Source: a virus
Virus record (IMG/VR): IMGVR_UViG_3300013006_002412
Span: 1 to 33,332 of that record
Reading direction: 5' to 3' (one strand)
Length of the DNA: 33,332 nt
A program made the translations under genes and the position numbers. How positions within the stretch are numbered: position 1 is the first letter of the stretch; each line of letters begins with the position of its first letter. This document shows, one piece after another, positions 1-33,332 of this stretch. The notes under the pieces are model-generated. The model ran no database searches. It had not been told where the DNA came from and worked only from the letters and a program-made list of their open reading frames with translations.

Positions 1-75
1 CTCGTCGCGCACCCGGTTGGGCATGGCGTCGAGGCGGGCGGTTACGGCCGCGCCGTCAAAACTGGTGGTGATCAT
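1..75 (-). CDS. HK97 gp10-like head-tail/tail completion protein, N-terminal fragment
   Basis: Only the first 25 codons are in the window; the gene runs off the left edge. The visible N-terminus (MITTSFDGAAVTARLDAMP) has the short strand then 'L..L..MP..V' helix opening typical of HK97 gp10-like proteins, which act at the head-tail junction or in tail completion. Its ATG overlaps the TGA of the upstream connector gene (ATGA), so the two are probably translationally coupled. The position directly after a connector also fits. The family call rests on a short piece plus context. Confidence 0.55.
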   Translation of the reverse strand, partial: MITTSFDGAAVTARLDAMPNRVRDE

Positions 76-626
76 AGCGGCGCGATCCGCTGGGCTTGGT
101 TGAGGGTGGTCTTCACCGATGCGGGCATGTCGCGCTGGGTGAAGCTGATCGTCTCGTTCGCGAGCGACTTGGAGGAGATCTCCAGCTTGTCGCGCATGCG
201 GAACTTGAGGGTGACGAGCTCGATGCAGGCCTGGGCGATGTCCGCAGGCACCTCGGCATAGCCGGCGGTGTACAGGATGCGCACGTTCAGCTGGCCGCGG
301 TTGAAGCGGTAGCCGGTAAGGACGAGCTGCTCTGCGTCGAAGCGGTAGCCCGCCTGGGTCACGGAGGAGGCGGGCGGGATCATGTAGCCGTCAACCTCGA
401 CGCGCTCGACCGCGGTGATCGGGTACTGCGGGAGCTGAAGCGACGTGGTGTCGCGGCCGCTGCGGGTGATCTCGTAGGAGGACGAGGTGAAATCGCGGCT
501 CGTGTAGGAGCGGATGAATGCGGAGGCATTCGTGACAAGCTGCTCGAGAACAGTGTCCGTTGCCGCCCCCGTGATGCCGGCGAAGGCTTTCACGGCGGCG
601 ATCGAGGTCAGGGACGGCAACGGCAT
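72..626 (-). CDS. Phage head-tail connector protein (gp6-like)
   Basis: A 184-residue protein of the size and pattern of gp6-like head-tail connectors, which form a ring under the portal. It opens with a helix (SLTSIAAVKAFAGITG), followed by 'LEQLVTNASAFIRSYTSRDF', the usual first helix pair. The middle is beta-rich and ends in 'YTAGYAEVPADIAQACIELV', the YtaGy..vP.di..A.iel motif common in this family. It sits between the capsid-side genes and a gp10-like gene, the canonical order of a siphovirus head module. The ATG is 4 nt from the upstream gene's stop at 630. I am confident of the family but not of the exact subgroup. Confidence 0.85.
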   Translation of the reverse strand: MPLPSLTSIAAVKAFAGITGAATDTVLEQLVTNASAFIRSYTSRDFTSSSYEITRSGRDTTSLQLPQYPITAVERVEVDGYMIPPASSVTQAGYRFDAEQLVLTGYRFNRGQLNVRILYTAGYAEVPADIAQACIELVTLKFRMRDKLEISSKSLANETISFTQRDMPASVKTTLNQAQRIAPL

Positions 627-629
627 GGC

Positions 630-1202
630 TTAGGCCTCCGGGGGCTGGAAACCGTTGGCCACCAGGCCAGCACGGTCGGTGTCGCTGAGGCCGGCCGGGA
701 CGGCGATCACGCCGCCGATCACGGCCAGCGTGCCGATCGAGAGGGTCACGGAGGCGGTGTGCTCCGGCGCCGACCAGATCTGCGGCCAGGCCTCGCCCAC
801 GACTTCGAAGCCGTGCGGGACGAGGGTTTCGACCTGATCGAACGGGACGAGGAAAGCGCCGGTCGTCGGATCGACGGGGAAGGCGTCCGTGGTCCCATGG
901 TCCGGGTGGGTCATCAGGGCGTGGGTCGCCGGCTCGTCATGCTCTTCAGCCGCCGGCTCGGCCGGTGCGGCCGCCGGGGCGGCAGCGGCGGGCTCTGCGA
1001 CGGGCTGCTCGGCCGGGGTTTCGGCCGGGGCCTGTTCGGCCGCCTGTTCCGCCTGATCAGCGGCAGGGGCTTCGGCCGCCTGCGTTTCACCGGCACCTTC
1101 CGCGGGTGCGGCGGTCTGCTCGGCAGCGGCGGGCGCTGCCGCCGGCTCGGCCGGTGCGGCCGCCGGGGCGGCAGCGGCGGGCTTGGTGGGCTTTTTGGTC
1201 AT
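630..1202 (-). CDS. Ala/Pro/Glu-rich phage protein with conserved C-terminal domain
   Basis: A 190-residue protein with two parts. Residues 1 to about 90 are low complexity (runs of PAAAPAEPA, E and Q) and probably disordered. Residues 91-190 form a compact region (HALMTHPDHGTTDAFPVDPTTGAFLVPFDQVETLVPHGFEVVGE) that could be a small head-associated or decoration protein. I do not recognise a named family. It lies between the major capsid and connector genes, where head decoration or stabilisation proteins often sit. The low-complexity half contains a perfect 46-bp direct repeat at the DNA level. Its start follows the capsid terminator hairpin, so expression may depend on read-through. Confidence 0.75.
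   Translation of the reverse strand: MTKKPTKPAAAAPAAAPAEPAAAPAAAEQTAAPAEGAGETQAAEAPAADQAEQAAEQAPAETPAEQPVAEPAAAAPAAAPAEPAAEEHDEPATHALMTHPDHGTTDAFPVDPTTGAFLVPFDQVETLVPHGFEVVGEAWPQIWSAPEHTASVTLSIGTLAVIGGVIAVPAGLSDTDRAGLVANGFQPPEA
949..1183. repeat. Perfect 46-bp direct repeat (949-994 and 1138-1183)
   Basis: The same 46 bases occur at 949-994 and 1138-1183, 189 bp (63 codons) apart and in frame. Both copies code for Pro/Ala-rich sequence in the protein at 630-1202. The most likely origin is intragenic duplication. Recombination between the copies would delete or add 63 codons without a frameshift. Confidence 0.9.
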
Positions 1203-1220
1203 GACTGACTCCAGATGCGC

Positions 1221-1253
1221 GAAAGAAGCCCCGCCGGCCGAAGCCGACGGGGC
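1221..1253 (-). terminator. Rho-independent-type terminator after the capsid gene
   Basis: Read on the minus strand, the arms at 1244-1253 and 1228-1237 form a 10-bp GC-rich stem with one G-U pair and a small loop, followed by TTCTTTC. It lies about 40 bp past the stop of the capsid gene and before the next gene (start 1202). It would limit transcription downstream of the capsid gene. Confidence 0.7.
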
Positions 1254-1290
1254 AGGGAGACACCCCCAGGAGAGGAGGCGAGGGGTCGGG

Positions 1291-2910
1291 TTAGAGGGTG
1301 GGTGCGATGTTCTGGATCACGCCGAAGCAGAACGGCGCGTAGACCGCCGGGGCGGTCTGGCAGTAGGTGCCGTAGAACTGGCGGCGCGAGGTCTTCGGCC
1401 ACTTTTCGACGTAATAGTCCTGGCGAACGAGCAGCTCGGCCACGGTCGGGCATTCGTTCGACATGTACGTCGCCGGCAGCACCTCGGCGTAGCCGAAGAT
1501 CATGCCCTTCGGCATCACCGGGTGGATGATGATCGGGATGAACTTGCCGCCGTCCGCGGTGTACGGGTTGAAGTACCAGCCCACGACCGAGCCCGCGGTG
1601 ACCTTCACGGGCGCGGGTTCGCCGGCCGTGGTGTTGGTGTTGACGCGCAGCAGCGGCGAGCTGCCCGCGGTGAGCACCAGCTTGGTCAGCGAGGTCAGCT
1701 CCTGCGCCGAGACGTAGATCTTCGTCACGCTGACGCGCCACGTCTCCCACATCGTGCGCAGCATGTCGCGGATCTCGGCAACCTCGCCATTGCCCACCGC
1801 CGTGAGCTGCGAGCCAGCGCCGGAGGTGCCGGTCGCCATCGTCTTGATGTAGGCCGTCGAGCCGCTCTTGAAGGCCTGGGTAAGCAGACCGTCATAGCCC
1901 TTGGTCTCGGTCGAGCAGTCGGCGGTGATCGCCGTGGCGGCCTGACGGCTACCGGCGAGCGGGGCGGTGATGCCCATCACGTTGCAGGTGGTGATCGCCT
2001 GCAGCGTCTCGTTGCCCGCGGTGCCGACGAACCAGGCATAGCCGGCCGCGCCGTTCACCCACGGCGTGGAGGCGTAGAGGCCGCCGCCGAGCGTGACAGC
2101 CTGCGTCGCCGCGGCCGACTTGTTCGAGCTGCCGCAGTTGATCGCATAGGCGCCGTTGCCGTCGTTCGACGTGACGTTGACCGAGGTGGCCACGCCGTTG
2201 GTGAGGGACGACTGCAGCAGGCCGATCGCGGTCAGCGCGACCACGATCACCGAGTAGGTTGCCGTCGGAAGCGTTGCGCCGGAGCCCGACGAGCTGAGCG
2301 TCGGAGTGGTCGGCGTGCCGAGGCCCACGCTCGAGTTCGCCAGCAGGAGCGAGGCTTCCTCGATTTCCATCAGCTTGTAGAGCGACCGCATCTGAACGAG
2401 GGCTTCCTCGTCCTCGAAGCCCTGCGCGGCGAACTTCGCCTCGTCGGTCAGGTCGTCCTCGGTGCCCATCGAGGCATAGCCCTGCGAGGCATCGTTCATC
2501 GTGTAGGTGATCGAGGCGGCGCGGCGCCCCTCGGGCACGAACGCGGTGAAGTTCGGCGAGTTGGTGAGGCCGGTGATCGACTTCCAGTGCGCGGCGGTGC
2601 CCGGGTTGGCGCGCATGGTACGCTTAAGGCTGTTGCGGATCGGCGTGATCACCGGGTTGAACAGCAGCGACGGTGCCCGCAGGTCATAGGCCGAAGCGCC
2701 GGTGGCCAGGGTGACCGACTTGGCGAGCTCGTCGCCTTCCATGGGCTTGGCCATGGCTTCCTTGGTGAAGTCGAGGATGTCCTGGGCCTTTTCCAGGGTC
2801 ATGCCGGACTTGATGAAGCCGCCTTCGGGGGCGGTGTGGAGAACGAAATCGCTACCGCCGTTCGCCAGCTTGGCGAGCTCGAACGCGGCGCTCGAGATCT
2901 TCTTGGTCAT
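1291..2910 (-). CDS. Major capsid protein, HK97 fold
   Basis: A 539-residue major head protein. Residues 1 to about 90 are helical and rich in charged residues and may act as a delta/scaffold-like segment. The E-loop-like region follows (ITPIRNSLKRTMRANPGTAAHWKSITG, then FVPEGRRAASI). The C-terminal half carries 'KIYVSAQELTSLTKLV', 'GWYFNPYTADGGKFIPIIIHPVMPKG' and 'AELLVRQDYYVEKWPKTSRRQFYGTYCQTAP', matching P-domain and A-domain patterns of HK97-type capsids. At 539 residues it is longer than the usual 300-400. The extra length is a Gly/Ser/Thr/Ala-rich beta-type segment at about 200-335, which looks like an inserted surface domain. The start is set by GAGG 7 nt upstream of the ATG. Terminator-like hairpins lie immediately before and after it. 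Confidence 0.85.
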   Translation of the reverse strand: MTKKISSAAFELAKLANGGSDFVLHTAPEGGFIKSGMTLEKAQDILDFTKEAMAKPMEGDELAKSVTLATGASAYDLRAPSLLFNPVITPIRNSLKRTMRANPGTAAHWKSITGLTNSPNFTAFVPEGRRAASITYTMNDASQGYASMGTEDDLTDEAKFAAQGFEDEEALVQMRSLYKLMEIEEASLLLANSSVGLGTPTTPTLSSSGSGATLPTATYSVIVVALTAIGLLQSSLTNGVATSVNVTSNDGNGAYAINCGSSNKSAAATQAVTLGGGLYASTPWVNGAAGYAWFVGTAGNETLQAITTCNVMGITAPLAGSRQAATAITADCSTETKGYDGLLTQAFKSGSTAYIKTMATGTSGAGSQLTAVGNGEVAEIRDMLRTMWETWRVSVTKIYVSAQELTSLTKLVLTAGSSPLLRVNTNTTAGEPAPVKVTAGSVVGWYFNPYTADGGKFIPIIIHPVMPKGMIFGYAEVLPATYMSNECPTVAELLVRQDYYVEKWPKTSRRQFYGTYCQTAPAVYAPFCFGVIQNIAPTL

Positions 2911-2923
2911 AGGGATACCTCAT

Positions 2924-2952
2924 AAAAAAGGCCGCCCCGAATGGAGCGGCCC
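2924..2952 (-). terminator. Hairpin plus U-tract directly upstream of the capsid RBS
   Basis: On the minus strand GGCCGC (2951-2946) pairs with GCGGCC (2935-2930), and TTTTTT follows at 2929-2924. This has the shape of an intrinsic terminator between the protease gene and the capsid gene. The U-tract ends only a few bases before the capsid Shine-Dalgarno GAGG, leaving no space for a promoter between them. The hairpin must therefore be leaky, antiterminated, or serve as an RNA processing or 5'-stabilising structure. Confidence 0.75.
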
Positions 2953-3019
2953 TGACCGGATGCGTTGCCGTTGCCCAGGCGGCGGCGAATGGGCGTTGCC
3001 GGCTGGCGCCGGTGTTCGG

Positions 3020-4546
3020 TTAGCTGTGGAAGCGGCGGCGCTCAGCGCGCTCGAGAAGCGAGCCGGTGAGCTCTTCCTCGTCGTCCGCCTTGGCGAGGGC
3101 GCCGCCGTCTTCCTCCTTGGAGACGGCACGCACGACGCCCTTCGCGGGCTCGGGCAGCGCCTCAAGCTCTGCGATGCGGGCCTGCGCCTTTGCGAGCTCG
3201 CCCTGGCCATCGGCGACGGCCTGGGTCAGCTCCTCGATCTGCGGCGTGGCGGACTCGACGGCCTTGGCGAGGCGATCGCGGTCCAGCGTAAGAGCGCTCA
3301 CCGCGTCCTTGCTGACCTCGTCGCCACAGCCGGCGCCCAGCTTGCAGGCGTGGTCGTGGATGGTCTGGATCATGGCGGTGTCCGCCTTCGAATTCCGGGC
3401 GCCGGCCTTCTCCATCAGGTCCGTGTCGGCCTTGACGAGATCGATCACCTGCACTGCGAGCTCCATCCCGTCGCCCTCCGCGACGGTGACCTCGATGCCA
3501 CAGCGCTCGATGTTGGTGATGAGATCGGCCACGCCATCGCGCGCCATCTCGACCAGCAGCTCGCCGATCTTGACGACGATGTTGGCCGCCATGGTGGGAA
3601 TCGTCAGGTCGACATCGCCGCTGCCGGCGTTCGACATCTTCTCGTCCCAGGTGATCGAGCCCTGCAGGTCGGCAAATTCGCGGAGCAGGCGGGAAAGCCA
3701 CTCGGTCGACCAGAGCGACTTGGCCAGGCCATCAGCCTGCAGCAGCGCGAGCGCGGCGGCCAGCTTGGCGAGATCGGCGAACGGCGACGCTTCCGCGTCT
3801 GCCGGCGCGAGCACCGACGCGGCTTTGTTCATCGCCGCTTCCAGCGCGGCTACCGGGTCAGCAGGCGCGGGATCCGCTTCCGGCTGCTCGGCATCGTCGG
3901 CTTCGGCGTCGGCCATCTTCGCGAGCGCGCCGTCGGCGTTCTCGGCGATCAGCTCCGCGCGCGCCTTGACGACGAAGTCCTTGCCCTTGCCGGGCTTGCC
4001 GGCGGCCTTGGCCAGTTCCTCGGCTCGGCCGAGGGTGGCCTCGTTGCCGGGCTCATAGGCCTGGTCGAGGACGAACTCGCGCTCTTCCTCGCTGCCGTCG
4101 GCCTTGACCATCGTGAACGTCGATTCCGGCTTGCACGGGATATCGACGATCGACAGTTCGCGGACCAGCGGGGTGTAACGCTTGTACTCGCCGTCCTGCC
4201 AGCGCTTGGCGTAGCGGCCGCCCGGCGAGAAGCCGGTGTAAACGCCTTCCTCGACCTTCTGCCACTCGTTGTCGTCGACGATCTTGGCGACCACGCCGAT
4301 GGTCTTGGTCAGGTCGTCGAAGGTCAGTTCGACCAGCTTGCCGGCCGCGATGTTCGAATGCTGGCCGCGGATGTTGCCCAGCGACTTGCCGCCGCTGGCC
4401 TTCTCCATCTCGGCCGACCAGTCCTGGAACGCGGCCTTGGCGGTCTCATAGTCCATGACCTCGCGGGCACGGTCGGGGGTTTCGTCGAGGAAGCCAGAGA
4501 CGAGACGCTGGGTGGCATCGGCCTTGGCGAGCGGGATGAACAACAT
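3020..4546 (-). CDS. Prohead protease (S78/XkdF-like) with C-terminal scaffold-like region
   Basis: A 508-residue protein. Residues 1-140 form a head-maturation serine protease domain: His63 in 'RGQHSN', Ser107 in 'YTGFSPGG', and the family-typical strand 'LVRELSIVDIPCKP' at 127-140. The rest is a long Ala/Glu/Lys/Asp-rich helical region with coiled-coil character (for example LAKAQARIAELEALPE near residue 460), consistent with a scaffolding domain fused to the protease. Such proteases cut scaffold and capsid N-termini during prohead maturation. It lies between the portal and the capsid genes, the usual place. Catalytic residues are assigned by pattern only. Confidence 0.8.
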   Translation of the reverse strand: MLFIPLAKADATQRLVSGFLDETPDRAREVMDYETAKAAFQDWSAEMEKASGGKSLGNIRGQHSNIAAGKLVELTFDDLTKTIGVVAKIVDDNEWQKVEEGVYTGFSPGGRYAKRWQDGEYKRYTPLVRELSIVDIPCKPESTFTMVKADGSEEEREFVLDQAYEPGNEATLGRAEELAKAAGKPGKGKDFVVKARAELIAENADGALAKMADAEADDAEQPEADPAPADPVAALEAAMNKAASVLAPADAEASPFADLAKLAAALALLQADGLAKSLWSTEWLSRLLREFADLQGSITWDEKMSNAGSGDVDLTIPTMAANIVVKIGELLVEMARDGVADLITNIERCGIEVTVAEGDGMELAVQVIDLVKADTDLMEKAGARNSKADTAMIQTIHDHACKLGAGCGDEVSKDAVSALTLDRDRLAKAVESATPQIEELTQAVADGQGELAKAQARIAELEALPEPAKGVVRAVSKEEDGGALAKADDEEELTGSLLERAERRRFHS

Positions 4547-4558
4547 TTTGCGTCTCCG

Positions 4559-6745
4559 TCAGTCGTCAGTGGGGTCGCCGCTGCCCGGCATGTCCTCAGG
4601 GAGGACCGGACCCACGGCACATTCGCAGTTCGGGTGGAGGGGGCAGTCGGCGCCGCCCGTGAAGTCGTCGTCCAGCGCCACGATCTCGCCATCGAGAACG
4701 GCGCAATCTTCGCAGCACCCGTCCGACGCGAGCCATTCCTTGCCGGCCACGACGCCGGAGGCGCGCCAGCCGGCATATTGGCCCTGGACGTCTGCCGTGG
4801 CGGTCTCGGTCCGGGCGATGTTGGTCGCGCGGGCCTTCGAGAAGGCGCCGCTCTCGCGGACAGCCTTCGCGAGATCCTGATTGCTCGAGCCGTCCTCCAT
4901 CGCGCTGGTGACGGCCTTGCGGATCATCTCGCGCGTGGCGCTGGGGATCGACCAGCCTTCGTTGTCCACCAGCTCGCCGCCGACCAGCTTCCGGCCGACC
5001 ATCTCGGCGGCGCGGCGCTCGGCATAGTCCGCGGCGTTCTTGACCAGCTTCTCGCGCGTGCTGTCGCTGAACAGGCCGAGGTCATCGAGCGAGCGCTTGC
5101 CCGTGGCGGCCGCGATGCTGGCGAGGAAGGGCTGGATCAGCTTAGGCAGGTCCGACCAATCCCAGTCGATCGCGTTCAGTGCGTCGTCGATCTGGCGCCG
5201 ATACCCATCCTCGGCCTTCTCCATGCCGAGCGCTGCAGCGAGCTCGGGGATAATGGTCTTCCCCTTGGCCGCGAGGTAGCGGTTCAGCGCGGCGCCGAGG
5301 CGGCGCTCTGCAGGGCGAGACGCAGCCTTCTCGAGCTGCTCGTCCTTGGGGGCCGGTTCGTCGCCCGCCTCGCCGCTGTCAGGCTCCTTCTCCTCTTGGC
5401 CGGGAGGCACCGGGCCAGGCGCCGGCGGCGGTTCGGGCGGGTTGAGGATATCTTCGATCAGCACCATGCCGGCGCCGGAGAAGTAGATGTTCTCGCCGCC
5501 CGGGATCGGCTCCGCGCTCATCGCCTCGCGCGCCTCGTTGAGGTTCCAGCGGCCGTCGCGCCACCGGCGGCTCTGGATCTGGTCGGCCTGATCCGGATCG
5601 AACTCGCGATCTTCGTCCCAGGCGAATTCCAGATCGGGCCGCTTGAAATCCTCGGCGAGGATCCGGTCCATCACGCGCTTCACATAGCCCATGACGTTGC
5701 CGAGGCCGGCTTCCTCGGCCGCCTCGTGCTCCGTCGCGGCCGAGCCCTGCCCGAGGCCCTGCTGCTTCAGGAAGGGCGTCGGCGCGGTCGAGAAGCAGAA
5801 GCAGACGATGCGGATCAGCCACTCGTCGAACTCGTTCTGCAGCGGCGGCGCGCCGATGGCGTTCCACTTGAAGCCCGCGGGCAAGAACTGGTTCATGCGG
5901 CGGTTTTCGATGGGCGTGCCCGAAAGCAGGCTGTTCCACATCGTCTCGACTTGCTTCACCTGGTCGGGCGTGACGCCCTCGGGGGCCTCGAAGAAGCCGT
6001 CCGAAAGGTTGCCGTGCGTGAAGAAGGCCTTCTGGCTGCGCAGGCGCTGGATCGCCGTCTCGACGGTGTCCACGATCTGCTCGAGGCGGCTGTAGCCGAA
6101 GACGTGATCGATGCGCACGTTCTGCGGGAAGTAGAGCAGCTCCTCGGTCGTGTAATTGACCGCGGGCAGACCCTTGAGGATCTGCTGATACGAAGCGTCG
6201 GGCAGCATCGGGCGGCGGCCGCCCTCGTCGATCAGTGGTTTTATCGTCGCGCCATCGAGCAACTCGAACGAATAGGGCCGGCCGCCCCGATCGCGGCGCC
6301 GATAGATGGACACCGCGTCCAACACGAAATTCTGGTCGAGCAGCCCGCGGAGCCACTGGCCCCAGTCGAGGATCCGGTCCGGATATTCGAGCTGGGTCTG
6401 GATCTCTGTCACGCCCTGATCCGTGGGCTTCGACTTGCCGTTCACCGGCTTGTACTTGATCGACCAGCCGAGGGCCTCGAGCTTGTCCTTCTGCCCCTCG
6501 ATCACGATGCGAACATTGTCGTAGGCGGCCAGCGCCTTGAGCTTGTCGAACCCCTGCAGCTCGCCGGGGCGGCCCTTGTAGTTGAGGTTGATCGCGACCG
6601 GGTAATCGAACTGCCGCCCGGCGACCTCCGGCGGGGCCTGTGGGGGTAGGGGCGTGTTCGGTCCGAACCAGCCCGCCGGCATCGTGCCGGTCGCCGCATA
6701 GCGGACGCCCGCGACGACACGCGCGATGATCGACTGGTCGGCCAT
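4559..6745 (-). CDS. Portal protein fused to Mu F-like minor head domain
   Basis: A 728-residue protein. Residues 1 to about 450 read as a phage portal: 'NVRIVIEGQKDKLEALGWSI', 'DWGQWLRGLLDQNFVLDAVSIYRRRD', the 'LSGTPIENRRMNQFLPAGFKW' region and 'PTPFLKQQGLGQGSA'. An acidic Pro/Glu linker follows. Residues of about 500-728 read as a Mu F/SPP1 gp7-type minor head domain: 'ARATNIARTETATADVQGQYAGWRASGVVAGKEWLA', paired cysteines 'DGCCEDCAVLDGE' and the hallmark 'HPNCECAVGPV'. The portal ring is the DNA entry and exit channel, and Mu F-like proteins are head-morphogenesis or ejected proteins. In many phages they are separate adjacent genes. It starts 6 nt after the terminase large subunit stop, so the two are co-transcribed. 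Confidence 0.85.
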   Translation of the reverse strand: MADQSIIARVVAGVRYAATGTMPAGWFGPNTPLPPQAPPEVAGRQFDYPVAINLNYKGRPGELQGFDKLKALAAYDNVRIVIEGQKDKLEALGWSIKYKPVNGKSKPTDQGVTEIQTQLEYPDRILDWGQWLRGLLDQNFVLDAVSIYRRRDRGGRPYSFELLDGATIKPLIDEGGRRPMLPDASYQQILKGLPAVNYTTEELLYFPQNVRIDHVFGYSRLEQIVDTVETAIQRLRSQKAFFTHGNLSDGFFEAPEGVTPDQVKQVETMWNSLLSGTPIENRRMNQFLPAGFKWNAIGAPPLQNEFDEWLIRIVCFCFSTAPTPFLKQQGLGQGSAATEHEAAEEAGLGNVMGYVKRVMDRILAEDFKRPDLEFAWDEDREFDPDQADQIQSRRWRDGRWNLNEAREAMSAEPIPGGENIYFSGAGMVLIEDILNPPEPPPAPGPVPPGQEEKEPDSGEAGDEPAPKDEQLEKAASRPAERRLGAALNRYLAAKGKTIIPELAAALGMEKAEDGYRRQIDDALNAIDWDWSDLPKLIQPFLASIAAATGKRSLDDLGLFSDSTREKLVKNAADYAERRAAEMVGRKLVGGELVDNEGWSIPSATREMIRKAVTSAMEDGSSNQDLAKAVRESGAFSKARATNIARTETATADVQGQYAGWRASGVVAGKEWLASDGCCEDCAVLDGEIVALDDDFTGGADCPLHPNCECAVGPVLPEDMPGSGDPTDD

Positions 6746-6750
6746 CCCTT

Positions 6751-8199
6751 TTACGCCTCCTGCTTGTCCGGCTCGGCCGGGCTGAGTTTGTCCGCCGCCC
6801 AGCTGAGCCAGCCTTCAAGGCCGCTGCCGGGGGCGAGGTGATTGAAAGCGCCGGAGGCGCTATCGACTTGGTCGTCGTGCGAGGCGTTCGGGAACGCGCA
6901 CGCCTCGGTGATGAAGTCCTCGTTCCAGGCGCCGCGGACGAGGCGGACATTGCCAGCCTCGCACTGGGCGCTGAACGGGGTGGCGCGAGTTTCCTTGGAC
7001 CCGCTTTCGATCTCCGACTTCACCGGCCAGCCCGCCAGCATCCGGGTGAGGGCGCTGATCTGGGATTTGCCGGCCTGGCCGGGGTCTTGGTTGAGGTGGA
7101 TGGTGACCGCCTTGCCGTCCTGGCTGGCGGTGTTCTTGATTGCCTGCTCAACCTGGTGGGGCGAGCCGCGCAGGCGGATCACATCGCGCACCCAGAAGAA
7201 GCCGTCAGGGCATCGCGACATCAGGGTGCCGACGGTCCAGTCTGGATCGCCGCCTATCTTCTCCTCGGTTGCCGCGAGGTCCCACTTCCGCACGATCGTG
7301 CCCCCCGCGGGCGCTGCATCCGCGATGGGGAACCATTCCCGCTTGAACAGCCCGCCATCGCGCGGCGAGGGATCCTGATCGTATTGCCCCGCGAACTCGT
7401 AGGGCTTTTTCTCCTTCATGCGACTGAGCATCGCGATGTCGTGCTTCTCGGGCCAAAGCGCCTTGTGGTTCGGCTGGATCGCCGACAGCTTGACCAACTC
7501 CCACTTCTCGCCGTTGCCCCCGCCGAGCAGCCAGCCGGGCAGATCGCGTTCGTGCAGCCGCTGCCCGATGACGATGATCGGGGTGTCTGGCGAGTTCACG
7601 CGCGATTCGAGGGTGTTTTTGAACCACTCGATCACGCCCTCGCGGATCTTGTCCGACCGAGCCTCATCCGCCTTGTGGATGTCGTCGATAATGATGGCGC
7701 CGCCGAACCCGGGGCGTAGTTTGCCGGCGCCGAAGCCGGTGATCGTGCCGCCTTCGCCTTGGGCGTAGACGACGCCGCCGGCGGTGGTGCGCCATTCGCC
7801 CTTTGCCTTGCTGTCCCGCCGCAGCTGGAGTTCCGGGAAAATGCGGCGATAGGCCTCGTGTTCGACCAGCCGCTTGGTATTCCCAGCGTTGTTGACAGCG
7901 AGAGCCGCCGCATAGCTGACGTGGATGAACTCAGCATCCGGCGCCAGCCCGAGGGCCCAAGCGATGAAGTTGACAACCGCCAGCTCGGTCTTCGAATAGC
8001 GCGGCGGCACATTGATGATCAGCCGCTTGCACTCGCCGCGGTAGACACGCATCAGCGCGTCGCAGATCTCGCGATGGTGCCAGTTGTGCAGCCACCGATA
8101 CCCGCGCATGGATTTGAACATGTAGCGGGCGAAGAAATACAGGTCAGCGCGCGCTTCGATCTTGACCGCGAGGTTATAGGCCTCCGCGCTCTCCGACAT
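6751..8199 (-). CDS. terL: Terminase large subunit
   Basis: A 482-residue DNA packaging motor ATPase and nuclease. The ATPase half shows a terminase-style Walker A (NVPPRYSKTE, residues 63-72), a Walker B (GGAIIIDD, about 166-173) and the coupling segment 'IIVIGQRLHERDL'. The C-terminal RNase H-like nuclease shows 'VRKWDLAATEE' and the late acidic motif 'ASHDDQVDSAS'. The length is normal for the family. Its ATG overlaps the small-subunit stop by one base (TAATG), which supports coupled translation of a stoichiometric pair. Confidence 0.93.
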   Translation of the reverse strand: MSESAEAYNLAVKIEARADLYFFARYMFKSMRGYRWLHNWHHREICDALMRVYRGECKRLIINVPPRYSKTELAVVNFIAWALGLAPDAEFIHVSYAAALAVNNAGNTKRLVEHEAYRRIFPELQLRRDSKAKGEWRTTAGGVVYAQGEGGTITGFGAGKLRPGFGGAIIIDDIHKADEARSDKIREGVIEWFKNTLESRVNSPDTPIIVIGQRLHERDLPGWLLGGGNGEKWELVKLSAIQPNHKALWPEKHDIAMLSRMKEKKPYEFAGQYDQDPSPRDGGLFKREWFPIADAAPAGGTIVRKWDLAATEEKIGGDPDWTVGTLMSRCPDGFFWVRDVIRLRGSPHQVEQAIKNTASQDGKAVTIHLNQDPGQAGKSQISALTRMLAGWPVKSEIESGSKETRATPFSAQCEAGNVRLVRGAWNEDFITEACAFPNASHDDQVDSASGAFNHLAPGSGLEGWLSWAADKLSPAEPDKQEA

Positions 8200-8699
8200 T
8201 AGAAATCTTCGATCGCGCGTGCCCGGGCCTTGAGGAACATGTCCTCGGAGACTTGGCCGGTCTCGGCGCCGGTCGGATCATGGGGCAGCGCGGCCGGCTG
8301 GCCGACATTCTCGGTCGATGCGCCGAGCGCCAGGCGCCCCATGCGCTGCGCCGCCTCGGCCGCAGATGCCAGCAGCCGCAGCTCGGCCGCCGGAATCTCC
8401 TGGCCCACGGCACCCAGGCGCCGCGCCACACGAGCGCGGATCGCCTTGGCGACCTTGAGGTCGTCCCGGTTGAACGAGGTTAGCTCGGCGACGCGCTCGA
8501 GCGAGGCCTCCTCAGCCGCCTTCGCGATCGACAGCTGCTCGAACTTGAGCCGCTCCATGCCCCACTGGCCGCGTTCGGCCTGCTTCTTCACCGTCTCGGG
8601 CTTGATGCCATATTTGGCCGCGAGCTCGGCGATGGTGGTCCGCGTCTGGACATATTCCAGCTTGAGCTTCGGCCAGTCGGCGACTGCGCGCTGGGCCAT
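8199..8699 (-). CDS. terS: Terminase small subunit (HTH DNA-binding)
   Basis: A 166-residue protein opening with a helix-turn-helix (KLKLEYVQTRTTIAELAAKYGIKPETVKKQAERGQW), the arrangement of small terminase subunits that recognise the packaging site and load the large subunit. A helical oligomerisation region follows. It is directly upstream of and overlapping terL. The start is supported by GAGG a few bases upstream of the ATG on the minus strand. It is the first gene of the visible late operon; the 304-bp gap before it must hold the late promoter if there is one. Confidence 0.88.
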   Translation of the reverse strand: MAQRAVADWPKLKLEYVQTRTTIAELAAKYGIKPETVKKQAERGQWGMERLKFEQLSIAKAAEEASLERVAELTSFNRDDLKVAKAIRARVARRLGAVGQEIPAAELRLLASAAEAAQRMGRLALGASTENVGQPAALPHDPTGAETGQVSEDMFLKARARAIEDF

Positions 8700-9003
8700 G
8701 GATTTTCCTCGAGGGTGCGCGCGGCTCCGGCCCGGCCTACATCAATGCCCCCAGCGGCGCTGAAGGTTTCGATCGGGACAGAGCACGCGCGCTGACGCCC
8801 CGGCGGCTGTCGGGGCGATGGATTGCGGTGAAATTGGGATGACCGGAGCCCGCTAAGGGGAACTTTCCGTAATGGCTATATCCATGATTGTTCGTGGCAC
8901 TGTCAATCGGGCAACGGAGATATTTCCGCGCGGGCCACAATGTGTAAGCCGGCGCCTAACATTTCCCTTGCAATGTGTAAGGCATTGCATTACACAAATT
9001 CGC
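8700..9003. promoter_or_regulatory. 304-bp divergent intergenic region between late operon and accessory block
   Basis: No gene is supported here. The left part precedes terS on the minus strand and should carry the late promoter, but I see no sigma70-like -35/-10 pair, which would fit an activator-dependent promoter. A 6-bp-arm GC hairpin lies at 8797-8816. The right end (8938-9003) holds the higBA operator-promoter, annotated separately. The packaging (cos or pac) site could also lie here or within terS, but nothing in the sequence identifies it. Confidence 0.5.
8938..8996 (+). promoter_or_regulatory. higBA promoter with overlapping operator
   Basis: A -35 TTGCAA (8968-8973) and -10 TACACA (8991-8996) are separated by exactly 17 bp. 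The inverted repeat TGTGTAA (8974-8980) / TTACACA (8990-8996) fills the spacer and covers the -10. The 11-mer CAATGTGTAAG occurs at 8938-8948 and again at 8971-8981, 33 bp or about three helical turns apart. This is the expected layout for autorepression by a HigA-type antitoxin. The predicted transcription start falls at or next to the toxin ATG (9004), and there is no Shine-Dalgarno, so the transcript may be leaderless. Confidence 0.65.
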
Positions 9004-9279
9004 ATGATCAAGTCCTACCGCAGCAAAGCCGTGAAGATCTTCTTCGAGACCGGGGACGGCTCAAAGCTGCCTGTGCCCAATCACGATCGCGTGCGTCGCC
9101 AGCTCATCACGCTCGACGAGGCGACGGTGGCAGAGGACATGAACATTCCGGGTTGGCGCTTCCACGGGCTCAAAGGCAAGCCCAAGCGCTACGCTGTGGA
9201 CGCGAGCGGCAACTACCGCCTGACATTCGGTTTCGACGGTCAGGATGCTGTCGCGGTCGATCTGGAGGATTACCACTAA
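9004..9279 (+). CDS. higB: HigB/GraT-family toxin (RelE/ParE fold)
   Basis: A 91-residue toxin of the HigB group, expected to act as a ribosome-dependent mRNA endonuclease. The N-terminus 'MIKSYRSKAVKIFFETGDGSKLP' and the C-terminus 'PKRYAVDASGNYRLTFGFDGQDAVAVDLEDYH' are close to the family pattern (I.sF..k.l..fFe ... W.i.V.gnwRitF.f...da..Vd..DYH). I chose this start because the frame extends upstream but homologues begin at MIKS; the upstream residues have no family resemblance and cover the promoter. The antitoxin follows 23 bp later, in the toxin-first order typical of HigBA. Confidence 0.93.
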   Translation: MIKSYRSKAVKIFFETGDGSKLPVPNHDRVRRQLITLDEATVAEDMNIPGWRFHGLKGKPKRYAVDASGNYRLTFGFDGQDAVAVDLEDYH

Positions 9280-9302
9280 CTGCGACCATGGAGGGTCAGG
9301 TT

Positions 9303-9605
9303 ATGACTATCAAGAATGGGCTTCGGCCCTTGCACCCGGGCGAGCTGCTCCGCGAGGACGTCTTACCCGCGCTCGACAAGCCCAAGGCGGAAATCGCGCG
9401 CGCTCTCGGCGTGTCGCGGCACACGCTGTACGAGCTGCTCGCCGAGCGTCAGCCGGTCACGCCGCAGATGGCCCATCGCCTGGGCAAGCTGTGCGGGAAC
9501 GGTGCGGAGATTTGGGGCAGGCTGCAGCTTCGCTATGATCTCGCGATCGCCGGCGATGCGATGCGGGAGGAACTCGACAAGATCCCGACGCTCGAGGCGG
9601 CATAG
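9303..9605 (+). CDS. higA: HigA-family antitoxin (XRE-type HTH)
   Basis: A 100-residue antitoxin with the family opening 'LRPLHPGELLREDVLPAL' and a Cro/CI-type HTH (KAEIARALGVSRHTLYELL). It continues with 'RQPVTPQMAHRLGKLCGNGAEIWGRLQLRYDLAIA', typical of the HigA/VapI-like group. It binds and inhibits HigB and represses the shared promoter, probably through the palindrome at 8974-8996. A GGAGGG Shine-Dalgarno lies 7-8 bp before the ATG, much stronger than the toxin's start, which would favour antitoxin excess. Confidence 0.93.
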   Translation: MTIKNGLRPLHPGELLREDVLPALDKPKAEIARALGVSRHTLYELLAERQPVTPQMAHRLGKLCGNGAEIWGRLQLRYDLAIAGDAMREELDKIPTLEAA

Positions 9606-9625
9606 CGCGGCCAGGCGGTACGACA

Positions 9626-9651
9626 GGCCAGGGAGCGGTCACTCCCCGGCC
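9626..9651 (+). terminator. GC-rich hairpin after higBA
   Basis: Arms at 9626-9635 and 9642-9651 pair with one mismatch around a 6-base loop, 21 bp past the higA stop. There is no U-tract, so it is a weak terminator at best and could instead stabilise or separate the higBA message from the genes that follow. Confidence 0.4.
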
Positions 9652-9655
9652 TGAA

Positions 9656-9674
9656 GGTTCCCTACCAAGGAACC
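9656..9674 (+). promoter_or_regulatory. SD-containing hairpin with leader motif CCCTACCAAGGAACC (copy 1)
   Basis: GGTTCC (9656-9661) is perfectly complementary to GGAACC (9669-9674) around a CTACCAA loop. The AAGGA Shine-Dalgarno sits on the 3' side of the loop and stem, where it could be masked. It precedes a 12-codon open frame (9683-9721). The same 15-base motif recurs at 9731-9745 before the next gene. Confidence 0.5.
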
Positions 9675-9682
9675 CGCGCCTG

Positions 9683-9721
9683 ATGCCTCGCGAAGAACCG
9701 CCGCGCAAGCGGCTCGAATGA
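9683..9721 (+). CDS. Possible 12-residue leader peptide
   Basis: ATG at 9683 opens MPREEPPRKRLE and stops at 9719-9721, with AAGGA 11 bp upstream inside a hairpin. It lies between higA and the DUF4942 methyltransferase gene, and both starts carry the same CCCTACCAAGGAACC leader. It could be a regulatory upstream peptide. It could equally be chance, as nothing but the ribosome-binding context supports translation. Confidence 0.25.
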   Translation: MPREEPPRKRLE

Positions 9722-9730
9722 TTCCCTTTT

Positions 9731-9745
9731 CCCTACCAAGGAACC
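9731..9745 (+). promoter_or_regulatory. Leader motif CCCTACCAAGGAACC (copy 2), RBS of methyltransferase gene
   Basis: Exact second copy of the 15-base motif. Its AAGGA (9738-9742) is 7 bp from the ATG at 9750 and fixes that start. The flanking TTCC can pair with GGAA, giving a shorter version of the copy 1 hairpin. Confidence 0.6.
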
Positions 9746-9749
9746 AGCA

Positions 9750-11291
9750 ATGTCATACGAACACGGCGGCATCTTCGCCGCCCAGGACGATTCCGCCCCC
9801 GAGGGGCAGGCCCTCGCCACGCTCGCCAACATCAAGGACTTCACCGACGGGCGCGATCGCGCCATCGAGTTGTGGCTGGAGAGCTATGACCATTTCCACA
9901 CACACGCCGCGCTCGCCGCGGCCGCCAGCGTAGGCGGCAACATCAGCCTGGCGATCGGCAGCGACCGCAACAACGACATCTCCCTGTCGGCCGCGTTCAT
10001 GGCCACCGGCACCTCGAAATATTGGGACCAGGGCAGACAGCTCGATCGAGATGCCCGCGAGCATTTCACGGCGCTGGTCACCGCGACGGTGGACCGCGGC
10101 TGCTGGACGCACCTGATGTCGCACCTCGGTTTCGACGTGCTGCTCGATCGGCAGGCGCGCGAGGAATTCCGCGACAGCATCAAGGACACGCCGCCGCCTT
10201 TCACCGTCGAGAACTGCCAGGCGACGTTCGGCTCGGTCTGGCTCAGTCGGCGCGACATGTACCTCCGCGGCATCGCCAACACCTTCATGGCGATGGACCG
10301 ACGGTTCCGTTCGCACGATGCCTTCGCGATCGGCAACCGGCTGGTGATCGACCGCGCGTTCGGAATCGATAGCTCGTGGTGGGTCAGCGACAACCGCCGC
10401 GACACCCTGCACGATGTCGAGCGCATCTTCCGGGAGCTTGACGGAAAGGGCCCAATCCCGATGTCCTATGGGATCAGCCACCGGCGCGGCGAGCCCGTGC
10501 CGCCCGAAGAGGTCGAAGGCATCGTCGGCAAGGTGGTCCAGGCCCGGCAGGACCGCGTGTTCCCCATGCTGGTGCGCAACGAATATTTCCGGGTGCGCGT
10601 CTTCCAGAACGGCAACCTGCACCTGTGGTTCGAGCGGAAGGATTTGCTCAAGCAGGTCAACGAGCTGCTGCTCGAATATTACAAGCCGGTCGAGGGCGAC
10701 GTGGGGCAGGGGCCGACCTACGAGCGAGGCCCCGCCTATCACGCGACGCCGGCGAAGAACTTCGGCGAATTCTTTTCTTCCGATGCGGTCGCGGCCGCGG
10801 TCATGGACCGCGCGGAGATTGCCGCCGGGCATCGCGTGCTGGAGCCTTCCGCCGGCGCCGGCACCCTGGCCAAGGCAGCGCGCGCGGCCGGCGCCTCGGT
10901 GCAATGCGTGGAGATCCAGCCCGGGCTCGCGCACGAGCTGCGCGTACTGCACGGCTTCCGAGACACCATCGAGGCCGACTTCCTCCAGCTCGACCCCGCT
11001 CGGGTCGGCCTGTTCGACCGCATCGTGATGAACCCGCCGTTCGATCGCGGCCGCGACTGCGACCATGTGCGCCACGCTTTCCAGTTCCTGAAGCCCGGCG
11101 GCGTGCTGGTGGCGGTGATGAGCGCACGGGCGGAACATTGCACCGACGCGCGGCACAAGCCGTTGCATGATCTGATTGACCAGTGCGGTGACCGTCCGCG
11201 CTGGGCCTGGCGCGACTTGCCAGAGAAATCGTTCGCCCACGCGGGGACGAACGTGAACACCGTGACCCTCTACCTCAGGCGGCCCCGGTGA
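9750..11291 (+). CDS. DUF4942-domain class I SAM-dependent methyltransferase
   Basis: A 513-residue, two-part protein. Residues of about 25-325 match the DUF4942-type region found next to methyltransferase domains in phages and plasmids (RDAIELW-like opening, 'WTHLMSHLGFDVLLDRQAREEF', 'TFGSVWLSRRDMYLRGIANTF'). Residues 330-510 are a Rossmann methyltransferase: motif I 'VLEPSAGAGTLAKAA' (363-377), acidic 'VEIQ' at the end of the second strand (387-390), and the amino-methyltransferase tetrapeptide NPPF (428-431). NPPF points to a target amino group, probably adenine N6 in DNA; the substrate and site are not visible. No cognate restriction enzyme is nearby, so it looks like an orphan that could protect phage DNA or mark it. 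It begins with the CCCTACCAAGGAACC leader. Confidence 0.85.
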   Translation: MSYEHGGIFAAQDDSAPEGQALATLANIKDFTDGRDRAIELWLESYDHFHTHAALAAAASVGGNISLAIGSDRNNDISLSAAFMATGTSKYWDQGRQLDRDAREHFTALVTATVDRGCWTHLMSHLGFDVLLDRQAREEFRDSIKDTPPPFTVENCQATFGSVWLSRRDMYLRGIANTFMAMDRRFRSHDAFAIGNRLVIDRAFGIDSSWWVSDNRRDTLHDVERIFRELDGKGPIPMSYGISHRRGEPVPPEEVEGIVGKVVQARQDRVFPMLVRNEYFRVRVFQNGNLHLWFERKDLLKQVNELLLEYYKPVEGDVGQGPTYERGPAYHATPAKNFGEFFSSDAVAAAVMDRAEIAAGHRVLEPSAGAGTLAKAARAAGASVQCVEIQPGLAHELRVLHGFRDTIEADFLQLDPARVGLFDRIVMNPPFDRGRDCDHVRHAFQFLKPGGVLVAVMSARAEHCTDARHKPLHDLIDQCGDRPRWAWRDLPEKSFAHAGTNVNTVTLYLRRPR

Positions 11292-11327
11292 TCCCTGCGA
11301 CCATTCCCTACCAACGGAGCAACCCCC

Positions 11328-11492
11328 ATGGCCAAAGAGCCCACGAAGAGATCCGATTTCCCGATACCGTCGACCGAGGCGGACCAGCAGATTGCCGACG
11401 CGGCCGCGCTGGCCGACCGCGACTTCGAGAAGTTTGGCTGGAACAAGCCGGCGCGGAAGCGGGCTCCCCGCAAGAAGCCGCCGGCCACGTAG
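11328..11492 (+). CDS. Small basic hypothetical protein
   Basis: A 54-residue open frame starting MAKEPTKRSDFPIPSTEADQ and ending in a Lys/Arg/Pro-rich tail (KPARKRAPRKKPPAT). GGAG lies 8 bp upstream of the ATG, inside a diverged third copy of the CCCTACCAA leader (11306-11314), which strongly supports translation. The basic tail suggests nucleic-acid contact. No family is recognised. A hairpin at 11499-11528 follows the stop. Confidence 0.65.
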   Translation: MAKEPTKRSDFPIPSTEADQQIADAAALADRDFEKFGWNKPARKRAPRKKPPAT

Positions 11493-11498
11493 CTGGCT

Positions 11499-11528
11499 GG
11501 GGCGGGTTCCTTTCGGGGTTCCCGCCCC
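11499..11528 (+). terminator. Perfect 8-bp-arm GC hairpin after small gene
   Basis: GGGGCGGG (11499-11506) and CCCGCCCC (11521-11528) are perfect complements around a 14-base loop, 6 bp past the stop at 11492. There is no U-tract. It is probably an mRNA 3' stabiliser or a weak terminator. Confidence 0.4.
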
Positions 11529-11534
11529 GCTGCT

Positions 11535-11894
11535 ATGACCGATTCGACGCTGCCCTCCGGCGGCGCAGGATGGACCCCGATGGCTGCACATAATCCGAAT
11601 AGCCCGATCGAGCGCGCGGCGCGCGCGCTATGCGAAGCGCGAGGACTAGATCCCAACGAGCGGGTCAGTCGGGGGCTGGGCTTCCAGAGGGCAGTGACCG
11701 ACGTTCGCCCAGCGGTGCCGAGCTGGCCACGCTGGGAATCGGTTGTCGAAGAGGTGCTTGCGGTCGTGGCGGCACTCCGCGAACCGAGCCCTGATATGCT
11801 CACTGCCGCTCCCGGCGGTGATGGCTTCCCGGTCTATCCCGAAGATATCTGGCGCGCCCTGATCGACAAGCTTCTCGATGACGGTCGCGAATGA
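11535..11894 (+). CDS. Hypothetical phage protein
   Basis: A 119-residue protein if started at ATG 11535, or 104 from ATG 11581 (MAAHNPNSPIERAARALCEARG); neither has a strong Shine-Dalgarno and the second looks like a more natural N-terminus. The 'IERAARALCEARGLDPNERV...WPRWESVVEEVLAVVAALREPS' pattern resembles small helical proteins common in alphaproteobacterial prophages, but no function is known to me. Its stop overlaps the start of the next gene (ATGA at 11891), so the two are coupled. Confidence 0.65.
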   Translation: MTDSTLPSGGAGWTPMAAHNPNSPIERAARALCEARGLDPNERVSRGLGFQRAVTDVRPAVPSWPRWESVVEEVLAVVAALREPSPDMLTAAPGGDGFPVYPEDIWRALIDKLLDDGRE

Positions 11895-12481
11895 GCGCGG
11901 CCGACCAGCAGGTCCTCGCCGCCTGGGTGTCCGCCATCGCTGCGGTCGTCCAGGCGATCGCGGCGGGCCTGGCCATTTGGTATTCTGGCAAGCTGGCGCG
12001 GGACAGCGCGGCGCGCGAGAAGGCGGCAGACGAGGCGAACGCCCGCCGGCTCGAGGAGGTCAACGCTGCGGCGACCGAACAGCGTCGGCTCGATCATCTG
12101 GCCGCTGAGGATCAGCGCGCTGAAGCGGAGGCGCGCGCCTTCAATGAACCGATCAACTTGGCGCTGGGCTTTTCCGAGCGGGCGGCGCGCGAGATGGAGC
12201 GAGAGCGCGACGAAATGCAGGCCCGCGCGCAGGCTCATCGGGGGGAAAACTGGGGAATTGATCGCGGGCGTGAGCGAGACCTGGCCATGGCGCAACTGCC
12301 TGTGTTGATCAGGGGTGCCAAGAACGCTCCGACCGCGTCGGCGATGGCGGGGGTCCTGCGTACCCTACCTCCCCTGGGAGGGCTGCACACCGCCATTGAC
12401 TGGATTCCGCAACTGAACCGACAGCTTGAAGCGGTGTCCGCAGCGATCGACGGGCTGCGCGAGCAGCTTATGCCGGAATAG
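11891..12481 (+). CDS. Membrane-anchored coiled-coil protein
   Basis: A 196-residue protein. Residues 9-31 (AAWVSAIAAVVQAIAAGLAIWYS) form one hydrophobic segment, likely a membrane anchor with the rest cytoplasmic. Residues 32-115 are a long charged helix with coiled-coil character (ARDSAAREKAADEANARRLEEV and onward). A C-terminal globular part follows. This topology resembles host proteins annotated only as N-terminal TM plus coiled coil. In a moron-like block it could serve in superinfection exclusion, but that is inference. It ends 21 bp before the convergent PP-loop gene. Confidence 0.7.
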   Translation: MSAADQQVLAAWVSAIAAVVQAIAAGLAIWYSGKLARDSAAREKAADEANARRLEEVNAAATEQRRLDHLAAEDQRAEAEARAFNEPINLALGFSERAAREMERERDEMQARAQAHRGENWGIDRGRERDLAMAQLPVLIRGAKNAPTASAMAGVLRTLPPLGGLHTAIDWIPQLNRQLEAVSAAIDGLREQLMPE

Positions 12482-12482
12482 G

Positions 12483-12497
12483 GGCGCAGGGGGCGCC
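12483..12497. terminator. Short hairpin between convergent genes
   Basis: GGCGC/GCGCC arms around AGGGG lie in the 21-bp gap between the convergent stops at 12481 and 12503. It is symmetric enough to act on both strands, but the stem is only 5 bp and lacks a U-tract, so the call is weak. Confidence 0.3.
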
Positions 12498-12502
12498 ACG
12501 GC

Positions 12503-13381
12503 TCACACGGCACACATTCCGGCCGCACATCCGCTCCAACTCAGCAGGTTCCCTTGGCGCGCGGCGATTAATGCTGCGAAGTCGATTTGATCGAGCGGCG
12601 TAAGGCTGTCGTGCAGGAAGCATTCTCCGTCGATGCCTGGCATGCCGTACCGAATGAGCTGGTCGACAGCCACCGCGACCGCAAAGTCTGCCGGCTGATG
12701 GGTCTTGATCCAAAGCCACTGCTCGTCCGAGGTGTACGGGCAGCTCTTGCATCCCGAGTGTTTCAGGCGGACGCCGTACTCGTTGAAAACCCAGTCATCG
12801 CAATCGTGGCGCTCCCAGCCGATCTCAATCAGCGGGTATCGGTTCCTGATCCACGGATGGGCGGAAGGAGCCATGCGATGCTTCTCATCGCTGGTGATCC
12901 CTATCCACATTTCGACAATCGGTTCGCGAGGCATCGGCGATCGCGGCCCATAGCCGAGCACCTCCCTCAGCTTTCGCCAGATCGGGCGGAGCTTGTAGTC
13001 CCGCGTGCATCCTCTGCCGAGGATGCCGCGCGACCCGTCGGGGTTCCTGACGAAGAACGGCGGGTTAGCCATCCGCTCGATCCAGCCGCCTACCAACTGC
13101 TCGAGATCGCCCGCAATGTGGCCGCCGTCGACCGCGTCGAACGGAATGGTCACGCCCATGTTCGGAGATCGCAGCCAGGCCATGTTCTCGGCCGACGAAG
13201 ACCGTTCATCGGCGAGCGCGGCGTCGAGGATCAAATCGGGCGTCGGCCCGATCAATCCGCGCTGCGCGAGGAGGATCATCGTAACCGATTGCAGGCCCTT
13301 GCCGTTGCTGATGCAGCGGAGACGAGGCTCTGGCAGCGGCCCCGACACAGAGGGCGGCACCAGGATGGGCAGCATCGTCAT
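12503..13381 (-). CDS. PP-loop ATPase, PAPS reductase-like, with cysteine cluster
   Basis: A 292-residue protein of the adenine-nucleotide alpha-hydrolase (PP-loop) superfamily, in a phage group usually annotated as PAPS reductase-like. The N-terminal loop is 'ISNGKGLQSVTMILLA' (residues 24-39), a variant of SGGxxSxxL. Downstream are 'GRGCTRDYKLRPIWRKLRE' (122-140), 'VEMWIGITSDEKHRM' and 'NRYPLIEIGW'. Cysteines at 125, 211, 214 and 290 (CTRDYK, SGCKSCPY, GMC) could hold an Fe-S cluster or zinc. Such enzymes activate a substrate by adenylation; the substrate here is unknown. I start at ATG 13381, which overlaps the TGA of the TGT-like gene (ATGA). This makes it the last gene of the early operon and couples it to that partner. 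Confidence 0.8.
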   Translation of the reverse strand: MTMLPILVPPSVSGPLPEPRLRCISNGKGLQSVTMILLAQRGLIGPTPDLILDAALADERSSSAENMAWLRSPNMGVTIPFDAVDGGHIAGDLEQLVGGWIERMANPPFFVRNPDGSRGILGRGCTRDYKLRPIWRKLREVLGYGPRSPMPREPIVEMWIGITSDEKHRMAPSAHPWIRNRYPLIEIGWERHDCDDWVFNEYGVRLKHSGCKSCPYTSDEQWLWIKTHQPADFAVAVAVDQLIRYGMPGIDGECFLHDSLTPLDQIDFAALIAARQGNLLSWSGCAAGMCAV

Positions 13382-14082
13382 GCCGCGAGCCTTTCGAGAC
13401 GATCCGCATAGGCCAGTCGGCCACGCCACTGATCACCGAACAGAGCATCCATCGGGGAATCGTATCGCCAGCCGTTCTGGGCCAGGGTGGTCATATCGAC
13501 GCTGGCGAATGGGTAGTCACCGCCGACCACGCCGCCGCGGAACATGTGGATCGGGTGCCACCGATTACCCATCAGGAGGGCGACCTCGTCCATTTTGCGC
13601 CGATACGCATCGCAGCCGACCGGCTCCCGCTTGGGGTCGCCGATCCATCCCAGACAGACCCGGTCGTAGCGCTCGCAGAGATAGGCGAGCCGCTCAATCC
13701 GACCGTCCATGTGCCACACTGGCGCCATCCGTGAGCGACCGAAGGGGTTTTCGAGCAGAAGCGCGTCGTTGACCTGCGACGGGGCGCCCGGGCTGTCCGG
13801 AATCACCGCCCATCGCCCTGCGTGGAAGAGCTGGGGTTCAAGCCAGGCGTAGTAGGCCCGCCACCACGCATCGCGCTGCTCCTCGTCCCATTCCCGGCCG
13901 GCGCGCAACGCGGCCATCCAGAACGAGAACGCGCCGTGGTCGAACATGATGAAAGGACACAGGCGCAGGACCTCGAGCAGGTCGTCGGGCCGGAAGAAGC
14001 TCACGCACGCCGCGCGCCCCGCCAGCACGCAGGCCAATGCCTCCCTCGGGGTGAGGGGCGTGCCGTGGAACACCAAGGCCAT
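13378..14082 (-). CDS. TGT/DpdA-like TIM-barrel protein of phages
   Basis: A 234-residue protein of a phage family usually left unnamed. Its motifs line up with tRNA-guanine transglycosylase landmarks. 'FDHGAFSFW' (47-55) resembles the TGT substrate-pocket motif DSGGF, and 'SVDMTTLAQNG' (194-204) resembles the catalytic FDCVxPTRxARNG. Between them are 'VIPDSPG' (93-99), 'PVWHMDGRIERLAYLCERYDRVCLGWIG' (121-148) and 'IHMFRGG'. Similarity to TGT and the DNA-modifying DpdA group is my inference from motif order. If correct it would exchange a base in DNA or RNA. It is shorter than bacterial TGT (about 370) and lacks the zinc-binding C-terminus. It overlaps the PP-loop gene by ATGA and the upstream small gene by one base. 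Confidence 0.7.
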   Translation of the reverse strand: MALVFHGTPLTPREALACVLAGRAACVSFFRPDDLLEVLRLCPFIMFDHGAFSFWMAALRAGREWDEEQRDAWWRAYYAWLEPQLFHAGRWAVIPDSPGAPSQVNDALLLENPFGRSRMAPVWHMDGRIERLAYLCERYDRVCLGWIGDPKREPVGCDAYRRKMDEVALLMGNRWHPIHMFRGGVVGGDYPFASVDMTTLAQNGWRYDSPMDALFGDQWRGRLAYADRLERLAA

Positions 14083-14360
14083 CAGTTCACCGCAGCACCG
14101 AAGTCAGCCACGGCGATCGCCCACATGTGCCCGCGCGGGTCGGGACCGGCCACGCAAGCGGTGGTCTCGGCCCAGTCCTCGGTCTCGTCGCCGAACCGAT
14201 CGAAGCGGTTGACGATGGGGAAGCGGGCGCCGTCGCTGTCCACCACCTCCATGCCGGCGCGGTTGATGGCGACAATGTCCCGCCCATCGATGCGCTCCGT
14301 GGGGCTCGAGTCGACATTGGGGCGACTGGACGGCGACGTGCCGGGGCGGCGAATATCCAT
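14082..14360 (-). CDS. Small hypothetical protein upstream of TGT-like gene
   Basis: A 92-residue protein from ATG 14360 (a GTG one codon earlier is also possible). 'RIDGRDIVAINRAGMEVVDSDGARFPIVNRFDRFGDETEDWAETTACVAGPDPRGHMWAIAVADF' looks like a small beta-rich domain. I recognise no family. It is embedded in a run of overlapping genes: its start overlaps the stop of the HTH protein and its stop overlaps the TGT-like start (TGATG), so it is translated as part of the operon. Confidence 0.7.
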   Translation of the reverse strand: MDIRRPGTSPSSRPNVDSSPTERIDGRDIVAINRAGMEVVDSDGARFPIVNRFDRFGDETEDWAETTACVAGPDPRGHMWAIAVADFGAAVN

Positions 14361-15241
14361 CACGCAGCCTCGTCTTCGCTGAGCGTCGGCGGCGCCGGCT
14401 TCGGCCTGGGGGCCAGCAATGTCCCTTCACCGAGGCGCTCGTATGCTTCTCCGACATCGGCGCGGCCGACCGAGGCGCGCGCGAAATCCTTGAACTCAGG
14501 CCACATGCGCAAGGCGGTGATCAACCGCTTCCGCGCGGTGCGCCAATGCATCCCGTATTCGGCGGCGAGGCGGACATAGGGGACGTTGGTCGTCACCATG
14601 TCGATGATCATGCGGCGCGGCTGCGGCACGCACTTGCGCCACGCCCGATAGGCGAGCTCGAGGCGGATGCGGCCGAGCGATTCGACGAGCTGATCCCGGG
14701 CCGAGCCCGAGCAGTCGACGCGGACCAGCATCTCGGAGAGGATAGCGAACGAGCCGGTGCCCATGGACACGTCGCGTTCGATCATCTCCACCACCATCGC
14801 GATTTCTTCGGCCGCGGCGAGCTCCTCGGCCGTGATCTTTCCGAGCGCATGCATGCGGTGGATGGCCGAGTGCCCGAACCTGCTGACGCGATCGGGTGCC
14901 TGGCTGAACTTCTCGTGCGTCTCGGGCGTGCCCTCCCACTTGTGGCTCCAGCGCTCCTGGGCGGTGGCGCGGGCCATCTCGGCCTCTGCCTCGCGCAGGG
15001 CTGCGGCATGGCGCCGGCTCATCACCGCGGCGACGTCCTCAATGCTGCGATTGCCCGGGCCGGGCTTGGCCTTCGGTCCTGCGGGTTCGGGCGCCGGCGG
15101 GCCGACGCGGCGAGCGGGCAGGCGCGGGGCTTTTGCGGCCAGCACCTCCCCGGTGATGGCCTCGGCCCGCTTCTTGGCGGCGCGGCGCGCTTGGGGGCTC
15201 GGCTTGCGCGTCCGGGATTTCTGCCCCCCTTTGATCGTCAT
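14360..15241 (-). CDS. Helix-turn-helix protein, candidate late-gene or sigma-like regulator
   Basis: A 293-residue protein from ATG 15241, preceded by GGAAG and overlapping the upstream stop (ATGA); the longer frame upstream is a shadow. The N-terminus is very basic (KSRTRKPSPQARRAAKKRAE), followed by a Pro/Ala linker. The C-terminal half has a helical domain ending in 'MVTTNVPYVRLAAEYGMHWRTARKRLITALRMWPEF', which reads like a sigma region 4 or LuxR-type HTH. It is encoded late in the early operon, a usual position for an activator of late genes, and the late operon lacks an obvious sigma70 promoter. The role is inferred; the HTH is seen. Confidence 0.65.
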   Translation of the reverse strand: MTIKGGQKSRTRKPSPQARRAAKKRAEAITGEVLAAKAPRLPARRVGPPAPEPAGPKAKPGPGNRSIEDVAAVMSRRHAAALREAEAEMARATAQERWSHKWEGTPETHEKFSQAPDRVSRFGHSAIHRMHALGKITAEELAAAEEIAMVVEMIERDVSMGTGSFAILSEMLVRVDCSGSARDQLVESLGRIRLELAYRAWRKCVPQPRRMIIDMVTTNVPYVRLAAEYGMHWRTARKRLITALRMWPEFKDFARASVGRADVGEAYERLGEGTLLAPRPKPAPPTLSEDEAA

Positions 15242-15444
15242 TCTTCCACCTTCCTCTTGCCGAAGCACTTCTCGGCGATGTTCCTGGCTTCCTGCCCGGC
15301 GATCCAACCGAGCCGGCGCTCGACCTCGTCGGGGTTGAGCAGCGCGAGGCCGTGTTCGCGCCACGCCATCTCGGCGGCCTTCCAGCCTTGATCGGGATCG
15401 GGATCGCGGGCAGCGGCAGCGATCCGGCCGAGGGACGAGCGCAT
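15238..15444 (-). CDS. Small hypothetical protein
   Basis: A 68-residue protein (MRSSLGRIAAAARDPDPDQG ... GWIAGQEARNIAEKCFGKRKVEE) of mostly helical, charged composition. No family is recognised. Both ends overlap neighbours (TGATG with the DUF1376 gene, ATGA with the HTH gene), which is strong evidence that the frame is used. 'EVERRLGWIAGQEARNIAEKCFGK' may form a short amphipathic helix. Confidence 0.7.
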   Translation of the reverse strand: MRSSLGRIAAAARDPDPDQGWKAAEMAWREHGLALLNPDEVERRLGWIAGQEARNIAEKCFGKRKVEE

Positions 15445-16550
15445 CAGGCCGGCTCCTCGACGTCGGAGGGGCCGTGGTCGTCGCGGTTGGCGAGATACTC
15501 GCGCATCTCGGCCTCCCGGGCCGCCTTCGCCTCGGGGCTTTCCCGGGCCTCGTCTTCCTCACGCCGCTGCCGGTCCATCTCCGCATGGTGGCGGGGGATG
15601 CTGCGCAACAGCTCAAGCTCGCGCTTGGTGTTGCCCATGTGCTGGGCGAGGTCCGGCTCGAAGACCTTGAGCTTGAACGGGGCGCGGCCGCTGCGTTCGC
15701 GGAGGCGGACGCCGGCGGAGCGCAGGACGGGGATGATGTCCTGCTCGTAATCGGCGCCGCGTTCGATCCAGCTATCCAGCACCGCCTTCCAGTCGGACGG
15801 TGGTTGGATGAAGCCGCCAGCGGTCATGATCTCGTGCAGGCGCGGGTCCGGATGTGCCGGGGGGGTAGGGGGGGATATATATCCCTTCTCTTCCCTTCCC
15901 TTCTCTTGGGACGATTCTCCCCGGGGAGACGCGTTGCGTTCGGACGCCTTATCGGTCCCATCCGGATCGCGACCCGATGCCTTTTCTTTCCCAGTGGGAT
16001 CGCTGTCGCCTCCCGGTGGGATCGAATTTCCATCCGACTGGGACGCGCGGCGGCGGGTCTTCACTAGGAGCTTGCTGTCCGGATTGAGCGCAGCGAGCAG
16101 TTCCCCAGCCCGCACAAGGTCGGCTTCGAGGGGCGCAGGATCGAACTCGGCCTTCCAGCGCTTGGCGTTGCCGGCACCGCTCGCGAGGCGCTGGATCACC
16201 TTCTCGATCCACGCTTCGAGCGCCACCTCGCTGACGGTCTCATGATAGTAGCGGCCGTCCGAGCAGAGGACGAACCCCCGCATGGCGTTGTCCCGCACCG
16301 CGCTCCAGGTGCGCAGGTCGCGGCCGAGGCCCGCAGCCTTGGTCAAGGCGGCGTCGTCGGCGTCGAGCGACCCGGCGGGCACCGAATGCCACGCGGAGAG
16401 CCAGAGGTTCACGCCCGCGCGCCACGCGCTGTCATCGATGATCGCGTCGAACCCGGATTGCCGGAGGCGCTGGATATCGATCATCATGCGGGGGAAGTCA
16501 CTGAGATCGCAGTTCGATGGCGTCAGCGGCGCCGGCAGTGCATCAGTCAT
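15444..16550 (-). CDS. DUF1376-domain replication protein (phage O-like)
   Basis: A 368-residue protein. Residues of about 20-115 match DUF1376 (DFPRMMIDIQRLRQSGFDAI, 'WRAGVNLWLSAWHSVPAGSLDADDAALTKAAGL', 'RGFVLCSDGRYYHETVSEVALEAW'), a winged-helix-like domain common in phage replication initiators. A low-complexity linker rich in S, D, G, K and E spans about 165-230. The C-terminal part ends with 'FKLKVFEPDLAQHMGNTKRELELL', possibly the helicase-contacting part. DnaB is encoded just upstream, an O/P-like arrangement. I start at ATG 16550, with GGGGGT 5 bases before it; a GTG at 16556 is also possible. The linker DNA holds an origin-like patch. Confidence 0.8.
   Translation of the reverse strand: MTDALPAPLTPSNCDLSDFPRMMIDIQRLRQSGFDAIIDDSAWRAGVNLWLSAWHSVPAGSLDADDAALTKAAGLGRDLRTWSAVRDNAMRGFVLCSDGRYYHETVSEVALEAWIEKVIQRLASGAGNAKRWKAEFDPAPLEADLVRAGELLAALNPDSKLLVKTRRRASQSDGNSIPPGGDSDPTGKEKASGRDPDGTDKASERNASPRGESSQEKGREEKGYISPPTPPAHPDPRLHEIMTAGGFIQPPSDWKAVLDSWIERGADYEQDIIPVLRSAGVRLRERSGRAPFKLKVFEPDLAQHMGNTKRELELLRSIPRHHAEMDRQRREEDEARESPEAKAAREAEMREYLANRDDHGPSDVEEPA
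15859..16045. other. Origin-like patch inside the DUF1376 gene
   Basis: Within the linker-coding DNA there is a G-run, a perfect 14-base palindrome GGGATATATATCCC (15872-15885) and a pure pyrimidine tract to 15906. Repeats of the type (C/T)TGGGA(T/C)CG occur near 15906, 15993, 16015 and 16038, with an inverted copy near 15953. The closest pair is CCCAGTGGGATCG (15990-16002) and CCCGGTGGGATCG (16012-16024), 22 bp or two helical turns apart. Lambdoid phages carry their origin as iterons plus an AT-rich element inside the O gene linker, so this may be the phage origin. This is inference. Confidence 0.45.
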
Positions 16551-16731
16551 CGTCACCCCCGTGCACCACCTCCAGGTGGCGCAGCATATTCTCTGGAAGG
16601 ATCAGCAGGTCGCAGTGCTCGCACTGGACGCGCCGGGCATTTTCACGCGCGGTGCGGCCGAGTGCGCGCTCCAGGCGCTGCGCGGCCGGCCCACCGAAAT
16701 TGAGCCCGACCGGATAGGAGTTGCCCTTCAT
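16543..16731 (-). CDS. Mini C2H2 zinc-finger protein
   Basis: A 62-residue protein from ATG 16731, which overlaps the dnaB stop (ATGA). The C-terminal half is a clear Cys2His2 finger: C37-x2-C40-x11-H52-x4-H57 in 'CEHCDLLILPENMLRHLEVVH'. Small single-finger proteins of this kind occur in phages and probably bind DNA or protein partners. It sits between helicase and initiator genes, so a role in assembling the replication complex is plausible but unproven. It overlaps the DUF1376 start by 8 bases. Confidence 0.75.
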   Translation of the reverse strand: MKGNSYPVGLNFGGPAAQRLERALGRTARENARRVQCEHCDLLILPENMLRHLEVVHGGDDD

Positions 16732-18188
16732 CGCCCCATGTCCTGGAAATAGTTGCCGTCGCGGACGGCCTGGTGAGCACCGAAGAAGTGGCAGGTGCGC
16801 CGGCCCTCGCGGCCCCCGCGGCGCTTGGCGACGATCAGCTCGAGGCGATCGCGCGCGGCCTGCAGCGAGACTTCCCAGTCCGCCCGGCGCTTGTCGCCCG
16901 GAGGGGGCTCGCTCTTGGTGAGGTAATATTCGTCCCGGTAGACGAACATGACCGTATCGGCGTCCTGCTCGATGTCGCCGGCGTCGCGGAGGTCGTGGAG
17001 GTGCGGGCGCTTGTCCTCGCGCTCCTCGACCTTGCGGTTGAGCTGGGCGAGCACCACCAGCGCGATGTTGCACGCCTTGGAGATCTCCTTGAGCGTGCGG
17101 CTGATCAGCGCGACGTCGTTGTAGCGGCTCCCGCTCTCCCGGTCCGGCTTGATGAGGCCGAGATAGTCGAGGATGACGACGTCGAGCGTCTGGCCCTTGG
17201 CCGCGAACTTCCGCTGGACGCGCCGGATCTCGCGGACGAGGCGGCCGATCTTGAGCGAAGGCGGGTCGAGGATCTCGAGCGGCCAGTCCGCGATGCGATC
17301 GCGCGCTTCCTGGAGGCGCTGGCGCTCATACGGATTGAGCTTAGCTTCCCGGATTTGCTCGTAGGTGGGGTTCTGCCCCCACTCGAACACGAGGTCCGCG
17401 AGCGCGCGCCGGGTCAGCTCGTCGGCCATCATTTCGAGGCTGAAGAACGCGGTGCCGTTGCCGGCAGCGGCCGAGCAAAGCGCGATGCGCAGCGCGACCG
17501 CGGTCTTGCCCATGCCGGGCCGGCCGGCGAGGATCATCTCCTCGCCGCGGCGCATGTTCCCGGTCAGGCGATTGAAGTCTTCGAAGTCGGCGAGGCGGAT
17601 TCCCGGCACCGACTTCCCGCTGGCCTCGTCATCGATCTTGCGCAGCGTGGAGTCGACGGCCTTCGCCAGCGACCGGCTCTGCGGCGCTTTCGAGGTTACC
17701 GTCAGCACGCCGCTCAGGGCGTTGTCGACACCCTCGATCACGGTCTCGACCGGCTGGGTCAGGTTCTCGGCCCGCGCGAGGTCCGCCAGGCTTGCCTGCA
17801 GCGCGTCATAGACGCGGCGGCGGCGCGCGGTGTCCGCGATCTGGTCAGCGAACGCCGAAAGGCCGAGAAGCGCCGCCGGGCTGGTCGTGAGCCGGGCGAG
17901 ATATGCCGGCCCGCCAAGATCCTGCATCGCGGGGTCGTCGACGAAGAGCGGGCGCAGGATCACCGGATTGGCCGGGCGGCCAGCGGCCGAGCATTCCAGC
18001 ATCGCGGTGTAGATCCGGCCATGCAGCGGCTCGAAGAAGTCCTCGGCGGTCAGGCGATCGGCGACCCGATCGATCCATGTGTTGTCCATCATCAGGCCGC
18101 CCAGGAGGGTGGCCTCGGTCTCGATGACCATGAGGCACGCCGGATAGGACGGCGCGTCGCGGCGCGTCTGCAGGGCGGTCACCGACAT
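16728..18188 (-). CDS. dnaB: Replicative DNA helicase, DnaB family
   Basis: A 486-residue hexameric 5'-3' helicase for phage DNA replication. The N-terminal DnaB domain includes 'EATLLGGLMMDNTWIDRVADRLTAEDFFEPLHGRIY' (24-60). The RecA-like motor has Walker A 'GRPGMGKTA' (222-230), 'FFSLEMMADEL', Walker B 'TLDVVILDYLGLI' and the tail 'DLRDAGDIEQDADTVMFVYRDEYY'. All motifs of a working DnaB are present and the length is normal. I start at ATG 18188 (MSVTALQTRRD), preceded by GGAGG; the codons upstream belong to the previous gene's overlap. It would let the phage replicate without capturing host DnaB. Confidence 0.94.
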   Translation of the reverse strand: MSVTALQTRRDAPSYPACLMVIETEATLLGGLMMDNTWIDRVADRLTAEDFFEPLHGRIYTAMLECSAAGRPANPVILRPLFVDDPAMQDLGGPAYLARLTTSPAALLGLSAFADQIADTARRRRVYDALQASLADLARAENLTQPVETVIEGVDNALSGVLTVTSKAPQSRSLAKAVDSTLRKIDDEASGKSVPGIRLADFEDFNRLTGNMRRGEEMILAGRPGMGKTAVALRIALCSAAAGNGTAFFSLEMMADELTRRALADLVFEWGQNPTYEQIREAKLNPYERQRLQEARDRIADWPLEILDPPSLKIGRLVREIRRVQRKFAAKGQTLDVVILDYLGLIKPDRESGSRYNDVALISRTLKEISKACNIALVVLAQLNRKVEEREDKRPHLHDLRDAGDIEQDADTVMFVYRDEYYLTKSEPPPGDKRRADWEVSLQAARDRLELIVAKRRGGREGRRTCHFFGAHQAVRDGNYFQDMGR

Positions 18189-18373
18189 GTCGCCTCCGCC
18201 CAGGCGGCGAAGCCCAGCTGCCATTCCTCGCGCGCCGCGGCGACACGGGCCATGAAATTGGGGTCGTCTGCACGCGCCGGCGCTTCCGCCAGCTCAATGC
18301 AGAGCAAGCGGTAGCGCCCCCATGCGGTCTCTATGCTCGGGCGCGTGGGCAGAATAAGGATGGTGGCGGTCAA
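18179..18373 (-). CDS. Small hypothetical protein
   Basis: A 64-residue protein starting at TTG 18373 in a TTGA overlap with the RuvC-like gene and ending 10 bases inside dnaB. 'ARADDPNFMARVAAAREEWQLGFAAWAEA' is a helical pair seen in several small phage proteins. No function is recognised. The unusual TTG start is supported only by the overlap architecture. Confidence 0.55.
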   Translation of the reverse strand: MTATILILPTRPSIETAWGRYRLLCIELAEAPARADDPNFMARVAAAREEWQLGFAAWAEATCR

Positions 18374-18912
18374 GCAGCCCTCCGGTGGGTGCGGTCGGGC
18401 TCAGGCATCAGCAGATGGGAGGAGCGCCAGGGCGGCGTCTCCTTGCCGATCTCCGTGACGAGATGGTCCAGGATGCCCCCGGCTTCGGCCGCGTTGTGGT
18501 CCGGAGCGTCCCAACCGAGGTCGAGACAGCGGTTCACGGCCATGTTCTTGAAATCGTCGGTGCGGCCGCGGGCGGAGCCGTACCAGGACTTCCGCCAGCT
18601 CGCCGCGTAGATCAGCGAGCACGGAACCCCTGCGGCCTTGCAGGCCCACTGGGTGAAGCTGACCAGCGCCACCTGCTTGCCGATCGTCGGAAAGTCGAGG
18701 TGCGGCGCGAGGAACAGCGCCTCGATGCCGACACGCTGCGGCCGATAGGCGCGCAGGAAGTCGCCGAGCCACTTGCGATAGAGCTCGAGCATGGAGCCGG
18801 CGTCATAGTCCCAGCCCACGATAGTCTTGACCCCCAAAGTTGGCTGGGGGGCGTGGCCGTCCCACACCCCCCAACCAGTCTTCGAGCTGATGTCGAAGGC
18901 CGCATATCGCAT
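18370..18912 (-). CDS. RuvC-like Holliday junction resolvase
   Basis: A 180-residue protein with the RNase H-fold layout of RuvC-type resolvases: Asp7 in 'AAFDISSKTGWGVW', Glu64 in 'RVGIEALFLAP', and Asp138/Glu143/Asp149 in 'DHNAAEAGGILDH'. These would hold two metal ions to cut four-way junctions symmetrically, resolving recombination or branched replication intermediates before packaging. Phage versions commonly replace host RuvC. It starts at the stop of the GapR-like gene and precedes the helicase in the replication operon. Confidence 0.85.
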   Translation of the reverse strand: MRYAAFDISSKTGWGVWDGHAPQPTLGVKTIVGWDYDAGSMLELYRKWLGDFLRAYRPQRVGIEALFLAPHLDFPTIGKQVALVSFTQWACKAAGVPCSLIYAASWRKSWYGSARGRTDDFKNMAVNRCLDLGWDAPDHNAAEAGGILDHLVTEIGKETPPWRSSHLLMPEPDRTHRRAA

Positions 18913-19244
18913 CAGGCCGCGTCCGGGATTTCGCCGGTCGGCGCGTCGTCATCGTTGCCGAACAGGTCAGCTTGCACCGGCACGCCCAGCGCTGCATTGC
19001 AGACCGACTGGCTGCGATCGAACTCGGCCCGAACGTCGGGATCCATTTCCGCGCGGCGCTTCGAAGCCTTCCACGCGTCCATGTCGATGTTCAGCGCCTT
19101 GATCGCCTTGCGTTCAGCGGTGATGTCGGCGTTGATCGACGACCGCTGTTTCTCAAGCCCGATGATGATGCCGGTCCGCTGCTTGATTTCGTCGCGGAGC
19201 TGGGCCTCGTTGTGGTCCGCCGGGGGCGGATCGCTTCTTGCCAT
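18912..19244 (-). CDS. DUF2312/GapR-like DNA-binding protein
   Basis: A 110-residue protein from ATG 19244, with AGGAG upstream. Residues of about 15-85 form two long charged helices (LRDEIKQRTGIIIGLEKQRSSINADITAERKAIKALNID, then WKASKRRAEMDPDVRAEFDR). The pattern resembles DUF2312/GapR, alphaproteobacterial proteins that bind overtwisted AT-rich DNA and help replication. The C-terminus is acidic. The match is by pattern and phylogenetic context only. In a replication operon such a role would make sense. Confidence 0.55.
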   Translation of the reverse strand: MARSDPPPADHNEAQLRDEIKQRTGIIIGLEKQRSSINADITAERKAIKALNIDMDAWKASKRRAEMDPDVRAEFDRSQSVCNAALGVPVQADLFGNDDDAPTGEIPDAA

Positions 19245-19594
19245 CACATTTCTCCTGGTTGGGGTGTTCCGCCATTCCTCGGCTTACCGGCGCGCCCAGG
19301 GTGCAAGGCGCTCTCCCTCCGGCGCCGGCCACACGGCAGCGCCAGCCTCGGCATTTCGCCCGTGGCGACGGGCGGGGAATCATTCGCGGGTTCGCGCGGC
19401 GCTATCGGCCAGCGCTTCGAACCGCAGCGATCGCGGAGCAGGCTGTCGAGCCCGCCAATGGTGATGCCGGCGAGCTGGGCGGCCTCTGCCTTCGACTTGC
19501 CCGCCGCCGAGGCGTCCTCGACGATGCGCAGCCGCGCGCGAGCGCGCGCGCACCGGAAGACGCGACTCTTGTTCTGGCGAGCGGTGAGGCTCAC
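19244..19594 (-). CDS. Small HTH protein
   Basis: A 116-residue protein starting at GTG 19594 within a GTGA overlap. The N-terminal half has a recognisable helix-turn-helix (DASAAGKSKAEAAQLAGITIGGLDSLLRDRCG) like those of terminase small subunits or transposase heads. The C-terminal half is Pro/Arg/Gly-rich and low complexity. It probably binds DNA. The target is unknown. Confidence 0.6.
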   Translation of the reverse strand: MSLTARQNKSRVFRCARARARLRIVEDASAAGKSKAEAAQLAGITIGGLDSLLRDRCGSKRWPIAPREPANDSPPVATGEMPRLALPCGRRRRESALHPGRAGKPRNGGTPQPGEM

Positions 19595-20400
19595 GCGGCG
19601 ATGCCCTCGGGATTGGCCGCGAGGAAGCGCTCCAGGCCGGCCTCGATCAGCGAAGGGACGAATTCCTCGAGCGGAATCCCCGCCTCGCGAGCGGCGCGGA
19701 TGACGTGCGCGCGCACCAGTGGCTTGTAGGCCGGCTGGGTGGGAGCAGTTTCGCGGTCGAGCAGCGATGCGAACATGTCGGACACCAGTGTCGACAGGTA
19801 TAGGTCCTGAGCTTCAGCCCGCTCGCTGAGCAGCTGATAGTGCTCCTCGCTGACCTTGATATTGACCTGGCGGCGCTGAGGGGTGGGGCTGGCGGCGAGT
19901 TCGCGCTTCCGCTTCGCCGGCTCGACTGCCGCGAGCCCGATCGGCGCAGCAGCGGCGGTGCGGGTGGCCTCGGGTGCGACTGCCGGCTCAACAGCGGGCG
20001 CAGCGATGTGCGCGACCGGCCGGTTGGCTGTCGGCGCTTCCACCGAAGCAGCGGTGACCTTGCTGCGCCGGACGATATCCATGATCCGGCTGACGCCGGC
20101 GTCCTCGTCCAGATGCTGGATCTTCGTGGCCGGGCGCTTAACGGAGCGGAGGACCGCGGGCGTCGCGATGCGCGGAGGCTTCGGCTTGCCGATGTTGATC
20201 TGGCGGTGGTCCCCGGTTCCCCGGACGGAAATCTGGCCGCGGTCAGCGAGATCCGCGAGCAGCGTGCGCGCGGCCTCGGGGCTGGCGAAGCTGAACTTCT
20301 CCATGATCTCTTCGTCGCTGGGCGACGGGAGGACGCGCTCGTCCCGGTCCTTGAGCCAATCGAGCATCAGCGTGCGGGTGTGCGAGGTGTGCTGCATCAT
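19591..20400 (-). CDS. Winged-helix plus ribbon-helix-helix regulator-like protein
   Basis: A 269-residue protein. Residues 1-65 look like a winged helix (MLDWLKDRDERVLPSPSDEEIMEKFSFASPEAARTLLADLADRGQISVRGTGDHRQINI). An Ala/Pro-rich linker covers about 115-170. Residues 175-225 look like a ribbon-helix-helix (RRQVNIKVSEEHYQLLSERAEAQDLYLSTLVSDMF). Two different DNA-binding modules on one chain suggest a regulator or a partition- or replication-related protein; I do not recognise the family. Its start overlaps the upstream stop (ATGA) and its end overlaps the next gene (GTGA). Confidence 0.6.
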   Translation of the reverse strand: MMQHTSHTRTLMLDWLKDRDERVLPSPSDEEIMEKFSFASPEAARTLLADLADRGQISVRGTGDHRQINIGKPKPPRIATPAVLRSVKRPATKIQHLDEDAGVSRIMDIVRRSKVTAASVEAPTANRPVAHIAAPAVEPAVAPEATRTAAAAPIGLAAVEPAKRKRELAASPTPQRRQVNIKVSEEHYQLLSERAEAQDLYLSTLVSDMFASLLDRETAPTQPAYKPLVRAHVIRAAREAGIPLEEFVPSLIEAGLERFLAANPEGIAA

Positions 20401-20897
20401 ACCGAATTCCTCCGGAGCTTTGCGATGGCGATGCGGGAGCGGAGGGCGGCGGTGGCCTCCTCAAGGCGCGTGACCTCGAGTTCCATGCCGATCAGCTCGT
20501 CTTCGGTTTCGCGGACGCCGCCCGGGCTATCGGACGCGCGGGCCTCACCGAGCTTGTGAATCACGGCGCCGCTGGCGGCGATCGGATCGGGCGCGGCGCC
20601 GACGGTCAGCGGTGCGAGCCGGTAGCCCTTGGCGGCAACCAGCGCGTCGAGGGCGCCTGGGTTGACGTCGAGCAGGTTGAAGGCACAGGCCAAGCCCAGC
20701 GTGCTCTCCTGGTCGCGCGCGCGGCGCACCGTCTTCTCGTCGCAGCCGATTGCCATGCCGACGCGCGTCGGGCCCAGCGTTCCGCCGCCGACCGCGTTCG
20801 GCTTTCCGCACGCGCGGATGATGCCGTCAGCGAGCAGCTGGCGGACATCGGCGTCCGTGAGGGGCAGAATGTTCGGGCGGACATTCCCGGAGGTCAT
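20397..20897 (-). CDS. Hypothetical protein with HTH-like core (possible CII-type regulator)
   Basis: A 166-residue protein. The core 'TLGPTRVGMAIGCDEKTVRRARDQESTLGLACAFNLLDVNPGALDALVAAKGYRL' has an HTH (VGMAIGCDEKTVRRAR) followed by helices, a layout seen in phage regulators of CII or Cro type. The C-terminus (ETEDELIGMELEVTRLEEATAALRSRIAIAKLRR) is a coiled coil, probably for oligomerisation. It is the first sizeable gene after the Cro-like gene, where lambdoid phages place cII. The call is tentative. Confidence 0.5.
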   Translation of the reverse strand: MTSGNVRPNILPLTDADVRQLLADGIIRACGKPNAVGGGTLGPTRVGMAIGCDEKTVRRARDQESTLGLACAFNLLDVNPGALDALVAAKGYRLAPLTVGAAPDPIAASGAVIHKLGEARASDSPGGVRETEDELIGMELEVTRLEEATAALRSRIAIAKLRRNSV

Positions 20898-21106
20898 CGG
20901 GCATCACCATCAGCATGAAGAGTGCCCGTGCCCGACGAGCTGTCCGAGGACCCGCCAAGCCTGTCGGCCGGATCGTGGCTTCGATCGTCGCGGGAATTCG
21001 GGCGGCGCAGGCCGAGGCCAATGCCGAGGCCGACAATCAGGGGGAGCACCGCCCAGGCGATGATCGTGAGCGCGAGCTCCACGGCGTAGAGGTCGAAGCC
21101 GTTCAT
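20894..21106 (-). CDS. Small single-pass membrane protein
   Basis: A 70-residue protein. Residues 8-33 (AVELALTIIAWAVLPLIVGLGIGLGL) form one transmembrane helix, followed by a basic stop (RRPNSRDDR) and a polar Ser/Gly/Asp-rich tail. The topology would be N-out, C-in. There are ATGA overlaps at both ends. The function is unknown; small membrane proteins expressed early in phages often modulate host membranes or exclude other phages. Confidence 0.6.
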   Translation of the reverse strand: MNGFDLYAVELALTIIAWAVLPLIVGLGIGLGLRRPNSRDDRSHDPADRLGGSSDSSSGTGTLHADGDAR

Positions 21107-21294
21107 TCGATCACCGGCGTGTCAGGGGTGGGCGAAGGGGGCGCGGAGCGGTGAGGCTCCGCGCCCAGGGGCTCGCCGGCGTCGGTCAACGCCGGAGAGG
21201 GAGCGCTTTCAAGCCAGTCGGTGAAGCTGCACTCGCAGTGCGCCCCGCCGCATTTGGCGCAGGTGAAATTGGGGGCGACGCCGGTGCCGTTCAT
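21103..21294 (-). CDS. Small cysteine-rich protein
   Basis: A 63-residue protein with 'FTCAKCGGAHCECSF' near the N-terminus, a zinc-ribbon-like CxxC...CxC cluster, followed by a Pro/Ser-rich disordered tail. It probably binds zinc. There are ATGA overlaps on both sides. No family is recognised. Confidence 0.55.
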   Translation of the reverse strand: MNGTGVAPNFTCAKCGGAHCECSFTDWLESAPSPALTDAGEPLGAEPHRSAPPSPTPDTPVIE

Positions 21295-21524
21295 GCCGCC
21301 TCGGCTGCGACCCTGCGATCGATTGGGACCACGGCAGCGACAAGCGCAGCGATGTCGACATCCGGATTGCGTTCGGCGGCCGCGAGGACGATGTGATCCA
21401 GGCGGGCCTCGGTGATGCCGTTGGAGCGGAAGCTCCGCACCGTGGAATACGGCATCTTGGTGATTCGGGAGACCTCCGAGTTTCCACCCAAGGCGTCGAG
21501 CAAGGCGTCAATAGCTGTCTGCAT
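21291..21524 (-). CDS. Cro-like repressor
   Basis: A 77-residue protein from ATG 21524 (MQTAIDALLDALGGNSEVSR); a TTG three codons upstream is less likely. It has a compact HTH, 'GGNSEVSRITKMPYSTVRSFRSNGITEARLDHIVLAA', in the style of Cro/XRE proteins. It is the first gene of the minus-strand early operon, divergent from the CI-like repressor across three operators, one of which (21537-21547) lies 13 bp upstream of its start. It should shut off CI synthesis and later damp its own operon. Confidence 0.75.
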   Translation of the reverse strand: MQTAIDALLDALGGNSEVSRITKMPYSTVRSFRSNGITEARLDHIVLAAAERNPDVDIAALVAAVVPIDRRVAAEAA

Positions 21525-21536
21525 GCGACGCAAAAT

Positions 21537-21596
21537 GCGATAATCGCGATTTCATCGCAAGCGGAAAGTTGCGATAGTAGCGATTGCGATAGTCGC
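21537..21596. promoter_or_regulatory. Operator cluster 1 (OR-like) between cro and cI
   Basis: Three related sites lie in the 93-bp divergent gap: A GCGATAATCGC (21537-21547, arms GCGAT/ATCGC), B TTGCGATAGTAGCGAT (21569-21584) and C TTGCGATAGTCGC (21584-21596). All three recur at 22774-22817. They are expected binding sites for the CI and Cro-like proteins, controlling the cro-side early promoter and cI itself. Confidence 0.8.
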
Positions 21597-21617
21597 GATT
21601 TACGTTCCTATGGCCGT

Positions 21618-22289
21618 ATGAGCGACCGGCACGACCAAGAACGCGACGATATTTTCCGGCGCCTGGACCGTCTGGCGATCGATCAGAAGGCTTTCGCCGA
21701 GCTCATCGGGATGAGCGCCGACAAGCTTTCGAAGGTCCGTAGCGGCACGCGCCGCTTTCAAGCTATCGAGGCGGACGACGCGCGGAAGGAGCTCGACAGG
21801 CTCGAGCGCGAGGGCCGGTCACCGGCGCGGCCGCTTGTCCCTGATCATCTGCCGACGCGGACTATCGACGCCGGCGAGACCGCAGCGGTGATGCGGATGG
21901 ATCTATCCTTCGCGCTCGGGCCAGGTACGAACATCGATGAGCATTACATCGAGGGCGAGCCGATCGAATTCGATATCAGCTTTCTTCGGCAGCTGACGCC
22001 TTCGCCTCCGGACCGTCTCAGGGTCGTCGACGGGATCGGGGATTCCATGGGCGAGACGATCCGCGATCGCGACCAGCTCATCCTCGATCTCAACCAGCGT
22101 GTGTTGAACATGCAGGACCGGATCTGGGCCATGTCGTTGTTCGGCGCCGGCGCCGTGAAGCGGCTTAAGGCGATTGGCCAAGGTCGGGTGCTGGTAATTA
22201 GCGACAATCCCGACGTTCCGGATCAGGAGGTCGATGCCAACGACATTGCCCTCGTGGGGCGCGTGGTGGGATCGATCAGGAGGCACTGA
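21618..22289 (+). CDS. cI: CI/LexA-type phage repressor (S24 peptidase)
   Basis: A 223-residue repressor that should hold the lysogenic state. The N-terminal HTH is about 25-60 (AFAELIGMSADKLSKVRSGTRRF). The C-terminal LexA/S24 domain has Ser143 in 'GIGDSMGE' and Lys181 in 'GAVKRLKAIG', with an Ala85-Gly86 bond as likely self-cleavage site ('TIDAGETAA'), as in RecA-stimulated repressors. This predicts induction by DNA damage. There is no Shine-Dalgarno before the ATG, so a leaderless transcript from the operator region is possible, as for lambda cI maintenance mRNA. Its stop overlaps a short frame with a strong ribosome site. Confidence 0.88.
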   Translation: MSDRHDQERDDIFRRLDRLAIDQKAFAELIGMSADKLSKVRSGTRRFQAIEADDARKELDRLEREGRSPARPLVPDHLPTRTIDAGETAAVMRMDLSFALGPGTNIDEHYIEGEPIEFDISFLRQLTPSPPDRLRVVDGIGDSMGETIRDRDQLILDLNQRVLNMQDRIWAMSLFGAGAVKRLKAIGQGRVLVISDNPDVPDQEVDANDIALVGRVVGSIRRH

Positions 22290-22345
22290 TGCTTCGCGAC
22301 CGCCGGTCGTCCGAATTTAGCTTGGTTGGAGAGCATGGTCGCTGA
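22289..22345 (+). CDS. Possible 18-residue coupling peptide
   Basis: ATG at 22289 overlaps the cI stop (TGATG) and has a perfect AGGAGG 6 bp upstream. It opens MLRDRRSSEFSLVGEHGR and stops at 22345, 10 bases past the HIRAN gene ATG (22335). Its job may be to carry ribosomes from cI into the HIRAN gene. The strong ribosome site inside the cI end is what makes it noteworthy; translation is unproven. Confidence 0.4.
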   Translation: MLRDRRSSEFSLVGEHGR

Positions 22346-22757
22346 AGCCCGCGGCGCCTTGAGCCTCGCAGTGGTCGGCGCCGGCTTTCCCAATAAGCGT
22401 GGACCGAGCCGGCGGTTCGAGCTCAACCTCTGTCGCCCAGGCGAGCCGATCGAGCTTCGCCTTGAACCGAAGAACCCTGCGGATGAGAATGCCGTCGCGG
22501 TCTATAGCGAGCGCGGCATCCAGCTCGGCTATCTGACCGCTGAGCGTGCGCCCTGGATCGGCGGCATGATGCGGCAGGGGAGGGAGATCATTGCGATCTT
22601 CCAGCGACAGACCAGCTTCGGCGCTTGGATCCGAATCGGCTTCGATGGCTCACGCCCCGATCTGCCCGTCGAGCGGCATGAGGAATGCGCCCGGGAAAGC
22701 GATTTCTCCGATGTTCCAGCCCCAGATTTCTACCCCGATGAGGAGTGGCCGGATTAG
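22335..22757 (+). CDS. HIRAN-domain protein
   Basis: A 140-residue protein from ATG 22335 (GGAG 5 bp upstream). Residues 12-90 match the HIRAN pattern (LSLAVVGAGFPNK..., 'GEPIELRLEPKNPADENAVAVYSERGIQLGYLTAERAPWIGGMMRQG'). HIRAN domains recognise 3' DNA ends or stalled forks and are usually fused to helicases or nucleases, while stand-alone versions occur in phages. It is co-directional with cI and may be expressed in the lysogen. The acidic C-terminus (ESDFSDVPAPDFYPDEEWPD) is probably disordered. Confidence 0.8.
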   Translation: MVAEARGALSLAVVGAGFPNKRGPSRRFELNLCRPGEPIELRLEPKNPADENAVAVYSERGIQLGYLTAERAPWIGGMMRQGREIIAIFQRQTSFGAWIRIGFDGSRPDLPVERHEECARESDFSDVPAPDFYPDEEWPD

Positions 22758-22773
22758 TCGGTTGCGAAATAAG

Positions 22774-22818
22774 TTGCGATAGTCGCAATTCATGCTTGCG
22801 ATAGTAGCGATAATCGCT
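22774..22818. promoter_or_regulatory. Operator cluster 2 (OL-like)
   Basis: The three operators of the cI/cro gap reappear in reverse order: C TTGCGATAGTCGC (22774-22786, here extended to TCGCAA for perfect TTGCGA/TCGCAA arms), B TTGCGATAGTAGCGAT (22796-22811), and A within AGCGATAATCGCT (22806-22818). Sites B and A lie between and over the -35 and -10 of the plus-strand early promoter, so repressor binding would block polymerase. Confidence 0.82.
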
Positions 22819-22823
22819 ATTAT
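22796..22823 (+). promoter_or_regulatory. PL-like early promoter
   Basis: -35 TTGCGA (22796-22801), 16-bp spacer and -10 TATTAT (22818-22823, one mismatch from TATAAT). The predicted start is near 22830, giving a roughly 36-base leader with GGAG before the ATG at 22866. It would drive the whole plus-strand operon toward recT and the integrase, under control of the overlapping operators. Confidence 0.75.
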
Positions 22824-22865
22824 CGTCGCCATAGCCCCACTGGTCCGGGGCTGTGGAGATCACGC

Positions 22866-23231
22866 ATGCAAGCCTCGACGGCCTTTGCTGAACATGTTGC
22901 GATCGATGGCGCGATAGTTGCCGACAAGTCGATCGATCCCTCTGTCCGGTTCGCCGCGCTCGTAAGCGCCGCCCGGCTGAAGCTCGAGATGGTGCTGGTC
23001 ACCACCGACTTCCCCCACACCGTCTACGACGCGAAGCAGCTGCTCGCGCAGGTCGCCGGCTACGAGTGCGATGCGGCGCGGCCCGGCCTCTTCGGTGAGG
23101 CGAGCCTGCGGACCGGCTTGGGCATGCTTGGCCGGAACGGCATCGGCCCGCAGATCGACACGCTCGTCCGCGCCGCCGCGTTCCACGGCAAGCCGTGGCG
23201 CGCAAAGTGGGCCGGGGAGGGGCAGCTCTGA
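22866..23231 (+). CDS. Hypothetical early protein
   Basis: A 121-residue protein, first gene after the PL-like promoter, with GGAG upstream. It has a helical first half ('SVRFAALVSAARLKLEMVLVTTDFPHTVYDAKQLLAQVAGYECDAARPG') and a Gly-rich basic end ('GLGMLGRNGIGPQIDTLVRAAAFHGKPWRAKW'). No named family is recognised. First-position early proteins in temperate phages often counter host functions or act in antitermination, but nothing here shows that. Confidence 0.65.
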   Translation: MQASTAFAEHVAIDGAIVADKSIDPSVRFAALVSAARLKLEMVLVTTDFPHTVYDAKQLLAQVAGYECDAARPGLFGEASLRTGLGMLGRNGIGPQIDTLVRAAAFHGKPWRAKWAGEGQL

Positions 23232-23581
23232 TGGGCGGAACGCTGACCAGCGCGGACAGGGCGGTGACCGCCGTCCTCAATCGCATTCGCGACGACGGTC
23301 GCGTTGCCTATTTACTCGGCTACGGTTCCAGCACCTTCGAGCACCTGACATCTGCCCACGCTGAACGGACGGGTGAGGATGTCGAGGCCTTCCGCGCATC
23401 GTTCTGGGCCGCTTGCCGGCCCGAGCGCGACGCTGCGCCCGCGCTGCTCGACGCGCTCGAAGCCGAGCTTGCCGACCTCAACGAGGACATCCGTTGGGCC
23501 GAAGACAGCGACCTTGATCGGCTGATCAAGCGCCGGGAGCGGATGGAAGCCGCCATCGCCAAAGTGCGAGGCACCGCATGA
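23231..23581 (+). CDS. Hypothetical phage protein
   Basis: A 116-residue protein from ATG 23231 (TGATG overlap with the previous stop); the in-frame upstream codons belong to the previous gene's region. 'TSADRAVTAVLNRIRDDGRVAYLLGYGSSTFEHLTSAHAERTGED' followed by an acidic helix pair is a pattern of small phage early proteins. The role is unknown. It ends overlapping the next small gene (ATGA). Confidence 0.65.
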   Translation: MGGTLTSADRAVTAVLNRIRDDGRVAYLLGYGSSTFEHLTSAHAERTGEDVEAFRASFWAACRPERDAAPALLDALEAELADLNEDIRWAEDSDLDRLIKRRERMEAAIAKVRGTA

Positions 23582-23730
23582 TCCCCCGCCAAGCCACTCT
23601 CGGCCTCGGCGCCGGCATCTGGATCGCGGGCTTCATGGCTGCGGCGATCGGCGATCTCGCCACCACGGGCTTCGCGTTCGTGATCGGCGCGCTGCTCATC
23701 GGCGGCGCGGTGCGGAGGGCTCGCTCGTGA
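23578..23730 (+). CDS. Small two-helix membrane protein
   Basis: A 50-residue protein (MIPRQATLGLGAGIWIAGFM onward). Two hydrophobic stretches, about 7-23 and 29-44 (FAFVIGALLIGGAV), are separated by a short acidic turn and followed by RRARS. It is likely a hairpin membrane protein with both ends inside. ATGA and GTGA overlaps with both neighbours support it as real. No function is recognised. Confidence 0.6.
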   Translation: MIPRQATLGLGAGIWIAGFMAAAIGDLATTGFAFVIGALLIGGAVRRARS

Positions 23731-23969
23731 GCGCGCTCTTCCACTTCGAGGACCGCCGCGCCTTCGGGAAGGTCGATCTGCTCAAGGCGGACGGCGGCAC
23801 CGATATGGAGATCCCGGCCGACCTGCTCGATCGCCCTGAGGTGCTGATCGCGCTGCTGATCATCTCCAGCAACGGAGGGAAGGGGGCCTTCAACCGGCTC
23901 TCGGACTCCGAGGTGCTGGAAGTCGACCAGGCCGCGCGCACCGTCGCGCCGCGGGAGTTCGAGCTGTGA
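23727..23969 (+). CDS. Small acidic hypothetical protein
   Basis: An 80-residue protein with a GTG start inside a GTGA overlap. Sequence such as 'MSALFHFEDRRAFGKVDLLK' and 'LLIISSNGGKGAFNRLSDSEVLEVDQAARTVAPREFEL' suggests a compact alpha/beta domain. No family is recognised. It is translated in a chain of overlapping small genes. Confidence 0.6.
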   Translation: MSALFHFEDRRAFGKVDLLKADGGTDMEIPADLLDRPEVLIALLIISSNGGKGAFNRLSDSEVLEVDQAARTVAPREFEL

Positions 23970-24178
23970 CGGCGCCGCGCAACCTGGGCGAGCAGCTCAT
24001 CACCGCCCTTGCTGCCGCCAATCCTGAGCGGGTCGAGAGCATCATCCCGGGCTTCCCCGCGTTCGCGGTTGGTTACCTCGAGGGCATGCTCAACGATATC
24101 GGCGCGCAGTCGCCCCGAGCGCGCAAGCTTATCGAGCAGCATATCGCTCGCCAGCGCGCGAAAGCGTTGTTGCTGTGA
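23966..24178 (+). CDS. Small helical hypothetical protein
   Basis: A 70-residue protein with a GTG start in a GTGA overlap. It is entirely helical by composition (LGEQLITALAAANPERVESI ... RARKLIEQHIARQRAKALLL). No family or function is recognised. Its own end overlaps the next gene in the same way. Confidence 0.6.
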   Translation: MTAPRNLGEQLITALAAANPERVESIIPGFPAFAVGYLEGMLNDIGAQSPRARKLIEQHIARQRAKALLL

Positions 24179-24567
24179 GCCGCGCTGGCCTCATCTATTC
24201 GGAGCGCCGCGCGCCGGTCCAGGCGGAGGGCTTCGACCCCGATGTCCCGGTTGCGGGCTTCTACCGCACGCGCCTCGTCAAGGGCGGCATGATGGTCGGC
24301 GTGCGCATCTGGTACGGCGCGCCGCTCGACCCCGTCACCGGCGAGGAACTGGATCGCTCGCATCGCTGGCAGGCCCTCGTCAATGACGGCGCGATCGATC
24401 TCGAGCGCGTCTGGCCTGGCTGCGCCGACGATCCGATCAGCGAGGCCGATTACCGCGGCTACTGCGCCCGCCAGCGCTGGGGCGAGAAAGCCGCGCCCGA
24501 GACGGCCTACGCCGACCCCACCCGCAAGCTGGACCCGCTGTCCAGCCAAACCCCTCTGCCGTTCTAA
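24175..24567 (+). CDS. Hypothetical phage protein
   Basis: A 130-residue protein with a GTG start (GTGA overlap). The core 'VPVAGFYRTRLVKGGMMVGVRIWYGAPLDPVTGEELDRSHRWQALVNDGAIDLERVWPGCA' is a beta-rich pattern I associate with conserved alphaproteobacterial phage proteins of the recombination operon. It ends 'KLDPLSSQTPLPF', a short motif like the C-terminal tips of SSB and RecT-associated proteins (a terminal Phe preceded by Pro), which could contact host SSB partners. That last point is speculation. Confidence 0.65.
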   Translation: MSRAGLIYSERRAPVQAEGFDPDVPVAGFYRTRLVKGGMMVGVRIWYGAPLDPVTGEELDRSHRWQALVNDGAIDLERVWPGCADDPISEADYRGYCARQRWGEKAAPETAYADPTRKLDPLSSQTPLPF

Positions 24568-24581
24568 CCGAGGAGCCCGTC

Positions 24582-25379
24582 ATGGAGCCCAAGCCCGTAT
24601 TCGACGACATCAAGCCCTGGCCCGAGCAGAATGCGCCGGAGGAGAACCCTCGGGCCGTCATCGGCGGTAACGAGCCGCCGCTTGAAGAGCGCATCGGCGC
24701 CGAGTTCCGCGAAGCGCTGCTCGGCGAGCGCGCCGACTTCATGGTGCTGCTCGACCAGCTGCTCGGCAAGGTCAATCCGGATCTGGAGAAGCCGGAGGAT
24801 CTCGGCTCCGTGCACCGCGCGAGGTGCGACAGCGAAGAGAACCTCGGCAAGTGCGGAGAGCTGGTGAAGCGCTTGCGCGCCTGCGAGACCCTGGTCACGT
24901 CCGTGCACGTCGCGGTGAAGAAGCCGTACCTCGACGCCGGTCGCCTGGTCGATGGCGAGAAGAACGCGCTGATCGGCCGCATTAGCGACGGCAAGGCTAA
25001 GGTCCAGCAGCTGATGGACGGCTATGCCGCCGAGCAGCTGAAGGCCAAGCGCGAGCGTGAGGCCGAAGAGGCCGCGAACCGGGAGAAGCTCGAGGCGCTG
25101 GCTCGCGCGAACAATCTGGAAGCCGCTCTCCCGCCGCCGCCGCCGCCGCCCGCGCGCACCGGGCCTGTCCGCTCTGATGGAGGTGCCACCGTGTCCTTCG
25201 GCACCGAGCATGTCAGCACGGTCACTGATTACGCGAAGGCGTTCAAGAAGGTGAAGGACGACGCCAAGGTTCGCGAGGCGATCGACGCCGCGATCCAGCG
25301 CGTGGTGAAGACCGCCAAGGGCAAGATCGAGATCCCCGGCGTCGCGATCACCGAGCGCGCGAAGACGAGCGCGCGCTGA
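24582..25379 (+). CDS. Coiled-coil phage protein of the recT operon
   Basis: A 265-residue protein. Residues of about 35-170 are a long charged helical region with coiled-coil character, ending in KREREAEEAANREKLEALAR. A run of eight prolines follows near 186 (CCG repeats in the DNA), then a domain 'GPVRSDGGATVSFGTEHVSTVTDYAKAFKKV...IEIPGVAITERAKTSAR'. This layout (coiled coil, Pro linker, 'DyakAl...ipGv' tail) recurs in phage recombination clusters. I do not know a proven function; it may be a RecT accessory or exonuclease-modulating protein. The proline run probably makes translation EF-P dependent. GAGG lies before the ATG. Confidence 0.65.
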   Translation: MEPKPVFDDIKPWPEQNAPEENPRAVIGGNEPPLEERIGAEFREALLGERADFMVLLDQLLGKVNPDLEKPEDLGSVHRARCDSEENLGKCGELVKRLRACETLVTSVHVAVKKPYLDAGRLVDGEKNALIGRISDGKAKVQQLMDGYAAEQLKAKREREAEEAANREKLEALARANNLEAALPPPPPPPARTGPVRSDGGATVSFGTEHVSTVTDYAKAFKKVKDDAKVREAIDAAIQRVVKTAKGKIEIPGVAITERAKTSAR

Positions 25380-25723
25380 TGGTCGTCTTCACCTTCAGCG
25401 CTGCGGCGAAGCAGCACATGGAGCGGCGCGGGTACGGCGAGCGCGAAATGCTCGGCACCATCCCCAAGATGCTCGACGATCGCGACCCAGCGAGCGCTGT
25501 CGAGCAGATCGATGCCGCCTACCGGGATATCGGCGGTGGCTGGCACGACACCAAGGGCTTTACGCTCGATGTGGCGGCCGGGACGCTGACCTATCCGGGC
25601 GACCCCGCGCGCCAGCTGATCGCCGACGCCATGCTCCGCGACGAGAAGATCATGTTCTTCGACGGCGCCTGGATCGCAGTCATCCAGCAGGACGGCGCCT
25701 TCCGTGTGGCGAGGATCGACTGA
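25379..25723 (+). CDS. Hypothetical protein
   Basis: A 114-residue protein starting in a TGATG overlap. 'FTFSAAAKQHMERRGYGEREMLGTIPKML', with 'WIAVIQQDGAFRVARID' at the end, loosely recalls the RelE/DUF4258-like 'SxHAxxRmxxRgit' layout, where the central His and Arg contact RNA. Key catalytic residues are not evident, so I leave it unassigned. It overlaps the next gene by ATG/TGA. Confidence 0.6.
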   Translation: MVVFTFSAAAKQHMERRGYGEREMLGTIPKMLDDRDPASAVEQIDAAYRDIGGGWHDTKGFTLDVAAGTLTYPGDPARQLIADAMLRDEKIMFFDGAWIAVIQQDGAFRVARID

Positions 25724-25935
25724 TGGAGGCGCCACCTTTCTGGCTGGTGTGGTCCCCGAGCGGCGATCGCGAGCCCCGTTTCAAGCATGCGGACAGCGGC
25801 GCCGCGGAACGAGAGGCCGAGCGCCTCGCGGATCAGCACCCCGGCCGCGAATTCTACGTCCTCCAGCCCACCTACCATGTCGTTGCGCAGCGCAGGCTCA
25901 CCCAGCGCTTCTCCGACGATGCGGTCCCTTTCTGA
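25723..25935 (+). CDS. Small hypothetical protein
   Basis: A 70-residue protein: 'FWLVWSPSGDREPRFKHADSGAAEREAERLADQHPGREFYVLQPTYHVV'. This beta-alpha-beta pattern of a residue-poor 'WlVwnP..g..P...h.s...A..eAeRLA..nPG..F.VL.p' type is widespread in phage and prophage early regions. The function is unknown. The start overlaps the upstream stop (TGATG). Confidence 0.7.
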   Translation: MEAPPFWLVWSPSGDREPRFKHADSGAAEREAERLADQHPGREFYVLQPTYHVVAQRRLTQRFSDDAVPF

Positions 25936-25946
25936 GGAGAAGCACA

Positions 25947-26222
25947 ATGCGTAAGTTCGTGAAGGTCAAGTTCAGGACCGAAGACACCCGCACCTACACC
26001 TACACCTGGGACGGTGAACCTCTCGCCGAGGGCGACATGGTCAAGGTCGCGGACAATCGCAGCGACGGTTGGAAGCGCGTCACGGTGGTGGAGATCACCG
26101 ACGAAGAGCCGCCGTTCGCCTGCAAGCCCATCCTCGGGAAGGTCGACGACCAGCCCGAGCCGACCCCGCTCGAAACCGCCAGCCCCGCCGACGCGATCGG
26201 CGAGGGTGATCTGACCTTCTGA
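25947..26222 (+). CDS. Small beta-rich phage protein
   Basis: A 91-residue protein from ATG 25947, with GAGGAG upstream. 'KFVKVKFRTEDTRTYTYTWDGEPLAEGDMVKVADNRSDGWKRVTVVEI' reads as a small SH3-like or beta-barrel domain, followed by an acidic tail ending in DLTF. The TF-type acidic end is reminiscent of SSB-like C-terminal tips. No family is recognised. It directly precedes recT by 13 bp. Confidence 0.65.
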   Translation: MRKFVKVKFRTEDTRTYTYTWDGEPLAEGDMVKVADNRSDGWKRVTVVEITDEEPPFACKPILGKVDDQPEPTPLETASPADAIGEGDLTF

Positions 26223-26235
26223 GGAAGCCCTACCA

Positions 26236-27438
26236 ATGAACGCTATCACGACCGTCGACGAGACGCGCCAGGCCGTAGCCTCGCTCAACAACCAGCTCGC
26301 CACCCGCGCCGATCAGTTCAAGATGGTGCTTCCGGTGCACATCTCGCCCGAGCAGTTCCAGCGCACCATCATCACCGCCGTTCAGTCAGACGTCGAGCTG
26401 CTCAAGGCCGACCGCCAGAGCTTGCTCCTCGCTTGCATGAAGGCGGCGCAGGACGGGCTGCTGCCCGACAAGCGCGAGGCGGCGCTGGTGATCTTCTCGA
26501 CCCGCGTCAAGCAGGGGAGCCAATGGGTCAGCGTCAAGCAGGTCCAGTACATGCCGATGGTCTACGGCCTGCGGAAGAAGATCCTTCAGTCCGGCGAGAT
26601 CAGCTCGATCGAGACCAACGTGGTTTACCGCGCAGAAATGGAGAGCGGGCGCTTCATCTACGAGGCCGGCACCGAGGCGGTGCTGCGTCACCGCCCCGAC
26701 CTGATGCTCTCGGAGGAGGACTCGACCGACGACAACATCATTGCCGCCTACTCGGTGGCGGTGATGAAGGATGGCTCGAAATCGTTCGAGGTGATGCGCC
26801 GCGCCGAGATCAACAAGGTGCGGCAGGTGAGCCAGACCGGCGCCCTGGGCAGGACGAAGTACAATTCGAGCGACCCGATTCCGCCCAAGGGCCCGTGGGT
26901 CGACTGGTTCGCCGAGATGGCGCGAAAGACCGTCATGCGCCGCCATAGCAAGACGCTGCCGATGTCTGGCGACCTGATCGATGTCGAGGGCCGCGACGAA
27001 GAGTTGACCGCCCGGTCGGTGGCCGCGGCGCTGGCCGCCGAGGAAGCTGAACCGGCACGGCTGATTGAGCCGACCCGGGAAGAGGCTGCTCTCGCGGAGG
27101 GTGCCGATCCCGCCACCGGCGAACTGCCGCGCGACGAGGTCGATGAGGAAGCGGTCCGCGCCGCTGACCGCGAGGGCTTGGCCGAAATGGACGGGCAGGG
27201 GGGCTCCGATGAGCAGCCGGCTAGCGCCGACGATGACGCCACCCCGGAGGACCACCCGGCACGCGCGGTTGCGGCCGAACTGACCCAGCGGCTCGAGAGC
27301 GCGGAGATCCTCGGCGACGTGCTGAACGTCGAGAGCGAGTTCGCCAAGCAGCGCGACGTCATTCCGGATGACGTCGCCGCCGATGTCGATGTGGCGATCA
27401 CCACCGCCAAGGCGCGGTTCAAGAAGGGAGCAAAGTAA
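26236..27438 (+). CDS. recT: RecT-family single-strand annealing protein
   Basis: A 400-residue protein. Residues 1 to about 250 match RecT (ADQFKMVLPVHISPEQFQRTIITAVQ, 'LLACMKAAQDGLLPDKREAALVIF', 'QVQYMPMVYGLRKKILQSGEISSIETNVVY', 'PKGPWVDWFAEMARKTVMRRHSKTLPMS'). RecT anneals complementary strands and drives phage recombination. Residues 260-355 form an unusually long acidic Ala/Glu/Asp-rich extension, then a short helical end. No RecE or YqaJ-type exonuclease is seen anywhere in the window. GAGGA lies before the start and the CCCTACCAA motif ends on the ATG. Confidence 0.93.
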   Translation: MNAITTVDETRQAVASLNNQLATRADQFKMVLPVHISPEQFQRTIITAVQSDVELLKADRQSLLLACMKAAQDGLLPDKREAALVIFSTRVKQGSQWVSVKQVQYMPMVYGLRKKILQSGEISSIETNVVYRAEMESGRFIYEAGTEAVLRHRPDLMLSEEDSTDDNIIAAYSVAVMKDGSKSFEVMRRAEINKVRQVSQTGALGRTKYNSSDPIPPKGPWVDWFAEMARKTVMRRHSKTLPMSGDLIDVEGRDEELTARSVAAALAAEEAEPARLIEPTREEAALAEGADPATGELPRDEVDEEAVRAADREGLAEMDGQGGSDEQPASADDDATPEDHPARAVAAELTQRLESAEILGDVLNVESEFAKQRDVIPDDVAADVDVAITTAKARFKKGAK

Positions 27439-27440
27439 CT

Positions 27441-27839
27441 ATGGACCAGGCCAGCATCCTGACGCTGACCGGCGATATCGTCGCCGCGCACGTCTCGAAC
27501 AACTCGGTCGCGATGACCGACCTGCCGACGCTGATCACCAACACCTATGACGCGCTGTCCCGCCTCGGCCAGCCGAAGGTGGCGGAGGCACCGAAGCAGG
27601 CGCCGGCGGTGTCGATCCGCGCCTCGGTGCGGCCCGACTACATCGTGTGCTTGGAGGACGGGAAGAAGCTGAAGATGCTCAAGCGGCATCTGATGACCCA
27701 CTATCAGCTGACGCCGGAGCAATACCGGGCGAAGTGGAACCTGCCCGCCGACTACCCGCTCGTCGCGCCCAACTATGCCGAGCAGCGCCGCAACCTGGCG
27801 AAGAAGATCGGCCTCGGCACCAAGCGTCGCAAGCGCTGA
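27441..27839 (+). CDS. MucR/Ros-family transcriptional regulator
   Basis: A 132-residue protein starting 2 bp after recT. The C-terminal half is the MucR domain 'IVCLEDGKKLKMLKRHLMTHYQLTPEQYRAKWNLPADYPLVAPNYAEQRRNLAKKIGLG'. In classic Ros the finger has CxxC; here the second Cys is Asp (CLED), a change also seen in family members that fold without zinc. Host MucR proteins silence AT-rich genes and control cell-cycle, exopolysaccharide or virulence genes in alphaproteobacteria. The phage copy could regulate phage genes or mimic the host factor. The N-terminus 'LTGDIVAAHVSNNSVAMTDLPTLITNTYDAL' is the usual oligomerisation part. Confidence 0.92.
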   Translation: MDQASILTLTGDIVAAHVSNNSVAMTDLPTLITNTYDALSRLGQPKVAEAPKQAPAVSIRASVRPDYIVCLEDGKKLKMLKRHLMTHYQLTPEQYRAKWNLPADYPLVAPNYAEQRRNLAKKIGLGTKRRKR

Positions 27840-27916
27840 GCCCCCCGGAGGGTGGGGCCGCGGCGACGCAGCTTCACCCCGAGGATGGGCGCAGTGCCCG
27901 AACCCAGGAGAAGAGA

Positions 27917-28126
27917 ATGCCCAGCTTGGACGCCATCACCGCCGCGATCGCCGAAGCCGACGCTGCGACCGTCGCCACCATCGCCGCCCGCGCAATCACG
28001 CGCATCGGCGAGATCGGGCTTGAGGCCGGCGAGGCCTTCGGTGCCGAGGTCGAGACGATCGTGGGCGAGAACGACCAGGCCTATTTCGAAGAGGGCTGCT
28101 CGCAGATCGACACTCACCTGTTCTGA
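27917..28126 (+). CDS. Small hypothetical protein
   Basis: A 69-residue protein with an AGGAG ribosome site and ATG at 27917. It opens MPSLDAITAAIAEADAATVA, continues with an Ala/Ile-rich amphipathic helix and an acidic end (EVETIVGENDQAYFEEGCSQID). No family is recognised. Unlike the overlapping genes before it, it stands alone between two structured spacers. Confidence 0.6.
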   Translation: MPSLDAITAAIAEADAATVATIAARAITRIGEIGLEAGEAFGAEVETIVGENDQAYFEEGCSQIDTHLF

Positions 28127-28136
28127 CGCCCCGGGA

Positions 28137-28163
28137 GGGCGGCCCGCGTCCCCCGGGCCGCCC
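28137..28163 (+). terminator. Perfect 10-bp-stem hairpin in spacer
   Basis: Arms 28137-28146 and 28154-28163 are fully complementary around a 7-base loop. It begins 11 bp after the preceding stop and is followed by GACGATGGCG. There is no U-tract. It probably acts as an mRNA 3' stabiliser, a pause site or a Rho-dependent partial terminator. Confidence 0.5.
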
Positions 28164-28205
28164 CGACGATGGCGGCAATTCAGCCGACCAAGAAGGAGAA
28201 TCCAG

Positions 28206-28424
28206 ATGCGTAAGATTGTCAGCATGTGCGGTGTCCTGGCGCTCGCCTCCATGTGCTCGATGAGCGCCGAGGGCGGCGAGGAGGCCGGTGCCGGCGGCGA
28301 GTCGGCGGCCGAAGTCGAGGGCGAGGCCGCCGCGGCCGTCGAGGCCGAGGAAACCGCCACCGACGATGCCACCGACGACGACGACGCGAGCGACGAAGAC
28401 GAGGACGCCCCCGCGGCGGCCTGA
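28206..28424 (+). CDS. Very acidic small protein with hydrophobic N-terminus
   Basis: A 72-residue protein, AGGAG upstream. The first 20 residues (MRKIVSMCGVLALASMCSMS) look like a signal peptide or membrane anchor: basic start, hydrophobic core, and a Cys that does not fit a good lipobox because Met precedes it. The rest is almost only E, D, A, G and T (EEAGAGGESAAEVEGEAAAA, then DDATDDDDASDEDEDAPAAA). The charge is strongly negative, as in DNA-mimic proteins, but the low complexity does not suggest a folded mimic. No family is recognised. Confidence 0.6.
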   Translation: MRKIVSMCGVLALASMCSMSAEGGEEAGAGGESAAEVEGEAAAAVEAEETATDDATDDDDASDEDEDAPAAA

Positions 28425-28435
28425 CGCCCCAGGAG

Positions 28436-28456
28436 CCCGGCGCCTCGCGCGCCGGG
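28436..28456 (+). terminator. Perfect 8-bp-stem hairpin in spacer
   Basis: CCCGGCGC (28436-28443) pairs with GCGCCGGG (28449-28456) around CTCGC, 11 bp after the preceding stop, followed by GATGATGGCG. It has the same layout as the spacer at 28137-28163 and no U-tract. Confidence 0.5.
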
Positions 28457-28486
28457 CCGATGATGGCGAACTGAGGCTAACCCCGT

Positions 28487-28654
28487 ATGACCGACAATCC
28501 TCTCATCAATGCGCCTGCGCGCATCTCGGACCTTCCGCTCGCAGACCGCAAGGCCGCGATGCTCGAGCGCGATGCCAGCCGCCGGGACCAGTGGTTGCAG
28601 CGGCGCGAGCGGCGCGGCCTGTTCGCGCGTCTGATCGATCGGGTGCGCGGGTGA
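28487..28654 (+). CDS. Small basic helical protein
   Basis: A 55-residue protein from ATG 28487. It has a short N-terminus, then one long Arg-rich helix (RKAAMLERDASRRDQWLQRR and on to LFARLIDRVRG). Its stop overlaps the GTG start of the ATPase gene (GTGA at 28651), suggesting coupled translation and perhaps a functional partnership. The Shine-Dalgarno is weak. No family is recognised. Confidence 0.55.
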   Translation: MTDNPLINAPARISDLPLADRKAAMLERDASRRDQWLQRRERRGLFARLIDRVRG

Positions 28655-30375
28655 GCGCGTTGATCGGCACCACGGCCGCGGGCCACCAGCTCGATATTGG
28701 GCTCGACGACCTGATCGGCGCGCACCTGATCGTCGCGGCCAACAGCGGCGGCGGAAAGAGCGGCGCGATCCGCAAGCTGCTCGAGTCCACGCACGGGCAG
28801 GTCCAGCAGATCATCCTCGACGCCGAAGACGAGTTCTACACCCTGCGCGAGCGCTACGACTATGTGATCGCGGGCGGGGAGGGCGGGGACACACCGGCGA
28901 CCGTCGACACCGCCGCAGCGCTCGCCCAGGCGGCGCTTTCGCATGGCTTCTCGCTTATAGCCCAGATCAACGACCTGCCCAACGAGCCAGGCAAGAACGC
29001 GGCCGTCTTCATCGCGACCTTCTTGGAAGCGCTGCTCGCCGCGCCGCGCGACCAGTGGCGGCCCATCCTCCTCGTGATCGACGAGGCGCAGCGCTTCGCG
29101 CCGACCAAGGGCTCGAGCGAGGCGGCCGAGGCGCTCAAGGACCTGCTCCAGCGCGGCCGCAAGCGCGGCTTCACCGCGGTGCTCGCCACCACCCGGATTT
29201 CCGAGCTGGACGCCGGCGTGCGCGGGCTCGCGCGGAACTGGATGCTCGGCTTCGTCGGGCAGACGCTGGACCGCAAAACCGCAGCCGAGCAGCTGGGCTT
29301 CCCGCCGAGCAGCGCCGAGGCGCGCGGGCTGCAGCACCTCGAGCCGCGCCAATTCTGGGGTTTCGGCCCCGCGATCTCGCGCACGGCGGTGCTGTTCACC
29401 GTCGCGGCGGTCGAGACCACCATCGTCAAATCGGGGCAGGCAAAGGTGCCGACCCCGCCGGCGCCGGAAGCGCTGCGCGAGATCCTCGCCGGCCTCGCGG
29501 CGGCGCCTGCTAGCGACGCTTTAATTTCTGCCCCCTCATCGGAGGGCGCAAATCTTAGAGCCGCCGCGATGGAGCAGCGCGCGCTGGCTGCGGAGGACAT
29601 GCTCTCCGGCTTCATTAAAGCGCACCGGCTGGCAGGGCATTCCTTGAGCGACATCGGCGAGGCACTCGCGCTCCTCGGCCAGCGATTCGACGCGCTGAGC
29701 GATACCCTCAACTTCGCAGATGCCATTGCCTTCAGCGCCGAGCGGCACCTGGTCCCCAATGGCTGGGTACGGCCGGGCGTGCTCGCAGACAAGATCCCCG
29801 CGCAAGGCGGCGGAGGCCCCGAGGTAGACGAAGGGCAAACAGAGGGGCGTCAGGTGATGACGTCAGCGGCCCCGAGGGTGCAGGCTCCAGCACCGGCGGC
29901 AAGAACCGCAATGGAGAAGGCGGGCGGGGGTAATGCCTCGCCTGCCGCCCTCGCGATCGCGGATCTCCTCGACCGCATCAATCCGGCGCGTGTAACCTGG
30001 ACCCAGGCCGCTACCCTGACCGGCCGAAAGGCCAGCGGCGGCAACTTCAACGCGGCCCGCAAATGGCTGCGCGAGAGCGGGCGCCTTATCGAAGACGGCG
30101 AGTTCATCAGGTCGTCCCAGCCTGAGCCCGCCGGGATGACTCGTGCCGAAGCGCTTGAGCTTTGGCGGTCGGTGCTCAGGACCCCAGCGCCCCGCATGAT
30201 CGATGCGCTCTCCGCCGGGCCGCTCACCCGCGAGCAGCTAGGCGCTGCGCTCGGCGCCGCCCCGCGCGGCGGCAATTTCAACAGCGGGCTGGCCCAGCTT
30301 CGGCGGAACGGTGTCGCCGTGGAAATCAGCGGCATGATCGGGCTGGCGACCGTCCTTCCTGGAGAGAAAGCATGA
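28651..30375 (+). CDS. FtsK/HerA-type ATPase with C-terminal winged-helix repeats
   Basis: A 574-residue protein from GTG 28651. The RecA-like motor has Walker A 'ANSGGGKSGAI' (30-40) and Walker B 'PILLVIDEAQRF' (138-149). 'LLQRGRKRGFTAVLATTRISELDAGVRGLARN' follows, the HerA/FtsK-like arrangement (DUF87-type). The segment near 290-420 is variable. The C-terminal part has two similar modules, 'TWTQAATLTGRKASGGNFNAARKWLRESG' and 'TREQLGAALGAAPRGGNFNSGLAQLRRNG', which read as tandem winged helices sharing GGNFN. HerA/FtsK motors pump or remodel DNA. No NurA-type nuclease is adjacent. In a phage early operon it could act in DNA processing, recombination or defence. Confidence 0.82.
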   Translation: MSALIGTTAAGHQLDIGLDDLIGAHLIVAANSGGGKSGAIRKLLESTHGQVQQIILDAEDEFYTLRERYDYVIAGGEGGDTPATVDTAAALAQAALSHGFSLIAQINDLPNEPGKNAAVFIATFLEALLAAPRDQWRPILLVIDEAQRFAPTKGSSEAAEALKDLLQRGRKRGFTAVLATTRISELDAGVRGLARNWMLGFVGQTLDRKTAAEQLGFPPSSAEARGLQHLEPRQFWGFGPAISRTAVLFTVAAVETTIVKSGQAKVPTPPAPEALREILAGLAAAPASDALISAPSSEGANLRAAAMEQRALAAEDMLSGFIKAHRLAGHSLSDIGEALALLGQRFDALSDTLNFADAIAFSAERHLVPNGWVRPGVLADKIPAQGGGGPEVDEGQTEGRQVMTSAAPRVQAPAPAARTAMEKAGGGNASPAALAIADLLDRINPARVTWTQAATLTGRKASGGNFNAARKWLRESGRLIEDGEFIRSSQPEPAGMTRAEALELWRSVLRTPAPRMIDALSAGPLTREQLGAALGAAPRGGNFNSGLAQLRRNGVAVEISGMIGLATVLPGEKA

Positions 30376-30686
30376 ACGATCTCGTCTCCGCGTCGCTCGC
30401 CTGGGTCCGGTCGTCGGACTATGTTGAGCTGACCTCGCGCCAGCTCGCGCTCCTCGGCCTCGTCTGCGACGAGGAGGGGCCGCATTATGTCCGCCGACTT
30501 GCTCAATCCCTCAAGGTGTCGAAGCCGGTCATCACCCGCGCTGCCACGACGCTGGAAGAGCGCGGTCTGGTTGTGCGCCGCCGGCCGACCGCCGATCGCC
30601 GCGACAAGGTGCTCGAGGCGACCAGCGCGGGCCGCGAGTTCCGCGACATGCTGGCGCTCCTCGTTGGGAGCCAGGCGCATGGCTGA
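30372..30686 (+). CDS. MarR-like winged-helix regulator
   Basis: A 104-residue protein from ATG 30372, overlapping the ATPase stop (ATGA). It has a winged helix with the MarR wing: 'LTSRQLALLGLVCDEEGPHYVRRLAQSLKVSKPVITRAATTLEERGLVVRRRPTADRRDKVLEATSAG'. It is shorter than full MarR (about 140), lacking part of the dimerisation helices. It probably controls its own operon or host genes. The DRRDK wing motif is intact. Confidence 0.85.
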   Translation: MNDLVSASLAWVRSSDYVELTSRQLALLGLVCDEEGPHYVRRLAQSLKVSKPVITRAATTLEERGLVVRRRPTADRRDKVLEATSAGREFRDMLALLVGSQAHG

Positions 30687-31443
30687 TCGGCCGATCATCT
30701 TCTCGGCCCCGATGGTCCGCGCGCTGCTCGATGGGCGAAAGACGCAGACCCGGAGGCTGCTGTCGCAGGCGCGTGTGTTCGCGACGCCAGAGAGTTCGGC
30801 GTTCACCCTGAGCGGTGGCGATATGATCCGCGCGCTGCAGGGAGCGTCCGACTTCCGCCACCTGCACGAGACCGGTTGGTTCTGGGAAGCCGACGCGTTC
30901 GAGTGGCAGGCGCCGGCAACGCGCACCGGATGGATGGCGCATATCGGCTATGCGGCCGGCGACCGCCTCTATGTCCGCGAGCATTGGAAGACTCCCCTCG
31001 CATATGAGGATCTCGCGCCGAGTGAGCTCGGTGGCGAAGAAGCGGTCATGTACCTCGCCGATGGCCACATCGACATGCTCGGGCGCGGCGACCGGACGAC
31101 CCTATTCGGCAGGCACCGCCAGGGAATGCACATGCCCCGCTGGGCCTCTCGCCTCACGCTGATTGTGGACGAGGTGCGGATCCAGCGCCTCAACGACCTG
31201 ACCGAGGAAGAGGCCATTGCCGAGGGCGTCGCCGAGCACCCGGTTAAGGGCTTCTGGGTGCCGGGCGTCGAGCACGCGAGCAAAGATTTCCCTTTGCTTT
31301 CGCGCGCGACCGGCCGCGGCATGTTCGCGGCGCTGTGGGATACCCTGCACGGCTCCGGCGAATGGCTGGCGAACCCCGTGGTGGTGGCGCTGACCTTCCG
31401 CGTGGAGCGGGGTAATATCGACAATCTCGGAGGCGACGCGTGA
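30679..31443 (+). CDS. ASCH/PUA-like phage protein
   Basis: A 254-residue protein from ATG 30679, 8 bases inside the MarR-like gene. The opening 'DRPIIFSAPMVRALLDGRKTQTRRLL' is the hallmark of a common phage protein family with an ASCH (PUA-like) RNA-binding fold. Then come 'GDRLYVREHWKT' and 'MPRWASRLTLIVDEVRIQRLNDLTEEEAIAEGV', with the last strand 'NPVVVALTFRVER'. The fold suggests RNA or modified-nucleotide binding; the biological role in phages is not established. The length is normal for the family. Confidence 0.8.
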   Translation: MADRPIIFSAPMVRALLDGRKTQTRRLLSQARVFATPESSAFTLSGGDMIRALQGASDFRHLHETGWFWEADAFEWQAPATRTGWMAHIGYAAGDRLYVREHWKTPLAYEDLAPSELGGEEAVMYLADGHIDMLGRGDRTTLFGRHRQGMHMPRWASRLTLIVDEVRIQRLNDLTEEEAIAEGVAEHPVKGFWVPGVEHASKDFPLLSRATGRGMFAALWDTLHGSGEWLANPVVVALTFRVERGNIDNLGGDA

Positions 31444-31646
31444 GGCGCCCCCTCGACCGCGCTGACGGGCGCCCCCGCATCCATATCTGGCCTACCGCGT
31501 CGGGCTGGTTCCATTGGTCCATCGGACCCACGGGCCAGCGGTTCGCCGAGACGGAGACACCAGGGCGAGCAGTGGACGCCGCGATCTTGCACCTCGGCGA
31601 GAAGACCGCAGCTGGCACCGTCGTGATAGTCGAGCCGCAGCTGTGA
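31440..31646 (+). CDS. Small hypothetical protein
   Basis: A 68-residue protein starting at GTG 31440 (GTGA overlap). 'RIHIWPTASGWFHWSIGPTGQRFAETETPGRAVDAAILHL' forms a likely beta-beta-alpha unit. No family is recognised. It overlaps a possible GTG start of the next gene at 31643. Confidence 0.6.
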   Translation: MRRPLDRADGRPRIHIWPTASGWFHWSIGPTGQRFAETETPGRAVDAAILHLGEKTAAGTVVIVEPQL

Positions 31647-31660
31647 GCGGGAAGGAGCCC

Positions 31661-31861
31661 ATGGCGCCGTGGGTCCAGCGCGACTTGGCGCCGCTGCTCG
31701 CGCGCCTCAGCACCGACCGCTGGACGGCCGAGGCCGATATCGTCCCGACCCTCGCGTTGGCTCAACTGCGCATCTTCCTCGCCGTGACCTTCGGCCTGGT
31801 CGAACGCCGGCGCCGCCTCTTCCGCCGGTCGTGGAAAATCCGCCTCGTGCCGCCGAGCTGA
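31661..31861 (+). CDS. Small basic hypothetical protein
   Basis: A 66-residue protein from ATG 31661, with GAAGGAG 4-10 bases upstream; a GTG at 31643 overlapping the previous stop would add six residues. 'LAPLLARLSTDRWTAEADIVPTLALAQLRIFLAVTFGLVERRRRLFRRSWKIRLV' has one moderately hydrophobic helix followed by a cluster of arginines. It could be peripheral to the membrane or bind nucleic acid. The function is unknown. Confidence 0.6.
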   Translation: MAPWVQRDLAPLLARLSTDRWTAEADIVPTLALAQLRIFLAVTFGLVERRRRLFRRSWKIRLVPPS

Positions 31862-31869
31862 CCAATCCG

Positions 31870-31888
31870 CCCGGCCGTGATCGCCGGG
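31870..31888 (+). terminator. Short GC hairpin upstream of xis-like gene
   Basis: CCCGGC (31870-31875) and GCCGGG (31883-31888) flank a 7-base loop, 9 bp after the stop at 31861, in the 119-bp gap before the excisionase-like gene. There is no U-tract. It may partly separate the early operon from xis-int. Confidence 0.35.
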
Positions 31889-31980
31889 CAGGTGCCCAAC
31901 CTCAGCAGGGCGCGGTCTGACCAGCCGCTACGGGGGTGACCAGCGCGGGAGAGCAGCGGCACATGAATTGAAGGATCGAG

Positions 31981-32250
31981 ATGAACGCGCTGACGCGCCT
32001 GGAGATGTGCCCCGATTGGCCGGCCCGGATGACGGCGCCGGTGGCGGCGCTGTTCATGGGCGTCTCCGAGACGAAGTTCCTTGAGCAGTACGGCGAAATC
32101 GGGGTGAGGGACGGCGGCAACAAGTTCTGGGCCAAGGTGCAGCTGGAGCGAATCGTTGCTGAGCAATTCGATCTCGGTACGGTGTCGCACGCGGCGCCCG
32201 TCTCGGCCGAATCCGAATACGACCGTTGGAAGGCAGGGCGCGGGAGATGA
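31981..32250 (+). CDS. Excisionase/AlpA-like HTH protein
   Basis: An 89-residue protein with AAGGA upstream. 'DWPARMTAPVAALFMGVSETKFLEQYGEIGVRDGGNKFWAKVQLERIVAEQF' reads as a MerR/AlpA-type winged helix of the excisionase superfamily: helix, turn, wing (GVRDGGNKFW), then a helix. Its place directly before the integrase with an ATGA overlap strongly suggests it acts as Xis, bending att-site DNA and steering recombination toward excision. Confidence 0.75.
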   Translation: MNALTRLEMCPDWPARMTAPVAALFMGVSETKFLEQYGEIGVRDGGNKFWAKVQLERIVAEQFDLGTVSHAAPVSAESEYDRWKAGRGR

Positions 32251-33332
32251 GCGCAATGCCGGCAGGTCTGCATATCGTGACGAAGCGCCCGAAGAATGGG
32301 CCGATCACCTACTACGTCTACGCTTGGCGCGGCGGACCGCAGATCCTGAAGAAGGAGGGCGGGGCGAAGCCGGCGATTACCCGGGAGCTGACGGATGCGG
32401 CGGCCGAGCTGCGGCGCGAGAAGCCCGAGGCTAGCGCGGACACGATCTCCGGCCTGATCGAGCTCTACACCTCCAGCGCAGAATGGAAGCGGCTCTCGCC
32501 TTCGGCGCGCACCGACTACGGCACCTGGCACAAGCGTATCACGGACGAGTTCGGGAAGACGCCGCTCAGGGTGTTCGCGGACCGCCGCGTCCGCGGCGAC
32601 GTTCTCGAATGGCGCGACAGGTGGGCGGAGCAGCCCCGCAGCGCCGATGCTGCGATCACCGCCTTCTCTGCGCTGCTGAGCTGGGCGTTCGACCGCGGCC
32701 GCCTGCCGGCGAACGTTCTCCTCGGCACTGAGCGTCTCTACGAGAGCGACCGGTCGGACATTATTTGGGAGGCGCAGCACTTTGAGGCGTTCCTGCCGGC
32801 GGCGTCGGTCGAGATCCGCGAGGCCGTGGAGCTGGCCGCCTGCACCGGCATCCGCCGCGGTGACTTGGTGCGCATCCCCTGGGCGGCGATCGGCGAGCAC
32901 GCGATCATCTGGAACACCGGCAAGAGCCGCGGCAAGACCACGATCCGGGTGCCGCTGCTGCCCGAGGCGCGCGATATCCTGGCACGCATCAAGGCGCGGC
33001 ACGCCGCCGAGATGGCACGGAAAGTCCCGAGCAAGCGGAAACCGCTGCCCGAGACTGTCCTCTCGAGCAGCTACTGGCGGCCGTGGACGCCGAAGGGGCT
33101 GGGGAGCCGTTTCAACGACGCGAAGCAGGACAGCGGCATCGAGGTCAACTTCCACGATCTGCGCGGCACCTTCGCGACTCGCTGCATGATCGCCGGCCTC
33201 AACGACCAGGAGATCGCGGACATCCTCGGCTGGTCGACGAAGGACGTCGCCAAGATCCGGGAAAAATATGTCAGCCAGAGCCGCGTCATCATCTCGATTG
33301 GCGAGCGGATCTCCGCCACGAGGGCGGGGTGA
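32247..33332 (+). CDS. int: Tyrosine-recombinase integrase
   Basis: A 361-residue phage integrase, complete, ending exactly at the window edge. The N-terminal arm-binding part is small. The core-binding SAM-like region is about 65-160. The catalytic domain has Arg203 ('CTGIRRGDL'), Lys226 ('NTGKSRGK'), His303 and Arg306 ('NFHDLRGTFATR'), Trp329 in place of the second His ('LGWS', an accepted variant) and the nucleophile Tyr341 ('REKYVSQS'). I start at ATG 32247, which overlaps the xis-like stop and has GGGAG upstream. attP would normally lie just past this gene, outside the window. Confidence 0.94.
   Translation: MSAMPAGLHIVTKRPKNGPITYYVYAWRGGPQILKKEGGAKPAITRELTDAAAELRREKPEASADTISGLIELYTSSAEWKRLSPSARTDYGTWHKRITDEFGKTPLRVFADRRVRGDVLEWRDRWAEQPRSADAAITAFSALLSWAFDRGRLPANVLLGTERLYESDRSDIIWEAQHFEAFLPAASVEIREAVELAACTGIRRGDLVRIPWAAIGEHAIIWNTGKSRGKTTIRVPLLPEARDILARIKARHAAEMARKVPSKRKPLPETVLSSSYWRPWTPKGLGSRFNDAKQDSGIEVNFHDLRGTFATRCMIAGLNDQEIADILGWSTKDVAKIREKYVSQSRVIISIGERISATRAG

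What the first reader, a model, noticed from the sequence alone, without database searches (positions are those of the whole stretch)
12503..14082. TGT/DpdA-like protein overlapping a cysteine-cluster PP-loop ATPase: candidate base-modification cassette
The protein at 13378-14082 carries FDHGAFSFW and SVDMTTLAQNG in the order and spacing of the TGT motifs DSGGF and FDCVxPTRxARNG. The next gene, sharing an ATGA overlap, is a PP-loop ATPase with Cys125/211/214/290. In known 7-deazaguanine DNA systems (DpdA with QueC-type PP-loop enzymes), a transglycosylase inserts a base made or altered by such enzymes. Here no queC/D/E/F or folE is visible, so the base would be imported, host-made, or different. 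The pair could modify phage DNA, or host tRNA, late in the early phase. Both families are widespread in phages but functionally unassigned as far as I know.
Basis: partly seen in the sequence, partly recalled or inferred. Interest (0 to 1): 0.78.

Follow-up and report, generated by a model that had tools for sequence, protein, structure and literature searches.

The report
Phage DNA guanine-swapping enzyme (DpdA)
The first gene is a short version of a known phage enzyme that swaps guanine in DNA for a modified base, its neighbour is an unrelated sulfur-type enzyme rather than a partner, and close relatives of the first gene appear to need the ribosome to skip one base to be made at all.

Summary
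14082-13378(-) encodes a TGT/DpdA-like protein; 13381-12503(-), overlapping by ATGA, encodes a PP-loop protein with clustered cysteines. The first is a short DpdA (PHROG 887, the family of phage 9g DpdA). It keeps the paired Asp residues and the His196 equivalent, and models as a TIM barrel. It belongs with the published 'singleton DpdA' phages such as Salmonella phage 7-11. Among 145 relatives, 73 carry a 7-deazaguanine supply gene (YhhQ-type transporter, or QueD-like and/or QueE) within 630 bp on the same strand. Transporter and synthesis genes never occur together. The window has neither, but six of six related Sphingomonadales genomes encode QueC.

The PP-loop protein is SspD/CysH-like, not QueC-like. 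The pair is not a conserved cassette (3-6 of 145 loci against 1 of 92 controls); I read the neighbour as separate cargo.

Unexpected: about 22 relatives in the window's own clade need exactly one +1 frameshift, always at UUU_C (13 at AUG_UUU_CGA), just before a catalytic Asp in all but one gene, with dN/dS about 0.19 on both sides. I infer programmed +1 frameshifting, ancestral to the clade and lost in the window copy. Activity of the window copy is uncertain: Met197 is unique in the family.

The parts
13378..14082 (-). Short DpdA (DNA guanine transglycosylase homologue), 234 aa
   Evidence: PHROG 887 E 4e-26; hhalign to phage 9g DpdA prob 95.8, E 8e-9; AF2 pLDDT 85, pTM 0.83; BFVD matches to annotated queuine tRNA-ribosyltransferases
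13939..13941 (-). codon of D48, first catalytic Asp (DxGAF motif; 9g D72)
   Evidence: 135/135 conserved; aligned with 9g
13942..13947 (-). ATG TTC (M46-F47) in frame, at the place where close relatives read ATG TTT CGA and need a +1 slip
13795..13797 (-). codon of D96 (IPD; 9g D114)
   Evidence: 135/135 conserved
13711..13713 (-). codon of H124 (PVWH; 9g H141)
   Evidence: 135/135 conserved
13546..13548 (-). codon of H179, equivalent of the diagnostic His196 of 9g DpdA
   Evidence: 134/135 conserved; alignment; PMC6884629
13495..13497 (-). codon of D196, second catalytic Asp (SxD; 9g D215)
   Evidence: 132/135 conserved
13492..13494 (-). codon of M197, found only in the window copy; Ser in 132 of 135
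13378..13381 (-). ATGA stop/start overlap of the two genes
12503..13381 (-). SspD/CysH-like PP-loop protein, 292 aa, probably Fe-S binding
   Evidence: PHROG 424 E 1e-24; SspD profile E 5e-8, and 25/25 family members match; fold like LarE, TtuA, NcsA, CysH
14085..14363 (-). 93-aa ORF abutting dpdA upstream; no family match; sits where some relatives have a QueD-like gene
   Evidence: contrast L022

Best explanation
The gene at 14082-13378 is a short, singleton-type phage DpdA. It probably exchanges guanine in phage DNA for a host-made 7-deazaguanine (preQ0 or a derivative), which hides the DNA from restriction. The overlapping gene encodes an SspD/CysH-type PP-loop protein that travels independently and is most likely a second, separate DNA-modification or counter-defence cargo gene. 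Shown here: family, fold class, catalytic residues, family-wide linkage to 7-deazaguanine supply genes, and lack of conserved pairing. Inferred: DNA as substrate, identity of the base, anti-restriction role, and role of the neighbour. In close relatives expression of this enzyme appears to depend on +1 frameshifting at UUU_C; the window copy has lost that requirement.
For: PHROG 887 is shared with 9g DpdA. hhalign to 9g DpdA gives probability 95.8 with D48/D72, D96/D114, H124/H141, H179/H196 and D196/D215 aligned. Residue conservation in 135 relatives. TIM-barrel model with BFVD matches named queuine tRNA-ribosyltransferase. 73 of 145 relatives have a Vut_1/YhhQ, QueD-like or QueE gene within 630 bp, all on the same strand, and 0 have both a transporter and a synthesis gene; controls are 0 of 80 and 1 of 92; Fisher p 1.6e-12 for Vut_1 and 5e-5 for QueD-like. 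QueC and a canonical TGT in 6 of 6 related hosts. Salmonella phage 7-11, with a 37% identical gene, had dADG in its DNA (PMC6884629). Neighbour: SspD in 25/25 members; no significant enrichment beside dpdA.
Against: The 7-11 modification was only about 0.02% of G, so singleton DpdAs may be weakly active. The window copy has N49H and S197M at positions 98% conserved. Foldseek against PDB gave TIM barrels but nothing below 1e-3 and no TGT on top. hhalign to a canonical host TGT fails. No supply gene lies in the window. The ATGA overlap and one other adjacent case (L062) leave room for a functional link with the neighbour.
Confidence: 0.66

Rival explanations
1. The two genes are one base-modification cassette: the PP-loop protein makes or alters (for example thiolates or amidates) a 7-deazaguanine that DpdA inserts.
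For: ATGA overlap; L062 has PAPS-like, DpdA and YhhQ-type genes in a row; L195 and L272 have a PF01507-type protein beside DpdA.
Against: Strong family members in only 3 of 145 DpdA loci, all PAPS types in 6 of 145, against 1 of 92 controls (p 1.0 and 0.25); DpdA in 0 of 80 PAPS loci and 0 of 35 whole PAPS records; PAPS-like in 1 of 50 whole DpdA records. The hits on the tree are scattered singletons. Close relatives L002 and L003 lack it. No QueC match.
Confidence: 0.12
2. The window DpdA no longer exchanges bases; it is decaying or acts only as a DNA-binding or base-excising protein.
For: Unique M197 and rare H49 beside the catalytic Asp residues; trace modification only in phage 7-11 (PMC6884629).
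Against: All five key residues kept, ORF intact, well-folded model.
Confidence: 0.14
3. The enzyme acts on host tRNA rather than on DNA.
For: TGT superfamily; profile named queuine tRNA-ribosyltransferase.
Against: Groups with phage DpdA; lacks the CxCxxC...H zinc site seen in the host TGT (sequences); hosts already have their own TGT.
Confidence: 0.08

Closest known systems
Singleton phage DpdA, e.g. Salmonella phage 7-11 gp032 (Hutinet 2019, PMC6884629)
   Same: Same PHROG 887, 37% identity, same length class, no synthesis genes in the window
   Different: Window copy has H49 and M197 and an overlapping SspD-like gene; it lies in a Sphingomonadales clade in which many genes need a +1 frameshift
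Enterobacteria phage 9g DpdA (DpdA1)
   Same: Same PHROG; the five key residues align, His196 equivalent included
   Different: 83 residues longer, and flanked by folE, queD, queC, queE
SspD / DndC / CysH PP-loop proteins
   Same: 25/25 family members match the SspD profile; PP-loop fold; clustered Cys
   Different: No other Ssp or Dnd genes recognised next to it; ADTG motif replaced in the window copy
Influenza A PA-X +1 frameshift site UCC_UUU_CGU (PMC3498833)
   Same: UUU_CGN with +1 slip to UUC in the relatives of the window gene
   Different: Bacteriophage gene; the slip yields the full enzyme rather than a truncated one; the window copy itself lacks it

Membership tests
Phage DpdA (DpdA1-related) | Sequence membership with characterised DpdA | tested here: met
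   PHROG 887 for both the window protein and 9g DpdA; hhalign prob 95.8
Phage DpdA (DpdA1-related) | Catalytic Asp pair and conserved His196, which DpdA2 lacks | tested here: met
   D48, D196, H179; His196 criterion from PMC6884629
Phage DpdA (DpdA1-related) | TIM-barrel fold | tested here: met
   AF2 model and Foldseek; TGT itself was not the top PDB match
Phage DpdA (DpdA1-related) | 7-deazaguanine supply genes nearby | tested here: inconclusive
   Family: 73 of 145; window: none in 33 kb, but the record may be a fragment
Phage DpdA (DpdA1-related) | Inserts 7-deazaguanine in DNA | not testable with these tools
   needs LC-MS of nucleosides
Canonical tRNA TGT (PF01702) | Pfam TGT match and CxCxxC...H zinc site | tested here: not met
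   No Pfam TGT match in 66 members; zinc motif present in host TGT, absent in the window protein
QueC (PF06508) | Pfam match of the PP-loop protein | tested here: not met
   no QueC match for P0002 or any of 25 relatives
SspD/CysH-type PP-loop | Profile match and PP-loop fold | tested here: met
SspABCD phosphorothioation system | SspA, SspB and SspC partners | not tested
   no dedicated search was made; none recognised among the window genes examined
DpdA/PP-loop cassette | Conserved co-occurrence | tested here: not met
Programmed +1 frameshift (clade relatives) | Same shift direction and site type across diverged genes, purifying selection on both sides | tested here: met
Programmed +1 frameshift (clade relatives) | Shifted protein product observed | not testable with these tools
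   needs reporter assay or mass spectrometry of the junction peptide
Programmed +1 frameshift (window gene) | Needs a shift to be read through | tested here: not met
   window ORF is in frame: ATG TTC GAC

The most novel reading that the evidence does not exclude
In the window's own clade of phage DpdA genes, expression depends on a programmed +1 ribosomal frameshift at UUU_C (mostly AUG_UUU_CGA), placed in most genes just before a catalytic aspartate codon. The requirement is ancestral, the site has moved within the gene while staying single, and three lineages including the window escaped it. This would be a phage/bacterial counterpart of the influenza PA-X site and a new way to meter DNA modification.
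Probability: 0.82. Interest if true: 0.86.

Novelty: new variant of a known kind. Interest (0 to 1): 0.68.

Why it matters
Hutinet et al. left open whether singleton phage DpdAs are real base-exchange enzymes and where the base comes from, and saw no correlation between YhhQ and any phage group. In this subfamily half of the loci carry either an importer or a synthesis gene and never both, which makes a supply model directly testable. If confirmed, the recurrent UUU_C frameshift would show translational metering of a DNA-modifying enzyme and a natural +1 shift class predicted in 2012. It also means that ORF-based annotation misses or truncates these genes.

Tried and rejected
Single-sequence PDB searches of both proteins found nothing. 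A profile search of PDB for DpdA gave only chance hits. Pfam and NCBIfam are silent on DpdA. A first PAPS alignment was too diverse to scan with. A first DnaB control scan returned only 12 loci and was widened to 92 loci in all. The PDB chain 'PptA' matched weakly and its function could not be established. Sequencing error as the cause of the frameshifts was rejected: the same extra T occurs in 13 genes of 54-78% identity and in isolate genomes. Pseudogenes were rejected by dN/dS about 0.19 after the shift and by the absence of further lesions (one gene, L035, excepted). A downstream RNA structure stimulating the shift was looked for and not found.

Full report
Observation. The window is a 33,332-base virus record. 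On the minus strand, 14082-13378 encodes 234 aa and 13381-12503 encodes 292 aa, and the two overlap as ATGA. The described motifs are present.

First protein. It matches only PHROG 887 (E 4e-26), the PHROG that also holds phage 9g DpdA (E 2e-98) and Salmonella phage 7-11 gp032 (E 7e-74). Profile alignment to 9g DpdA (probability 95.8, E 8e-9) pairs D48/D72, D96/D114, H124/H141, H179/H196 and D196/D215. Hutinet et al. (PMC6884629) use His196 to separate DpdA from DpdA2. In 135 distinct relatives D48, D96 and H124 are invariant, H179 occurs in 134 and D196 in 132. The AlphaFold2 model (pLDDT 85, pTM 0.83) resembles TIM barrels in PDB, without a significant TGT hit, and viral queuine tRNA-ribosyltransferases in BFVD. 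It is too distant from canonical TGT for hhalign, has no Pfam TGT match, and lacks the zinc motif seen in the host TGT (sequences). I file it as a short DpdA. The window copy departs at N49 (His; 132 of 135 have Asn) and at S197 (Met, unique), so its activity is not assured.

Base supply. I collected 145 distinct relatives from phages, IMG/VR and bacterial genomes and searched their flanks. Within 630 bp and always on the same strand, 48 loci have a Vut_1 (PF02592, YhhQ-type preQ0 transporter) gene, 24 a QueD-like gene and 10 a QueE gene; 73 have at least one, and none has both a transporter and QueD or QueE. Representative neighbours were checked with Pfam. Controls: none of 80 PAPS-family loci has Vut_1 or QueD-like; of 92 loci centred on a phage DnaB, 0 have Vut_1 and 1 has QueD-like. 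Fisher p is 1.6e-12 and 5e-5, and absence of overlap has p 2e-5. These tests ignore shared ancestry, but the tree needs at least 12 and 10 changes on supported branches, so the associations are recurrent. The phylogenetic test of mutual exclusion alone lacks power (median p 0.25). The window has none of these genes. All six related Sphingomonadales genomes encode QueC and a canonical TGT, so a host-made base is plausible.

Second protein. It matches PHROG 424 (PAPS reductase) and PADLOC SspD (E 5e-8), as do 25 of 25 family members. Eight of 25 match PF01507 and none matches QueC. The model (pLDDT 87.9) resembles [4Fe-4S] LarE, NcsA and TtuA, and CysH. Six cysteines are near-invariant. In the window copy the family's ADTG motif is replaced. 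Its function is unknown; a sulfur-transfer or redox role with a Fe-S cluster is inference.

Are they a pair? Strong family members occur in 3 of 145 DpdA loci (L062, L202, L213), other PAPS-type proteins in three more (L054, L195, L272), against 1 of 92 controls. Whole-record searches give 1 of 50 DpdA records with the PAPS family and 0 of 35 PAPS records with DpdA. The close relatives L002 and L003 lack it. In two Vibrio phages with flanks of 92-96% identity, D105 and 434O48-1, one carries DpdA and the other the SspD-like gene in the same short cargo block. This fits interchangeable cargo better than a cassette. L062, with SspD-like, DpdA and YhhQ-type genes in a row, is the best case for a link.

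Frameshift. Some relatives in the window's clade had broken ORFs: 8 of the 9 broken loci among 188 fell in this clade. A frameshift-aware alignment showed that each of these genes needs exactly one +1 shift (one, L035, also had an in-frame stop in the alignment and no exact slip site was found for it), always at UUU_C: 13 at AUG_UUU_CGA (before D48), 8 or 9 at Pro_UUU_C (before D196) and one at CCC_UUU_CUA. L033, L404 and L405 are near-identical, so independent lineages are somewhat fewer. The 13 site-A genes are 54-78% identical, with median dS 1.64 and dN/dS 0.19 both before and after the shift. Isolate genomes are included (L187 Sphingobium sp. TCM1, L188 Rhizorhapis suberifaciens). The tree makes the frameshift ancestral in the clade by parsimony, with three losses: a crown group of 18 (mostly Tyr at position 47), L391, and the window, which is the only in-frame copy in a supported set of seven. 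The site type resembles influenza PA-X UCC_UUU_CGU, and Firth et al. (PMC3498833) predicted a UUU_C class. In the part of the 2016 recoding review that is held (PMC5009743) the phage +1 sites found were at CCC, and my term search met no UUU_C phage case. No downstream structure was seen. Programmed frameshifting is inferred from sequence; no translation product has been seen. A split two-protein arrangement is unlikely, since at site B the second part would be only about 40 residues.

Verdict. Observation confirmed, interpretation partly supported: a DpdA homologue yes, a DpdA/PP-loop cassette no. The most novel outcome lies in the relatives, and the window bears on it as an apparent escape from the frameshift.

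Noticed in passing
L002, L003/L188, L028, L030-L033, L187, L392, L395-L405, L408, L411 (dpdA genes of the window's clade): About 22 dpdA genes need a single +1 frameshift at UUU_C (AUG_UUU_CGA, CCG/CCC_UUU_C, CCC_UUU_CUA), just before a catalytic Asp codon in all but one gene, with purifying selection on both sides.
   Followed up: yes
L005, L022, L027, L048, L065, L068, L069, L082, L084, L090, L098 (beside dpdA): The QueD-like neighbours keep HGH but lack the Cys four residues before it that 9g QueD has (KCRHLHGH), so they may not be standard QueD enzymes.
   Followed up: partly
L011 3545-4968 and L020 3217-5117: Near-identical Vibrio phages carry either dpdA or the SspD-like gene in the same cargo block.
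   Followed up: yes
L163 8668-10804: Three PAPS/SspD-like ORFs in tandem.
   Followed up: no
window 8995-9605 (+): HigB-like toxin gene (PF05015) followed by an HTH (HigA-like) gene, on the opposite strand to the surrounding phage genes.
   Followed up: no
window 9750-11291 (+): Gene with a DUF4942 domain (E 9e-45) and a C-terminal methyltransferase domain, possibly another DNA-modification gene.
   Followed up: no
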